Positions 1 to 64,000 of a stretch of 64,000 nt of DNA are shown here, piece after piece. This DNA is from Nibricoccus aquaticus (GTDB lineage: Bacteria; Verrucomicrobiota; Verrucomicrobiia; Opitutales; Opitutaceae). Each line of letters opens with the position of its first letter. Position 1 is the stretch's first letter. Position numbers and translations under genes: made by a program. Under the pieces are notes generated by a model. It did no database searches. It was not told the origin of the DNA and saw only the letters and a list, made by a program, of their open reading frames with translations. The stretch is from NCBI RefSeq assembly GCF_002310495.1, contig NZ_CP023344.1:1860001-1924000 (forward strand). The letters run 5' to 3'.

Positions 1-1528
1 CACCCACGACACTCGGATGACTAAAACTCAGGATAAGAAAATCCCGCGTGAAATCTGCCTGCAGTTCCTCGTCCATCGTCCACACATCGAACTCCGTCAT
101 GCGCACCGGCAGCGCGAACTGCTTCTGATAACGATCCAGCACCGCGAGAATATTTTCCGGAGCGTTTGGCCGACCGTTGAAGTGAACCTGCATGCCGAGC
201 CCGTCCACCGGCGCGCCGTGATCGAGCAGGTAACGCGTCGTCTTTTCGAAGTGCGCCACGTGATCCGCATCAGTCGTCGCGTCGTGATTGGAGAAATCGT
301 TGAAGTAGAGTGCAACGCCGGGAAGTTCCTCGCGCGCGACCTTGAACCACGGCGCCATGACCTCGTCCCCGAAGATCTTCATGAGATCGAAATTCGTGAA
401 CGGCTCGTTGAGCACGTCCCACTCGTCGAGCAATCCTTTAGTCGCGCGGGCAATCTCGCGGATGTGCGCGTGCACCATCTCCGGAATCTCATTTTGCTTC
501 GCGGTGCCGATCCGCTCCTGAATCGGCTTCGGCAGATTCTTGTGCCCCGGCCAGACGAAGACATGGCCGCGAGTATGAAAGCCGCGCTCTTTCAACCAGC
601 GCAGTCCCGCGAGCGTTTGCTCCTGCGAAAACCCAGCGCCCCACTCGCCCGCCCAGACCGGCCACTTCAAATCGTTCTCCGGTCCCGCCGCATTAAAAAG
701 CTCCTCGGTGATCTCGCGATAGCGCCGGTTTTCCGGTGAATCCACGACCAGCCGCTGCATCTGCAACGCCGATCCCCACTGAAACGCCGCGCGCGTCTGC
801 GTCACCACCACCTTCGCGTCGGAAACCGGCTTGCCCGCCGCATCCACGACGTTGATCGCGAAATCCCCCTTGCGGATTTTTTCGATGCGCCCGAACGCCG
901 CCTTGCGCCACGCCGCATCGGCCTCGCGACCCTTGTAGCTGAACTTCGTGCGCGGCAGCTCCGCCCACGTCTGCGTTTTGCCGTAGTGAATAACTTCGAC
1001 GCCACCGATCTCGACCGTCTGCCGCTTGAAGCCGAAGCGCAGCATGAACGCCGCGCCGTCCTTATCGAAATCCTGCGTCCATACGAACGGCACCAAGATC
1101 TCCTGCCACTCGCGCGTGATCGGAAAATCACCCTCGAAGCTGCTGTTCCAATCCACGCCGTTGCGACGGATAAAGAGCAACACCCGCGCCGCACCCGTCT
1201 CGTCTGAGATCTCCGTCGCTCGCGCGAAAAAACGCATCAACGCCACCTCACCCGCGACAACGGGCCGTGAGTTAACTCCCCGCAACTCGATCGCCGCCAT
1301 TGGGCTGGTATCCTGCAGCGTCGCCACGCGCCACCCGCGCGTAAACCCCGGCCCCGCGAGATCAACCGTCTCGAACTTCACATTGTCCTTCGCGTGCGGC
1401 TCGACGCGCAGCGCGAACGCGTTGACCGGATCTCCCGCCAGCAACGAGTCCCCCTTGGGCAACAATGTTTGCGCCTGTGCGATCGCGGCGGCCAGCAGGA
1501 GTGGGATGAGCAGGAGGATGCGTTTCAT
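1..1528 (-). CDS. GH10 endo-1,4-beta-xylanase-like enzyme, secreted (C-terminus cut by window edge)
   Basis: Probably hydrolyses beta-1,4-xylan outside the cytoplasm. The reading frame starts at the ATG at 1526-1528 and stays open to base 1, so about 509 codons are visible. It begins with a signal peptide (MKRILLLIPLLLAAAIAQAQ). A beta-rich, carbohydrate-binding-like stretch of about 190 residues follows, then a GH10-type catalytic domain. The acid/base glutamate is seen in WDVLNEP (Glu codon 404-406) and the nucleophile in MTEFDV (Glu codon 92-94). The GH10 motif RGHVFVWPGH is also present. The frame reaches the late SHPSVVG segment, so only the very C-terminus is missing. It lies downstream of the TonB receptor on the same strand, with a hairpin between them. 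Family assignment rests on motifs; substrate is inferred. Confidence 0.88.
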   Translation of the reverse strand, partial: MKRILLLIPLLLAAAIAQAQTLLPKGDSLLAGDPVNAFALRVEPHAKDNVKFETVDLAGPGFTRGWRVATLQDTSPMAAIELRGVNSRPVVAGEVALMRFFARATEISDETGAARVLLFIRRNGVDWNSSFEGDFPITREWQEILVPFVWTQDFDKDGAAFMLRFGFKRQTVEIGGVEVIHYGKTQTWAELPRTKFSYKGREADAAWRKAAFGRIEKIRKGDFAINVVDAAGKPVSDAKVVVTQTRAAFQWGSALQMQRLVVDSPENRRYREITEELFNAAGPENDLKWPVWAGEWGAGFSQEQTLAGLRWLKERGFHTRGHVFVWPGHKNLPKPIQERIGTAKQNEIPEMVHAHIREIARATKGLLDEWDVLNEPFTNFDLMKIFGDEVMAPWFKVAREELPGVALYFNDFSNHDATTDADHVAHFEKTTRYLLDHGAPVDGLGMQVHFNGRPNAPENILAVLDRYQKQFALPVRMTEFDVWTMDEELQADFTRDFLILSFSHPSVVG

Positions 1529-1564
1529 AGGACCGGAGGGGAGATTGCCGGGGAGAAATTACAA

Positions 1565-1588
1565 AGGCGGGGCCGTAAAGCCCCGCCT
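1565..1588 (-). terminator. Hairpin terminator after the TonB receptor gene
   Basis: A perfect 9-bp stem, AGGCGGGGC at 1565-1573 paired with GCCCCGCCT at 1580-1588, has a 6-nt loop. On the minus strand it is followed by TTGTAATTT. It lies 32 bp past the receptor stop codon and before the xylanase start, so it probably ends or attenuates the receptor transcript. Confidence 0.6.
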
Positions 1589-1620
1589 CTGGTTGATGAG
1601 ACCGTGCTATACCGGCGCGA

Positions 1621-4600
1621 TCAGAAGCTGAAGGTATTAGTGACGAACCATTCCTGGACTGGCTTGATACGCATGCCCGCCCACGTCTGCCCGTCAGGCT
1701 GCACCGTGATCGGAATCAGGCCTTCTTTGTCGAAGAGGTTGCGGACGTTAAGCTGGATCTTCCAGTTGATCTTTTTCGTTATCTTGCGCTCGTAATTGAT
1801 CCACATGTCGAGGCCGTCTTCCGAGGGGCCGTAGTAAGGCTTCGAGAGATCGAAGCTGCCCAGACCACCCGCGCCAGCGATAGTCGGATAACCGATGACC
1901 ACTTTGTCCTGCCAGCGGTAGCTGCCACCAATGCCGGTCCCCTTGATCGGACCTTTGCGGAACGAGTAGTTCGTGGTGACATTGTAGCGCCACTTGCGGA
2001 GCTCGGCCGCGGCGGCACCCTGCTGGAGCTTGAGGAGGACGTAGTTGCTACGCTGATTGTTCCAGTTGGTACGCACCTCGTTCGAAGCGGAGTAGCCGCC
2101 CGAGAACTGGCGCATATCACCGGCGGGACCAGCCATCGCCGCGTCCATGTAGGCAACGAACTCGTCGAGCAGCGGGCCACCGACATTATTGCGGATGGCA
2201 ACCGTCTCGGAGGCATTGAAGGAAACGCGCCAGTTGGGCGTGGGGTTGGCCGTGAGCTCGAACTCATAGCCTTCCGACTCCGTCTCCGAGGTCAGCGTGA
2301 GGCCAGGAGGGCCACCGCCTGGGTACGAGTAGAGATAAACACTCGAGGTGCTCTGCGCATACTGCGCGGCCGGGTTGATACCGACGAGGGTGGCCTCGTA
2401 GGTCGAGCGATCCGTAAGGCCGGAGGTCGGCGGATTATATCCCCAATAGGAGAAGTAGTTTTTGGCCTGCAGATCCTGCTGGATGGTGTTCCAGGCTCGG
2501 ATCGACGCATCGCGCATAGACGCGGCCTGCGTCGCGTTCTGAAGCGTGGAGTTGGCCGGTGGCGTCGTGGCGTTGCCCGCGGCAACCGGACGTCCACTGG
2601 TGTTATCCACATAGGCCGCCGCCCAAGTGTTGCGGTCGCCGTTCTGTTCGCGCGTCTCCCACGGGTAGTTAGATAGCTTGTACAGGAACACATTGCGGAA
2701 ACGCAGACCTTGCTGGATCGGATTTCCGACGAGCCCGGCCACATCGCCGGAGATCGAGGCGTTTTCCACGATCGTCTTGTATTTCACGGCGCGGAAGGAG
2801 TATTTGCCGTTCTTGGTGGAGAGCAGCACGCCATAGTCCGTGGTCTCACCGGTAGGATTGTCGATCAGCTTGCCGTAGATGTCGCGCCGGGCGGGCGTGA
2901 CCTGAAAGTTCCTGGATGTGTTGTAGGAGAGGCTCGCGTTGATTGGCAGGACGTCGCGCTTGCCGAGGAGTTTGTTCAGATGCACCACGAGGCCGCCACT
3001 CGTGGAGTGGTCCTTGATAAGGGAGTAGAACTGATTGGTGGTGCCATCGATGTTGGTGTCGCCTGCTCCGCGAGAGAATCCGTAGGAATTAACGCCATTG
3101 GGGCTTAGATTAAGAATGCCGCGATTACCGGGATTAGGACGGGCCGCGACGTTCCGTGTTTCGACAGTATCATAGCGCCAGCCAAAGGTGGGAATGATCG
3201 CATCGTTCCAGAGATAGCCCTGCCAGGAACCCGCATAGGACGTCGTCCCGCGCTTGATTTTCTGGGCGGCCGTGAGGAGGTCCGTGTTTGCCCCCCGATC
3301 AGAACGCAAGAGGTTGGTTTGATAACCGCTATTCCAGCCCGTGTAGTTGGCCGGGTTTGACGCCTGAGTGAGCGCTGTAGGGGTGGCGGTGGACGCAAAA
3401 TAGATCGGGAGTAAATTGGTGGGCACCGTCCAGGGATCGCCGTAGTTGGTCCCACCAGTCCAAGTGGAGTTGAAGTGATAGATGCTTCCATCCTTGTAGT
3501 TCACGTTCGCGTTCACGCCCGGGATGTTCGCCCCGGCGGCCGCCGATGCGCTCGCCAGGGAGGGCCCGAGATAGATCACGGACAGCGGCCCACGATCATT
3601 GAAGTTGGTCGTGAGACCAGAGGTGCGCGTCCAGTAAGCAGCCCAATCGAGCGAGTGGGCATTCATGGTCCAGCTACGATTCTCGGCAACGTACGTCTCT
3701 TTCGCGTAAACTCCGTTGAAGCGATGCTTGCCGAGGATTCTCGTGAGCAGGCTTTCCTTATCGAAGAAATCTGCGGCGCGCAGTTCTGCGAAAAGAGAGC
3801 CGCGAATGTACTCACGATCGCTCACGTAGGAGCTGCCGTTGCCATCACCCGCCGTCACGAAGGGGCGTCCGAAATTTGGATTCGGAGAGAGATCTTGGAA
3901 GTTCTGCAAGAGGTCGATGTTCAGGGTCGGATTGATCATGCCCTGACCGCCGCGATCATATTTCTGCCGGTCGTAATTCACCTCGACGCCCACACGGTTG
4001 TCCCACCCGGACTGGGTGAATGTCAGGTTGTAGGTATCCCAGTTTTCCCATTCCGATTTGTTCGGACCATCGATCAGGGTGTCGTTGTAATTAAAGACCG
4101 AAGAGTCGCGCAGGGACATGTCCTTGTACGCGCCCAGCCCGGCCAGCGGCAGACGGACATCCGTCGCATACTGGTTCACGCTGGCGATGGCGTAGAATGG
4201 ACCGGAGTAACGCTGCCCGAGGATGGAGTCGCCGGAACCGCGCACCGAGCCGTCGTTGTTGCGCGCGCCGCGATTAATGTAGCCGCCATAGATCCGGGAG
4301 AGCTGGGCGTTGGAACCGTCCACAAACCAGATCGGCTGCTGCTGATTACCCACGCCGCTTAGCCACGGATTGGTGGCCGATGGAGTCGCACTGATATTGT
4401 AGCCGTAATCAACCGCCGCCTTGTTCATACCGCCAAAGATGCTCGTGTTATCCACTGGGCGGAACCACGCGGAAATGCGGTCCGAGGGAGGAACGATGCG
4501 CGGACGATTCGCGTCGATCTCACCGTGCTCAAACTTCGCACGAAAACTGGTCTGAAAATCAGCCCGGTTGAAAAGCTTCGGATCGAAACGAATCGCCCCG

Positions 4601-5409
4601 TAAACACGCCGGTCTTTCTGAAACGTATGCTCCTGCTGGAATTTCTCGTTGCCCGCGAGACCATCGATGCGGATGGCTAGCACCTTGGGAATCAGCACAT
4701 GGTTGTAATCGAGGGTGCCGCGCAGCGTGCCGTACGAACCGAAGCGCGCATCGACACTGCCTTTGTTTCTCCCGAACTCGGCGTTTCGCGTCGAGGCGTT
4801 GATGATGCCGGCAGGACTGCCGAGACCGAATAGAATGGAGTTGGGTCCGCGCTGAATATCGACGCGATCAACGTTGTAGAAATCAGTCGGAATATCCGTG
4901 ACGAAGAAATCACGCGTCGTGTCGGCCGCAGCCAGACCGCGCACGCGTTGCGCACCCGCAGGCGCGCGCAGATTGCTTTCCTCACTGAGTGTCTGGCCAT
5001 TGCCCAGGCCCGCGTACGTTCCGCGTGTACCGGCGACCTCGGCATTGGTCGTATATTGGAGGAGTGTGGCGTTATCGGTCGCACCGATGTCCTTGAGGAA
5101 TTCCTTGGTATAAACAGAAAGGCCGCCGCCGACGTCTTTCAGATCCGTGCGGATGCGCGTGCCGGCGAGCGTCTCAGTGGCTTGATAACCGCGGTCCGTG
5201 GTCGCGCTGACTTCGAAGGGAGTCAGGTTGATAACCTCCTCTTCAGGCAGAGTTTCAGCTGCGACTGTTTCGACAGGCGGAGCCGGACGATCAGCTCCGG
5301 CCGGAGGGTTGGCTGGTTGGGAAACCGCCTGCGAGTAGGCGGTCGCGGCAAGTAACGAGAAGGCGACGAGCGTCTTCACGTCTTGCAGGGGATGACTTGC
5401 GCTTTTCAT
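1621..5409 (-). CDS. TonB-dependent outer-membrane receptor
   Basis: An outer-membrane active transporter that takes up a ligand, probably xylan-derived oligosaccharides given its neighbours, powered by TonB/ExbBD. The protein is 1262 aa. It has a signal peptide (MKSASHPLQDVKTLVAFSLL...), a proline-rich linker, then a plug domain with the TPFEVSATTDRGYQA entry and RVDIQRGPNSILFGLGSPAGIIN near residue 175. A long barrel with many aromatic strands ends in VTNTFSF, the usual C-terminal phenylalanine sorting signal. The frame is open upstream to 5724, but the added residues look like noncoding sequence and the signal peptide begins at 5409, so 5409 is chosen. No clear Shine-Dalgarno precedes it. 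Ligand is inferred from context only. Confidence 0.9.
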   Translation of the reverse strand: MKSASHPLQDVKTLVAFSLLAATAYSQAVSQPANPPAGADRPAPPVETVAAETLPEEEVINLTPFEVSATTDRGYQATETLAGTRIRTDLKDVGGGLSVYTKEFLKDIGATDNATLLQYTTNAEVAGTRGTYAGLGNGQTLSEESNLRAPAGAQRVRGLAAADTTRDFFVTDIPTDFYNVDRVDIQRGPNSILFGLGSPAGIINASTRNAEFGRNKGSVDARFGSYGTLRGTLDYNHVLIPKVLAIRIDGLAGNEKFQQEHTFQKDRRVYGAIRFDPKLFNRADFQTSFRAKFEHGEIDANRPRIVPPSDRISAWFRPVDNTSIFGGMNKAAVDYGYNISATPSATNPWLSGVGNQQQPIWFVDGSNAQLSRIYGGYINRGARNNDGSVRGSGDSILGQRYSGPFYAIASVNQYATDVRLPLAGLGAYKDMSLRDSSVFNYNDTLIDGPNKSEWENWDTYNLTFTQSGWDNRVGVEVNYDRQKYDRGGQGMINPTLNIDLLQNFQDLSPNPNFGRPFVTAGDGNGSSYVSDREYIRGSLFAELRAADFFDKESLLTRILGKHRFNGVYAKETYVAENRSWTMNAHSLDWAAYWTRTSGLTTNFNDRGPLSVIYLGPSLASASAAAGANIPGVNANVNYKDGSIYHFNSTWTGGTNYGDPWTVPTNLLPIYFASTATPTALTQASNPANYTGWNSGYQTNLLRSDRGANTDLLTAAQKIKRGTTSYAGSWQGYLWNDAIIPTFGWRYDTVETRNVAARPNPGNRGILNLSPNGVNSYGFSRGAGDTNIDGTTNQFYSLIKDHSTSGGLVVHLNKLLGKRDVLPINASLSYNTSRNFQVTPARRDIYGKLIDNPTGETTDYGVLLSTKNGKYSFRAVKYKTIVENASISGDVAGLVGNPIQQGLRFRNVFLYKLSNYPWETREQNGDRNTWAAAYVDNTSGRPVAAGNATTPPANSTLQNATQAASMRDASIRAWNTIQQDLQAKNYFSYWGYNPPTSGLTDRSTYEATLVGINPAAQYAQSTSSVYLYSYPGGGPPGLTLTSETESEGYEFELTANPTPNWRVSFNASETVAIRNNVGGPLLDEFVAYMDAAMAGPAGDMRQFSGGYSASNEVRTNWNNQRSNYVLLKLQQGAAAAELRKWRYNVTTNYSFRKGPIKGTGIGGSYRWQDKVVIGYPTIAGAGGLGSFDLSKPYYGPSEDGLDMWINYERKITKKINWKIQLNVRNLFDKEGLIPITVQPDGQTWAGMRIKPVQEWFVTNTFSF

Positions 5410-5768
5410 GAGGTGTTGGGTGGTCAGGTTTTCCAGGAGGAAAGCATCACCTGCTGCGTGGTTCACGCCGCGCAATACGCGGGAAAGAAACAATGCTGCA
5501 GGCGCAGGATGCGTGGACATTCGCCACGACGGGTTGGGGTGAGTTCGGGGTGGGGAGCTTGGAGATCGTGAAAATGGCGCGAACGCCAACGACCTGGGTG
5601 CATCAACAACCGAACGCATTTCCTGAATCAAAAACGCCTTCAGTCTAACCTTAGACTCTTTCGACATTCGCGACACTTTTCTCTGCCACAAAGAGTGTCT
5701 GAAACCCTGATCGCCTCCGCACATCGGCGCTCGCGCTGATACCCACGCCGCAACTCCCCCGCCTCGCC
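5410..5768. other. Divergent intergenic region (359 bp) between receptor and esterase genes
   Basis: It separates the minus-strand TonB receptor from the plus-strand esterase, so it should carry both promoters. No convincing -35/-10 pair, operator or RNA element could be picked out by eye. Short open frames here lack codon bias or recognisable motifs and are left out. Confidence 0.4.
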
Positions 5769-7754
5769 ATGCGCCTCGCTTCCCTGCTCTTCCTCGCCCT
5801 CGTAATCACGCTCGTCGCACCTGCCGTCAAAGCCGCCGCCGCACTCGAAAAACCGCTGCTAAGTCCCGTCTTCACCGACCACATGGTCCTGCAACGCGAT
5901 CGCCCCAACACCTTCTGGGGCTGGGCCGCTCCGGGCGAAAAAATCCACATCGCCATCGGCTCACACTCCGCAACCGCTCATGCCGCGTCCGACGGCCGCT
6001 GGGAAACACAGCTCACACCACCACCCGGGAACACCGCCAGTCCATGCACCCTTGTAGTTGAAACACCCCTTCAACGCACCGAACTCCGCGACCTCCTCGT
6101 CGGCGACATCTGGCTCTGCGGCGGCCAGTCCAACATGGATTTCCCCCTCGCCGACTCGCAAAACGGCTCATCCGAAATCACCGCCGCCAACCATCCAAAC
6201 ATCCGCTTCTTAAAAATCCCTCAACGCGCACGCTATTCCCCCGCATCTCTTCCTGAATCCCACTGGCAAGCCTGCACGCCCGCCAACGCTCGCGCCTCTG
6301 GCCTCTCCGCCGTCGCCTACTTTTTCGCGCGCAAAGTCCACGCCGACACCGGAGTTCCCATCGGCATCGTCCAGGCCGCCGTCGGCGGCTCGCCCGCCGA
6401 AGCCTGGATAAGCGAAGACGCGCTCCAGCCATTTCCCGAATTCCGCCCTCACCTCGCCGAGCTCGCCCGACTCCGCGCCTCCGCCGCTCCCGAGTACGGC
6501 AACTTCATCATGCATTGGTACGACCGCTACGACACCGGCTCTCTCAACTCCCCCTGGGCGCAACCGTCCCTCGACGACTCCGCGTGGAAACCCGTCGCAG
6601 TCCCCGGCGCCTTTCCCGCGCTCGCTCTCTCCGACGTTCCCGCCGTCGTCTGGCTCCGCCGCGAAATCACCCTTCCCGATCCGCTCCCGCCAGGCGGCGC
6701 ACACCTCCATCTCGGTTCAGTGGAAAAAATGGATACCGTCTTTCTCAACGGCCAGTGGATCGGCTCCAGCGCCTGGGTGGAAAATCCACGCATCTACAAA
6801 ATCCCCGCCGCCACTCTGAAACCCGGGAAAAATCTCCTCGCCCTCCGCATATTCAAAGTCACTTCCCTCGACGCCTTCCTCAGCCCGCCCGAAACACTCC
6901 AGCTCGTCCTCGGCGACAACACACGCTTTCCACTCGCCGGTGCCGCATGGAAAGCCGCCATCAGCGTCGATGCCCGCCCGCCCCACCCGCTTCCCCTCGG
7001 CTTCGAAAACTGGCCCGTCATGCCCACCGTGCTTCATCGCGGCATGATCGAGCCGCTCGCCCCGCTCACGATCCGCGGTGCGCTCTGGTATCAAGGCGAA
7101 GCCAACGCCAGCCGCGCCTTCCAATACCGCTCGCTCCTGCCCGCTCTCATCGCCGACTGGCGCCTCACCTTCCGCCAGCCGGAACTCCCCTTCTACATCG
7201 TCGGCCTCCCCGCCTTCATGCCCCGCCGCACCGAGCCCGTCGCTGAAGACTGGCCCGAACTCCGCGAATCCCAAGCCCTCACCGCACACACCGTTCCCCA
7301 CACCGGCCTCGCCGTCACCATCGACTCCGGCGAAGCCGACGACATCCACCCGAAGGATAAAAAAATCGTCGGCGAACGCCTCGCGCTGCTCGCCCTCAAC
7401 GATCTCTACGGGAAACAACTCGCCGCCCACGGCCCCGAGTTCGCCCGCGCCGATTTTCTCCCCGACGGACGCGTGTGCCTGCATTTCAACTACACCGCTG
7501 GCGGCCTCATCCAGCGCGGCGAAAAACTCACCGGCTTCGCCATCGCCGGCGCAGATCGCAAGTGGCACTGGGCCGATGCGACACTCGTCGGCGACACCGT
7601 GATCGTCTCCTCGCCCGACGCGCCGCACCCCGTTGCCGTCCGCCACGCCTGGCAGTCCAACCCCGCCGTCTCCCTCTTCAACACCGCCGGCCTCCCCGCC
7701 GTGCCCTTCCGCACCGACGACTGGCCCGGCATCACCCACCCCAGTCCGCGCTGA
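5769..7754 (+). CDS. Sialate O-acetylesterase-type (SASA family) carbohydrate esterase
   Basis: A secreted SGNH-fold esterase of the family that removes O-acetyl groups from sugars. Beside a GH10 xylanase, acetyl-xylan is the likelier substrate than sialic acid. It has 661 aa with an N-terminal signal peptide (MRLASLLFLALVITL...). FTDHMVLQRDRPNTFWGWA is the family's opening motif. The nucleophile serine is in CGGQSNMDF (Ser121), and a beta-sandwich insert (DSAWKPVAVPG...VFLNGQWIG) splits the catalytic domain. ALWYQGEANA and DDIHPKDK carry the later catalytic block including the His. Length and motif order match the family. The start at 5769 is the first ATG before the signal peptide. Substrate is inferred. 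Confidence 0.88.
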   Translation: MRLASLLFLALVITLVAPAVKAAAALEKPLLSPVFTDHMVLQRDRPNTFWGWAAPGEKIHIAIGSHSATAHAASDGRWETQLTPPPGNTASPCTLVVETPLQRTELRDLLVGDIWLCGGQSNMDFPLADSQNGSSEITAANHPNIRFLKIPQRARYSPASLPESHWQACTPANARASGLSAVAYFFARKVHADTGVPIGIVQAAVGGSPAEAWISEDALQPFPEFRPHLAELARLRASAAPEYGNFIMHWYDRYDTGSLNSPWAQPSLDDSAWKPVAVPGAFPALALSDVPAVVWLRREITLPDPLPPGGAHLHLGSVEKMDTVFLNGQWIGSSAWVENPRIYKIPAATLKPGKNLLALRIFKVTSLDAFLSPPETLQLVLGDNTRFPLAGAAWKAAISVDARPPHPLPLGFENWPVMPTVLHRGMIEPLAPLTIRGALWYQGEANASRAFQYRSLLPALIADWRLTFRQPELPFYIVGLPAFMPRRTEPVAEDWPELRESQALTAHTVPHTGLAVTIDSGEADDIHPKDKKIVGERLALLALNDLYGKQLAAHGPEFARADFLPDGRVCLHFNYTAGGLIQRGEKLTGFAIAGADRKWHWADATLVGDTVIVSSPDAPHPVAVRHAWQSNPAVSLFNTAGLPAVPFRTDDWPGITHPSPR

Positions 7755-7762
7755 ACAGCTCG

Positions 7763-9196
7763 CTAGAATGTCTCCCCGAATTTTTCCTTATAAGCCGTCA
7801 GCAAACGCTCCATCTGCTCCCGCGGCACGCGCGGCTGAAGACGGGCCCGCCTGAGCCAGTCCCGCGCCCCCGCTTTGTCTCCATTCGAGATCGCATAAAA
7901 TGCCAGCAGGCCGAGCGCGCTCGGATTTTGCGGCTCTGCAGACAGCGCCCCCATCATCGCTTCTACGCCCTCCTGCACCCGGTCCATTTCAAACAGCAGC
8001 CCCGCCAGTTCGACAAAGGGCTCCGCCTCATTCGAACGCAGCCGCGTCGACCGCCGGTAAGCCTCAACCGCCTCCACGCGTCGGCCAGATTGCGCCAGCT
8101 TCCTCGCCTGCATCCGATGCAGTCCGGGCGATTCCGGACACCGGCGCAGACCTTCCACCAATGCCTGCTCGGCACCTGCTCGATCATTCAGCTGTTCCAG
8201 CAAAGCGCTCAGATTCGCCCACCCATCTGCGAAACCTGGGTCCAATCGCGTGCATTCCGTGAATCGACTTCGAGCACTCGAAAACTCCCGGCGCTCACGA
8301 TGCAGCACTCCCAGCTGGAAGACAGCCGAGAGATCGCTGGGCGCGATTATCACCGCCCGCTCCAGCAATCGAAGCGCGGTATCCAGATCCCCCGAACGCG
8401 CGGCCGCTCCACTGGCCACCCCAAGCCGGTAAGGATCGTAACAATCCCCGAGCAGTTCATCCACCCACGGATCGATCACGTCGCGATACGCTCCCGACGC
8501 ACGCCCCGAGCTCCTTCCCTGAGCAGCACGCTCCATCAACCCCAGCCGCTCATGCACCGTCACGATGAGATCGTACCCGAGCAGCGAATTAGTCTGCGCC
8601 ACCAAGGGCTCCAGCCGCCTCCGCGCCTGCTCCCAACGCTCCGCTTCAAAATCCACCCGGGCCAGACCCAGCTGCGCATAAGGCTCATCGACCTGGATGC
8701 GCAAAACCGCCTGATACTCGGCTGCGGCATCGGTCGGCTGATTATTTTTGAACAACAAATCTCCCAGCCTTAATCGCGCCGGCACGTAGTCTGGTGCCAG
8801 CTCCACCGCCCGTCGCTCCTTCAACAACGCAGCATCCATTTCACCGAACCCCGCCAGAATCGTCGCCTGCCTGTGCGGCCATCGCGCCTCCGTCGGCTGA
8901 ATCCAGCCCAGCCCTTCGTAACAACACACCGCCTCCCTCAAGAATCCATTGGCATGATACAAACGCGCCAGCTCCCCCAGCCCCACGCCCGCCCCGAATA
9001 ACGTGCGCGCTCTCTCCTCCGCGCGCGCGATGCGTTCCCTCAATTCCTCCGGCCACGCACCCAGCTCCGGCCGTTGAGGTAAAGCCGCCGCGGCGACCAA
9101 ACGCACCTGCTCCGCGTGCCTCCACCACACCACCGCACTGACAACGGCCATCGCCGTCACAATCGCACCAATGATGCGGAGACGTGTTTTCTTCAT
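7763..9196 (-). CDS. TPR-repeat protein with N-terminal membrane anchor
   Basis: About 477 aa. One hydrophobic segment near the N-terminus (IIGAIVTAMAVVSAVVWW) should anchor it in the inner membrane or act as an uncleaved signal. The rest is helical and rich in tetratricopeptide repeats, for example the A-EYQAVLRIQVDEPYAQLGLA and LDPGFADGWANLSALLEQL patterns, so it probably mediates protein contacts. The ATG at 9196 is preferred because GAGGG lies eight bases upstream. A GTG at 9211 in frame would overlap the preceding stop by four bases (GTGA) and is the alternative. It is the second gene after the FG-GAP lipoprotein and is probably co-transcribed with it. Its exact function is not known. 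Confidence 0.82.
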   Translation of the reverse strand: MKKTRLRIIGAIVTAMAVVSAVVWWRHAEQVRLVAAAALPQRPELGAWPEELRERIARAEERARTLFGAGVGLGELARLYHANGFLREAVCCYEGLGWIQPTEARWPHRQATILAGFGEMDAALLKERRAVELAPDYVPARLRLGDLLFKNNQPTDAAAEYQAVLRIQVDEPYAQLGLARVDFEAERWEQARRRLEPLVAQTNSLLGYDLIVTVHERLGLMERAAQGRSSGRASGAYRDVIDPWVDELLGDCYDPYRLGVASGAAARSGDLDTALRLLERAVIIAPSDLSAVFQLGVLHRERREFSSARSRFTECTRLDPGFADGWANLSALLEQLNDRAGAEQALVEGLRRCPESPGLHRMQARKLAQSGRRVEAVEAYRRSTRLRSNEAEPFVELAGLLFEMDRVQEGVEAMMGALSAEPQNPSALGLLAFYAISNGDKAGARDWLRRARLQPRVPREQMERLLTAYKEKFGETF

Positions 9197-9207
9197 CGCA
9201 GAAGCCC

Positions 9208-10503
9208 TCACCGTTTCCAGAGCGTTAACCGGCTGATGCCATCGAACGGAGGATAAATATAAAATCCCCCGGTGATCAGCGAAGGCTTCCCGCTGCCGTC
9301 GAAATCACCCACCGCCATCGAGATTAAATCCTTCGGTGCCCGCGCGAGCACCATCGGCATGAAGCCCATGCGTCCGTCGTTCTTGAACCACATCAGCGAA
9401 ACCACCTGCGTGTTTTTATTGTTCCAGTCCGAGTACGCCGTGCTCGCGACCACATCCATTGCGCCGTCGCCGTCGATATCCGATATCACCGGGCTGTACG
9501 CTCCAGGTAAATCGCCGATACGCTGATAACGAAAAAATCCCTGCCCCGCATTCTCCAGCCACTGCACGCCATGCCACGGACGCGGTCCAGGCGTCGAGGC
9601 CGGGCCGAATCCATCGCCATTGGTGAAAACCAGGTCCGGCCGGCCATCACGGTTAAGATCACCAACGCTCAGCCCGCTGCTCCCATAATCCTCATTCGTC
9701 GATCCCCAGATTCGCTTCTTCATAAATGCGCCGCCCGTATTTTCGAAATAATAAACCTCCTCCCACTGCTGCGAAACAAGCGCCGCGATGTCCGGCTTCG
9801 AATCTCCGTTGAAATCCGCGACGCACACATTGATCGCCCCCGATAACTCCAGCAGCGTGTGATGCTTGAACTCCCACGGCCCGACGCGCTCCAGCCAGCT
9901 CACCTGCCCCTGGTCGTAGCCAAACTGCGCAAGCGCCAGATCAAGCCTTCCGTCGCCATTAAAATCCCCGGCGCGTACATCGGTGACGCGATCCGTGTTT
10001 GAAAGCACAGCATGCGGCGTGAAGTTCTGCCGCCCGTCATTCTCGAGAATAAAGACAGTGCCGATGCGGTCATTATTGGGGAAAACAAACCCCATGCTCG
10101 CCACCAGCACATCGAGATCCCCATCGCCATCCATGTCGGCCGCCTCCACATGCACCGGTGCCTTCATGTCAGCTGCGATGATTTTCTCCTCGAAAACACC
10201 TCGTGATTTCTGACGGACCCACATGACTTGATTCCCCTGCGCCTCGCACGCGAGCACATCGAGCAACCCGTCCCGATCCAGATCCGCCGTGTTCACATGA
10301 GAGATCCATGGTGGCAGCTCCCCGACCGCCGCGCCGATGGGCTGAGGACTAAACAACGTGAGCGCATTCGCCATCTTGCTAGCTTTGACCGGTTCAAAAA
10401 CCGGAGCGGGGTCTTTCTTCCCGCACGACCCCAGCAGCAGCAGCACGCAGCCCGCTGCCAGCAACAACACCGAACGCGCAAGTGGCCGTACAAACCGATT
10501 CAT
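9208..10503 (-). CDS. FG-GAP/VCBS repeat lipoprotein (integrin alpha-like beta-propeller)
   Basis: About 431 aa. It begins MNRFVRPLARSVLLLAAGC and then has a lipobox ending LLGSC, so it should be an exported lipoprotein. The body contains at least six FG-GAP/VCBS calcium-binding loops of the DxDxDGxxD type: DLDRDGLLD, DMDGDGDLD, DFNGDGRLD, DFNGDSKPD, DLNRDGRPD and DIDGDGAMD. Such repeats fold as a beta-propeller like the integrin alpha head. The frame extends upstream to 10584, but the lipoprotein signal fixes the start at 10503. It directly precedes the TPR gene. The pairing suggests a surface protein and its partner, but the ligand and role are unknown. Confidence 0.86.
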   Translation of the reverse strand: MNRFVRPLARSVLLLAAGCVLLLLGSCGKKDPAPVFEPVKASKMANALTLFSPQPIGAAVGELPPWISHVNTADLDRDGLLDVLACEAQGNQVMWVRQKSRGVFEEKIIAADMKAPVHVEAADMDGDGDLDVLVASMGFVFPNNDRIGTVFILENDGRQNFTPHAVLSNTDRVTDVRAGDFNGDGRLDLALAQFGYDQGQVSWLERVGPWEFKHHTLLELSGAINVCVADFNGDSKPDIAALVSQQWEEVYYFENTGGAFMKKRIWGSTNEDYGSSGLSVGDLNRDGRPDLVFTNGDGFGPASTPGPRPWHGVQWLENAGQGFFRYQRIGDLPGAYSPVISDIDGDGAMDVVASTAYSDWNNKNTQVVSLMWFKNDGRMGFMPMVLARAPKDLISMAVGDFDGSGKPSLITGGFYIYPPFDGISRLTLWKR

Positions 10504-10724
10504 GCGCGCTACGTTCCCAAACCCGCGCCAACTTGCACGACCAGAATCAACAAGGCTGCAGCCAAACCACCCGGGCGCCGCCATTCAAATGATCGACCAC
10601 GAAACTACTCCCCCGATTTGACAAGGCACACGACCACACCGTCCTCTTCGCAATCGGCGGGTTTACTTTACTCAGTGCCTCATTGGCATCGGGGAACTCG
10701 TCGCTCGGTTAAAACGAAGTCCCA

Positions 10725-11231
10725 ATGAAAACTCAGTCATTGAAGTCCTCGGTAAAGATCACGCGCACCCTCATCGTAGTGGTGGTTGCGCTTTTTGCTC
10801 CAGTGGCCACCAGCGCCGGCACCCGTATGTCGATGCCCTCACAGGAAAAGCAACTTCAGTCCGTTGCAACCGAGTGGTCCCGGCAAGCATCCGCAAAGTG
10901 GTCCGCCTTCCTGTCTGCGGAAACATCGATCACTCCGAAAAAGTGTGTGTACGTCAATGGATGGACCCTGCCCGACAACCCTGTAGTCGGGCAGACTTAC
11001 CCCCTCGCCTGGCAAGGCTACTCGTCGGGAGCCAACTACGTGATGCTCTACACGAAAGCACCCGGAGGCTCGTCATGGATCTCGTGCGGCAGCGGCGGCG
11101 GACCAGCTGGCGGCGGCTGGTTCTCAGCAACCGGCGGCTTTGCATTCTTTGCCTCCGGCACCTGGCAGTTCGCAGTGGCATCGGGCGGCACGCCACCTAC
11201 CTCCGCCAGTGCCACGCTCGTCGTTCCGTGA
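10725..11231 (+). CDS. Small secreted protein of unknown function
   Basis: 168 aa. A signal peptide (hydrophobic core TLIVVVVALFAPVATSAG) is followed by a short charged helix-like stretch. A Gly/Ser/aromatic-rich C-terminal half follows (LPDNPVVGQTYPLAWQGY...GGPAGGGWFS...GTWQFAVASGG), which looks like one beta-sandwich domain. It contains two cysteines in the mature part (KKCVY and ISCGS) that could form a disulfide. I do not recognise the family. It stands alone between two minus-strand genes and ends just before a strong terminator, so it is its own transcription unit. The arrangement suggests a well-expressed, stand-alone exported protein; this is inference. Confidence 0.75.
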   Translation: MKTQSLKSSVKITRTLIVVVVALFAPVATSAGTRMSMPSQEKQLQSVATEWSRQASAKWSAFLSAETSITPKKCVYVNGWTLPDNPVVGQTYPLAWQGYSSGANYVMLYTKAPGGSSWISCGSGGGPAGGGWFSATGGFAFFASGTWQFAVASGGTPPTSASATLVVP

Positions 11232-11262
11232 ATAAACTGAACAACAGGTGAGCGTTCACTTC

Positions 11263-11290
11263 GCCCCGTGATATCTTCACGGGGCTTTTT
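11263..11290 (+). terminator. Rho-independent terminator
   Basis: A perfect 9-bp stem, GCCCCGTGA at 11263-11271 and TCACGGGGC at 11277-11285, encloses a 5-nt loop and is followed directly by TTTTT. It lies 31 bases after the stop of the small secreted protein and reads in its direction. It also separates that gene from the converging dprA. Confidence 0.93.
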
Positions 11291-11305
11291 ATTGCCTAAT
11301 CACAC

Positions 11306-12481
11306 TCAACTCCGCGCCTCGAACTGCCCGTCAGCGCGTTTCGCCACCAGTCGCTTCAGCTCCAGCATCATCAACGTCGCCGAAAGCTCCCCTGCGCTTC
11401 TTCCCGTCTGCGCCGCGACCGCATCGAGCGATAAAATTCCCCCGCCCGCGAAACACGCCAGCACCGCCTGCTCCGCCTCACTCAGCGCCACACCGCGCTT
11501 CACCCCACCTTCCACGCCTTCACCCGCCTCGTCATCGTCCTCCGCCTCCCCGCCCTTCGACGGAATCCGCTGCGGCTGCAATCCATCGAGGTAGTTCAAC
11601 TCGTTCAAAATATCGTCCACGCTCGTCAGCAACGTCGCGCCGTCACGGATCAGCTGATGACACCCCGCGCTCGTCGCCTGATCGATCCGCCCCGGCACCG
11701 CGTAAACCAATCGCCCCTGCTCCCCGGCAAATTTCGCCGTGATCATCGACCCACCACCGACATCGCTCTCGACCACAATGATAGCCGCGCACATCCCCGC
11801 GACGATCCGGTTGCGCATCGCGAAGCTCTGCCGGTCAGCCCGCCGCGTGAACGGAAACTCCGACACCACCGCGCCGCTCTCCTCGATCTTCCGGTACAGC
11901 TCCAGATTCTCCGGCGGATAAACAATATCGATCCCGCACCCGAGCACCGCCGCCGTCTTCCCGCCGACCGATAGCGCGCCTTCATGCGCCGCCGTGTCGA
12001 TCCCGCGCGCCAGTCCGCTCACCACGCAAAACCCCAGCCGCGCCAGCTCCGCGCCGAACTTCTTCGCCACCGCCTGCCCGTAGAGCGTCGTCCGCCGGCT
12101 CCCCACGATCGCGATGCACGGTTGCGCGAAGTCGTACCCGCCTTTCCGGTACAGCCCGATCGGCGGGTCGCTGATTTCCTTGAGGAGCTTCGGGTAAGCC
12201 GGATCGCGCGTCGTCACGAACGTCGCGTGGCTCTTCGCCATCCGCTCCTCCTCGCGCGCGAGGTCGAAATGCTCCCACCAGCTCGCGATCGTCGAGCTGA
12301 TCACCGGCCCCACCCCGCGCACCGTTTCCAGCCTCCGCACGCCCGCCGTGAACACCGCCCGCGGATCGCCACCCAGCTCAGCCAGCACGCGATTGAGCGT
12401 GATCGGCCCGATATTCGGCAGCGCATTCAAAATCAAAAACGCCTGCTCCTCGCTTAGCGATTCTCCCATGCGCCCACCCAT
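11306..12481 (-). CDS. dprA: DNA processing protein DprA (Smf)
   Basis: DprA binds incoming single-stranded DNA and loads RecA during natural transformation. The protein has about 391 aa. A helix-hairpin-helix/SAM-like N-terminus ([24 protein letters not shown]) comes first. Next is the Rossmann-like DprA core with [48 protein letters not shown] and the [14 protein letters not shown] region. An acidic linker follows, then a C-terminal winged-helix domain ([24 protein letters not shown]). The ATG at 12481 is chosen because GAAGG sits seven bases upstream; ATGs at 12469 and 12511 are alternatives. It is the last gene of the pdxJ-acpS-nnr run. No other competence gene is visible here. Confidence 0.93.
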
Positions 12482-12656
12482 GCCCGCACCTTCGCCCGGC
12501 GGAAAGCGCAAAAACTCCGCCCGCCTTTTCCGCCCCGCTCGCGCCTTCAGCCGACAAACCCAAACGCGCCCGCAAAAAACTCCCGCCCTCCGGCACGATC
12601 TACACCCAGGCCGAGGCCGACGCCGCGCACCGTTACTTCCTCAACGAAGATCCGCC

Positions 12657-12785
12657 TCACAATTCGCCATCCCAGTGATCGCCCCACGGGGGATAATGCG
12701 GCCCTTTCAAAAGCCAGCGTAGGAACACCACGAGCAGGATGATTCCGCCGCCGAGCAGGACGATAAGCGTGACGGCACTCGTCAT
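12657..12785 (-). CDS. 42-residue single-pass membrane peptide
   Basis: A short frame from ATG 12785 to TGA 12657 encodes a 42-residue peptide. It starts MTSAVTLIVLLGG, continues with one strongly hydrophobic segment of about 20 residues, and then has a basic RWLLKG stop-transfer. The polar aromatic tail is HYPPWGDHWDGEL. It sits 19 bp after the nnr stop and about 175 bp before dprA, on the same strand, inside the operon. I do not recognise it. The clean hydrophobic-then-basic layout and operon position argue that it is real; conservation would have to confirm it. Confidence 0.6.
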   Translation of the reverse strand: MTSAVTLIVLLGGGIILLVVFLRWLLKGPHYPPWGDHWDGEL

Positions 12786-12804
12786 GGCATCGCCCTCACT
12801 GCGC

Positions 12805-14334
12805 TCATCCGCGCAGCGTGGGCGGCAAAAACTCCAGCAACTCCGTCGTGCGCACCGCGACCTGCCCGCGTTCGCGCGCGAGCGCATCCGCCGCAAGTCC
12901 GTGCCACACGACACCGCGACACGCCGACTCCAGAAGCTCACCGGAATTTCCCCCGAGTAATCCGCCGATTATCCCCGCGAGCAAATCGCCGCTTCCGCCG
13001 CGCGCCAGCACCGGCCCGCCGAAAAAGGAATGCGCCACGCATCCGCCCGCGCAGATCCGCGTCACCGGCCCTTTCAACACCGTCACCACCTCACCTCCAC
13101 GCGCCTCGCCCGCTTCCGAGGGAAAATCCTTCAGCGCCCGCCTGCCCGCGATCCGCGCAAACTCCCCCGCATGTGGCGTGAGGATGCGCGGCGCTTTTCC
13201 CGCGCGGACAATCTCCGGCTGGAGCGCATCCGCATCGAGTACGAGCGGCACCGTCGCCGTCTTCACGATGTCCATCGCGAGCGCGAGCGTCTCCGCCTCG
13301 CGCGATAATCCCGGCCCGATCAACAACACGCTCGCACGCGAAATACGTTCGCGCAGCAAGTGCGCGCCTTCGAGCGCGAGTCCGCCCTCCGGCGTCTCCG
13401 GCCAGCCCACCCACATCGCCTCGGGCACCTGCGCCGCATAAGCCGCCGCCAGCGACTCCGGCACAAACGCCGTGACCAGCCCCGCTCCCGTCTTGAGCGC
13501 CGCCAGCACACTCATGAGCACCGCACCCGGAAAACTCTTCGAGCCGCCCACGACGAAGAGATGTCCATACGTCCGCTTGTCCGACCGCGGTGAACGCAGT
13601 TCCCGAAGCGGCGCTAGCACAGCGGATGTGAGTACGAAATCCGCGACAGACGGCGCGCTGGAAGCGGTGTGCTCACCCTCGAAAAACCCCAGATCCAGAT
13701 ACCGCACCCGACCGACACTCGCCGCATTCGCCGGATCGATCAGCGGCGCTTTGACGATGCCAGTCGCGTAAGAAAAATCCGCACGCATCACATCCACCGT
13801 GCCTAGCCCGCTCGGCAGATCGACCGCGGCGCGCAACCGGATCGGCAACGCGTTGACCTCCGCAAACAGCGTCGCGGTGCGCGCATCCACCGGCGGGTGA
13901 AACTGAAAACCGAATACGCCGTCGATGCTCAGCGCATAGTGGCCCAACGCTTTTCGCACACGCCGCACGCGGCCCGGCGCTGCGTGGACCAGCGCCTCAT
14001 ACGCGCGCAACGCCAGCGGCTTCAGCGCGCGTTCGCCGAATGCCAGCAGCACCTCGGCCTGCGCAGCGGTAAATCTCTCCAGGATAAATTTCGCCGCGAG
14101 CAACGCATCGCCGCCGTTGTGCCCCTTGCCGGCCAGCACGAGAACGCGCGCCGTGTCTTTTGGGAATCCGCCGATCTCCTCGAAATCCGTGATCACCGCC
14201 GCCCCGATCGCAGCACCCGCGAGATTCATCGCGGCCCACTCCTTCGCTTCGTCACCGCCAAACAGCGCCGCCTCGAAACGCTTCGCCTCGTCGGCCGAGA
14301 GCACCGGATGCGCGTGGAGCGGCGGCGTGTTCAT
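12805..14334 (-). CDS. nnr: Bifunctional NAD(P)H-hydrate epimerase / ADP-dependent dehydratase
   Basis: Repairs damaged NAD(P)H: the N-terminal YjeF_N domain epimerises NAD(P)HX and the C-terminal carbohydrate-kinase-like domain dehydrates the S form using ADP. The protein has 509 aa, the usual length for the fused enzyme. The epimerase half shows LAGKGHNGGDALLAAKF near residue 70. The dehydratase half shows GSKSFPGAVLMSVLAAL, LLIGPGLS, VLDADAL, LTPHAGEFARI and GSGDLLAGIIGGLL. The start codon overlaps the stop of the upstream 171 aa gene by four bases (ATGA at 14331-14334), so the two are translationally coupled. Confidence 0.94.
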   Translation of the reverse strand: MNTPPLHAHPVLSADEAKRFEAALFGGDEAKEWAAMNLAGAAIGAAVITDFEEIGGFPKDTARVLVLAGKGHNGGDALLAAKFILERFTAAQAEVLLAFGERALKPLALRAYEALVHAAPGRVRRVRKALGHYALSIDGVFGFQFHPPVDARTATLFAEVNALPIRLRAAVDLPSGLGTVDVMRADFSYATGIVKAPLIDPANAASVGRVRYLDLGFFEGEHTASSAPSVADFVLTSAVLAPLRELRSPRSDKRTYGHLFVVGGSKSFPGAVLMSVLAALKTGAGLVTAFVPESLAAAYAAQVPEAMWVGWPETPEGGLALEGAHLLRERISRASVLLIGPGLSREAETLALAMDIVKTATVPLVLDADALQPEIVRAGKAPRILTPHAGEFARIAGRRALKDFPSEAGEARGGEVVTVLKGPVTRICAGGCVAHSFFGGPVLARGGSGDLLAGIIGGLLGGNSGELLESACRGVVWHGLAADALARERGQVAVRTTELLEFLPPTLRG

Positions 14335-14846
14335 GGCTCGAGCTTCGGTGGCGCGGGGCGCAGAAACGACGGGATCGATTCGAGCCGCTTCGCGCGCCCT
14401 GCGTCGGTTTCCGTGAACAGGATCAACGCGCCCGACTCCGCCTTGGCCGTGATCAACGGCCGCGTGAGCCGCGTGATCGAACGATAATAAAAATACGGCC
14501 CGCTGCGCATCACCTCGATCAGATCGGAGAATTTTCCCGTGCGCGTGTTGAAGACGACGATCTCGGTGATGTCGTTTTCCCAGACCGCGCCTTCCTCGGC
14601 CTGCGTGAAGATCGCTTCGATTTCATTCTGACTGAGGCGGAGGCCGGGCGGAATCTCAGCCGGAGCAGCCGGCGCCACCGGAGCGGGCGAGGGCGCGGGC
14701 GTTTTGTCGCGGCGTTTTTCCAACTCGCGATCGGCGACGTAGGCGAAGACGCAGCCGATCACAAAGCCCACCATGATCCACGAGGGCGCTTTCGAGAGTT
14801 TCTCTTTTGGCGTCGGGGGCAGATCGTCTTCGTCGATGGCGGACAT
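14331..14846 (-). CDS. Single-pass membrane protein of unknown function
   Basis: 171 aa. A short acidic N-terminus precedes one transmembrane helix (SWIMVGFVIGCVFAYVAD, about residues 22-39). A Pro/Ala linker of about 25 residues and a soluble domain of about 100 residues follow (LSQNEIEAIFTQAEEGAVWENDITEIVVFN...). It is probably anchored in the inner membrane. I do not recognise the family. It lies between acpS (17 bp gap) and nnr (ATGA overlap), so it is part of that operon. Nothing in the sequence shows a catalytic motif. Confidence 0.75.
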   Translation of the reverse strand: MSAIDEDDLPPTPKEKLSKAPSWIMVGFVIGCVFAYVADRELEKRRDKTPAPSPAPVAPAAPAEIPPGLRLSQNEIEAIFTQAEEGAVWENDITEIVVFNTRTGKFSDLIEVMRSGPYFYYRSITRLTRPLITAKAESGALILFTETDAGRAKRLESIPSFLRPAPPKLEP

Positions 14847-14863
14847 AGGGCGTGATAATTTTT

Positions 14864-15271
14864 CTACGCGCGCACGAGCGCCGCGACCGCCATGGCCGCC
14901 GTGTCGGTGTGCGAGAGCGTGAGGATAACGTGCGTCGCGCCGATTTGTTTCAGCAAAGCCTCCCCTTTTTCATCGAGCCGCACGCGCGGATCGTGGCGCG
15001 GACCGTGATAGACCGAGATGGATTTCCAACCCAGCTCCTTGCCGATGCCCGTCGTGAACGCTTTCGACACGGCTTCCTTGGCGGCGAAACGCGCGGCGAG
15101 GTGCTTGTCGGGAAATTTTATCTGCATGCAGTACGCGCGCTCCTCGTCGGTGAACACGCGCTCGAGAAACCGCTCGCCCTGCCGCTCGCGCACACCGCGG
15201 ATGCGATCGACATCCACGAGATCGGAGCCGAGCCCGATGAGAATGCCGCCGGGGGGAAGATCGAGATTCAT
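14864..15271 (-). CDS. acpS: Holo-[acyl-carrier-protein] synthase
   Basis: Transfers the 4'-phosphopantetheine arm of CoA onto acyl carrier protein. The protein has 135 aa. The N-terminal metal-binding motif GLGSDLVDVDRI and the central RFAAKEAVSKAF are intact. The C-terminal block ILTLSHTDTAAMAVA is also typical. Length fits the family. It follows pdxJ on the same strand, with an inverted repeat in the 102-bp gap. The pdxJ-acpS order is common in bacteria. Confidence 0.95.
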   Translation of the reverse strand: MNLDLPPGGILIGLGSDLVDVDRIRGVRERQGERFLERVFTDEERAYCMQIKFPDKHLAARFAAKEAVSKAFTTGIGKELGWKSISVYHGPRHDPRVRLDEKGEALLKQIGATHVILTLSHTDTAAMAVAALVRA

Positions 15272-15291
15272 GCGGAGATCAGTTTTTAATT

Positions 15292-15366
15292 AACCACAGA
15301 GGCACAAAGAACACAGAGGACGGAAAACAAAAGGTTTCTCTCTGTGCCCTCTGTGTCTCTGTGGTT
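15292..15366. repeat. CACAGAG-family intergenic inverted repeat
   Basis: Two arms made of the word CACAGAG and its complement flank a short spacer: AACCACAGAGGCACAAAG starts at 15292 and ...CTCTGTGTCTCTGTGGTT ends at 15366. The outer 11 bases pair perfectly. A 16-base stretch of the right arm (15340-15355) recurs exactly at 52707-52722, so this is a dispersed repeat and not a local hairpin. It lies between pdxJ and acpS. Confidence 0.85.
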
Positions 15367-15373
15367 CAAAGCA

Positions 15374-16117
15374 TCACGCATTCATCCGTGTTTTCATCTC
15401 GCGGACCGCTTCCTCGATGCCGGTGAAAAGCGCGCGGCTGATGATGCTGTGGCCGATGTTGAGCTCGTGCAGATGCGGGATCGTGCGGACCTCGGGGATG
15501 TTCACGTAATTGATGCCGTGACCTGCATTCACGATGAGTCCGCGTTCGTGGCCGAGGATCGCGCCGACGGTGAGACGCTTGAGCTCGGCGGCGCGCTGCG
15601 GCGTGAAGTAAGCGTTCGCGTACGCTCCAGTGTGGAGCTCGATCCACGGCGCGCGCAGTTTCGCGGCGAGTTCGATCTGCGGTTCGTCGGCGTCGATGAA
15701 GAGACTGGTCTGGATGCCGGCGGCGTTCATCGCATCCACGCAGGCTTTGACGCGCTCGCGGTTGCCAACGACATCGAGCCCACCCTCGGTGGTGATTTCT
15801 TCGCGGCTCTCGGGCACGAGGCAAACGGAGTCGGGCTTCAGCTTGAGCGCGAAGTCGATCATCGCGGGCGTGCAGGCCATCTCGAGATTGAGGCGGGTGG
15901 AGATCGTCTCGCGCAAGCGCCAGACATCGCGCTCTTGGATGTGGCGACGATCTTCGCGGAGGTGGACGGTGATGCCGTCGGCTCCGGCGCGTTCGCACAG
16001 GATCGCGAGCGTGACGGGATCGGGCTCAACCGCGCCGCCCACGGTGGCGGGCGCCTGTTTGTAGCGGGCCTGACGGACGGTGGCGCAGTGATCGATGTTA
16101 ACGCCGAGGAGAATCAT
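15374..16117 (-). CDS. pdxJ: Pyridoxine 5'-phosphate synthase
   Basis: Condenses 1-deoxy-D-xylulose 5-phosphate with 3-amino-2-oxopropyl phosphate to make pyridoxine 5'-phosphate in the DXP-dependent vitamin B6 route. The protein has 247 aa, a normal length. The N-terminus LGVNIDHCATVRQAR is diagnostic. EPDPVTLAILCERAGADGIT, HLREDRRHI, VPESREE and the C-terminal NAGHGINYVN and HELNIGHSIISRA blocks are present. The ATG at 16117 is chosen because the family starts here, although the frame is open further upstream. It heads the operon running to dprA. Confidence 0.96.
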   Translation of the reverse strand: MILLGVNIDHCATVRQARYKQAPATVGGAVEPDPVTLAILCERAGADGITVHLREDRRHIQERDVWRLRETISTRLNLEMACTPAMIDFALKLKPDSVCLVPESREEITTEGGLDVVGNRERVKACVDAMNAAGIQTSLFIDADEPQIELAAKLRAPWIELHTGAYANAYFTPQRAAELKRLTVGAILGHERGLIVNAGHGINYVNIPEVRTIPHLHELNIGHSIISRALFTGIEEAVREMKTRMNA

Positions 16118-16147
16118 GAGACTGTGAAGGTACGAGAATGTGGAAGG

Positions 16148-16258
16148 CAGGAAATCAGGAAATGCGGGCCGCGCGGAATAAACAGGCACAACGGCCGTGA
16201 CCCCAAAAGCGCACAATGAGTGAGCCGAGGCTTTTTCCTTCCTGAGTTCCTGAGTTCC
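16148..16258. repeat. GGAAATCA-type imperfect inverted repeat
   Basis: CAGGAAATCAGGAAAT at 16148-16163 is partly complementary to CCTGAGTTCCTGAGTTCC ending at 16258; the arms differ by regular A/C mismatches. The 6- to 8-base word is repeated within each arm. It lies between the divergent pdxJ and the VC0807-like gene. Confidence 0.55.
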
Positions 16259-16275
16259 CTATTCAAACATCCGCC

Positions 16276-16986
16276 ATGTCCGCTGCTGCGCCCAAGCGCG
16301 AAAACCTGATCCTCAACCTGATCTTCAACATCGCCCTGCCGACGTTGATCCTGACGAAGTTCAGCGGGGAAAAATCCTTGGGCACCGTCTGGGGCCTGAT
16401 CATCGCGCTGGCATTTCCCGCGGGCTATTTCCTCTACGATTTTGCGCAGCGGCGGGCGGCCAATTTTATCTCGATCATCGGCTTCACGAGCGTGCTGCTC
16501 ACCGGCGGGCTCGGCCTGATGAAGGTCGGTCCGATGGGTTTCGCGATTAAAGAAGCGGCGATGCCGCTGATCATCGGTCTCGTCGTCGTGCTTTCGATGG
16601 GTTCGAAGCGCCCGCTCGTGAAAACCATTTTACTCAACGACCAGATCCTCGATCTACCGCGCGTCGATGCGGCGCTGGCCGAACGCGGCAATCGCAGCGG
16701 TCTCGATCTGCTGCTCAAACGCGCTAGCTACGCGCTGGCCGCGTCATTTTTACTGAGCGCGGTCCTGAACTTCGGACTCGCCCGCTACATCTTGAAGAGC
16801 GCGCCGGGCACTGAGGCATTCAACGCCGAGCTCGGCCGCATGAACGCGCTCAGCTGGCCGGTGATCTCGCTGCCGAGCATGGTGATCCTGATGGTGATCC
16901 TCTGGAAGCTCATCGGTGGCATCGGCAAACTGACCGGGCTCACGACCGACGAGATTTTCCGCAGCAAGGAAACGGGGAAGGCGTGA
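16276..16986 (+). CDS. VC0807-like multi-pass membrane protein
   Basis: 236 aa with about six hydrophobic segments, including NLIFNIALPTLILTKF, VWGLIIALAFPAGYFLYDF, IIGFTSVLLTGGLGLM, AAMPLIIGLVVVLSM, ALAASFLLSAVLNFGLA and LPSMVILMVILWKLIGGI. The layout and the N-terminal NxxxNIALPTLIL motif resemble the VC0807 family of inner-membrane proteins, whose function is not settled. The start at 16276 immediately precedes the first hydrophobic segment. It is a single plus-strand gene between two minus-strand operons. Membrane location is firm; the family name is less certain. Confidence 0.75.
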   Translation: MSAAAPKRENLILNLIFNIALPTLILTKFSGEKSLGTVWGLIIALAFPAGYFLYDFAQRRAANFISIIGFTSVLLTGGLGLMKVGPMGFAIKEAAMPLIIGLVVVLSMGSKRPLVKTILLNDQILDLPRVDAALAERGNRSGLDLLLKRASYALAASFLLSAVLNFGLARYILKSAPGTEAFNAELGRMNALSWPVISLPSMVILMVILWKLIGGIGKLTGLTTDEIFRSKETGKA

Positions 16987-17053
16987 GGGGCTTGGTAATT
17001 GGGTGGGTGGGCGCAAGCGAAGTTCCCGCGGGAAACGCTAGATTGATGCCGAG

Positions 17054-17151
17054 GTAGGGCCGCCACGCCGTGGCCGACCGGGCTTGGTCGGCGCAATCGA
17101 CTTTATCCGTTTGCGAAGCAGTCGCGGCCGGCGTCGGCGACGCGGCCCTAC
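17054..17151. repeat. GTAGGGCCGC inverted repeat (REP-like)
   Basis: GTAGGGCCGC at 17054-17063 is the exact complement of GCGGCCCTAC at 17142-17151. Further self-complementary pieces lie inside (GGCCGACC... and ...GGTCGGC). It fills the gap between two converging genes, the VC0807-like gene and gltA, where it may act as a transcription barrier. No T-run is present. Confidence 0.75.
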
Positions 17152-17179
17152 CCGCCGCATGCTGAGCTTGCTCTCACTC

Positions 17180-18469
17180 TCAGCGGTTCGCCGGATAATC
17201 GCGCTTCGTCTTGCCCGTGTACACCTGGCGTGGGCGGTAGATCTTGAGCTTCGGGTTCTGCGCGACTTCGCGCCACTGGGCGATCCAGCCGGGCATGCGG
17301 CCGATGGCGAACATCACCGTGAACAGGTTCTCCGGGATGCCGATCGCGCGCATGATCAGGCCCGAGTAGAAATCGACGTTCGGGTAGAGTTTGCGCTGGA
17401 TGAAGTAGTCGTCGCTCAGCGCCACTTTCTCAAGGTTCATGGCGATGTTGAGAAGCGGATCGTCTTTGATGCCGAGCGAGGCGAGCGCCTTGTGGAAGGA
17501 CGCTTTGATGATCTTCGCGCGCGGGTCGTAGTTCTTGTACACGCGGTGGCCGAAGCCCATGAGACGGTCGCCCTTGCCGGATTTCGCGGCGGCGATGAAG
17601 CGGGTGCCGTCGTCACCGTCGGCGTGGATGTTTTTCAACATTTCCAGCACGGCCATGTTGGCGCCGCCGTGGAGCGGGCCCCAGAGCGCGTTTACGCCGG
17701 CCGAGACGGAGGCGAAGAGATTGGCTCCGGCGGAGGCGACCATCTTCACGGTAGAGGTGGAGCAGTTCTGCTCGTGGTCGGCGTGGAGGAGGAGAAAGAG
17801 ATTGAGGGCCTGCGCGACCTCCGGCGTGGGCGAGTAGTCCTTGTACGGGTCAGAGAACATCAGGTGCAGGAAGTTCTCGCAGTAGAGGAGGTCGGGCTTC
17901 GGGTGATTAAACGGTTTGCCCTGACTGACGCGGAAAATATCGGCCGTGATGGTGCGGACTTTGGAGATCGCGATGGCGGCGGCTTCGTCGAAGTGCTCGA
18001 GGTCGCGCTGGTGGTTGTTACTCGCGAGATGCGGATAGTAAGCGCCGAGGGCGTTGAGCGAAGCGGAGAGCATCGCCATCGGATGCGAGTCACGCGGGAA
18101 AGTCTGGATGAAGCGGCGCATGCCCTCGCGAAGCGGAGCGTTTTCACCGAGCAGGCCGGAAAATTTCGCGCGCTGAGCTTTGTCCGGGAGCTCGCCGTTC
18201 ATGACGAGGTAGGCCGTTTCGACGAAGTCGGATTTCTCCGCGAGTTGCTCGATCGGGTATCCGCGGTACCGGAGGATGCCCTGTTCGCCGTCGATGAAGG
18301 TGATCGCGCTGGTGCAGGAGCCGGTGTTGCCGAATCCGTCGTCGTACGTGATGTAGCCGGTCTCGGCGCGCAGCTTGCCGATATCGACGGCATGTTCCCC
18401 CTCGGAGCCGATCATGACCGGCAGCGTGAGTTCTTTGTCGTCGAGTTTCAGCAGGGCGGTTTTGGGCAT
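17180..18469 (-). CDS. gltA: Citrate synthase (type I)
   Basis: Condenses acetyl-CoA and oxaloacetate to citrate, the entry step of the TCA cycle. The protein has 429 aa, matching hexameric type I bacterial enzymes. Visible motifs are [44 protein letters not shown] with a catalytic His, [12 protein letters not shown] with the second His, and [15 protein letters not shown], whose block continues to the catalytic Asp region (NVDFYSGLI). The start at 18469 gives a standard N-terminus. It follows hisH after a 232-bp gap with a hairpin, so it may have its own promoter. Confidence 0.97.
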
Positions 18470-18609
18470 ACGGTTGACCAGAGCAAAAAACGCTCCCCTT
18501 GCAAAGAAAAGTTACCCCCGGCCCCGGGCAGCAGGGCGTCATTAGAAACCCGCGCCGCAGTGTTAGGAAATGTGTTCAGGGGAAACTGAAGGCGGATCGA
18601 TGCAGGCGG

Positions 18610-18660
18610 GGTGCCCTCACCTCGCATGGACATCGGTCCTGCTAGCGACGCGAGGGCACC
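18610..18660. repeat. GGTGCCCTC inverted repeat between hisH and gltA
   Basis: GGTGCCCTCACCTCGC at 18610-18625 pairs with GCGACGCGAGGGCACC at 18645-18660 at 14 of 16 positions; the outer nine are perfect. It could fold as a hairpin downstream of hisH. No T-run follows on the minus strand, so it is a repeat or processing element and not a classical terminator. Confidence 0.65.
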
Positions 18661-18701
18661 ACGCCTACATCGGAAAGAATCCAGCCCTAGGAACGATTCG
18701 T

Positions 18702-19349
18702 TCAGGCCGTCACGCCCGCAGCGACGTCGGCGAAGTTTTTGTAGATCTGGAGACCCTTGGCCTGGCTCTTTTCCGGATGGAACTGCGTGGCGAAACAGTT
18801 GCCGCGACCGATTGCCGCCGTGAAATTGCCACCGTAATCGCACTCCGCGAGCACCAGCGACGAATCGGCCGGGACGCAGTGGAAACTGTGCACGAAGTAA
18901 ACGTTCTCGCCTGATGTCTTCAGCGTGGCCGCGAGTGGCGACGAGGGCTGGGTGAACGTGATCGTGTTCCAGCCCATGTGCGGAATCTTGAATTCCGGCG
19001 GACGGCGGAAACGGACAACTTTACCCGGGAAAATGCCGAGGCCGGTGACGCCGCCGCTTTCTTCAGAGGTGTCGAACAGTGCCTGCATCCCGAGGCACAC
19101 GCCGAGGAACGGACGTCCGTCGGCGATCCAGCCACGCACGGTGTCGTCGAGTTTCGAAGCGCGGAGAGCCGCCACGCAGTCACCGAGTGCGCCGACGCCA
19201 GGAAGCATCAAGCCATCGATCTCGCAGCCGATGTCGGCCGGCGTATGCACCACCACCGGAGTAGCACCGACGGCTTCGAAGGCCTTGGTGACGCTGCGGA
19301 GATTGCAGATACCGTTGTCGATGACGGCGATTTTGGCGGAGGTGGACAT
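18702..19349 (-). CDS. hisH: Imidazole glycerol phosphate synthase, glutaminase subunit
   Basis: Supplies ammonia from glutamine to HisF in histidine biosynthesis. The protein has 215 aa, a class I glutamine amidotransferase. It shows IAVIDNGICNLRSVTKAF at the N-terminus (the family usually has DYGxGN), LMLPGVGALGDC, the nucleophile in GVCLGMQALF, and the His-Glu pair in ATQFHPEKSQ. It is the last his gene of the cluster. hisF and hisA are not in the window. Confidence 0.95.
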   Translation of the reverse strand: MSTSAKIAVIDNGICNLRSVTKAFEAVGATPVVVHTPADIGCEIDGLMLPGVGALGDCVAALRASKLDDTVRGWIADGRPFLGVCLGMQALFDTSEESGGVTGLGIFPGKVVRFRRPPEFKIPHMGWNTITFTQPSSPLAATLKTSGENVYFVHSFHCVPADSSLVLAECDYGGNFTAAIGRGNCFATQFHPEKSQAKGLQIYKNFADVAAGVTA

Positions 19350-19431
19350 GATGGAAACGGTCGGAAGTTATCCGTCGTCGAAGCGCTTTTGGCAAGCGGC
19401 GGGAGACCGCTCCAAGAAAACCTGAGCAAAC

Positions 19432-19908
19432 TCAGGCCTCAAGTCGCGCGGACTTATCGGCCGGTTTCTCGCGGAAGGCCGCCGCAAACTGCGACAAAGC
19501 GACCGCGATAAGCGCGATGACTGCGTCAGCAGGTTCACGCTGCCAGAGGTGATAAAAGACCGCACCAGCCGCGATCGCCGCGAGCAGCGTGATCACGCGA
19601 CCGAGACCGCGGGCCGCGTTCTGCAAAGCGACATTCCCCGACGCAGCGATCCGATTTTGCGCCCAGCTGACGAAAGCCACCAGCGCCACTGCCGGGAGGA
19701 CAAACTTAAGCGCCATCCAACCCAGCGCGCGCCAGCCATCGAGCGGCACGCCCGACAGGATTTGCCAGGCGAACCACAGGCAGGTCGCAAAAAACGCCCA
19801 CTGACATGCGCGCCAGGCAATCGCTCGATAGCCGCCCAGCGTGCGGATGTGCGCGGCTACGGGCACCAGTGTGCCGAAAAACTCCCTGCGGTTCATCTCT
19901 GTCTTCAT
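19432..19908 (-). CDS. Membrane protein of unknown function inside the his cluster
   Basis: About 158 aa. A basic, soluble N-terminus (MKTEMNRREFFGTLVPVAAHIRTLGG) precedes four hydrophobic stretches: ACQWAFFATCLWFAWQIL, WMALKFVLPAVALVAFVSWA, VITLLAAIAAGAVFYHL and AVIALIAVALSQFAAAF. It is probably an inner-membrane protein. Start 19908 is chosen over the upstream in-frame ATG and over an ATG at 19896; none has a clear ribosome binding site. It lies between hisB and hisH in the same direction. I do not recognise it, and nothing ties it to histidine synthesis beyond position. Confidence 0.72.
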   Translation of the reverse strand: MKTEMNRREFFGTLVPVAAHIRTLGGYRAIAWRACQWAFFATCLWFAWQILSGVPLDGWRALGWMALKFVLPAVALVAFVSWAQNRIAASGNVALQNAARGLGRVITLLAAIAAGAVFYHLWQREPADAVIALIAVALSQFAAAFREKPADKSARLEA

Positions 19909-19974
19909 GGGGTAAGGGCGGCGGCGAAAGCAAAAGGTCCGCATCGGGCGATGCGGACCTTGGAGTGAGAGTTG

Positions 19975-20571
19975 TTAGATTTTCCCCTTCGTGCTCGGCA
20001 GCTGATCTGCGGCGCGCGGGTCGATCTGAGTGGCGACGTCGAGGGCGCGGGCGAGGCCTTTGAAGATCGCCTCGGCGACGTGGTGCGGCTCTTCGCCGTA
20101 CTCGAGTTTCACGTGCAGGTTGCAGCCGAGCGCGTTGCTGAAGGCGCGGGAAAACTCCTTCACGAGCACGATGTTGAAATCGCGCACGAACATCGTCGGC
20201 GCCTCGGCGTCGTACACGAGGTGCGGGCGTCCGCCGATATCGACGACGACGCGGGCGAGCGACTCGTCCATCGGGAGGAAAAAGAATCCGTAGCGGCGGA
20301 TGCCGAGTTTGTCGCCGAGCGCCTGTTTGAAGGCTTCGCCGAGCACGATGCCAACGTCTTCGACGGTGTGGTGATAATCCACAGCGATGTCGCCGATGCA
20401 CTTCACGTCGAGGTCGAATAGGCCGTGCTTCGCGAAGAGCGTGAGCATGTGATCGAAAAACGGGACGCCCGTATCGATCGTGGACTTGCCCGCGCCGTCG
20501 ATGGCGAGAGAGAGCGTGATGTCGGTTTCCGCGGTTTTACGCGCGATCTTGGCTATGCGTGTTGGAGCCAT
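19975..20571 (-). CDS. hisB: Imidazoleglycerol-phosphate dehydratase
   Basis: Dehydrates imidazoleglycerol phosphate to imidazoleacetol phosphate in histidine biosynthesis. The protein has 198 aa, the monofunctional form without a phosphatase domain. Metal-binding motifs FFDHML and [11 protein letters not shown] and the later [15 protein letters not shown] are intact. The start at 20571 lies inside the end of hisC, overlapping by 19 bases, so the genes are translationally coupled. Confidence 0.96.
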
Positions 20572-21656
20572 GCTTGGAGTTTTTCGTCGAGGGTGAGCAT
20601 TTCCTCGTCGGTGCCGACGCTGATGCGCAGGAATGACGCGGTCAAGGGATGGCTCGGGAAGTAGCGGACGAGCACTTTGTTTTTGTAGAGAAAATCGTAG
20701 GCGGACTTCGCCACGGCCGGGCCACTTTCGCCTTTCGCGTTTTTGGGTTCGGTGAAGATGAAGTTGGCCTGCGAACGGTAGGTGAACCAGCCGAGTTCCT
20801 GCCACTCGTGGATATAGAAATCGCGGGTCTCTTTCACCTTCGTGATGATTCCGTGGTAATAATCCATGTCGCCGACGGCGGCGAGGGCGGCGGCTTGGGA
20901 GAGGCGGTTGACGTTGTAGCTGTCGCGGACGCGGTCGAGGACGTCGATCACTTCAGGGTGAGCGAGCGCGTAACCGACGCGGATACCGGCGAGCGCGTAG
21001 GCTTTCGAGAGTGTGCGCGTGATGACGAGATTCGGGTACTTCGCGAGGAGCGGCACGGCGTCCTGCTTGGCGAAGAGCGCGTAGGCTTCATCGACGACGA
21101 AGAGGCCTTTGAAAACTTTCAGCGCGGCCTCGATTTCGTCGCGGGTGAAGGCGACGCCGGTCGGTGCGTTGGGCGAGGTCAGGAAGAACGCGCGGGCTTT
21201 CGACTCGGCGATTTGCGCGAGCGGGAGCTGCATCGTGCGGTCGAAATCGATGGTCTGCACGCGGCCATCCTGGATCGCGACGAGCACGGGATAGAGCGAG
21301 TAACTCGGCAGCGTGTAGCCGGCGCCGGAGTTGGCGTCGCAGAAGGCGCGGACGAGGAGGTTGAGGATGTCGTCGGAGCCGTTGCCAATGCAGACATGCG
21401 CCTCGGTGAGGCCGTGGCCGTGGAGTTTGGCGACGGCGGCGCGGAGCGGACTGGCCTTGGGATTAGGATACAGGCGGAGCGAGTTGCCGTCTTCGCCGAC
21501 TTCGCGGCGGATCGCCTCGGCCACGCGAGGGCTGGGCGCGTAGGGGCATTCGTTGGTGTTGAGTTTCACCCAGCCGGATTCGGTCGGCTGGAGTCCCGGC
21601 GTGTACGCGTGGAGCTGGGCGACGTGCGGTAGAGCGAGGGAGGACGGCGAGGGCAT
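20553..21656 (-). CDS. hisC: Histidinol-phosphate aminotransferase
   Basis: PLP enzyme transferring an amino group from glutamate to imidazoleacetol phosphate. The protein has 367 aa. The N-terminal [15 protein letters not shown], the [15 protein letters not shown] loop, [10 protein letters not shown] and VVDEAYALF are family motifs. The PLP-binding lysine is in [12 protein letters not shown], followed by GIRVGYALA. The C-terminus has [12 protein letters not shown]. The ATG at 21656 is preferred to one eight codons upstream. It overlaps hisB. Confidence 0.96.
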
Positions 21657-21675
21657 GACGAAGCGGATGTTGAAG

Positions 21676-21802
21676 CGCAAAGACGCGAAGGTGCAAAGAC
21701 CGATCCGCGAAGAAAACCCGGTAGAGACAAGCCAGCAGAGCAGCTACAGTTATCGAAGACCCTGCTTCTTCGCTCCGACCTTAGCGTCTTCGCGTCTTTG
21801 CG
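21676..21802. repeat. CGCAAAGACGCGAAG inverted repeat
   Basis: CGCAAAGACGCGAAG at 21676-21690 and its exact complement at 21788-21802 form a 15-bp perfect inverted repeat with a 97-base spacer. A single-arm relative with two mismatches over 19 bases lies at 38482-38500. It fills the gap between hisD and hisC. Confidence 0.85.
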
Positions 21803-21830
21803 ATTAACCTAAACGTCGAAGGCGATTGGC

Positions 21831-23123
21831 TCACGTGCGGATCTTCACCGAGCGGCCGTGGGCATCGAGTTTCTCCATCGCAGCGAATGCGGCGACGACT
21901 TCGTTGCCCTTCTTCACGGCAGCGGGGCCGTATTTCACGATGCTGGTGCGGCGCATGAAATCGGTGACGCGCAGTCCGCTGAAGAAGCGACCGGTGCGAC
22001 CGGTGGGCAGCACATGGCTCGGGCCTGCGGTGAAATCGCCGAGGGCGGTCGGCGTGTTTTCACCGATGAGGATCGAGCCGGCAGTGGTGATTTCCTTGGT
22101 GAGCTTTTTCACCGAGGCGTCTTTCACCATGAGTTCGAGATGCTCGGGAGCGACGTAGTTCGCGATCTCGACGATCTGCGCGAGCGTGGAGACCTCGATC
22201 GCGGCGAAACCGTGCGTGAGCACGCTCTGCATTTTCTCGGAGCGGGTGAGCACTTTGAGCTGCGCCTGAACTTCGGCAGCGACGTCGTCGATGATCTTTT
22301 GGGAGGTGGCGACCAGGTAAACTTTTTCGCGGCCGGAGCCGTGCTCGGCCTGAGCGAGAAGATCGGCGGCAACGTAGTCGGCGCGCGCGGTTTCGTCGGC
22401 AACGATCATGACTTCGCTCGGGCCGGGCAGCGAATCCACGCCGACCGTACCGAAGACCTGGCGCTTGGCTTCGCAGACGTAGGCGTTGCCCGGGCCGAAA
22501 ACTTTATCGACGGCCATGACATTGGTCGTGCCGTAGGCCATCGCTCCGATGGCTTGAACGCCACCGATGCGGTAAACTTCGTCGATACCCACGAGGTGGA
22601 GAGCAGCAAGCAGGCCGGGGGCGACTTTGCCCGACGGATCGGACGGCGTGAAGACGGCGATCTCGGGACAGCCCGCGAGTTTCGCGAGCGTGGCGGTCAT
22701 GAGCACGGTCGAGACGAGCGGGACTTGTCCGCCGGGAACGTAGAGGCCGACACGGCGTATCGGGTGAAACACTTCGCCCACTTCGGCGCCCTGCTTGTTT
22801 TTGCCGGTCCAGTCGGCAGGCAGGGTCTTTTTGTTAAAGGCGACGATGTTCTCGTGAGCGGCCTCCATGGCTTTGCGGTTGGCAGGAGCGAGCGCCTTGA
22901 AGGCCGTCTCGAAGTCTGACGACTTCATCCGGAACTCGCGGGCGCGGAGTTTGGCGCCGTCGAACTTGGCCGCGTAGTAGGCGACGGCTTCGTCGCTGCG
23001 GTGGCGGATGTCGGCAAGGATGGCGGCGACGCTGTCTTGGATTTCCTTCGTCGCGGCTGCGCTGCGGCAGAAATCGGCGAGATCGGATTGGAACGTTTTG
23101 GAGGAGGTTCGGAGGAGTCGCAC
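21831..23123 (-). CDS. hisD: Histidinol dehydrogenase
   Basis: Oxidises histidinol to histidine with NAD and zinc, the last step of the pathway. The protein has 430 aa, full length. It shows RRVGLYVPGGQVPLVSTVLM, FGPGNAYVCEAKRQVFG, DSLPGPSEVMIVADE, LLAQAEHGSG and the C-terminal NTPTALGDFTAGPSHVLPT. The start is a GTG at 23123, with no later methionine before the conserved region until residue 66. It is the first his gene of the run guaA-unknown-hisD-hisC-hisB. Confidence 0.95.
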   Translation of the reverse strand: MRLLRTSSKTFQSDLADFCRSAAATKEIQDSVAAILADIRHRSDEAVAYYAAKFDGAKLRAREFRMKSSDFETAFKALAPANRKAMEAAHENIVAFNKKTLPADWTGKNKQGAEVGEVFHPIRRVGLYVPGGQVPLVSTVLMTATLAKLAGCPEIAVFTPSDPSGKVAPGLLAALHLVGIDEVYRIGGVQAIGAMAYGTTNVMAVDKVFGPGNAYVCEAKRQVFGTVGVDSLPGPSEVMIVADETARADYVAADLLAQAEHGSGREKVYLVATSQKIIDDVAAEVQAQLKVLTRSEKMQSVLTHGFAAIEVSTLAQIVEIANYVAPEHLELMVKDASVKKLTKEITTAGSILIGENTPTALGDFTAGPSHVLPTGRTGRFFSGLRVTDFMRRTSIVKYGPAAVKKGNEVVAAFAAMEKLDAHGRSVKIRT

Positions 23124-23150
23124 GGAGTTTGGGTAAACGGAACGGAGGGA

Positions 23151-23921
23151 TTAGCGGGCGCCACTGATGAGCGGCTGCTCGAAAGTACTGGCGGGGAAAG
23201 TTTCGTTGAGCGCTATACGGTCGAAGGTGATCGTGATCACGCGCGTTTTGCCGTCGGCACCTGCGGCGGCAGTCGCGATGAGCTTCCGGGGAAACCGCAC
23301 ACCTGCGACCATGATCTCGCCTTCTTCGCGAATAACGCCGACGGGCAGCGTCTCGGTGAGGAGCAGGCGGCCGGTCGCGATCTCGAAGTAGCGGACGAAC
23401 TCGATGCCCGGGCCGTAGCTCATGACGAGTTTGCGGCATTTGACGCCGTCGAGCTCGGTCTCCCCTTTATCCATGATCGCGCCGCCATGCTGCTCGATGC
23501 CGCGCCAGAAATAGAGGTTTTCCCACGTATTGGCGCGGAGGCGTTTGATCTGTTCCTTGCCCAGGCCCACGTTTTGCACGCGAGCGCCACCAGTCGCGAC
23601 CGGTTCGACCCGGCGCCAGCCGAAGTAGTTGTCTAGGCCGGTGATATCGACCGACTTCTCGGAGCTAACGACGAGGCGGTGCTGGCAGGGTTTTTGGAAG
23701 ATGATCTCGATGCTGGATTTGCCGGGATTCGTGGCTCCAGCGGGCGTCTCGGTCATCTCGATACTGCCGAAATAGTGGATCGAGTTAATCGCATCGAGCG
23801 CCGCATCGCCGCCGAGATAGGCACGGGCTTTGGCCAGAAGCGCATCGGCGTCCGGGGTGCTGGCCGGCAACGACGCGGACCAGACAGTGAGGGCGGTGAG
23901 GATCGTGATGAGTCGTTTCAT
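23151..23921 (-). CDS. Exported LolA-fold-like protein of unknown function
   Basis: 256 aa. A signal peptide (MKRLITILTALTVWSASLPAS) is followed by LLAKARAYLGGDAALDAINS. That opening is typical of periplasmic proteins with a single large beta-sheet like LolA, in which paired strands carry hydrophobic and charged residues alternately (VKCRKLVMSYGPGIEFVRYF, GRLLLTET). The frame is open upstream to 24020, but the signal peptide places the start at 23921. It sits between guaA and hisD on the same strand with gaps of 34 and 27 bp, so it is probably co-transcribed. Its role is unknown, and a link to histidine or GMP synthesis is not suggested by its sequence. Confidence 0.75.
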   Translation of the reverse strand: MKRLITILTALTVWSASLPASTPDADALLAKARAYLGGDAALDAINSIHYFGSIEMTETPAGATNPGKSSIEIIFQKPCQHRLVVSSEKSVDITGLDNYFGWRRVEPVATGGARVQNVGLGKEQIKRLRANTWENLYFWRGIEQHGGAIMDKGETELDGVKCRKLVMSYGPGIEFVRYFEIATGRLLLTETLPVGVIREEGEIMVAGVRFPRKLIATAAAGADGKTRVITITFDRIALNETFPASTFEQPLISGAR

Positions 23922-23955
23922 GGTCGGAGGGCGCGGCTGACCGGCGCGGGCGGAT

Positions 23956-25497
23956 TTATTCCCACTCGATGGTCGCGGGCGGCTTCGAACTGATGTCGAG
24001 CACCACTCGGCTGACGCCACGGACCTCGTTGGTGATGCGGTTGGAGATCGTTTGGAGAAGATCGTACGGCAGGCGTGACCAGTCGGCCGTCATGGCGTCG
24101 ATGCTCTCAACGACTCGGACTGCGATCACGTAGGCGTAGTTCCGTTCGTCGCCGATAACGCCGACGGATTTCACCGGGAGAAACACGCAGAACGACTGCC
24201 AGACTTTCCAATAGAGGCCCGACTTCATCATCTCGTCCTGGAGAATAAAGTCGGCCTCGCGGAGGATGTTTAATTTCTCCGCCGTGATGTCGCCGAGTAC
24301 GCGCACGCCGAGACCGGGGCCGGGGAACGGCTGGCGCCAGACGACTTCCTTCGGCAGGCCGAGCGCGGTGCCGACGGCGCGAACCTCGTCTTTGAAGAGC
24401 TCGCGGAGCGGCTCAAGGAGCTTGAGCTTCATGCGCTCGGGAAGGCCGCCGACGTTGTGGTGCGACTTGATGAGCGATGCGGGATTATTCCCGATCTGCA
24501 CGCTCTCGATGACGTCGGGATAGAGCGTGCCCTGCGCGAGGAACTCGGCGCGACCGGCGATGGATTTGAGCGAGTCCTCAAAGACTTTGACGAAGGTGTT
24601 GCCGATGATCTTGCGCTTGGCCTCGGGCTCGCTGACGCCCTTGAGTTTCTTAAGGAAAAGCGCCTCAGAGTCGGCGACGCGGAGGTCGATCTTGAAGTTA
24701 CGTTTGTAGAGTGAAACGACGTACTCGCGTTCGCCTTTGCGGAGGAGGCCGTTGTCCACGAAAACACACGTCAGCTGCTTGCCGATGGCCGCGTGAATCA
24801 ACGCCGCCGCGACCGACGAATCAACGCCGCCGGAGAGACCGAGCAGCACGCGGCTCTTGCCAACCGTGTCACGGATTTCCTGGATCTTGCGCTTGATGAA
24901 ATCGGCCGTGGACCAGTCGCCGGTGCAACCGCAGATGCCGACGAGGAAATTCCGAATGATGTCCGTGCCACGCTCGCTGTGGAAAACCTCCGGGTGAAAC
25001 TGCAGCGCATAGAAGCGGCGCTCGGCATTTTGCATCGCCGCGTACTCGGAGTTTTCCGTGCGGGCGACGGCTTTGAAGCCCGTCGGCACCTTCACGAGCT
25101 TGTCGCCGTGGGAGTTCCAGACTTTGAGCTTTTTCGGGAGTCCTTTGAAGAGCGGGCTCTTCTCAAAAATCTCCAGCGTGCCGTGGCCGAACTCGCGGCG
25201 CTCGCCCTTCGCGACTTTGCCGCCGAGGAAGTGCCCCATGAGCTGGAGGCCGTAGCAAATACCGAGGATCGGCACGCCCAGATCGAAGACCGCCTTGTCT
25301 GGGTGCGGCGCATCCTTCGAGTACACACTTTGCGGACCGCCCGAGAAGATCACGCCGATCACGCCATCGGCCTTCAGCTGCGCGGCCGGAGTCGAGTAGT
25401 GATAGATCTTCGAGTAAACTTGGCACTCGCGGATACGGCGGGCGATGACCTGGGTGAACTGGGAGCCGAAATCGAGGACGGCGATGGTCTGTGGCAT
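23956..25497 (-). CDS. guaA: GMP synthase (glutamine-hydrolysing)
   Basis: Converts XMP to GMP using glutamine and ATP. The protein has 513 aa, the standard length. The N-terminal amidotransferase domain has [26 protein letters not shown], the nucleophile in [13 protein letters not shown], and [12 protein letters not shown]. The ATP-pyrophosphatase half has [18 protein letters not shown] (P-loop) and YPDVIES. The C-terminal dimer domain includes [15 protein letters not shown] and ends [12 protein letters not shown]. The ATG at 25497 matches the family start; the open frame upstream to 25680 is not coding. Confidence 0.97.
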
Positions 25498-25845
25498 GGA
25501 ATAAAACCGGGGAAAAAACCGCAGCCGCCCCTCCACCGCAAGAGTGGATTCCGAAGCCGGGTTTGGCCGCGGGTTGCTCGCCGAAGTGACATGCGCCCGA
25601 AACGTCGCGGTATTTTGCAGTGCGATTTCGCGAAATCCGTGCGTTTTGCAGCGCAACATAATCTTAACTTGGCTGGACACAACAGGTTGGGAACTTCAGG
25701 AAGTTAGCCGGTCCGGTTTGTTAGTTCGCAGCGTTACCTTCCCTTCCGGCGAGAACGACACCTGAAGCCGGACAATGGGTCTGACTGCGCGGACCGTCCA
25801 AATCCTCCCGCCGGTCGTCATCAGCCTTCGGATACAACCTACTCT
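25498..25845. other. Divergent intergenic region (348 bp) between guaA and the poly-HAMP kinase
   Basis: It separates guaA (minus) from the large kinase (plus). It is somewhat less GC-rich than its neighbours around 25610-25700. I could find no convincing promoter pair, riboswitch or hairpin by eye. The only AT-rich -10-like word, CATAAT near 25660, has no matching -35. Confidence 0.35.
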
Positions 25846-32390
<6,545 letters not shown>

Positions 32391-32394
<4 letters not shown>

Positions 32395-34565
32395 CACCGC
32401 ACGAGCCCGATCCATCAAACCAATCCAAGCCCGTGGTGAACTCCGCTCATCCGCTCGACCTCGCCGCCGCCGCTCCCGTCAGCCTGCTCATCGTCGATGA
32501 CGAGGCGCGCAATCTCGACGTCCTCGAAAGCATCCTCTCCTCGCCCGACTACCGCCTCGTCCGCGCGCTCACCGCCGAGCGCGCCCTGCGCGAGCTCCTC
32601 GAGGGTGAATTCGCCGCCATCATACTCGACATTCAGATGCCCGAGATGAGCGGCATCGAACTCGCCCACCTCATCAAGCAGCGCAAACGCACCCAGCACA
32701 TCCCGATCATTTTTCTCACCGCCTACTTCCAGGAAGATAAGGACGTACTCGAAGGCTACGAAATCGGCGCAGTCGATTACCTCACCAAGCCCATCAATCC
32801 GCAGATCCTGAAATCCAAGGTCAGCGTCTTCGTGGATCTCTTCCGCAAAACCCGCGCCCTCGCCGCAACCAACACCGCGCTCGAACAGGAAATCATCCAG
32901 CGCGAACACGCCGAAACGTCCCTTCGCGTCCTCAACAACGAACTCGAAGCCCGCGTGCAGGCGCGCACCGCCGAGCTCATGCGCCTCAACGACGAGCTCC
33001 GCGAACGCGGCAAAGCCCTCCGCGACAGCGAACGCCGCTTCCGCAACATGGCCGACCACTCGCCCATGATGCTCTGGCTCACTTCCGCCAACGGCGCCTG
33101 CACTTACCTCAATCGCGGCTGGAGCGAATTCACCGGCCAGAAACCCGATGACGCGCTCGGCGACGCCTGGTTCGATGTCATCCACCCCGAAGAGCGCACG
33201 CCCTCGCTCGGCGTTTTCCACCACGCCAATCTCAACCGCGAAGCCTTCCGTCACGAGTACCGCCTCCTCCGTAAAGACGGCGAATACCGCTGGGCGCTCA
33301 ACGCCGCCGTCCCGCGCTTCGACGAGTCCGGCGAATTCCTCGGCCACATTGGCTCGATCATCGACATCACCGATCGCAAAAACGCCGAGCGCGCCCTCGA
33401 ACAGGCCCGCGATCTCGCCCTCGCCGGCTCCCGCGCAAAAGACGATTTCCTCGCCACGCTTTCCCACGAGCTGCGCACCCCGCTCAATCCCGTACTCCTC
33501 CTCGCCAGCGAAGCCGCCTCCAATTCCGACCTGCCCGTCGAAGTACGCGCTGATTTCGATGTCATCGCCCGCAGCGTCGCCCTCGAAGCCCGCCTCATCG
33601 ACGACCTCCTCGACCTCACCCGCATCACCCGCGGCAAACTCGCGCTCGAAATCAGCGCGCACGACATCCACGCCATCCTGCACGAAGCCGCCGCCACCGT
33701 GGCCCCCGACATCGCGCAAAAAAATCTCACGCTCACCCTCAACCTCAACGCCCCGCTACACATCGTCCCCGGCGACAATGTCCGCCTCCAGCAGGTGTTC
33801 TGGAACGTCCTCAAAAACTCCGTGAAGTTCACCCCCACCGGAGGCCTCATCACCGTGGAGTCTGCGGTGAGCACCGCCGGTGATCGTATCGAAATTAAAA
33901 TCACCGACACCGGCATCGGCCTCACCGAAGCGGAAACCTCTCGCGCCTTCGACGCCTTCTCCCAAGGCGACCACGCCTCCAGCCCGAGCACGCATCGCTT
34001 CGGCGGCCTCGGCCTCGGCCTGGCGATTTCCCGCACCCTCATTGAGCAGCACGGCGGCTCGATCGCCGCCAGCAGCGCGGGCCGGGGACATGGAGCCACC
34101 TTCACCATAGAACTCCCCCTCGCCGAGAAAGACGTACTCACCACGGATGATACCGCCGGAGAAAAATCATCGCCCACGATCACCGCGGAGAAATCCGCGC
34201 CCGGCGCGATTCGTGGCCGCATTCTCCTCGTCGAAGATCACGAACCCACCCGCGTCGCGCTCGAGCGTCTCCTCATCCGCCGCCGCTTCGAGATCGTCAG
34301 CGCCGCGTCACTCGCCGAGGCCCGCAAAGCCGCCGAGCCCGGTGGCTTCGACCTGCTCATCTCCGACATCGGCCTGCCCGACGGCAATGGCTACGATCTC
34401 ATGGCCGAGCTCCGCACCCGCTTCAATCTGCCCGGTATCGCCCTCAGCGGCTACGGCATGGATGAAGATATCGCCCGCAGCGAAGCCGTCGGCTTCCGCC
34501 ATCACCTGACCAAGCCCGTCCGCGTCCAGGCACTCGATAAAGCGCTGGCATCGCTCATACACTAG
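32391..34565 (+). CDS. Hybrid histidine kinase: receiver-PAS-kinase-receiver
   Basis: 724 aa, soluble. The N-terminal receiver has VDDE and Asp80 in [10 protein letters not shown], and [11 protein letters not shown] coiled coil is followed by a PAS domain ([25 protein letters not shown], ending [13 protein letters not shown]). HisKA has His359 in [11 protein letters not shown]. The HATPase domain has [20 protein letters not shown] and [10 protein letters not shown]. The C-terminal receiver has Asp659 in [10 protein letters not shown]. The ATG at 32391 overlaps the preceding stop (ATGA); an ATG four codons earlier is less likely. Coupling to the poly-HAMP kinase suggests that they work in one phosphorelay, with this N-terminal receiver as a candidate acceptor. 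Confidence 0.94.
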
Positions 34566-34823
34566 CAGCCGTTTGGACTTTGTCCGCCTGCGCTGGAGTG
34601 CCCTGCTTCGTCAACGCCGCAACCGCGGGAAAACCTGCCTGCCCAGAAGCGAACGGCACCGCCCCCCGCATGTGTTAACCAGCCAGCCAGCCCCGGCGAA
34701 ACATTCCCCTAGCCTCCCCCCGGGAAAGTTCCTAGTCCCTAGATCGTCAGATACGATCGCCCCGTCGCTTCCGCCACACGCCTTGGCAACCCGAACTCCG
34801 TTCACGCCGCACCCCGCCTCGTC

Positions 34824-36755
34824 ATGACTCTGACTGCCCGCCTCACCTTGGTGATGGTCGCCCTCGTCGTCGCGACCGCCGCCGCCGTGGGTTTTTTAAC
34901 CTACCATAATCTCCAGGCCGTCGTCCTCCCCGTCGAACTCGCGCGCCTCCAATCTCACGTGCAACAACTCGCCGTGAAACTCGACGAAAGCGTCTCCGCC
35001 GCACGCAACGACGCCGCCGCCTTCGCCAGCGCCGCCGCCCTCGAAGGCATCATCCGTGCCCGCGAAAACGACGGCACCGATCCCGAAGGCGGCATCCCCG
35101 AAACCATCTGGCGCGACCGCCTCGCCAGGCGCTTCGCCGCCGAGCTCGCCGCCAAACCCTACTACCTCAAATTCCGCCTCATCGGCACCGCCCACGAGGG
35201 CCGCGAAATCGTCCGCGTGGACCGCTTCGACACCTACGACGGCATCCGCATCGTCCCCGAACCCGAACTCCAGCCCAAGGGCTCGCGCTTCTTCTTCACC
35301 GAAACCCTCCGCCTCCCCAAAGGCCAAGTCTACGTCTCCCCCATCACGCTCAACCAGGAGGACGGCGTCATCCATGAGCCCCACGCCCCCATGCTCCGCA
35401 CCGGCGTGCCCATCCACGCCCGGTCCGGCCAGCCCTTCGGCATCATCCTCATTAACGTCGACATGCGCCCCATCTTCGCGCGCCTGAAAGCACCCGAGCA
35501 CACCCGCGGCACCGTCTACATCGTCAACGACCAGGGCGACTTCCTCCTCCACCCCGACCGCGCCAAAGAATTCGGCTTCGACCTCGGTAAACGCCACCGC
35601 CTGCCCGACGATTTCCCCGCGCTCGAAGGCGTGCATACCGCCACCGCCCCCGGCACCCGACTCTTCCGCAGCCCCGACGGCACCGAATTCGGCGCTGCCT
35701 TCACGCCGGTCAAACCCGCCTCCGGCCCCGGCGTCGTCCTCGTGGAGATCGTGCCCAAAGATCAACTACTCCAGTCCACCCGCTCCGTCCGCGATTCCAG
35801 CCTCCTCGGCGCGCTTCTCGCCGCCGCCTGCGCCACCCTCCTCGCCGCCCTCCTCGCCCGCTCCCTCAGCAAACCCGTCGTCCAGCTCACCACCGCCGTC
35901 AAAGCCTTCGCCTCCGGCAACTCCGCGCCCCTCCCCGTCGCCGCCCCCGGCGAGATGGGCGTCCTCGCCCGCTCCTTCCACGACATGCGCTCCGAAGTCG
36001 CCGCCCTCCGCGCCGACCTCGAACACCGCGTCACCGCCCGCACCGCCGAACTCGAAGCCGCCAACAAGGAACTGGAAGCCTTCAGTTACTCCGTCTCCCA
36101 CGACCTCCGCGCCCCGCTCCGCGCCGTCGATGGTTTCTCCGACGCCCTCCAGACCGACTTCGGTCCCTCGCTACCGCCCGATGCGCAGCGCTACCTCGCC
36201 ATGATCCGCGAGGGCGCCCAGCGCATGGGCGCGCTGATCGACGACCTCCTCGCCTTCTCCCGCCTCAGCCGCCAGCCGATGCGCCTCCAAAATCACGACC
36301 CCGCGCGCCTCGTCCGCGAAGCCCTCCAGGATCTCGGTGGCTTTCCCAAAGATCGCTCCATCGAACTCAAACTCGGCGAACTCCCCGCCGCCTCCGGCGA
36401 CCCCGTCCTCTTGAAACAAGTCTGGGTCAACCTCCTGTCCAACGCCGTCAAATACACCCGCCCCCGCGCGACCGCGGTGATCGAGATCGGCGCCAGCCTC
36501 GAAAACGGCCGGACGGTTTACTTCATCCGCGACAACGGCACCGGCTTCGACATGAAGTACGCCCACAAACTCTTCGGCGTCTTCCAGCGCCTCCACCGCG
36601 CCGAGGAATTCGAAGGCACCGGCGTCGGCCTCGCCATCGTCCACCGCATCCTCCAACGCCACGGCGGCCGCATCTGGGTCCACGCCGAGCCCGATAAAGG
36701 CACCACCTTCTTCCTGACACTTCCCCCACCGATCCCAGCCGCCCCCGTTGTATGA
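34824..36755 (+). CDS. Membrane histidine kinase with periplasmic sensor and HAMP
   Basis: 643 aa. TM1 is at about residues 8-28 ([18 protein letters not shown]). A periplasmic Cache-like sensor of about 280 residues follows ([46 protein letters not shown]). TM2 is [19 protein letters not shown], and then comes a HAMP domain. HisKA has His426 in [12 protein letters not shown], the sequence class seen in phytochrome-like kinases. The HATPase has [17 protein letters not shown] and GTGVGLAIV. It has no receiver of its own. The next gene, a receiver, overlaps its stop by ATGA and is the likely partner. The signal it senses is unknown. Confidence 0.93.
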
Positions 36756-37195
36756 ACGATTCCCACGCCGTCGAAATTCTCCTCGTCGAAGACAACCCGC
36801 ATGACCTCGAACTCACCCTGCGCGCGCTCAAAAAAGCCGGCATCGCCAACCGCATCCAAGTCGCCCGCGACGGTGCCGAGGCCCTGGAGTTCATTTTCTG
36901 CGAAGGCCCCCACGCCACCCGCCGCATCGACGATGTCCCCAAAGTCATCCTCCTCGATTTGAAACTCCCCAAGGTGGACGGCCTCGAAGTGCTCCAACGC
37001 GTCAAAGGCGATCCGCGTACCAAGGCCATCCCCGTCACCATCCTCACCTCCTCGAAAGAGCAGCGCGACATCGTCGAAAGCTACCACCTCGGCGTGAACA
37101 GCTACATCGTGAAACCGGTGAACTTCGAAAGCTTCTCCACCGCCGTCCAAAACCTCGGCCTCTACTGGCTCCTCCTCAACCAGCCCCCCGCGTAA
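36752..37195 (+). CDS. Single-domain response regulator (Rcp1-like)
   Basis: 147 aa receiver without an output domain. It has [18 protein letters not shown], the phospho-acceptor Asp69 in [15 protein letters not shown], the [12 protein letters not shown] switch threonine region and the conserved lysine in SYIVKPVNF. The extended loop around [16 protein letters not shown] is typical of the Rcp1/CheY-like receivers paired with phytochrome-type kinases. It is coupled to the upstream membrane kinase by a 4-base overlap and closes the signalling block. Confidence 0.94.
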
Positions 37196-37196
37196 A

Positions 37197-37258
37197 GCTT
37201 CGCCACGCGGCCCCCCACCACGCACCAAACCACCGGCTACCCCACCGCGTGGCGAAGC
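37197..37258. terminator. Long-stem inverted repeat between converging genes
   Basis: GCTTCGCCACGCGG at 37197-37210 pairs perfectly with CCGCGTGGCGAAGC at 37245-37258 across a 34-base loop. It starts one base past the response-regulator stop and ends ten bases before the permease stop on the other strand. Position and symmetry suggest a bidirectional transcription end. There is no T-run, so the mechanism is uncertain. Confidence 0.6.
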
Positions 37259-37268
37259 CTATACGCGG

Positions 37269-38450
37269 CTAGCTCTTCCCTCCCGTCGTCGCGATCCCCT
37301 GCACAAACGTCCGCTGCGCGAAGAAAAACAACACCACCACCGGCACGATCGTCACCGCGCTCGCCGCCATCAGATGATGCCACTGCACCCCGCCGTTCTG
37401 CGCCTGGAAACTCTGCAACGCCAGTGACAGCGGGAACGTCTCCTTCCGCGTCAGATAAAGCAGCGGCCCGAGAAAATCATTCCACGCGTGCAGGAAATGA
37501 AGCACGCCCGCCGTCGCCAGCACCGGCTTGCTGAGCGGCAAAATGATCCGCCAGAAAATCGTCCACTCGCTGCACCCGTCGATCCGTGCCGCCTCGCTCA
37601 ACTCCTCCGGAATCGCCCGGAAAAACTGCCGCATCAGGAAAATATTAAACGCGCTCCCGAAAAACGCCGGCACCCACAGCGGCATCAATGTCCCGATCAT
37701 CCCCAGCTCTTTGAAAACACTGTAGAGCGGCACCATCAGCACCGGGAACGGCACCATCATCGTCGCGAGCGTCACTGCGAAAAACGCATCGCGCCCCCGC
37801 CACCGTATCCGCGCGAACCCATACGCCACGATCGCGTTCGACAGCACCGTCCCGATCACCCCGAGCACGCACACAATCAGCGAATTCGCCGTGAACCGCC
37901 AGAAACTCACCCGATGCTTCGCACCCAGCGCCGCCGGATCATCCGATCCGCCATCGAGCCTGCTGAGCGCATCCGGATAATTCTCCCACCGAAACGCCAC
38001 CCGCGACTCCACTTCTTTGTCCGCCACAAACCGCCACCGGGGCGTCGCCCCAGCCACCGCACCTCGCCCCGCTTTCTCCGTCGCCCGCCACCACCCCGCC
38101 TCCACGCGCTGCACCACCCGCACCACATCGCCGCCCGCCGTCATCTGCGCCAGCTGCTCATCCGAATAGAAAATAATTTTCCCCGCCTGCTCGCCTCCGA
38201 GCCGCTCCACCACCGCGCCCGCCTGCGTCGCGCGATAGTCCAGCGTCACCTCCGCACGCCCCGCGCCCACATCCGCATAATACGCGCGCGGAATCCACGT
38301 CGGCGGCATCGCCGTCGATTGCTCGATCGGCTTCAGCGACGTGATCACGAGCCACACAAACGGCACCAAAAACAAACACGCCATCCCGCCGAGCAGCCCA
38401 TAGATCACGAACCGTTTCGTCGTCTTCCTCAGTTCAACCGTCCCCTTCAC
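37269..38450 (-). CDS. Sugar ABC transporter permease (MalG-type) with a large periplasmic insert
   Basis: Inner-membrane permease of a carbohydrate ABC importer. It has 393 aa, about 110 longer than usual. TM1 is residues 14-37. The usual PPTWIPRAYYA entry is followed by about 95 extra residues (56-152) before the normal ENYPDALS segment, and the core starts at FWRFTANSLIV. The ATPase-contacting loop is EELSEAARIDGCSEWTIFWRIILPL. The start is a GTG with GGAGG a few bases upstream. It is the last gene of the GH2-binding protein-permease-permease run. The insert, rich in Val, Arg and Trp, lies outside the membrane and may contact the binding protein. Confidence 0.92.
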   Translation of the reverse strand: MKGTVELRKTTKRFVIYGLLGGMACLFLVPFVWLVITSLKPIEQSTAMPPTWIPRAYYADVGAGRAEVTLDYRATQAGAVVERLGGEQAGKIIFYSDEQLAQMTAGGDVVRVVQRVEAGWWRATEKAGRGAVAGATPRWRFVADKEVESRVAFRWENYPDALSRLDGGSDDPAALGAKHRVSFWRFTANSLIVCVLGVIGTVLSNAIVAYGFARIRWRGRDAFFAVTLATMMVPFPVLMVPLYSVFKELGMIGTLMPLWVPAFFGSAFNIFLMRQFFRAIPEELSEAARIDGCSEWTIFWRIILPLSKPVLATAGVLHFLHAWNDFLGPLLYLTRKETFPLSLALQSFQAQNGGVQWHHLMAASAVTIVPVVVLFFFAQRTFVQGIATTGGKS

Positions 38451-38481
38451 GCCACACCTCCGTCCTCGTCACTCCGACTTT

Positions 38482-38500
38482 GCGCCTTCGCGCCTTTGCG
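38482..38500. repeat. Single arm of the CGCAAAGACGCGAAG repeat family
   Basis: The 19 bases GCGCCTTCGCGCCTTTGCG match the right arm at 21784-21802 with two differences. No paired arm is evident here. It lies in the 100-bp gap between the two permease genes. Confidence 0.6.
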
Positions 38501-38550
38501 TGAGCCCCAAGACTCAGCTTCATCCGCTTTGCGCTCCATATCACGGTTCT

Positions 38551-39462
38551 TCATTCCGCGTTCCCCCTCGAAAGCCGCGTCGCCATCCACGTCAGCACCG
38601 CGATCACGATGAACAGCACATACGCCATCGCGCTCGCGTAGCCCATCCGCAGATCGTGAAACGCCGTCGTGAACAGATACATCGTATAAAACAACAGCGA
38701 CCTTGCCGGCGCCCCGTCATGCGTCCCCGTCCCGCCATTCGCCGCATCCGAAATAATAAACGCCTGCGCGAACACCTGCATCGCCCCGATCAGCCCCATC
38801 ACCACGTTGAAATAAACCACCGGCGCGATGCACGGCAGCGTCACATGCCGGAACCGTTTCCACGCCGACGCCCCGTCGATCTCCGCCGCCTCGTACAACT
38901 CCTTCGGCACATTCTGCAGCCCCGTCAGATAGATCACCATCGCGTTGCCCACACCCCACAGACTCATGATCACCAGCGCCGGCTTCGACCACGCAGGATC
39001 CGCAAACCACGCCGGCGGCGTCAGCCCAAACCAGCCCAGCACCGGCGCGAGCACACCGTTAAGAAGCCCGTACTCCCCGTTGAAAATCCACAGCCACAAC
39101 ATCGACGACGCCACCACCGGCACGATCGACGGCAGATAAAACACCACGCGAAAAAACGGCCGCCCGCGCACGTCGCAGTTCAGCAGCATCGCCAGCCCCA
39201 GCGCCACCGCCGTCCCCAGCGGCACCGACAGCGCCGCGAACACGAGCGTGTTCCCGAGCGATTTCCAAAACAACGCGTCGCCCACCAGCTCCTGATAATT
39301 TTCCCCGCCGATCCACACCGCCGACTTCAAAATCGAGTAGTCGCAGAAACTATAATACAACGACGCGATCACCGGATAAGCCGTGAACACGCCCAGCCCC
39401 ACGATCCACAAACTCGTGAACCCCAGCCCCGCGAAAAAATTCTTCCGCTCTCTCGGTGTCAT
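38551..39462 (-). CDS. Sugar ABC transporter permease (MalF-type)
   Basis: 303 aa with six predicted membrane segments, starting FFAGLGFTSLWIVGLGVFTAYPVIASLYYSF. The conserved loop is LYEAAEIDGASAWKRFRHVTLPCIAP, which docks on the ATPase. It forms the transmembrane channel together with the downstream MalG-type permease. Its start overlaps the binding-protein stop by four bases (39459-39462). No ATP-binding subunit is encoded in the operon; a shared MsmX-like ATPase elsewhere in the genome is the usual solution. Confidence 0.93.
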   Translation of the reverse strand: MTPRERKNFFAGLGFTSLWIVGLGVFTAYPVIASLYYSFCDYSILKSAVWIGGENYQELVGDALFWKSLGNTLVFAALSVPLGTAVALGLAMLLNCDVRGRPFFRVVFYLPSIVPVVASSMLWLWIFNGEYGLLNGVLAPVLGWFGLTPPAWFADPAWSKPALVIMSLWGVGNAMVIYLTGLQNVPKELYEAAEIDGASAWKRFRHVTLPCIAPVVYFNVVMGLIGAMQVFAQAFIISDAANGGTGTHDGAPARSLLFYTMYLFTTAFHDLRMGYASAMAYVLFIVIAVLTWMATRLSRGNAE

Positions 39463-40847
39463 CGCCGTGCCTCCTTCGCATCAGCCGCCCGTCGCTGCCG
39501 CTCCAGACTCCGCTTGTACCGCTCCCAACTCGCGCTCACCCGCGCCTGACACTCCGCCAGCGCCGCCTCCGGCTTGGCCATCAACGTCCGCGTCTGCTCG
39601 AACACCGCCATAAACTCCCGGTTGTACTCCTGCCACAACCCGACCTGCGGCACCGACACCGCGTGCGGACTCGCCGACAGCTCCCGAAAAATCCCGATGA
39701 ACGGATGCGGATGCCGCTTCTCGAAAAACGGACTCCACTCCCGCAACGGCGAACTCTTCGCCTGCAAAAAACACGTCAGCTCGATCCCCGTTAGGTCCTC
39801 CCGCGTTTTCGCCGCCGCATTACTGGTGTTGGCAAACTTGATGAACTCCCATGCCGCACGCGGATTCTTCGCTCCGCGCGGGATCACGAGCACGTCCGCC
39901 TCCGCCATCGCAAAATCCTTCACCCCCGCCACCGCCTCCGGCCACGGCCCCACGCCATAATCGAGACCCGGCTTGTACTGGCGGATATAGTTATCGAACC
40001 ACACGCCCTGAAAAACCATCGCGATTTTCCCGTTCATGAACGCCGACTGCGCGTTTAACGCCTGCCCGCCAAACCCGCTCGCAAACGTCCGCACTTCGTC
40101 CCGCCCGTTCTCCTCCGTGTAACGCGCCACCCACCGCATCGCCGCAAGATTCCTCGCATCCGTTCCCACCGTGATGCTCTCTCCGTCGAAAAGCTCCCCG
40201 CCAAACCACCGCGCAAAAATCCACGGCCACCAACCCGGCTCCTGCGGCAAAAACCCCAGCTGCGTTATCCGCCCCGTCTGCGCATCGCGCTTCGTCAGCT
40301 TCCGCGCAAAGTCATCGAGCTCCTCCACCGTCCGCGGCGGCCGCTCCGGATCGAGCCCCGCCTCGCGAAACAACGTCTTGTTCCAATGCAGCGCGATCAT
40401 CGCCGGCGTCGAGATCCCCGCGAAAACCTGCCCGCGATACGCGCAGATGTGCGCGAACGGCGGATAATACCGCGCCAGCCATGCATCGCTCGTCATCCCA
40501 TCTTCGCGAATAAACTCATCCAGCGGCATCAACGCCCCCGCATCCGCAAACGATGCGATATTCTGTACCCAGAGTCCGGCGACATCCGGCGGATCCCCTC
40601 CAGCCGCAGCCACCAAAACCTTACGGTCCACCTGCGACGTCGGGAAATACTCCACCACGACTTTATCCTGCGACCGGTTGAACGCATCCACCGTCGCCTG
40701 CATCGCCACGCCCTCGAAGCTCACCCACTTTTCCCAGTAAGTGACGTGAATCTTCCCGTCCTTCCCGACCACATCCGCCCGCGCCGCAGGCAAAAAGCCC
40801 GCGGCGCAAACAACTGCGCAAACGGAGAAACGCAGCGACCAGCTCAT
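39459..40847 (-). CDS. ABC transporter sugar-binding protein
   Basis: 462 aa periplasmic solute-binding protein (family 1 type). A signal peptide (MSWSLRFSVCAVVCAAGFLPAARA) precedes IHVTYWEKWVSFEGVAMQATVDAFNRS. PDVAGLWVQNIASFADAGALMPLDEF and the FMNGKIAMVFQGVW segment, which precedes the second lobe, are typical. Many exposed Trp residues fit sugar stacking. The start lies four bases after the GH2 stop. Neighbouring beta-galactosidase suggests that the ligand is a galactoside, which is inference. Confidence 0.93.
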   Translation of the reverse strand: MSWSLRFSVCAVVCAAGFLPAARADVVGKDGKIHVTYWEKWVSFEGVAMQATVDAFNRSQDKVVVEYFPTSQVDRKVLVAAAGGDPPDVAGLWVQNIASFADAGALMPLDEFIREDGMTSDAWLARYYPPFAHICAYRGQVFAGISTPAMIALHWNKTLFREAGLDPERPPRTVEELDDFARKLTKRDAQTGRITQLGFLPQEPGWWPWIFARWFGGELFDGESITVGTDARNLAAMRWVARYTEENGRDEVRTFASGFGGQALNAQSAFMNGKIAMVFQGVWFDNYIRQYKPGLDYGVGPWPEAVAGVKDFAMAEADVLVIPRGAKNPRAAWEFIKFANTSNAAAKTREDLTGIELTCFLQAKSSPLREWSPFFEKRHPHPFIGIFRELSASPHAVSVPQVGLWQEYNREFMAVFEQTRTLMAKPEAALAECQARVSASWERYKRSLERQRRAADAKEARR

Positions 40848-40851
40848 GCGC

Positions 40852-43317
40852 TCACTTCACCCGCGCAACTGCCGCAGCGCCAGCCTGAGAACTCGTGAAC
40901 TCCACCATCGCTCCGCTCAACCCCTCCGACTTCGCCTTCAAGACCATCGGCCCCGCCTGATAAGTCGTCTGCACGATCACCTGCGCCAGTCCGTTGAACA
41001 ACTTCCGCTCGCTCGCCTTGTCCGCCTCGTGCGACGCCGGATCACCGTTGCCCACGCCGATGATTTTCCCGCCCGTGATTTCAAACGTCACCAGATTATC
41101 CGCCACCGGCACCGCCCGCCCCTGCGCATCGAGCGCCGAAACCGTGATCACGGACACATCCTGATTGTCCGCCGTCAGCGCCGTCCGATCCGGCGTCATT
41201 ACCAGCTTAGCCGCCAAACCCCTCGTCTCCACTGTGCGCGTCTCCACAACTTTCCCGCCGCGATACCCGCGCGCTTCGAGCGCGCCCGGCGCATACGCGA
41301 CTTTCCACGCCAGATGCCCGTTGCGTGGCATGTCCTGCTTCCCGAGCGATTTTCCATTCAGCAACAACTCCACCGCCTCGTGATTGCTATGTACCCGCAC
41401 GTCGAACTCCTGCCCTTCCTTCCCCGGCCAGTTCCAGTGCGGGAAAACATGCAGCACCGGCTCATCGGTCCACCACGCCTTCAAATAATAGAAACTGTCC
41501 TTCGGAAACCCGCACGTATCCAGAATGCCAAACTGCGAGCTGACCGCCGGCCACTTGAGCGGATTGGGCTCCCCCCGATAATCGAATCCTGTCCAGTAAA
41601 TCACACCCGCCAGATACGGCCGCGCCGCATAATGCTTCCAGCCGGTCTCGACGTTCCCGCCCGAGGTGCCGTCTTCGAGCGGCGCCATGTGCCCGCGCTC
41701 CTTGTCGTCGAAATAAATGCCGCGCGTCGCCTGCGTGGTCGTTTCCTCCGTTCCCAAAATCACCTGCCAGGGGAACTCCTTGTGCTGCTTATCCGTGTCG
41801 CCGTGCCGGATGTAATTCACGCCCATCGCTTCGATCACCGTCGAGATGCCGCCCCAGCCGCCGCTGATCGCCACCGTCATCATCCGCGTCGGATCGAGCC
41901 TCTTCGCAAACGCCTGCATCGTCGTCGTAATCCGCGCGCCGGTGATATTTCCCTCGATCGCCCACTCCTCGTTTCCGAGCGACCACATGATCACGCTCGG
42001 GTGATTCCGGTCGCGCCGGATCATCCGCTCCACCGCGTCGAGATGCAGCGGATTCGAGCCCATGAGCCGCGTCTCATCGATCACGAGCATCCCGAGCCGG
42101 TCGCACGCATCGAGCAACTCCGGCGTCGGGGGATTGTGCGAACAGCGATAAACATTCGAGCCCATCGCCTTCAGCGCCTTGATCCGAAAATCCTGCAACG
42201 CGTCCGGAATCGCCGCCCCCACGCCCGCATGATCCTGGTGGTTATTCGTGCCCTTCAGTTTCACGTGTTTCCCGTTCAGGAAAAACCCCTCGTTCGGATC
42301 GAACCGCACCGTGCGAATTCCAAATTTCGTCTCCACGCGATCCACCACCGCCCCACCAGCACTCACCTCCGCGACGAGCGTGTACAGCACCGGAGTCTCA
42401 ATCGACCAAAGCTGCGGCTTCGTCACCGCCAGAGCAGAGCCCAACTCCACCGTCTCTCCCGCCTCCACTCCCTGCATCTCCGTCGCCGCCTCCGCCACGC
42501 TCTTCCCGTCGGCATCAATCACGAGATAACGCACCGACATCCCCGCCGCCTCCGCCTTTCCAAGCGCGTGCGCCACCTCCGACCACACCTGAACCTTTGC
42601 TGCGCCCGCTTCATCCACATCCGTCACGATCGTCGTCCCATCCGCGACCAGATGCACCGGCGCCGTCTTCTCCAACCACACATGGCGGTAAATGCCCGCA
42701 CCCTCGTAAAACCAACCTTCTTCCATCGTCACATCGCAACGCACCGCGATCACGTTTTCTCCGCCGTAGTTGAGATAATCCGACACATCGTAACGAAACC
42801 CCAGATAACCGCTCGGCTCCTCCCCGAGATAAAATCCATTCACCCACACCCGCGACGCCCGAAACACGCCGTCGAACACCAGACTGATCCGCCGCCCCAG
42901 ATCCTCCTTCGGGATAGTGATTGTCTTCCGATACCATCCCACATTCACGTCCGGAAAGCCCGGCCCCACCGCACGATACCCGTGACTGTGCGACCCGTTC
43001 GCCACATTCGGCTGCTCCACCGCCCAGTCATGCGGCAGATCGAGCGTCCGCCACGCCGAGTCATCGAACTTCCCCACCGGCGCCGCCGGTCCATCTCCGA
43101 ATCCCGTCTTCGTGATGTAAGCAAAATACCCCGTCGCATGACCGAAGTCCTTCTTCGTGTCGCTCGGATGCCCAAACGCGAACCTCCACCCGTCATCCAT
43201 CCGCAACCGCTCCCGACCTCCCGATGCATCTGCCGCCATCACCAGCGACACGGCGACACTCACCACAAACGAAACAAGACCAGTCACACGAATCCACGAA
43301 CGGAACGAAGCGCGCAT
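40852..43317 (-). CDS. GH2 beta-galactosidase, exported
   Basis: About 821 aa. A signal peptide (MRASFRSWIRVTGLVSFVVSVAVSLVMAA) comes first. The order is sugar-binding jelly-roll (RTLDLPHDWAVEQ, VFDGVFRASRVWVNG), Ig-like domain, TIM barrel and C-terminal beta domains (DVSVITVSALDAQGRAVPV). The acid/base Glu is in SLGNEEW, preceded by RDRNHPSVIMW; the nucleophile Glu is in ILGTEETTT. FLNGKHVKLKGTNNHQDHAGVG opens the catalytic barrel. ATG 43317 is chosen over a TTG four codons earlier. It is the first gene of the transporter operon, so it probably frees the sugar that the importer takes up. Beta-galactosidase is the best guess within GH2. Confidence 0.9.
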   Translation of the reverse strand: MRASFRSWIRVTGLVSFVVSVAVSLVMAADASGGRERLRMDDGWRFAFGHPSDTKKDFGHATGYFAYITKTGFGDGPAAPVGKFDDSAWRTLDLPHDWAVEQPNVANGSHSHGYRAVGPGFPDVNVGWYRKTITIPKEDLGRRISLVFDGVFRASRVWVNGFYLGEEPSGYLGFRYDVSDYLNYGGENVIAVRCDVTMEEGWFYEGAGIYRHVWLEKTAPVHLVADGTTIVTDVDEAGAAKVQVWSEVAHALGKAEAAGMSVRYLVIDADGKSVAEAATEMQGVEAGETVELGSALAVTKPQLWSIETPVLYTLVAEVSAGGAVVDRVETKFGIRTVRFDPNEGFFLNGKHVKLKGTNNHQDHAGVGAAIPDALQDFRIKALKAMGSNVYRCSHNPPTPELLDACDRLGMLVIDETRLMGSNPLHLDAVERMIRRDRNHPSVIMWSLGNEEWAIEGNITGARITTTMQAFAKRLDPTRMMTVAISGGWGGISTVIEAMGVNYIRHGDTDKQHKEFPWQVILGTEETTTQATRGIYFDDKERGHMAPLEDGTSGGNVETGWKHYAARPYLAGVIYWTGFDYRGEPNPLKWPAVSSQFGILDTCGFPKDSFYYLKAWWTDEPVLHVFPHWNWPGKEGQEFDVRVHSNHEAVELLLNGKSLGKQDMPRNGHLAWKVAYAPGALEARGYRGGKVVETRTVETRGLAAKLVMTPDRTALTADNQDVSVITVSALDAQGRAVPVADNLVTFEITGGKIIGVGNGDPASHEADKASERKLFNGLAQVIVQTTYQAGPMVLKAKSEGLSGAMVEFTSSQAGAAAVARVK

Positions 43318-43350
43318 AAACAAAGACAAGGAGGGTTAGGGGAGAAATGT

Positions 43351-43368
43351 CGGGCCTCCGAAGGCCCG
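43351..43368 (-). promoter_or_regulatory. Leader hairpin upstream of the GH2 operon
   Basis: CGGGCCT and AGGCCCG form a 7-bp stem with a 4-base loop, 34 bases upstream of the GH2 start. In the minus-strand transcript it would lie in the 5' leader close to the start codon, where it could affect translation or mRNA stability. No T-run follows, so it is not a terminator. Confidence 0.4.
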
Positions 43369-43572
43369 GCCAAAACAAGACCAGCACCGTGAACCCAATC
43401 AACCGCGCAAGGAAAGCCGATTTAACACTAAATCCATGCTTTTTTCCTATCCGCTCACTCCGGCTCCCGGTCTGCACGCATTCAGCCGTTCGCAATCTCT
43501 CCACACGCACACCGCCCACGAATCCCGGCTTGCCGCCCATTTCGACTCCACCCGTACTCTCCGGCGTTCGTC

Positions 43573-43648
43573 GTCCTCGTAGCTCAAATGGATAGAGCGC
43601 GCGTTTCCTAAACGTGTGATCCCAGTTCGATTCTGGGCGAGGGCACCA
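43573..43648 (+). tRNA. tRNA-Arg (anticodon CCU)
   Basis: A full 76-base cloverleaf. The acceptor stem GTCCTCG pairs with CGAGGGC (one G-T pair) and the D stem GCTC with GAGC. The anticodon stem-loop has CGCGT, loop TTCCTAA and ACGTG, with anticodon CCT at 43607-43609. The T stem CCCAG/CTGGG has loop TTCGATT. The CCA end is encoded at 43646-43648. A DUF3800 gene begins 28 bases downstream. Confidence 0.95.
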
Positions 43649-43676
43649 GACCCCCGGGAGATCCAGCCACCACCGA

Positions 43677-44552
43677 ATGTCCGATTTCATCGCATCCACC
43701 CCCTCAGACGAAAAAGAATACGTTCTTTTCTGTGATGAGTCTGACCGCCACGGCGCTTTCTATTCCAACTTCTACGGAGGCGTACGCATACCAGCTTCTC
43801 GGTTATTATCGGTCGAACAAACCCTTCGTGAAAAGAAAACGCATCTCGGTTTAACCAGCGAAATCAAGTGGCAGAAAGTGGGCGCCGACGTAGTAGAACG
43901 ATACGAAGAATTTCTAGCCACGTTCTTCGACCAAATGGCGGCTGGGCGTCTCCACATGCGAGTCATGTTTACCCATAACACCCAAGTTGCCGTGGGCCTG
44001 TCGCGTGATCAGCAGGACCAGAGCTACTACCACCTCTACTATCAGTTTCTTAAACATAGTTTCGGTCTCGCCAGCATTCCGACCCACTCTGCTCCTCCTC
44101 GCTTACGCATATACCTCGATGAAATCGGCGACACCCGTGAACAAATCACCAAGTTCAAGGGCTACTTACTTGGACTCGCCGATATAAAGACCATCCGTCA
44201 CTCCGGCGGCATCGTCCTGGAGCCCAACTCTATTACCGAGGTCCGATCACACGATCATATCATCATGCAGGCACTCGATACCGTGCTCGGATCAATCACC
44301 TTCCGATTAAACGACAAACACCTGGAAAAATTGCCAGGCACACGTCGTCGCGGAAAGCGGACTATCGCCAAGGATCGGTTGCAGAAATTCATCCTAAGCC
44401 AGATCAAACGGGTCACCGGCAAGCTGCATTTCAACATCGGCATAAGCACGGGGAGATCAGCAAGTCCGGACGCCGCGTGGTCAGATCCTTACCTTCATTG
44501 GCAATTCGTGCCTAAAAACATTCAGATCAATAAGGCCTTCCACAAACGATGA
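43677..44552 (+). CDS. DUF3800-family protein
   Basis: 291 aa. The N-terminal VLFCDESDRHG and the later RIYLDEIGD fit the acidic motifs of DUF3800, a family with a proposed RNase H-like fold. Its members are often found near phage or defence genes; their biochemical role is not settled. Two conserved acidic clusters and HDHIIMQALDTVLGSI are visible. The gene is clearly richer in A/T than its neighbours (two 60-base lines count to 57% and 45% GC) and directly follows a tRNA gene. A compound palindrome lies just after the stop. All this suggests acquisition by transfer. No integrase or other mobile gene accompanies it. Confidence 0.8.
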   Translation: MSDFIASTPSDEKEYVLFCDESDRHGAFYSNFYGGVRIPASRLLSVEQTLREKKTHLGLTSEIKWQKVGADVVERYEEFLATFFDQMAAGRLHMRVMFTHNTQVAVGLSRDQQDQSYYHLYYQFLKHSFGLASIPTHSAPPRLRIYLDEIGDTREQITKFKGYLLGLADIKTIRHSGGIVLEPNSITEVRSHDHIIMQALDTVLGSITFRLNDKHLEKLPGTRRRGKRTIAKDRLQKFILSQIKRVTGKLHFNIGISTGRSASPDAAWSDPYLHWQFVPKNIQINKAFHKR

Positions 44553-44557
44553 AAAGA

Positions 44558-44625
44558 CAACGCCCCGTTTGGACCTACATAAAACTCTGACGACAAGCGT
44601 CAGCATTCGGTCAAACAGGGCGTTG
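44558..44625. repeat. Compound palindrome after the DUF3800 gene
   Basis: The outer arms CAACGCCCCGTTTG (44558-44571) and CAAACAGGGCGTTG (44612-44625) are complementary with one mismatch. The pairing extends inward through GACC/GGTC with one unpaired base. A second perfect hairpin, CTGACG-ACAAG-CGTCAG, lies inside (44587-44603). No T-run follows on the plus strand, and no minus-strand gene would use it as a terminator. The layout resembles an integron attC site but the core consensus is not matched. Confidence 0.75.
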
Positions 44626-44770
44626 CGAGACAACATCCGCTTTGTCGCTCGATTTGCAAGGCAATAGGCCTCCCGTGCCGCCTTCTCGGCCCGTACCTAC
44701 GACACATTTTCAGCGATCATCCCCACCTTTTGATTACGCAAACCTGCATCGCACATCGCCCCCGCCGCTC

Positions 44771-45718
44771 ATGAAAATCCTCATCACCGGCAGCTCCGGC
44801 TTCGTCGGCGGAGCCCTCTGCGCAAAATCCGTCGCCAACGGCTGGGACACCACCGGCCTCTCACGTCACGCCTCCGTAACCGGAAACTGGATAGCCGCCG
44901 ACCTCACCCGCCCGCTCACGCTCCCCGCCGGCTACCGCCCCGACGTCGTCGTCCACTGCGCCGCCCGCTCCTCGCCGTGGGGCACCGCCCGCGACTTCGA
45001 GCGCCAAAACATCGACGCCACCCGCCACGTGATCGACTTCTGCCGCCGCGCCGGAAGCCCCCACCTCATCTACATCTCCACCAGCGCCGTCCTCTACCGC
45101 AACGAGCACCAGCTCGCCATGAGCGAGGCCACGCCTCCCGCCGATCGTTTCCTTAACCACTACGCCCGCACCAAATTCGCCGGCGAAACCCTCGTCCAAA
45201 CCTACGCCGGCCCCTCCACGATCCTCCGCCCGCGCGCCATCTTCGGCCCCGGCGACACCGTGGTCTTTCCCCGCATCCTCCGCGCCGCCCGCGAGGGCAA
45301 ATTCCCCATCATTCACTCCGCCACGCCCGTGATGGCAGACCTCATCTACATCGACACCCTCATCGACTACATCATCCGCGTCATCGAACGCCGTGCCACC
45401 GGCCTCTTCCATCTGAGCAACAACCACCCGATCGCTCTCACCGCCTTTCTTCAAAACGTCTTCACCCGCCTCGACCTGCCCGCTCCGCGCCGCCGCATTC
45501 CCGTCTCCCGCGCCATGACCGCCGCCGCCTGCATCGAGACGCTCTACCGCCTCCTCCCATTCCTAGGCGAGCCCCCGATCACCCGCTTCGGCGTCTCCGT
45601 CTTCGCGTATTCGAAGACCATGGACGTCACCAAATCCCTCCGCAAACTCGGCACTCCCTCCGTCTCCCTCGACGAAGGCGTCGAGCGCTTCGTCCGCTGG
45701 CAAAAAGCGCAGCCATGA
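44771..45718 (+). CDS. NAD-dependent epimerase/dehydratase (SDR), first gene of the glycosyl/ketosynthase operon
   Basis: 315 aa extended short-chain dehydrogenase. It has the nucleotide-binding GSSGFVGG (residues 7-14) and VVHCAA. The active-site YISTSAV precedes the YxxxK pair (Tyr131, Lys135 in HYARTKFAGE). RPRAIFGPGD and LIYIDTLIDYI are typical of sugar-nucleotide epimerases and 3-beta-hydroxysteroid-type reductases. The frame is open upstream to 44642 but the Rossmann fold begins at 44771. It overlaps the next gene by ATGA. In this cluster it could reduce a keto intermediate made by the KAS III protein, or modify a sugar nucleotide; the sequence does not decide. Confidence 0.85.
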   Translation: MKILITGSSGFVGGALCAKSVANGWDTTGLSRHASVTGNWIAADLTRPLTLPAGYRPDVVVHCAARSSPWGTARDFERQNIDATRHVIDFCRRAGSPHLIYISTSAVLYRNEHQLAMSEATPPADRFLNHYARTKFAGETLVQTYAGPSTILRPRAIFGPGDTVVFPRILRAAREGKFPIIHSATPVMADLIYIDTLIDYIIRVIERRATGLFHLSNNHPIALTAFLQNVFTRLDLPAPRRRIPVSRAMTAAACIETLYRLLPFLGEPPITRFGVSVFAYSKTMDVTKSLRKLGTPSVSLDEGVERFVRWQKAQP

Positions 45719-46869
45719 CCGCTTCGCTCGTGATCGCTGCCGCCTACCTCGGCCAGCTCACCCTCAAAGCCCTCCTCGCCTCGCGCTACGCCCGCCACAC
45801 GCGCCACCTCCCCGCCACGCCCGCTTCTGCCACTACGCCCGTCTCCATTCTCCAACCCATCCTCAGCGGCGACCCGCAACTCGCATCCACACTCGAATCC
45901 AATCGCCACACTTTCCCCACCGCGCACTTCCTCTGGCTAATCGACGAAACCGACCCTGAGGCCACGCTCATCTGCGAAAACCTCGCGTCCCGCTTTCCCG
46001 CTCAACCCATCCACGTCCTCCGTTGCGCTCCCCCACCCCAAGGCATCAACCCCAAAGCCCACAAGCTCGCCCTCGCCCTTCCGCTCGTCACGACATCAGT
46101 GTTCGTCGTCCTCGACGACGACACCCGCCTCTCCCCCGCCGGACTCACCGCCCTCATCGGCGGTCTCGACTCCGGCGCTACACTCGCCACCGGCCTCCCC
46201 CGCTATCACGCCGCAAACGGTCGCTTCAGCCCCTGGCTCGCCGAGTTCGTCAACTCCGCCGCCGTCCTCACCTACCTGCCCGCGCTCGCCGTCAGTCCGC
46301 CCGTCTCCATCCACGGCATGTGCTACGCCCTGCGCACCGCCGACGCCCGTCGCCTCAACGTATTCGAAACCATATCACGCGCCCTCACCGACGACCTCGC
46401 CCTCGCAGTGGAACTCCAGCGCCACGGCCTGAAAATCCACCAGACCATCGAACCCCACGACATCGCCACCTCAGTCCCGTCTTTCTCCGCGCTCCTGCAC
46501 ATCTTGCATCGCTGGTTCCTCTTCACGCGCCTGCTCCTCACCGCCTGCCCGCTCTCCCAAAAAATCGGGATCTCCGCCGCCTACGCACTTCCCCCGTTCC
46601 TCCTGATTACCCTCACCGCACTCGCCTTCACCTCGTGGTCCGCCGCGCTCGTTCTCACCGCTACACTCCTTCTTCGCGAAGTCGTCCTCGCCACCGTCAC
46701 CCGCCAATTTCTCGGCCGCGCCACCTCCTCCCGTCGCGAACCCTTCGCCTCCGCCCTCCTCGAAATCGCCCAGCCCGCCTTCCTCCTCGCCGCCACGCTC
46801 CACACCACTATCCGCTGGCGCACCCGCACGATCCGCGTCCGCTCCGTCACTGACTTCGAGTACCTATGA
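45715..46869 (+). CDS. GT21-like membrane glycosyltransferase (glucosylceramide synthase type)
   Basis: 384 aa. It has an N-terminal membrane segment and a GT-A catalytic domain. The metal-binding VVLDDDTRLSP (Asp134-136), the second block LTDDLALAVELQRHG (Asp226-227) and HRWFLFTR (residues 265-272, the QxxRW position) match the processive GT2/GT21 pattern. At least two membrane segments follow (ISAAYALPPFLLITLTALAF, ALLEIAQPAFLLAATL). The nearest family with this arrangement is ceramide glucosyltransferase/HpnI-like, which puts a sugar on a lipid at the membrane. Acceptor and donor here are unknown. It overlaps both neighbours by four bases. Confidence 0.85.
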   Translation: MTASLVIAAAYLGQLTLKALLASRYARHTRHLPATPASATTPVSILQPILSGDPQLASTLESNRHTFPTAHFLWLIDETDPEATLICENLASRFPAQPIHVLRCAPPPQGINPKAHKLALALPLVTTSVFVVLDDDTRLSPAGLTALIGGLDSGATLATGLPRYHAANGRFSPWLAEFVNSAAVLTYLPALAVSPPVSIHGMCYALRTADARRLNVFETISRALTDDLALAVELQRHGLKIHQTIEPHDIATSVPSFSALLHILHRWFLFTRLLLTACPLSQKIGISAAYALPPFLLITLTALAFTSWSAALVLTATLLLREVVLATVTRQFLGRATSSRREPFASALLEIAQPAFLLAATLHTTIRWRTRTIRVRSVTDFEYL

Positions 46870-47459
46870 AGCCCGCGCTCACCATCGCCTTCTTCACCGG
46901 CCAAAGCGCCCCCGGCCACTGCGCGCTCAGCCCCGAACAGGAAAACTTCCTCGCCCTCCTCGCCGCTCCCACCGGTGAAAATTCCTTCAACCGCCTCCTG
47001 CTCAACTTTCCCTACATCCCCGATTCCCGCCCCTTCCGCGACACCCCGCTGCTCCGCGCCTCCTGGAATAACCTCCTCGGCTACGCCCGCTCGCGCCGTC
47101 CGTCCTTTATTCTCAACTACCGCCCTTCCGTCTTCGCCGCGATCGCGCGCGCCACCCACACCATCTTCCTCGCCGGCAGCTCCGGCCTCGAACTTTTCAA
47201 CAACCTCGATCTCCCCGAATCCGCCGAGCGCCGCTGCACGTTGATCTGCTACGGCCCTATCGCACGACGTCTCCCGCGCCACGCCACCACCATCATCGTC
47301 CAGGGCTCCCGCGACTTTCTTTCCCGCGCACTCTTCCGCCATCCCGCGCTCACCGTGCGCTGCAACCACCTCGGCTACCTGCGCGATCCCGCGTTCCTCC
47401 GCATCTGCCAGGAACAACTCGCCAAACTCTCCCCGTCATGCTCCAGCATTTCCGCATAA
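46866..47459 (+). CDS. Unknown protein in the glycosyl/ketosynthase operon
   Basis: 197 aa, not recognised. It starts with a beta-strand-like TIAFFTGQSAP, has SFNRLLLNFPYIPDSRPF, and a central TIFLAGSSGLELFNNL. A Rossmann- or alpha/beta-like alternation continues (TLICYGPIARRL, TIIVQGSRDFLSRAL, VRCNHLGYL). The GSSGLELF segment looks like a GxSxG-related elbow but a full catalytic triad is not evident. No signal peptide or membrane segment is seen. Its ATG overlaps the glycosyltransferase stop, and its last 22 bases overlap the ketosynthase, so it is firmly part of the operon. Confidence 0.7.
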   Translation: MKPALTIAFFTGQSAPGHCALSPEQENFLALLAAPTGENSFNRLLLNFPYIPDSRPFRDTPLLRASWNNLLGYARSRRPSFILNYRPSVFAAIARATHTIFLAGSSGLELFNNLDLPESAERRCTLICYGPIARRLPRHATTIIVQGSRDFLSRALFRHPALTVRCNHLGYLRDPAFLRICQEQLAKLSPSCSSISA

Positions 47460-48418
47460 CCGGTTCCGCTCGCTATCTGCCCGGCCACAAAATCGAGTCC
47501 GAGGAACTCGACGCCCGTCTCGGCTTTCCCCGCGGCACCACGTTCGCCCGCACCGGCGTGCAAACCCGTCACCAAGCGCTCGCTCCCGAAAACGCCGCTA
47601 CCATGGCGAAACGCGTCATCGAAGATGCCCTCGCTTCCGCCCGCACCGATCTCTCCGGCATCGATCTCCTCATCGACGCCAGCCTCTGCCTCCAGCAACC
47701 CATTCCCTGCAACGCCGCCCTCATTCAGGAAGCCCTCGGCCCCGCCGCCGCTGGCATCCCATGCATGGATACACACGCCAGTTGCCTCGGTTTCTTCGCC
47801 GCCCTTCGCACCGTCAACGGCCTCTTCGCCAGCGAATCCCTCCGCCGCATCGTCGTCGTCTGCTCGGAAACCTCCCTCCTCGGCGTCAACTGGTCCGAAC
47901 CCGAGAGCGCCTGCCTCATGGGCGACGGCGCCGCCGCCTTGGTCTTCGAGCGCAACCCGTCTCCCACTCCGTGCGCGCTCGCCATGGAAACCTTCGCCGA
48001 GGGCGCGCACCTCTGCGAAGTCGCCGGCGGCGGACACCGCCTGCCTTCCTACGCCTTCAACAAAGCCATCGAGTCCCGCTACCGCTTCCGTATGGACGGC
48101 AAAGCCCTCCACAAACTCGCCAGCCGCCACCTCCCCGCGCTCGTCCAGCGCGTCCTCCGCGACGCCAACTGTTCCCCCACCGAACTCGACGTCGTCCCCC
48201 ACCAGGCCTCAGGTCCCGCCATCGAATTGATCGCCCGCCGCCTCGATATCCCGCGCGAGCGTTTCCACGTCTCGATCTCCGAACACGGCAACCTCGTCTC
48301 CGCCTCCATCCCGTTCGTCCTGCACAAAGTCCGCCAGGAAAAGCCCGCCGGCTCCCGTATCCTTCTACTGGGCACCGCCGCCGGTTACACTCAGGCCGCC
48401 GGAGTCATCACGCTGTGA
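47438..48418 (+). CDS. 3-oxoacyl-ACP synthase III-like ketosynthase
   Basis: 326 aa thiolase-fold condensing enzyme. The catalytic triad is complete: Cys116 in DTHASCLGF, His255 in VPHQASGP and Asn285 in SEHGNLVSASIP. The GDGAAALVF block is conserved. Its length fits FabH, but the context (no fab genes; glycosyltransferases and a hydrolase instead) suggests a specialised role, such as starting or joining acyl chains as FabH- and OleA-type enzymes do. It overlaps the previous gene by 22 bases and the next by GTGA. Whether it uses ACP or CoA substrates cannot be read from the sequence. Confidence 0.88.
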   Translation: MLQHFRITGSARYLPGHKIESEELDARLGFPRGTTFARTGVQTRHQALAPENAATMAKRVIEDALASARTDLSGIDLLIDASLCLQQPIPCNAALIQEALGPAAAGIPCMDTHASCLGFFAALRTVNGLFASESLRRIVVVCSETSLLGVNWSEPESACLMGDGAAALVFERNPSPTPCALAMETFAEGAHLCEVAGGGHRLPSYAFNKAIESRYRFRMDGKALHKLASRHLPALVQRVLRDANCSPTELDVVPHQASGPAIELIARRLDIPRERFHVSISEHGNLVSASIPFVLHKVRQEKPAGSRILLLGTAAGYTQAAGVITL

Positions 48419-49236
48419 GCCTGCGCGTCCACTTCCTCAACGGCGGACACTGCCGCCACCTGCTCGCCTCCATCGACGGCCGCACCTTCCGCACCGTCCA
48501 ATTCCACGCCGTCCTGCTCGCCATCGAGCACCCATCCCTCGGCTGGATCGTTTGCGACACCGGCTACGGCGGCCGCTTCCTCGCCGCCACCAGCGCCTTC
48601 CCCTCTCGCCTCTATCGCTGGGCCACGCCCGTCTCCGACAACCTTCCCGCCACATCCGCCCTCGCCCGCATCGGCCTGCATCCCGCCGACATCCGCCACC
48701 TCATCATCACCCATTTTCACGCCGACCACATCGGCGGCCTCCGCGACTTCCCCCAAGCCCGCGTCTATTTCCACGAACACGCTCTCGCTCCCCTCCTTGC
48801 ATTAAAACCCTTCCGCCAAACCCGCGCCGCCTTCCTCCCGAGTTTGCTCCCCGACGACCTCGCCTCTCGCAGCCACATCCTCCCCGACTCCGCCTTCCTC
48901 CCCGACGCCCGCCTTCCGTTCCGCAGCTGCGACCTTTTGGGCGACAGCCTGCTCAAAGCCGTCTTCCTCCCCGGCCACGCCCCCGGCCAGATCGGTCTCG
49001 AATTCACCGATACCGCCGCGCGCGAGCGCCCCACGCTCTACTGCGCCGACGCCTTCTGGCGCTCCGAACAACTGCTCAACAATATCAACCTCCCGCGTCT
49101 CACCCGCTCGCTCCAGTGGGACGGCCCCTCCTATCTCTCCACGATCAATCACCTCCGCACGCTCGCTCGCGCCGACACCCACCGCCTCCTCGCCTGCCAC
49201 GACGATATCACCCAACGCCATGTCGCGCCGTCTTAA
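48415..49236 (+). CDS. Metallo-beta-lactamase-fold hydrolase
   Basis: 273 aa. It has the zinc motif THFHADHIGG (His100, His102, Asp104, His105), then a later PGHAPGQIG with a further metal His and a CADAF Asp. The closing CHDD segment is also typical. It starts at a GTG overlapping the ketosynthase stop by four bases; the frame is open upstream, but that part overlaps the ketosynthase out of frame. The overall pattern resembles lactonase- or thioesterase-type members. In this operon it may release or open an acyl or lactone product; this is inference. Confidence 0.87.
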   Translation: MSLRVHFLNGGHCRHLLASIDGRTFRTVQFHAVLLAIEHPSLGWIVCDTGYGGRFLAATSAFPSRLYRWATPVSDNLPATSALARIGLHPADIRHLIITHFHADHIGGLRDFPQARVYFHEHALAPLLALKPFRQTRAAFLPSLLPDDLASRSHILPDSAFLPDARLPFRSCDLLGDSLLKAVFLPGHAPGQIGLEFTDTAARERPTLYCADAFWRSEQLLNNINLPRLTRSLQWDGPSYLSTINHLRTLARADTHRLLACHDDITQRHVAPS

Positions 49237-50506
49237 GATCGACCTCGTCGCGCCTCCGTTCGAGGGCCACCTCCACCCGATCCTCGGCCTCGCCCGCATC
49301 CTCCGCGAATACGCCGACATCCGCATCTTCTCCACCCCCGACGCCGCCACCCGCGTCGCCGACGCCGGTTTTCAACTACACCCGATCCTCGCCGCCCACG
49401 CGCGCGCCGTTTGGAGCATCCCCAACACCACCCGCCCCGTCCGCGGCCGCCCCTGGATGCTCCTCCAGCAATTCCGCCAAAACCTCCGCCTCCTCCCCGA
49501 TCTCCGCCGCGAAATCTCCGCCGCCTGGGCAACACATCCGCCCGACCTCGCCATCGTCGATTTCACGCTCCCCAGCGTCGGCCACTGGGCCCGCGAGCGC
49601 GGCATCCGCTGGTGGACTTCACACCCGTCCCCACTCGCCATCGAGACACCCGACGGCACCCCAACCTACCTCGGCGGCTGGCTCCCACCCGCGACCCTCC
49701 TCGGCAAAATCCGCGACGCCTCCGCCCGCAAAACCATCCACCTCTTCAAACGCGCGATGTTCCTCACCCACGCGCGCCCGCTCCGCGCCATCGGCCTCGA
49801 CCGCATTTACCGCTCCGACGGCTCCGAAAACGTTTACTCCGACGACATCATCCTCGCCCTAGGCTCCGCCGCCCTCGAATTCCCCGCCACCTGGCCCCGC
49901 GCCGTCCGCTTCATCGGCCCGTCCTGCTACACGCCACCCCCACGCGACGACGTCCCGCTCAGCCTCGATCCGTCCCGCAAAAACGTCCTCGTCACTCTCG
50001 GCACACACCTTCCCTACACGCGCCGCCAGCTCCTCTCGCTCCTCCCAGTCTGGGCCGCACAAATGCCCGACATCTTCTTCCACTACACCACCGGCGGGAA
50101 ACAAAACACCGGCCACTCCGCCCCCACATCTTCATCCGCCTCCACTGAACTCCCCTCCGGCCCCAACTGGAAAACCTACCGCTACCTGCACTACGACTCC
50201 GCGGTCTCGCGCTTCGACGCCGTCATCCACCACGGCGGTGCCGGCATCGTCTACCACACGCTCAACGCCGCCCTCTCCGCCGTCGTCTGGCCGCAAGACT
50301 ACGACCAGTTCGATTTCGCCGCCCGCCTCGCCCACCACGGCCTCGCCCTCCGTTGCTCCCACCCGCGCCAGATTCCCACCGCCCTCCGCCGCATCCTCAC
50401 CGAGCCCGGCTCCCGCGAACGCGCGGCATTCTTCGCCCGCGATCTCCACCAGATCGATCAACCCGCTCTCCTGAAAAACCTCCTGCACGAACGCGGCCTG
50501 CTCTAA
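49220..50506 (+). CDS. GT1-like glycosyltransferase (UDP-glycosyltransferase fold)
   Basis: 428 aa GT-B enzyme. The N-terminus IDLVAPPFEGHLHPILGLARIL has the catalytic His of the family. The C-terminal donor-binding region has VLVTLGTHLPY, WKTYRYLHYDS and VIHHGGAGIVYHTLNAAL, then VVWPQDYDQFDFAARL, matching the nucleotide-sugar-binding signature. Such enzymes glycosylate small lipophilic acceptors such as sterols, macrolides or carotenoids. It overlaps the hydrolase gene by 17 bases and closes the operon. The acceptor is probably the product of the upstream enzymes. Confidence 0.87.
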   Translation: MSRRLKIDLVAPPFEGHLHPILGLARILREYADIRIFSTPDAATRVADAGFQLHPILAAHARAVWSIPNTTRPVRGRPWMLLQQFRQNLRLLPDLRREISAAWATHPPDLAIVDFTLPSVGHWARERGIRWWTSHPSPLAIETPDGTPTYLGGWLPPATLLGKIRDASARKTIHLFKRAMFLTHARPLRAIGLDRIYRSDGSENVYSDDIILALGSAALEFPATWPRAVRFIGPSCYTPPPRDDVPLSLDPSRKNVLVTLGTHLPYTRRQLLSLLPVWAAQMPDIFFHYTTGGKQNTGHSAPTSSSASTELPSGPNWKTYRYLHYDSAVSRFDAVIHHGGAGIVYHTLNAALSAVVWPQDYDQFDFAARLAHHGLALRCSHPRQIPTALRRILTEPGSRERAAFFARDLHQIDQPALLKNLLHERGLL

Positions 50507-50641
50507 AAAACGTCCGCCCGCTGACCGCCATCCCCGCAGCCTCTCTTAAGCGTCGCCCACGCCCGCCTTATCTCTGATCCCGCAGGCCGTTTCCCCCCTT
50601 GATTGCCCGCGCCGCGCCCTGTTACCTGCGTCCTCCTTTTT

Positions 50642-52141
50642 ATGCAGAACTCCAATCATATCGAGAACCCGGACGTCATCATCGTCGGCAGTGGTGTCAT
50701 GTCCGCCAACCTCGGCGCGCTCCTCAAACGATTGGACCCCACGCTCCGCATCCAGCTCTACGAAGTCACCGACGGCCTCGCTCAGGAAGCCTCCCACGGC
50801 TGGAACAACGCGGGCACCGGCCACGCCGGCATCTGCGAGCTCAGCTACACGCCCACGCAAAAAGCCGACGGCACCGTCGACGTTTCCAACGCCATCAAAA
50901 TCTTCGAGCAGTTCGAACGCTCCCGCCAGTTCTGGGCCTACGCCGTCGCCTCCGGCATGGTCGACAAGCCCAAGGAGTTCGTAAACCCGCTCCCGCACAT
51001 CAGCTTCGTCCACGGCGCGAAGTGGGTCGATTACCTCCGCGCCCGCCACAGCGCCATGTCCGCGCACCATTTCTTCCAGGAAATGGAATTCTCCACCGAC
51101 CCCGCCCAAATCGGCTCCTGGGCCCCGCTCCTCACCGAAGGCCGCGGCAACGTCCCCATCGCCGCCACCAAGATGGACAGCGGCACCGACATGAACTTCG
51201 GTGCCATCTCCCGCAAACTCCTCGCCTGGCTCGCGAAACAGGACGGCTGCAACGTCGCCGACAATCACCGCGTCCTCGACCTCGACAAAACCGCCGACGG
51301 CTGGGACGTGAAAGTCCGCGACCTCAAATCCGGCCGCACCTTCCGCAACCGCGCCAAATTCGTCTTCCTCGGTGCTGGCGGCGGCAGCCTCAAGCTCCTC
51401 CAAAAATCCGGCATCCCCGCGAGCAAAGGCCTCGGCGGTTTCCCCATCGGCGGCCAGTGGATCATCTGCGAAAACCCCGCCATCGTCGCCCAACACCAGG
51501 CCAAGGTCTACGGCCAGCCCCTCGACGCCGCGCCCACCATGGCCGTGCCACACCTCGACACCCGCATCCTCGACGGCAAAAAGACGCTCCTCTTCGGCCC
51601 CTTCGCCTCGTGGACGACCAAGTTCCTCCACCGTAAGGGCAGCGTCATGGACCTCCCCGGCTCCGTGAAACCGCACAACCTCGGCACGCTCCTCAAGATC
51701 GGCGCCACCAACCTCGGCCTCGTCAAATACCTCGTGCAACAAGGCACGCAGAGCATGAAGGACCGTCTCGACGTCCTCCACGTCTTCTACCCCGCTGCGA
51801 AAAAAGAAGACTGGAAACTCATCGACGCCGGCATCCGCGTCCAAGCCATCAAGAAGACCGATGGCCAGGCCGGCATCGTCCACTACGGCACGGAAGTCAT
51901 CACCAACGACGAGAAGACCATCTCCGCCCTCCTCGGCGCGTCACCGGGTGCGTCGGTCTCTGTGCACATAGTCCTCGAAGTGATCCAAAAATGTTTCCCG
52001 CAACTCCTCGCGAGCAATGAGGGCAAAGCCCGCATGAAGGAAATGATCCCGACCTACGACGTGGATATCAAACGCCCCGAAAACGCCGCCTTCTTCCGTG
52101 AGGTCGCCCAAAAAGCCCAACAAAACCTCCAGCTGATCTGA
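50642..52141 (+). CDS. mqo: Malate:quinone oxidoreductase
   Basis: FAD-dependent peripheral membrane enzyme oxidising malate to oxaloacetate and reducing quinone. The protein has 499 aa, the family's usual length. It shows the FAD-binding PDVIIVGSGVMSANLGALLKRL, ASHGWNNAGTGHAGICELSYTP, the GGFPIGGQWI region and TKFLHRKGSVMDLPGS. The ATG at 50642 gives the normal N-terminus; the frame extends 13 codons upstream from an alternative start. It is a single transcription unit, as far as can be seen. Confidence 0.96.
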   Translation: MQNSNHIENPDVIIVGSGVMSANLGALLKRLDPTLRIQLYEVTDGLAQEASHGWNNAGTGHAGICELSYTPTQKADGTVDVSNAIKIFEQFERSRQFWAYAVASGMVDKPKEFVNPLPHISFVHGAKWVDYLRARHSAMSAHHFFQEMEFSTDPAQIGSWAPLLTEGRGNVPIAATKMDSGTDMNFGAISRKLLAWLAKQDGCNVADNHRVLDLDKTADGWDVKVRDLKSGRTFRNRAKFVFLGAGGGSLKLLQKSGIPASKGLGGFPIGGQWIICENPAIVAQHQAKVYGQPLDAAPTMAVPHLDTRILDGKKTLLFGPFASWTTKFLHRKGSVMDLPGSVKPHNLGTLLKIGATNLGLVKYLVQQGTQSMKDRLDVLHVFYPAAKKEDWKLIDAGIRVQAIKKTDGQAGIVHYGTEVITNDEKTISALLGASPGASVSVHIVLEVIQKCFPQLLASNEGKARMKEMIPTYDVDIKRPENAAFFREVAQKAQQNLQLI

Positions 52142-52160
52142 GGCTGTTGGGCAAAACCGC

Positions 52161-52664
52161 ATGATCTTTCGCGAGCAAAAGCCGGTTCCCGTTGAGAAGC
52201 TTACCGAGGTGCTTCTGCGCAAGCATCCCGTTTGGGAATTCTGCAACGACGACGAAGCAGGAGAAACACTCGTGCGTCCGGTGAAGAAGCTTCCGATCAC
52301 ATCTGCTGACAGTCGTCTTCTCGCTTGCGAACTTCAGCTCGCAGACGGATCGCGACTCTTCGGATTTTTCGGGAATCTCTCACTGAATAAAAAGGATCGT
52401 AATCAGCATTTCCTCACTTTGTCGGTTTTCGTAAACGGATCTATCGAGCACCTAGCACGCTACCATGACTACGACTTCGAAGATCACGGCCCGTCGTGGC
52501 TCGCGAAGAAACTTCGAAAGAAAGAAGAGGAGATCTTTCCCATAAGCTACGATCTTTCGGCCTCGGTGAAAGGAGATGCGGACTGCGTTCGCGGCTCAAT
52601 TCCACGCGAGCCGAAGACGAAACTTTCGAGAAGCGAAATCATCCAACTCGCGGTTTCCGGATGA
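52161..52664 (+). CDS. AT-rich orphan protein of unknown function
   Basis: 167 aa, soluble, highly charged. I do not recognise it. Visible parts are VEKLTEVLLRKHPVWEFCNDD, a hydrophobic-aromatic core RLFGFFGNLSL, HFLTLSVFVNGSIEHLARYHDY and a basic-acidic helix WLAKKLRKKEEEIF. There is no signal peptide or membrane segment. One 60-base line (52381-52440) counts to 38% GC, far below the genes on either side, so transfer from a different source is likely. It begins 19 bases after mqo and precedes a dispersed repeat. A small toxin- or immunity-like protein is possible but unsupported. Confidence 0.65.
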   Translation: MIFREQKPVPVEKLTEVLLRKHPVWEFCNDDEAGETLVRPVKKLPITSADSRLLACELQLADGSRLFGFFGNLSLNKKDRNQHFLTLSVFVNGSIEHLARYHDYDFEDHGPSWLAKKLRKKEEEIFPISYDLSASVKGDADCVRGSIPREPKTKLSRSEIIQLAVSG

Positions 52665-52704
52665 AAAGGACTCCGCCAGCCGTCCCGCATCGCACACCCA
52701 AAAC

Positions 52705-52760
52705 GCCTCTGTGCCCTCTGTGAATCCCTCCGTGTCCTCTGTGTAATTTCCGTCCTCCGT
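52705..52760. repeat. CACAGAG-family repeat, single arm
   Basis: The stretch GCCTCTGTGCCCTCTGTG at 52705-52722, followed by CCTCCGTGTCCTCTGTG (52728-52744), is built from the same word as 15292-15366. It shares an exact 16-base run with it (52707-52722 and 15340-15355). It ends one base before the rhamnulokinase start, so it forms most of that gene's leader. Confidence 0.75.
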
Positions 52761-52761
52761 C

Positions 52762-54231
52762 ATGCCTTCCGCATCCTCCAAAGCCAAACCCGCTTCGTCC
52801 AAACCCACCTTCTGCGCCGCCGTTGATCTCGGAGCCACCAGTGGCCGCGTCATTCTCGGCGCCTGGTCGAAAAACAAACTCACGCTCACCGAAGCGCACC
52901 GCTTTCCGAATACGTTCCGCTCCCTCGGCACAAATGACTACTGGGACATCGGCGGACTCTGGCACGAAGTGCAGACCGGCCTCCGCAAAGCCATCGCCCT
53001 GCTCCCGAAAGGCGCGGTCCTCGCCTCCGTCGGTGTCGACACCTGGGGCGTCGACTACGCCCTCGTCAACGACGCCGGCCGCCTCGTTTTTCCCGTCCAC
53101 GCATACCGCGACGCCCGCACACAAGCCGGCCTCAAAAAACTCGGTGACACCCGCGCCGCCCTCGAACGCGTTTACGCCGCCACTGGCATCCCCAACGTCT
53201 TCTACAACTCCAGCCTCCAGCTCGCCGAAGCCGTTGCCAGCTGCCCCGCCATCGAAGACCAGGCCACGCGCTGCCTCTTCCTTCCCGATTATTTTAATTT
53301 CCTCCTCTCCGGCCGCATGGCCAACGAGCTGACCATCGCCAGCACCACTCAGCTCCTCGACGTCCACTCGACCGACTGGTCGCGCGCCACGCTCGATCAC
53401 TTCCACATCCCCGCGCAGTGGTTCAGCAAACCCGTGCTCGCCGGCACCAAGCTCGGCACCGTCACGAGCCTGCCCGAACTCAAAGGCGTCAAAGTCATCG
53501 CCGTCCCCGGCCACGACACCGCCGCCGCCTACGACGCCATGCCCGCCGCCGAAGACGGCTCCGACCTCTTCCTCAGCTCCGGCACCTGGTCGCTCGTCGG
53601 CTTCGAAAGCGACTCACCCGTCCTCGGTACCGAAGCACTCACTACGCGTGTCGCCAACGAACGCATCGGCGACGGCCGCTACCGCCCGCTCAAAAACGTC
53701 ATCGGCCTCTGGCTCCTCGAAGGCGTCATGAAGTCCTTCGCCGACCGCCCGAAGAACGACAAGGAATGGGCTGCCCTCATCACCGCCGCCGAAAAACTCC
53801 CCGCGCCCAAAACGCTCCTCGACACCGGCGATCCGTCGTTCGCCAACCCGCCGTCGATGAAAGCCGCGATCGACGCCCACCTCAAAAAACGCCGCGCCCC
53901 CGCGCCTAAAAATCTCCCGACCTACGTCCGCCTCATCTGCGACTCCCTCGGACAAGGCCACGCCGAAGCGAAGTCCGCCTTCGAACGCATGACCGGCCGC
54001 ACCTTCAAACGCATCCTCATGGTCGGCGGCGGCTCGAAAAACCGCCTCCTCTGCCAGGCCACCGCCAACGCCGCGAACGTGCCCGTCATCTCCTTCAGCC
54101 TCGAAGGCACCGCCGTCGGCAACCTCGCGAGCCAGCTCATTTCCTTGGGCGCCGTGAAAGACCTAAAAACCTTCCGCCGCCACCTCGCCGCCGACCTCAA
54201 GCAGACCACCTACACGCCTGCGAAACGCTAA
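52762..54231 (+). CDS. rhaB: Rhamnulokinase (FGGY family)
   Basis: Phosphorylates L-rhamnulose to rhamnulose 1-phosphate. The protein has 489 aa. The N-terminal ATP-binding CAAVDLGATSGRVILG and SVGVDTWGVDYALV are present, then HAYRDARTQ, PDYFNFLLSG, and a C-terminal domain with AVPGHDTAAAYDAMP, LSSGTWSLVGFE, and ILMVGGGSKNRLLCQATANA. The DLGATSGR start and GxDTWGVDY match rhamnulokinases better than xylulokinases. No rhaA or rhaD is beside it. A repeat lies upstream and a palindrome downstream. Confidence 0.9.
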   Translation: MPSASSKAKPASSKPTFCAAVDLGATSGRVILGAWSKNKLTLTEAHRFPNTFRSLGTNDYWDIGGLWHEVQTGLRKAIALLPKGAVLASVGVDTWGVDYALVNDAGRLVFPVHAYRDARTQAGLKKLGDTRAALERVYAATGIPNVFYNSSLQLAEAVASCPAIEDQATRCLFLPDYFNFLLSGRMANELTIASTTQLLDVHSTDWSRATLDHFHIPAQWFSKPVLAGTKLGTVTSLPELKGVKVIAVPGHDTAAAYDAMPAAEDGSDLFLSSGTWSLVGFESDSPVLGTEALTTRVANERIGDGRYRPLKNVIGLWLLEGVMKSFADRPKNDKEWAALITAAEKLPAPKTLLDTGDPSFANPPSMKAAIDAHLKKRRAPAPKNLPTYVRLICDSLGQGHAEAKSAFERMTGRTFKRILMVGGGSKNRLLCQATANAANVPVISFSLEGTAVGNLASQLISLGAVKDLKTFRRHLAADLKQTTYTPAKR

Positions 54232-54279
54232 TTTCACCGTCATCACTCCTCGGCGCCTCATCACCAAGCGCCATCTTTT

Positions 54280-54317
54280 ATAGGTCCTATAGGTCCCATG
54301 AGACCTATAGGACCTAT
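54280..54317. repeat. ATAGGTCCTATAGGTC perfect palindrome
   Basis: ATAGGTCCTATAGGTC at 54280-54295 and its exact complement at 54302-54317 form a 16-bp stem with a 6-base loop, followed by TTGTTTTC. Each arm is itself two copies of an 8-base word. It follows rhaB by 48 bases and may end its transcript, though the T-run is interrupted. Confidence 0.8.
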
Positions 54318-54365
54318 TTGTTTTCTCCCCCTCGCCACCACGCTTCCCACGCACACACTTTACTC

Positions 54366-55553
54366 ATGCCGCGCCTTCTTCTCGCGATCCTCACGCTCTG
54401 CGTCTTCTCGCTCGTCACCGTAAACGCACAGTCCCCGACACCTCGTCCCAAACCACCGGCAAAAGCCCCCGCCACCCTCCCTCCCCTCGACACCGGCGAA
54501 CTCGAAGCCGGCGCCAAATTCGCCATCGCTCGCCCTCTGAATTGGAACGGCTCCGTCCTCCTCATCGCCCACGGCCTCCGCGCTGAAAACGAACCCATCG
54601 TCGCCGACCTCTTCCCCGACCGCCTCGCCCACAAAACCCTCCGCGACGAAGGCTGGATCATCGCGAAAACTTCCTACCGCCGCAACGGCCCGATCATCGC
54701 CGACGCCATCACCGACCTCGAAAACCTACGTGCCCACATCGCGAATACCTACGGCGAACCCAAACGCGTCATCGTCGAAGGCGACTCCATGGGCGGCCTC
54801 ATCGCCACCATCATCGCCGAACAACCACCCGGCGATTTCCCCAAATACCACGGCTGCATCGCCGTCGGCGCCGCCCTCAGCGCCCGCGAACCCAACGGCA
54901 CACTCGGCATCAACCTCGGCACCCAGCTCCCGCTCATCCTCCTCACCAACCGCTCCGAACTCACCGGTCCCAAAGCCTACGTCACGCCCCTCACCCCGTT
55001 CCCCCGCGAGACGCGCACCGTGCAACCCGTCCTCTTCCGCGTCAGCCGCGACGGCCACGTGAACGTCAACCAGCACGAACGCCTCACCGCCCTCCGCGCC
55101 CTCAACGACTGGCTCGACCGCGGCCCCTCCGCTCTCCCCAAACCCGCCGAAGGCACCGAGTTTTTCGACGCCACCCACGAACCCGAACCCCAACCCTCGC
55201 TCGTCACCTTCGACGCCGACCGCCGCGGCTTCATCACCCGCGTCACCGAAGTCACCGCCGTTTACGGCAACGTCGCCATCGACGCCCAACCCTCCGACTT
55301 CGCCTCCACCGGCATCGCCCGCAACGCCTGGTTCCAAATCACCGCCCACGACGAAAACCGCCGCGTCATGTACGGCCGCGATTTCTCCGCCGTGAAACGC
55401 GGCGAATGGATCGCCTTCCCCAACGCCGACGGCTTCTTCTGGCTCGCCCGCAATTTCGAAAACGCCGCCAAAACCGCCGACCTCAAAGTAGGCGACGAAA
55501 TCCGCATCCGCGCCTACGACAAAGACCAAGCCGCCGCGCCCACCTACGAGTGA
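54366..55553 (+). CDS. Exported alpha/beta-hydrolase
   Basis: About 395 aa. A signal peptide (MPRLLLAILTLCVFSLVTVNAQ) and a Pro-rich linker come first. An alpha/beta-hydrolase core with oxyanion LLIAHGL and the nucleophile elbow EGDSMGGLIA follows (serine in GDSMGG). A catalytic His is expected near DGHVNVNQHER. A C-terminal beta-rich extension of about 130 residues (SLVTFDADRRGFITRVTEVTAVYG...) follows the hydrolase fold. Start 54366 is chosen at the signal peptide, not at an upstream in-frame ATG. Substrate is unknown; an esterase or peptidase is likely. Confidence 0.82.
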   Translation: MPRLLLAILTLCVFSLVTVNAQSPTPRPKPPAKAPATLPPLDTGELEAGAKFAIARPLNWNGSVLLIAHGLRAENEPIVADLFPDRLAHKTLRDEGWIIAKTSYRRNGPIIADAITDLENLRAHIANTYGEPKRVIVEGDSMGGLIATIIAEQPPGDFPKYHGCIAVGAALSAREPNGTLGINLGTQLPLILLTNRSELTGPKAYVTPLTPFPRETRTVQPVLFRVSRDGHVNVNQHERLTALRALNDWLDRGPSALPKPAEGTEFFDATHEPEPQPSLVTFDADRRGFITRVTEVTAVYGNVAIDAQPSDFASTGIARNAWFQITAHDENRRVMYGRDFSAVKRGEWIAFPNADGFFWLARNFENAAKTADLKVGDEIRIRAYDKDQAAAPTYE

Positions 55554-55568
55554 TTTCCTCCGCGATAG

Positions 55569-55590
55569 GGCGGGTTATCTCCAACCCGCC
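55569..55590. repeat. GGCGGGTT hairpin after the alpha/beta-hydrolase
   Basis: GGCGGGTT at 55569-55576 and AACCCGCC at 55583-55590 form an 8-bp perfect stem with a 6-base loop. A related GGTTATCCAACC palindrome occurs near 60665-60676. No T-run follows, so its role as a terminator is unsure. Confidence 0.5.
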
Positions 55591-55718
55591 GGTTCACCTC
55601 TGCCGCTTTCCGAATCCATCCTGTCCCTCCTGTTAATTCTGTCCCAACTCCGTCTCCCCGGCGGCATCAGCCGCCCTTCCGCCACCCCGCCGGAGCTTTG
55701 CGAGAGGCCGCACGTCGA

Positions 55719-55739
55719 GAATCGCCCTTTGGGCGATTC
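55719..55739. repeat. GAATCGCCC palindrome
   Basis: GAATCGCCC at 55719-55727, loop TTT, and GGGCGATTC at 55731-55739 form a 9-bp perfect hairpin. It lies in the 272-bp gap between converging genes (alpha/beta-hydrolase and HAD phosphatase), which otherwise shows nothing recognisable. Confidence 0.5.
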
Positions 55740-55825
55740 CTTCAGTGGTTAAAAACTCCGTCTCCGACTCCCCGCCCTTCCGGCTTTCCGACTCTCGGGC
55801 ATTCTACGCACCCGCGCGTGTCCTC

Positions 55826-56422
55826 TCACTTCCGGCTCGCCACCCGCACGACCTTCATCCCCGCCGCCAGCGCCGCCTTGATCCCCGGCTCAGCATCCTC
55901 AAACGCGAGACACTTCTTCGGATCCACGCCGATCCGCTGCGCCGCGAGCACGAACATATCCGGCTCCGGTTTCCCGCGACCCGGCGCCACATCGTCCGGC
56001 GTGATCACCACTTTGAAAATATCCTCCAGCCCCGCCGCGCGAATCGCCGGAATCGCGATCTCCGGCTGCCCGCCCGTCGCGATCGCCACCGGCCTTGTCT
56101 TCGCGACCTTCCGCGCAAACGCCACCACCGCCTCGATCCGCTCCACCTGCGCGATGCGCTCCAGATAAAGCGCCTCCTTCACGTGCGAAACCGCATCCGC
56201 ATCGACCTTCATCTTGTAGTGTTCGCCGAAAATCTCCGCCACCCGCCGCGTCGGCACGCCGCCGAGCGAATAAAACAAATCCTCACTCAACGGCACCGGC
56301 AGCCCAGCCCGTTTCATCGCCTCGCTCCACGCGATGAAGTGCAGCGGCATCGTGTCGATGAGCGTGCCATCGAGATCGAAAATATAACCGTCAAAATCGC
56401 CTGCGGGAATATCGAGTTGCAT
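55826..56422 (-). CDS. HAD-superfamily phosphatase (beta-phosphoglucomutase-like)
   Basis: 198 aa. The catalytic motif I is DGYIFDLDGTLIDTMPLHF (nucleophile Asp and the second Asp), motif II is AIATGGQPE, and motif III is GKPEPDMFVLAAQRIG, followed by AFEDAEPGIKAALAAGM. A helical cap lies between motifs I and II, as in the phosphoglucomutase/phosphoglycolate phosphatase group. It acts in the cytoplasm on a small phosphorylated metabolite; the exact substrate cannot be told from the sequence. Confidence 0.9.
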   Translation of the reverse strand: MQLDIPAGDFDGYIFDLDGTLIDTMPLHFIAWSEAMKRAGLPVPLSEDLFYSLGGVPTRRVAEIFGEHYKMKVDADAVSHVKEALYLERIAQVERIEAVVAFARKVAKTRPVAIATGGQPEIAIPAIRAAGLEDIFKVVITPDDVAPGRGKPEPDMFVLAAQRIGVDPKKCLAFEDAEPGIKAALAAGMKVVRVASRK

Positions 56423-56529
56423 GAGCGATCATCCCACCCACCCGACTCGCTTCTGGCAACCCCGGCGCGCGATTAGCGCGCCCCTCCGCACCGGCTGGCG
56501 CAGGCGATCAGCCGAATCCTCACTTCTAA

Positions 56530-56551
56530 AATTTCGCCCATTGGCGAAATT
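56530..56551 (-). terminator. Terminator-like hairpin after the Tat-exported metallo-hydrolase
   Basis: AATTTCGCC at 56530-56538 and GGCGAAATT at 56543-56551 pair perfectly over nine bases with a 4-base loop. On the minus strand the stem is followed by TTAGAAG, a weak T-rich tail. It lies 29 bases past the metallo-hydrolase stop and before the HAD gene. Confidence 0.5.
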
Positions 56552-56579
56552 CATGAGCGGTTCTCAACCCTCCGAACTG

Positions 56580-57545
56580 TCACCCCTTCCCCTCCGTCAG
56601 CTCATCATACGCCACACCCAGATTGCTCCCCAACCGGTTCGGCAGCTTCTGATGAAACTCCGGAAACGCCGGCAGATTCTCCAGCGCCACGATCTCGCTC
56701 TTCGCCTTCCCCGCCGTGATCTGCCCCTGCGTGTACTCCAGCAGTCCGCTTAAATAATCCCGCAACACCAGCAACTGCCCGCGCTCCAGCACCACGTCAC
56801 GCCCCTCGCCCGCGTGCCCCGCGATATAGAGCGCATCTGCCGGATACTCCTTCGTCACCTTCTCCAGCACGCCGATCCAACTCGCGATCTTCGCGCCGCC
56901 CGGCCGATCAATCACCGGATAAACCCGGTTGAACAACAAATCGCCCATGTGAACCACATTGGCCTTCTCGAAAAGCACCACGATGTCGCCCTTCGTATGC
57001 GCCGGCCCGAAATATTTCGCGCTCACCACTTCGTCGCTGAGCGCCATGCTCCACGTTTCCGTGAAAGTCGTCTCCGCGATCACCAGATCCTCGACCGGCT
57101 TTTTATCCCGGATCGCGCGCGCCTTCATGAGCTCCGGCACAGCCGCGTGCGCCACCATCTTCTTCGCGACCGGACGAAACACACCGTTTCCTCCTGTGTG
57201 ATCCCCGTGGTAGTGCGTATTGATCACCACATCGATCATCCGCTCCCCGCGCTCCGGCAACCCCGCGAGACATAGCGTCGCCGTCTCCGGAAACTGCGTG
57301 TCCACCACCGCCAGCGCCTCGCTCGTCGCCAGCCAGCCAATCGTGCCGCCGCGCCCCGTGAAAATCCCCACATTCCGCCGCAACATCCGGAACTCCGTCT
57401 TCAACGCCGCCGGCTGCGTCCCCGGCATCGCCACCGCCGGCATCCCTCCGCCCGCCGGCGCCGTCTGCGCACCCAGTCCATTGCGAAACCACAACCCCAA
57501 CGCTGCCACCGCAGCGGTATCGGCCAGAAAACGACGACGGTTCAT
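56580..57545 (-). CDS. Tat-exported metallo-beta-lactamase-fold hydrolase
   Basis: 321 aa. The N-terminus MNRRRFLADTAAVAALGLW has the twin-arginine pattern NRRRFL, so it is probably folded in the cytoplasm and then exported. The zinc motif is INTHYHGDHTGG. Later metal ligands are expected in GPAHTKGDIVV and the AGHAG segment. The C-terminus ends without a further domain. It may be a periplasmic hydrolase of the cyclase/glyoxalase-II-like group. Start 57545 is chosen at the Tat signal. It is the minus-strand gene next to a divergent sensor kinase. Substrate is unknown. Confidence 0.85.
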   Translation of the reverse strand: MNRRRFLADTAAVAALGLWFRNGLGAQTAPAGGGMPAVAMPGTQPAALKTEFRMLRRNVGIFTGRGGTIGWLATSEALAVVDTQFPETATLCLAGLPERGERMIDVVINTHYHGDHTGGNGVFRPVAKKMVAHAAVPELMKARAIRDKKPVEDLVIAETTFTETWSMALSDEVVSAKYFGPAHTKGDIVVLFEKANVVHMGDLLFNRVYPVIDRPGGAKIASWIGVLEKVTKEYPADALYIAGHAGEGRDVVLERGQLLVLRDYLSGLLEYTQGQITAGKAKSEIVALENLPAFPEFHQKLPNRLGSNLGVAYDELTEGKG

Positions 57546-57721
57546 AAGCCCATCCCGCCAGCAACTCCCGCGCCGCACAACCCCGCCACAGCCGAACCGT
57601 CCCGATCCGGGACCAGGGAAATTTCCCGCCACAGAAGATGACAGAAGATTGCAGCGCCGCCGTCTCTGCTCATGGTGACGTTTGCTTTCACGTTCGCAGG
57701 CTTCGCTTCCCCCTCCCTCGC

Positions 57722-60616
57722 GTGCCCACGCCCCTCCTTTCTTTTTTCCGTTCGCATACCCCGCTCAGCCGAAGGCTAGTCGGTTTTATCGTTCTCTTAA
57801 TCGGCCCATTCACAGCCTTCGCCCGGGCTGATGATAAAGCCGCCACCCCTGGCCCTTCGCCCGGCCCACTCCCCCTGATCGCCGGTGCCGCCAGCGATAG
57901 CTTCCCCAAATCCTACATCGGCAACACCGGCCGCTGCGAAGGCTTCTCCGTCGACCTCCTCGACGCCGTCGCGCGCGTCATGAATCTCCGCATCGACCGC
58001 ATTGTCGCGCCCTCCGCCGAACTCCACACCCGCTTCCAGACCGGCGAATTCGACCTCCTCCAGACCTACAGCCCCGGCCCCGGCCGCGAACTCTACGCCG
58101 ATTTCTCCGTGCAGTTCATGAACCTGCAGGGCGCCGTCTTTATCCGCAAAGACTCTCCTCACCTCAAAACCATCGCCGATCTCTCCCAAGCCGACCTCAT
58201 CATCGTCGGCCGCGGCAGCGTCGCCGAGAAATTCTTCGCCGATTACCAGATCGTCCCGCGCAAAATCACCTACGTCAGCTCCGTCCAGGAAGCCCTCCGC
58301 CTCATCGAACACGGCCAGCACGACGCCGTCTTCGCCTCCCGCCTCACCGCCCTCTCCCTCATCGAGCGCGACCGGCATAAAAACATCCGCATCCTCGGCG
58401 ACCCCTTCGACGGCTACGACGTCCAGCACTGCTTCGCCGTCCATAAAGACGACCCCCGTCTCCTCGCCCGCCTCAACGAAGGCCTCGCCATCCTCCATCG
58501 TACCGGCGAATTCGATACCATCTACCGCAAGTGGTACGGCCACTTCGACGCCCCCCTCTTCACCCGCGAACAAGTCGTCACCTACGCCGCCGTCATCCTC
58601 GCCTTCGCCTCCCTCGCCGCCCTCTGGGGCCTCCTCCGCCAGCGCGCCCTCCGCCGCCGCCTCTCCGCCCAGGCCTCCCGCCTCGTTGAGCAAGAAGCCA
58701 TCCTCGCCGAAGCCCAGCAAATCGCCCACGTCGGCCACTGGAGCTTCACCCTCGCCACCCGCCGCATCGACTGCTCCGCCGAAGCCCTCCGCATCCTCGA
58801 TCGCGATCCCGCCCTCGGCCCCCTCACCTACCTCCGCCTCCTCACCCTCATCCCCGCCTCCGAACGCTCCTCCGCCCACCGTTCCATCCGCGAGGCCATG
58901 CTCATCGGCTCCGCCTGCGAAATCACTCTCACCCTCTCACCACGCCACGCTCACCGCAAAATCGTCCACGCCACCCTCCGCGCCGAACGCGACCCCGACG
59001 GCCGCGTCTCTCGCATCTTCGGCACCCTTCAGGACATCACCCGCCTCATCACCGCCGAGGAGCGCCTCCGCGCCCGCGACCAGCTCCTCCTCGCCCTCTA
59101 CGAAAACGCCCCCAACGCCATGGGCGTCGTCGAACCCGCCGCCGACTCCTTCCGCTTCGTCTCCGCCAACCCCGGCACCGCCCGCCTCCTCGGCCTCAAC
59201 TCCGCCCACCTCGCCGGCCGCCTTGTCAACCAGCTCGGCCTCCCCGACGACGTCGCCACCTTCTGGACCACCCTCTTCCGCGACGCCAACAACCGCGCCG
59301 ATAACCTCCGCCTCGAACGCGTCCTCCCGTCCTTGCATCGCCACTACGCGATCACCCTCATCCCCCTCGGCGGCGCCGGCGCCGAAGCCCGCCCCCAGGT
59401 CTGCTACCTCGCCGAGGACATCACCGAACGTAAGCAAATCGACGCCGAGGTCGCCCAAGGCCGCAAACTCCGCGCCATCGGCGAACTCGTCGGCGGCATC
59501 GCCCACGAATTCAACAACCTCCTCACCCCCGTCCTCCTCAAGACCGAGCTCCTCGCCGACGAACTCCGCTCCCAGCCCCACCTCCTCGCCGAACTCCGCG
59601 CCATCACCCACGCCTCCCAGCGCGGCGCCGACCTCACCCGCCGCCTCCTCGCCTTCGGCCGCCGCTCCGACTCCGGCGAAGAAGTCGTCCACCTCCCCGC
59701 CCTCGTCAAAGCCAACCTCGACCTCCTCCGCTCCACCATCGACCGCCGCATCGAACTCGCCTCCGACATCCCCAACTCCCTCACCCCGCTCTACCTCAAC
59801 GCCACCGACCTCCACCAGATCGTCCTCAACCTCCTCCTCAACGCCCGCGACACCCTCATGGATAAATTGGAGCGCGCCCCCTCCAACCCCTGGCACCCCC
59901 GCATCAAAATCCAGGCCGCCGGCCTCAAGACCGCCCCCGCCGACACCGAATCCACCCCCGACCGCCGCATCCTCGGCTGGATAAATCTCACCGTACAAGA
60001 CAACGGCCTCGGCATGACCCGCGAAATCCAGGAACGCATCTTCGAACCCTTCTACACCACCAAAGGCGTCGGCAAAGGCACCGGCCTCGGCCTCGCCACC
60101 GTCTGGCACCTCGTCACCCGTATCGGCGGCAAAATCAACGTCTCCTCCACCCCCGGCGAAGGCAGCACCTTCCAAGTCTGGCTCCCCCTCTTCTCCCCGC
60201 CACCCGCCGTCCCAGCCGGTACCGCGCCCGCCCCCGCCAAAGAAGTCTCCAGCCGCCGGATACTCCTCGTCGAGGACGACGAACTCGTCGCCCAGACCCT
60301 CGCCACCGCCCTCCGCCGCCTCAAACACGACGTCACCCACATCGGCCACGGCACCGAAGCCTGGCGCCACCTCGCCGCCAATCCCGACTACGACCTCGTC
60401 ATGCTCGACATCGACCTCCCCGGCCTCAACGGCGTGGAAATCGCCCGCCGCCTCCGCGGCACCCGCTTCTCGGGAAAGATCCTCGTCGCCAGCGGCCGCC
60501 TCGCCGACCACGAGCTCCGCGAACTCCGCGGCCTCAAGATCGACCACATCCTGGAAAAACCCTTCACCCCCCAGGCCCTCCAGCTCGCCCTCCAAGCCTG
60601 CCTCCACACCCCGTAG
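57722..60616 (+). CDS. Hybrid histidine kinase with periplasmic solute-binding sensor domain
   Basis: About 964 aa. A signal or membrane segment (LVGFIVLLIGPFTAFARA) precedes a bacterial type 3 solute-binding domain (about 230 residues, FSVDLLDAVARVMNLRI, LIVVGRGSVAEKFF-like pattern, HRTGEFDTIYRKWYG). A transmembrane helix (VVTYAAVILAFASLAALWGLL), two PAS domains, and a kinase core follow. His595 is in GGIAHEFNNLLTPV, and the ATPase shows NLLLNARDTL, DNGLGM and GTGLGLATV. A C-terminal receiver has Asp896 in MLDIDLPGLNG. The GTG at 57722 is preferred as start; an ATG at 57638 is in frame but adds unlikely sequence. Amino-acid-like ligands are typical for this sensor type. Confidence 0.9.
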   Translation: MPTPLLSFFRSHTPLSRRLVGFIVLLIGPFTAFARADDKAATPGPSPGPLPLIAGAASDSFPKSYIGNTGRCEGFSVDLLDAVARVMNLRIDRIVAPSAELHTRFQTGEFDLLQTYSPGPGRELYADFSVQFMNLQGAVFIRKDSPHLKTIADLSQADLIIVGRGSVAEKFFADYQIVPRKITYVSSVQEALRLIEHGQHDAVFASRLTALSLIERDRHKNIRILGDPFDGYDVQHCFAVHKDDPRLLARLNEGLAILHRTGEFDTIYRKWYGHFDAPLFTREQVVTYAAVILAFASLAALWGLLRQRALRRRLSAQASRLVEQEAILAEAQQIAHVGHWSFTLATRRIDCSAEALRILDRDPALGPLTYLRLLTLIPASERSSAHRSIREAMLIGSACEITLTLSPRHAHRKIVHATLRAERDPDGRVSRIFGTLQDITRLITAEERLRARDQLLLALYENAPNAMGVVEPAADSFRFVSANPGTARLLGLNSAHLAGRLVNQLGLPDDVATFWTTLFRDANNRADNLRLERVLPSLHRHYAITLIPLGGAGAEARPQVCYLAEDITERKQIDAEVAQGRKLRAIGELVGGIAHEFNNLLTPVLLKTELLADELRSQPHLLAELRAITHASQRGADLTRRLLAFGRRSDSGEEVVHLPALVKANLDLLRSTIDRRIELASDIPNSLTPLYLNATDLHQIVLNLLLNARDTLMDKLERAPSNPWHPRIKIQAAGLKTAPADTESTPDRRILGWINLTVQDNGLGMTREIQERIFEPFYTTKGVGKGTGLGLATVWHLVTRIGGKINVSSTPGEGSTFQVWLPLFSPPPAVPAGTAPAPAKEVSSRRILLVEDDELVAQTLATALRRLKHDVTHIGHGTEAWRHLAANPDYDLVMLDIDLPGLNGVEIARRLRGTRFSGKILVASGRLADHELRELRGLKIDHILEKPFTPQALQLALQACLHTP

Positions 60617-60960
60617 CCACGAGCACCAGCGAGTGGTTCCACCGGCGCCTGCGCCCGGAACGCAGGTTATCCAACCCGCGAGAACGCCCCTCCCGCGAAA
60701 CTCCGCCAAACGTCCCTCCGCTCGGACTCGCCTGCATCCGCTGGATTTGCGACGCCCCTCATCGCCCCCGCCCCCATCGTTCTCTTTCCTCTTTCTCGTA
60801 CTCTTTCTCCCTCCGTCGGCCCACCCCTCCCCAACGGCACGATATTCGCTAACCGCGCTCGGTCACTGGTCACTGGTCACTGGTCACTGGTCACTGGTCA
60901 CTGGTCATTGGTCATTGCGCGCCTCGCGCACCCTCTTTTCCTTCCCGCCCTCCGCCACTC
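60617..60960. other. Intergenic region (344 bp) before the ATP-grasp/alpha-E gene
   Basis: It holds a GGTTATCCAACC palindrome near 60665-60676 and the GGTCACT tandem array at 60861-60916. The rest is low-complexity, C-rich sequence without a gene I can support. The array lies 44 bases upstream of the start codon. Confidence 0.5.
60861..60916 (+). repeat. GGTCACT tandem repeat, eight 7-bp units
   Basis: Six perfect GGTCACT units are followed by two GGTCATT units with no spacing, 56 bases in all. A smaller copy of the same word lies at 63496-63524, after the gene that begins 44 bases downstream, so the gene is bracketed by the repeat. Confidence 0.93.
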
Positions 60961-63462
60961 ATGCCCGTCGAATTCTCCAGCCTGCCTCGCCTGCGCCCCG
61001 CGCAACTCCGCGCCGTCCGCAGCCGCCTGCAGCTCCTGATTCGCGACGCCGGCCAGACCGATCTCTCCCCCGAGGCCGCGCATCCGCACGCCCCCTACTG
61101 GCACCTCGAACCCGCCCCACTCGTCCTCGCTCCCGCCGAATGGGCCACCCTCGAAGCCGCCTGCATCCAGCGCGCCCGCCTCGTCAACGCCCTCCTCGCC
61201 GACGTCTATAACACGCAAGAAGTCCTCCAGGCCGGCATCCTCCCGCCCGAGGTCATTCTCGGCGATCCCTACTACCGCCGCCCCTGCCTCCGCCTCGATC
61301 CCACCCGAGCCGATCCCGCCACTGTCATCCGTTTCGATCTGGTGAAAACCGCCGAGGGCTGGCTCTTCACCGACACCCGCGCCAACACCCCCATCGGCCT
61401 CAGCTACGCCGTCCAAAACCGCCGCTTCCTCTCCCAGGAAGCCGGCGAACTCTACGGCGCCCTCCCCGATTACCACAGCATCATCAATTTCCCGCTCAAG
61501 CTCCTCGCCGCGCTACACGACCTCTCCCCCCGCGCGTCCGGCGAAGCCTCCATCGTCATCCTCACCGCCGGTCCGCACGACCCGTTCTACTCCGAACACA
61601 GTTTTCTCGCCCGCAAGATGGGCCTCCCCCTCGCCCGCGGCGACGACCTCCTCGTTTTAGACAACCGCGTCTACTTCAAAACCATCGCCGGTCTCGAACC
61701 CGTCGACGTCATCTACCGCCGCCTCAACGACGCCCACATCGACCCCGTCGTCTTCTCCACCGACCGCGAGACCGCCGGCGTCCCCGGCCTCCTCCAATGC
61801 ATCCGCCACGGCACCGTCGCCATGGCCAACGCCATCGGCACCGGCCTCGCCGAATCCCGCGCCCTCGAAGCCTACCTCCCGCGCCTCATGCGCTTCTACT
61901 TCGGCGAAAAACCCCTCCTGCCTTCCGTCCCCACCTACACCTGCGGCGACACCGACCAGCTCGACTACATCCTCGATTCCTACACCGACCTCCGCATCCG
62001 CCCCATCCACGACCCGCGCCTCGGCGACAAACATCTCCTCGAACAACTTCCCTTTCTCGTCGGCCCCCGCGGCCTCGCTCCCGAGGTATCCAAAAACCCC
62101 TTCGCCTACGTCGCCCAAAAAGCCGTCCAGCGCCTCCCGCTCGACACCGGCTCCACCCACACCCCCGGCTTCACCCTCTCCCTCTTCGCCCTCTCCCACG
62201 GCCGCCACCGCACCGTCCTCCCCGGCGGCCTCGTCCACATCGGCGCCAACGAGCCCCCGCGCGACCGCGTCGGCGTCACCGCCGACACCATCGTCCTCCA
62301 GGACACCGCCACCAGCGAACGCGACCCCGCCGAAGCCGAAGCCCACCCGCCCGCCCCGCCCCGCTCCGTCCTCGGCTCCCGCTCCGCCGAAAACCTCCTC
62401 TGGCTCGGCCGGTACCTCGAACGCGCCGAAGTCACCGCCCGCATGCTGTCCATCTTCGACGACGTCGCCCTCGAAGAAATCCCCGCCCGCGACCGCCACC
62501 GCTGGCTCCCCATCTGGCGCGGCCTCTTCGAAGCCACCGGCCACGCCGCCGAAAAAATCACCCCGCGCGCCAATCCGCAAAACGCGCTCTCCACCGATCT
62601 CATCTGGCGCATGACCCTCTCCTCGCGCCACCCGAGCTCGATCTTCTCCTCCATCGGCATCGCCTCCGAAAACGCCCGCCAGCTCCGCGACCACGTCAGC
62701 CCCGAATGCTGGGTCATCCTGAGCCGCCTTCACGCCCGCCTCGCCACCCTCTGCCGCCCCGAAACCGCGTCCCCCTCCGACCTTCAACCAACTGCGGACG
62801 CGGCCTCCGACACCGACGAACTCCGCCGCAAAAACGCCCAGCTCGCCACCCAGGCCGTCACCACCGAGCTCAACGCCTTCCTCGGCACCGCCGAGCGCAC
62901 CATGCTCCACGACGCCTCGTGGCACTTCCTGCGCATCGGCCAGCACCTCGAACGCGCCATCATGACCTGCAGCGCCCTCCGCTACGTCCTCGGCGCCATC
63001 GACGAAGAAATTCGCGCCACCTCGCCCACCTCTCAACCCCGCGAAAACCCCGAGCTCTCCGCCCTCCTTCGCATGTTGGGCTCTCAGGACGCCTACCGCC
63101 GTATCTACCAAACCCGTACGCGCCCCCGCTTCGTCGCCGCGCTCTTCCTCCAGCAGCCCGATGCCCCGAGAAGCATCTGCCAGAATCTCCGTCAGATCCG
63201 CGAATCCCTCTTATCCATCCAGAGCGACCTCCCCGGCGCGGATGAAACCGGCGTCACCACCGTCAACGAACTCCTCCAGTTCCTCGATCACGTCACCCTC
63301 GACCGCCACTTCGACGCCACCGATTCCGAGACGCCCCTTCGCAGCCTCGAAGAAATCCTCTCCGAAGTCCTCGAACGCCTCTACGCCCTGCACCCCTTGT
63401 TAAGCGACCACTACTTCAGCCACCAAGCCCGCATCCCCGCCCAATCCGAACTCCACCTTTAG
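60961..63462 (+). CDS. Circularly permuted ATP-grasp / alpha-E fusion protein
   Basis: 833 aa. Residues 1 to about 470 match the circularly permuted ATP-grasp family (DUF404/DUF407), with RFDLVKTAEGWLFTDTRANTPIGLSYAVQNR, SIVILTAGPHDPFYSEHSFLARKMGLPL and VYRRLNDAHIDPVVF-like blocks. From about 478 the alpha-E domain begins (LGSRSAENLLWLGRYLERAE) and continues to the end. In many bacteria these two are separate neighbouring genes, followed by a transglutaminase-like gene; here they are one protein and the next gene is VKOR-like. The family probably ligates peptide-like substrates, but the product is not known. Confidence 0.9.
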   Translation: MPVEFSSLPRLRPAQLRAVRSRLQLLIRDAGQTDLSPEAAHPHAPYWHLEPAPLVLAPAEWATLEAACIQRARLVNALLADVYNTQEVLQAGILPPEVILGDPYYRRPCLRLDPTRADPATVIRFDLVKTAEGWLFTDTRANTPIGLSYAVQNRRFLSQEAGELYGALPDYHSIINFPLKLLAALHDLSPRASGEASIVILTAGPHDPFYSEHSFLARKMGLPLARGDDLLVLDNRVYFKTIAGLEPVDVIYRRLNDAHIDPVVFSTDRETAGVPGLLQCIRHGTVAMANAIGTGLAESRALEAYLPRLMRFYFGEKPLLPSVPTYTCGDTDQLDYILDSYTDLRIRPIHDPRLGDKHLLEQLPFLVGPRGLAPEVSKNPFAYVAQKAVQRLPLDTGSTHTPGFTLSLFALSHGRHRTVLPGGLVHIGANEPPRDRVGVTADTIVLQDTATSERDPAEAEAHPPAPPRSVLGSRSAENLLWLGRYLERAEVTARMLSIFDDVALEEIPARDRHRWLPIWRGLFEATGHAAEKITPRANPQNALSTDLIWRMTLSSRHPSSIFSSIGIASENARQLRDHVSPECWVILSRLHARLATLCRPETASPSDLQPTADAASDTDELRRKNAQLATQAVTTELNAFLGTAERTMLHDASWHFLRIGQHLERAIMTCSALRYVLGAIDEEIRATSPTSQPRENPELSALLRMLGSQDAYRRIYQTRTRPRFVAALFLQQPDAPRSICQNLRQIRESLLSIQSDLPGADETGVTTVNELLQFLDHVTLDRHFDATDSETPLRSLEEILSEVLERLYALHPLLSDHYFSHQARIPAQSELHL

Positions 63463-63495
63463 AGCCCGCGCTTGCGCAACGCCTCCGTCCCCACT

Positions 63496-63524
63496 GGTCA
63501 TTGGTCACTCGGTCACTGGTCACT
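63496..63524 (+). repeat. GGTCACT-family repeat, four units
   Basis: GGTCATT, GGTCACT, then after one inserted C two more GGTCACT units. It lies 33 bases after the ATP-grasp/alpha-E stop and 58 bases before the VKOR gene. It is in the same orientation as the larger array at 60861. Confidence 0.85.
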
Positions 63525-63582
63525 CCCTACCTCTCCGGTCCGGCCCTTTCGCCCTTCGGCCCTCACTCTTCTCTCTTCCAGC

Positions 63583-64000
63583 ATGTCCGCCCGCCCCGCG
63601 CTCACCCAACTCCTGATCGTCGCCGGCCTCGCGCTCTCCGCCTATCTCGCCGCGCTCAAATTCCTCGCCCTCCCCTGCCTCGGCGCCGGCGGCTGCCACA
63701 CGATTCTCCACAGCCGCTACGGCGAAATCTTCCGCCTCCCCGTCGGCCTCTACGGCACCCTCCTCTGGCTCGCCGTCATTCTTGTGCCCGACCGCTCCAA
63801 ACGCGGCATGTTGCTCCTCCTCATGAGCGGCGGCTCCGTCATCTTCATGCTTCTCCAGTTCGCCGTCCTCCGCAGCTTCTGCCTCTACTGCACCCTCCAC
63901 GCCCTCATCACCTGGGCCGTCCTCTGGCTCCACGCCGAAACCCCGCGCCGCTGGACCGCCCCCCTCGGCCTCGCCCTCGCCACCGGTGCCCTCCTCCTCA
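63583..64000 (+). CDS. Vitamin K epoxide reductase (VKOR) family protein (C-terminus cut by window end)
   Basis: The frame opens at ATG 63583 and is still open at base 64000, so 139 codons are seen. Four membrane segments are visible, starting LLIVAGLALSAYLAALKFL. The loop cysteine pair is in LPCLGAGGCHTIL, and the quinone-side active-site pair is CLYC in SFCLYCTLHALITW. Bacterial VKORs re-oxidise the periplasmic disulfide machinery (DsbA or a fused thioredoxin domain). A C-terminal thioredoxin domain may lie beyond the window. It follows the ATP-grasp/alpha-E gene by 120 bp in the same direction. Confidence 0.87.
   Translation, partial: MSARPALTQLLIVAGLALSAYLAALKFLALPCLGAGGCHTILHSRYGEIFRLPVGLYGTLLWLAVILVPDRSKRGMLLLLMSGGSVIFMLLQFAVLRSFCLYCTLHALITWAVLWLHAETPRRWTAPLGLALATGALLL

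Follow-up and report, generated by a model that had tools for sequence, protein, structure and literature searches.

At positions 44771-50506 of the window (the whole 64,000-nucleotide stretch of Nibricoccus aquaticus DNA that was analysed), we found six overlapping open reading frames on the + strand. The overlaps at the five junctions measure 4, 4, 22, 4 and 17 bases, and all positions and lengths match those of the original prediction. The genes are:

44771..45718, + strand, SDR gene (core gene)
45715..46869, + strand, GT21 gene (accessory gene)
46866..47459, + strand, gene of a 197-aa protein (accessory gene)
47438..48418, + strand, KAS III gene (core gene)
48415..49236, + strand, MBL gene with a GTG start (core gene)
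49220..50506, + strand, GT1-like gene (accessory gene)

The SDR frame is open upstream as far as TTG 44642, and homologues agree with the ATG start at 44771. Because the reading frames overlap, the six genes are probably co-transcribed; the region yielded no sequence resembling a sigma-70 promoter. They form a biosynthetic operon, though not one conserved unit.

We determined how these genes are distributed among 252 Opitutaceae genomes. KAS III, SDR and MBL occur together in all 13 carrier genomes, with one copy broken by contig ends. The MBL gene is present in 13/13 genomes with KAS III (window genome included) versus 3/239 others, giving a Fisher p of 2.9e-19 with relatedness ignored. GT21 was found in four of the 252 genomes (E <= 1e-20), each time inside this operon, the 197-aa gene in two, and the GT1-like gene adjoins the operon in three of the 13 carriers. 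The exact six-gene order is present in 2/13 carriers. The original prediction had treated all six genes as a single conserved system, which is ruled out since most carriers are without GT21, the 197-aa gene and GT1; the conserved unit is KAS III-SDR-MBL, which is the core, and the other three genes are an accessory cassette. Opitutaceae genomes G709-G711 have an MBL relative without KAS III (at E <= 1e-50), and in the two examined the stretch around it lacks the other core genes, so the MBL can act alone.

Beyond Verrucomicrobiota, the core was present in all eight loci examined, from Bacteroidetes, Alpha-, Beta- and Gammaproteobacteria and Bacillota. Each of the eight carries KAS III, SDR, MBL and an adenylate-forming enzyme (TIGR02304-like) in one run, the MBL of locus L053 having been located by tblastn. 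A genome search found no TIGR02304-like ligase in the window genome. The lack of an adenylate-forming (OleC-like) partner is a lineage trait, as the ligase is in 8/8 outside loci. Escherichia coli LF82 has a related operon, located between narI and the tRNA-Tyr genes, and its core DNA recurs in 672 of the 5,426 complete genomes of this species, including that of the asymptomatic strain 83972. This operon shares the KAS III-SDR-MBL core with the window (33%, 27% and 29% identity, respectively), but has an extra AMP-forming ligase, PAP2, a sterol desaturase family protein and an acyl-CoA desaturase, and is without glycosyltransferases. Across the relatives, lipid-type partners comprise PAP2, MMPL (neighbours in G325 and G591) and annotated sterol desaturase and acyl-CoA desaturase. 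Other tailoring genes found with the core encode ligases of the AMP-forming and ATP-grasp kinds and a GNAT-like transferase.

The KAS III protein matches Pfam PF08541 (ACP_syn_III_C, 6.4e-18) and also PF08545. Its Cys-His-Asn triad (C116, H255 and N285) is complete, as originally described, and identical in 19/19 aligned copies (window included); CerJ, by comparison, has Asp where condensing enzymes have Asn. The score with NCBIfam PRK07204 is 276 bits, under the cut-off of 402, and the E. coli copy (333 bits) likewise falls under it. The best PDB match is 4v2p (MxnB, 5.6e-59), with FabH 4ryb nearly equal (1.2e-58) and OleA (3s23) much weaker (1.5e-19). At the position of the catalytic Glu of OleA and PpyS, the window protein has Ile89, and the 19 aligned copies all have Ile, Leu or Val. 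This column was set by V94 of CorB, which PMC4578411 equates with PpyS E105; according to the same paper, E105 is essential and V94 of MxnB/CorB stands in place of the PpyS Glu. Since Ile occupies the Glu position, an OleA-type reaction is unlikely, and the Ile/Leu/Val pattern rules out that the operon KAS III is OleA.

In a phylogenetic tree the operon KAS IIIs and MxnB/CorB together part from the FabH rows at 100/100, which rules out a housekeeping FabH. The operon copies form a group of their own with weak support (83/72), and MxnB/CorB lie outside it, not nesting operon copies. The long Bacteroidetes row, the partial KAS III of G653 and the second KAS III of G000 were left out of this tree; the last of these, at C1:575213, is presumably the housekeeping FabH.

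For the SDR, the Pfam match is Epimerase (PF01370, 7.6e-28), the best NCBIfam match is OleD (169 bits, cut-off 580) and the best PDB profile match is sterol-4-alpha-carboxylate 3-dehydrogenase (2.9e-41). Tyr131 and Lys135 are invariant in 17/17 aligned copies. OleD and sterol-4-carboxylate dehydrogenase work on beta-keto/beta-hydroxy acids, and we infer an extended, NAD(P)-dependent, OleD/NSDHL-like SDR that would act as a beta-keto/beta-hydroxy acid oxidoreductase. The MBL matches Lactamase_B (PF00753, 8.5e-17) and carries an HxHxDH motif, with H100, H102, D104, H105, H188 and D212 invariant in 17/17 aligned copies. Its best PDB matches are N-acylhomoserine lactonases, placing it closest to lactonases and not to any known thioesterase, and its scores are below the NCBIfam cut-offs for AHL lactonases (AttM, AiiA, AidB, AhlS; best AttM, 52.2 bits versus 390). 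By sequence, it is predicted to be an MBL-fold hydrolase resembling AHL lactonase and 4-pyridoxolactonase.

The GT21 protein scores 78.8 bits (4.4e-22) with Glyco_transf_21 (PF13506), over the cut-off of 21.7, and 76.6 bits (1.6e-21) with NCBIfam HpnI, under the cut-off of 310. Its PDB matches up to E 0.01 are to ceramide glucosyltransferase only, D226-D227 and HRW are kept in four copies, one of them partial, and the C-terminal part is hydrophobic. These features suggest a membrane glycosyltransferase of the ceramide glucosyltransferase/HpnI kind. The product of 49220..50506 may be a GT1/GT28-type glycosyltransferase, a weak assignment given E-values of 1.6e-6 for EryCIII-like_C (PF06722, under its cut-off) and 4.2e-6 for Glyco_tran_28_C (PF04101, over its cut-off); PDB matches, mostly in the C-terminal part, are to a rhamnosyltransferase, GtfA and sterol 3-beta-glucosyltransferase.

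The 197-aa protein matched no Pfam family up to E 0.1 and no PDB sequence, and as a query by itself it turned up no relative in named genomes; a relative (36%) sits at the equivalent position in G729. A structure model, built from two sequences, has a pLDDT of 65.9 and a pTM of 0.67. With VIA-align, the model matched mostly lipases, a cutinase, LCAT and thioesterases at Z 10.0-11.3 over 149-165 residues; with this method, models that have no clear match often reach a best Z of 7-8. Plain Foldseek placed azoreductases at the top (TM ~0.3, rmsd 10-13) and the lipase 2zys at rank 24 (TM 0.52), and our fold call follows the VIA-align rows, not this ranking. The model displays an A103-G-S105-x-G107 elbow, with D150 after the strand 141-147 and H168 after the strand 162-164. 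The protein is unrecognised by sequence, as first stated, but its model resembles an alpha/beta-hydrolase, and it is probably a minimal member of that fold using Ser105, Asp150 and His168.

We propose, with a probability of roughly 0.4, that the operon makes a glycosylated long-chain lipid. Gene content, the conservation of the core, its intact catalytic residues and the presence or absence of partners are observed, whereas the substrates, step order and product given here are inferred. KAS III would join an acyl thioester to malonyl-ACP, or to some other activated beta-carbonyl donor, and so form a beta-ketoacyl thioester, with carriers drawn from general fatty-acid synthesis. The MBL hydrolase, possibly aided by the small alpha/beta-hydrolase, would free the acid or open a lactone, and the OleD-like SDR would convert the beta-keto group into a hydroxyl. 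The membrane GT21 and then GT1 would attach sugars, GT21-first being a guess. In relatives, the same core would feed different tailoring genes. The enzyme set is compatible with the acyl product, reduced, hydrolysed and glycosylated, of the original prediction, whose chemistry fits the operon even though its single six-gene system does not. For the glycolipid speak the co-travelling core (13/13 in the family, 8/8 outside), the intact catalytic residues including Asn285, the separation of KAS III from FabH rows, the SDR's nearness to OleD and sterol-4-carboxylate dehydrogenase, the ceramide glucosyltransferase match of GT21 and the lipid-type partners in relatives. Against it are the MBL's nearness to lactonases and its occurrence without KAS III in G709-G711, the weak GT1 assignment, and the absence from the window genome of a ligase to reactivate the freed acid.

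An unlikely alternative is a pyrone-like pathway, in which KAS III joins two chains as MxnB/CorB do, the MBL opens the alpha-pyrone or lactone and the glycosyltransferases glycosylate it. The joint split from FabH, the MxnB match, the hydrophobic residue at the Val94 position and the lactonase-like MBL all favour this, but MxnB uses beta-keto chains from a polyketide synthase pathway, best on carrier proteins (PMC5724707), and no polyketide synthase was found in the operon or among eight other window proteins scanned. The SDR would be superfluous for a pyrone, the PDB score of FabH is close to that of MxnB, and the operon KAS group, weakly supported itself, does not include MxnB/CorB. Less probable still is an OleA-like, non-decarboxylative joining of two fatty acyls, followed by reduction to mycolate-like 2-alkyl-3-hydroxy acids that are glycosylated: the SDR's best match is indeed OleD, a 2-alkyl-3-oxoalkanoate reductase, and MMPL neighbours and the AMP-forming enzyme outside the phylum would fit, but the missing Glu base and the far weaker OleA match oppose it. 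A CerJ-like transfer of an acyl group by KAS III to a sugar or alcohol, with the operon acylating a glycoside, is very improbable, as KAS III keeps the full Cys-His-Asn set of condensing enzymes, although the operon has two glycosyltransferases and ketosynthases with acylating activity exist (cited in PMC4578411).

Returning to the glycolipid, we consider it not far short of an even chance that the core underlies an undescribed, widespread class of lipids or lipid-like compounds with lineage-swapped head-group cassettes: an amino type in several phyla (AMP ligase, ATP-grasp, GNAT-like) and a sugar type in some Opitutaceae (GT21, alpha/beta-hydrolase, GT1). The core spans Opitutaceae, Bacteroidetes, three Proteobacteria classes, Bacillota and part of E. 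coli, and we found no product for it in the literature, nothing on the E. coli narI/tRNA-Tyr operon, and no mention of TIGR02304, PRK07204 or 'F390 synthetase-related' in the open literature. The original view that no described pathway has this gene set also held, as none was found in the literature searched. If the core makes a new lipid class, it would extend what is known of the chemistry of bacterial envelopes or of bacterial signals. The window variant, a core without the ligase and with two glycosyltransferases, is a simpler case.

Compared with known systems, the operon resembles OleABCD in pairing a thiolase-fold KAS with an OleD-like SDR, in the AMP-forming enzyme of the wider operon family, and in the predicted fold class of the 197-aa protein, alpha/beta-hydrolase, which is also the general fold class of OleB. 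It differs in its core MBL hydrolase and its glycosyltransferases, and the family's AMP-forming enzyme, which the window genome does not have, is TIGR02304-like (akin to PaaK/F390). None of the six genes is an OleB or OleC beta-lactone synthetase gene. KAS III is without the OleA-type Glu, which sets the operon apart from the known Ole pathway, in line with the original prediction. With MxnB/CorB, the operon KAS III shares Cys-His-Asn, the hydrophobic residue at the Glu position and the split from FabH, but its partners are an SDR, an MBL and glycosyltransferases instead of a polyketide synthase. Rhamnolipid biosynthesis, in which a beta-hydroxyacyl lipid is glycosylated by GT1-like enzymes, is akin to the proposed beta-hydroxyacyl lipid and GT1-like glycosylation here, whereas the six genes include no RhlA-type gene and instead provide a dedicated KAS III, SDR and MBL and a membrane GT21.

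We confirmed the six open reading frames of the operon and the five overlaps originally predicted between them (at 45715, 46866, 47438, 48415 and 49220). Family scans identified an extended SDR, a GT21-type glycosyltransferase, a KAS III and an MBL-fold hydrolase among the products, and more weakly assigned the sixth as a GT1/GT28-type glycosyltransferase. The Nibricoccus aquaticus genome is a single contig (C1) of 4.73 Mb and holds a second KAS III gene at C1:575213 (30% identity), presumably its FabH. The operon and other features of the window are:

Window 44771-50506, + strand: the six-gene operon
Window 43677-44552: DUF3800 protein directly 5' of the operon, matching PADLOC model PDC-M04A at 9.5e-22
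Window 25846-32394: histidine kinase of 2,182 aa with ten HAMP matches, one GAF and three receiver domains; a second hybrid kinase comes after it

The KAS III alignment matched eight named loci, seven from Opitutaceae assemblies and one from Bacteroidetes. Counting the window genome, KAS III matches (E <= 1e-50) were found in 13 of 252 family genomes, and in 3 of 387 genomes sampled from the phylum. MBL accompanies KAS III in 13/13 carriers vs 3/239 other family genomes (Fisher p = 2.9e-19, relatedness of the genomes being ignored). Apart from the window, 11 carriers were inspected over 13-35 kb and the thirteenth, G653, over its 3.5-kb contig. KAS III, SDR and MBL are clustered in 12 of the 13 carriers, window included; in G653 the contig end falls within KAS III, directly past SDR, and MBL begins another contig. 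Opposite-strand ATP-grasp, GNAT-like and Rieske genes separate SDR from KAS III in four carriers (G575, G576, G579 and G583). The MBL hydrolase can stand alone: of the three non-carriers that have it, two were fetched, and in both stretches it lies without KAS III or SDR, at 42-44% identity to the window protein.

L074 9110-9958 (genome G709): MBL relative
L075 4501-5301 (genome G711): MBL relative

The proposal that all six genes form one conserved system is not supported; the conserved unit is the three-gene core. The complete order is present in just 2/13 carriers, the window and G729, where some operon frames are broken and assembly completeness is 78%. These two are also the only carriers of the 197-aa gene. 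GT21 is present in four (window, G563, G575 and G729) and absent from all 239 non-carrier family genomes at E <= 1e-20, and a GT1 gene adjoins the core in three (window, G729 and G575, the last copy cut by the contig). ATP-grasp and GNAT-like genes, named from weak Pfam matches, a PRK06849 match below cut-off and similarity to so-annotated Paenibacillus genes, adjoin the core in eight carriers (G013, G325, G575, G576, G579, G583, G680 and G686), so that one genome, G575, has both cassettes. PAP2 genes lie 3' of the core in G013 and G563, and MMPL genes next to it in G325 and G591. The KAS III tree places the window and G729 copies in different sub-groups, each with 99/95 support, a pattern that fits either an old glycosyltransferase cassette with several losses or transfer between lineages. 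Two further loci were noted, the first of which looks like a more elaborate form of the pathway.

L052 9171-18380: core, then MMPL, SnoaL-like, cytochrome P450, Rieske and GT1-type genes
L047 5932-6957: Rieske oxygenase next to an OleD-like SDR, with relatives in G575, G579 and G583; best NCBIfam match 4beta-methylsterol monooxygenase SdmA (4.5e-19, 68.6 bits vs a cut-off of 600)

Beyond the phylum, 29 plasmid-collection records match the KAS III at E <= 1e-30, among which the KAS III subtype may differ. Seven of these, hand-chosen from the 20 matches listed, were examined with one Bacteroidetes locus, and at all eight loci KAS III, SDR, MBL and an adenylate-forming enzyme stand in a single run. 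These loci come from Ketogulonicigenium, Shinella, Pontibacillus, Paenibacillus, E. coli, Paraburkholderia, Pseudomonas and a Bacteroidetes assembly. Five of the plasmid records call the fourth enzyme 'F390 synthetase-related' and a sixth calls it 'adenylate-forming enzyme'; the last leaves it unannotated. The E. coli protein scores 755 bits against TIGR02304 (cut-off 252). ATP-grasp genes occur at three of the eight loci (Pontibacillus, Paenibacillus and Paraburkholderia), as do GNAT genes (Paenibacillus, Paraburkholderia and Shinella). A profile search of the window genome gave no TIGR02304 or PRK06849 match, and none of the 12 further carriers gave TIGR02304 above cut-off, G013 having one weak match (52.5 bits). 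The E. coli LF82 locus comprises KAS III, SDR, MBL, AMP-forming ligase, PAP2, sterol desaturase family and acyl-CoA desaturase genes:

L071 8001-14882: E. coli LF82 seven-gene operon, between narI and tRNA-Tyr genes

Among 5,426 complete E. coli genomes, 672 have its core DNA, in 670 records at 99% or above, and no paper on the operon was found among the matches listed in a mainly open-access literature search. The terms TIGR02304, PRK07204 and 'F390 synthetase-related' had no mention in the mainly open-access papers searched. PMC2649909 places a ligase annotated as F390 synthetase in a D. psychrophila fatty-acid gene cluster, with a supposed role in glycerol attachment.

The 197-aa protein, originally called unrecognised, indeed matches no Pfam family in the family scan. 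Its sole relative found is the G729 protein, with which it shares G12, A103-G104-S105-x-G107, D150 and H168. A model built from the two sequences (pLDDT 65.9, pTM 0.67) has the strand and helix order of an alpha/beta-hydrolase, with strand 98-103 followed by a helix starting at Ser105, Asp150 after strand 141-147 and His168 after strand 162-164. The VIA-align matches of the model, at Z 10.0-11.3 and covering 149-165 of its 197 residues, are lipases, cutinase, LCAT and thioesterases, apart from a few rows of unclear class by name. Plain Foldseek placed azoreductases first (TM about 0.3) and a lipase at rank 24 (TM 0.52). On this predicted fold, the protein is very probably an alpha/beta-hydrolase.

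In the MBL, all 17 aligned copies keep the HxHxDH motif, H188 and D212, and the best PDB matches are N-acylhomoserine lactonases. SDR Tyr131 and Lys135 are likewise invariant (17/17), and its best PDB profile match is sterol-4-alpha-carboxylate 3-dehydrogenase, whose substrate is a beta-hydroxy acid. For GT21, the PDB matches were to ceramide glucosyltransferase only. Since relatives of the SDR use free beta-keto or beta-hydroxy acids, the comparison suggests that hydrolysis precedes reduction. KAS III would produce a beta-ketoacyl thioester; release would fall to MBL or the small 197-aa hydrolase, and SDR would then reduce the freed product. PqsE, an MBL-fold thioesterase acting alongside KAS III-type enzymes, is a precedent. 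In the window variant a sugar may then be added to the hydroxy acid or to a lipid derived from it; in other lineages the AMP-forming ligase may reactivate the hydroxy acid. As originally proposed, no pathway with this gene set is described among the literature matches listed; these are mainly open-access, so the absence of the operon from them is weak evidence.

The predicted Cys-His-Asn triad of the KAS III is borne out, with C116, H255 and N285 invariant in 19/19 aligned copies. Its best PDB profile matches are MxnB (4v2p, 5.6e-59) and a FabH (4ryb, 1.2e-58), and OleA (3s23, so identified in PMC5724707) is far weaker at 1.5e-19. According to Kresovic et al. (PMC4578411), the E105A substitution in PpyS abolished photopyrone production, the OleA counterpart of E105 is E117, and MxnB and CorB have V94 at this position. 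The corresponding residue is Ile89 in the window KAS III; every one of the 19 copies has Ile, Leu or Val there. In a tree of 31 rows, the 19 operon ketosynthases together with MxnB and CorB separate from the ten FabH rows with 100/100 support.
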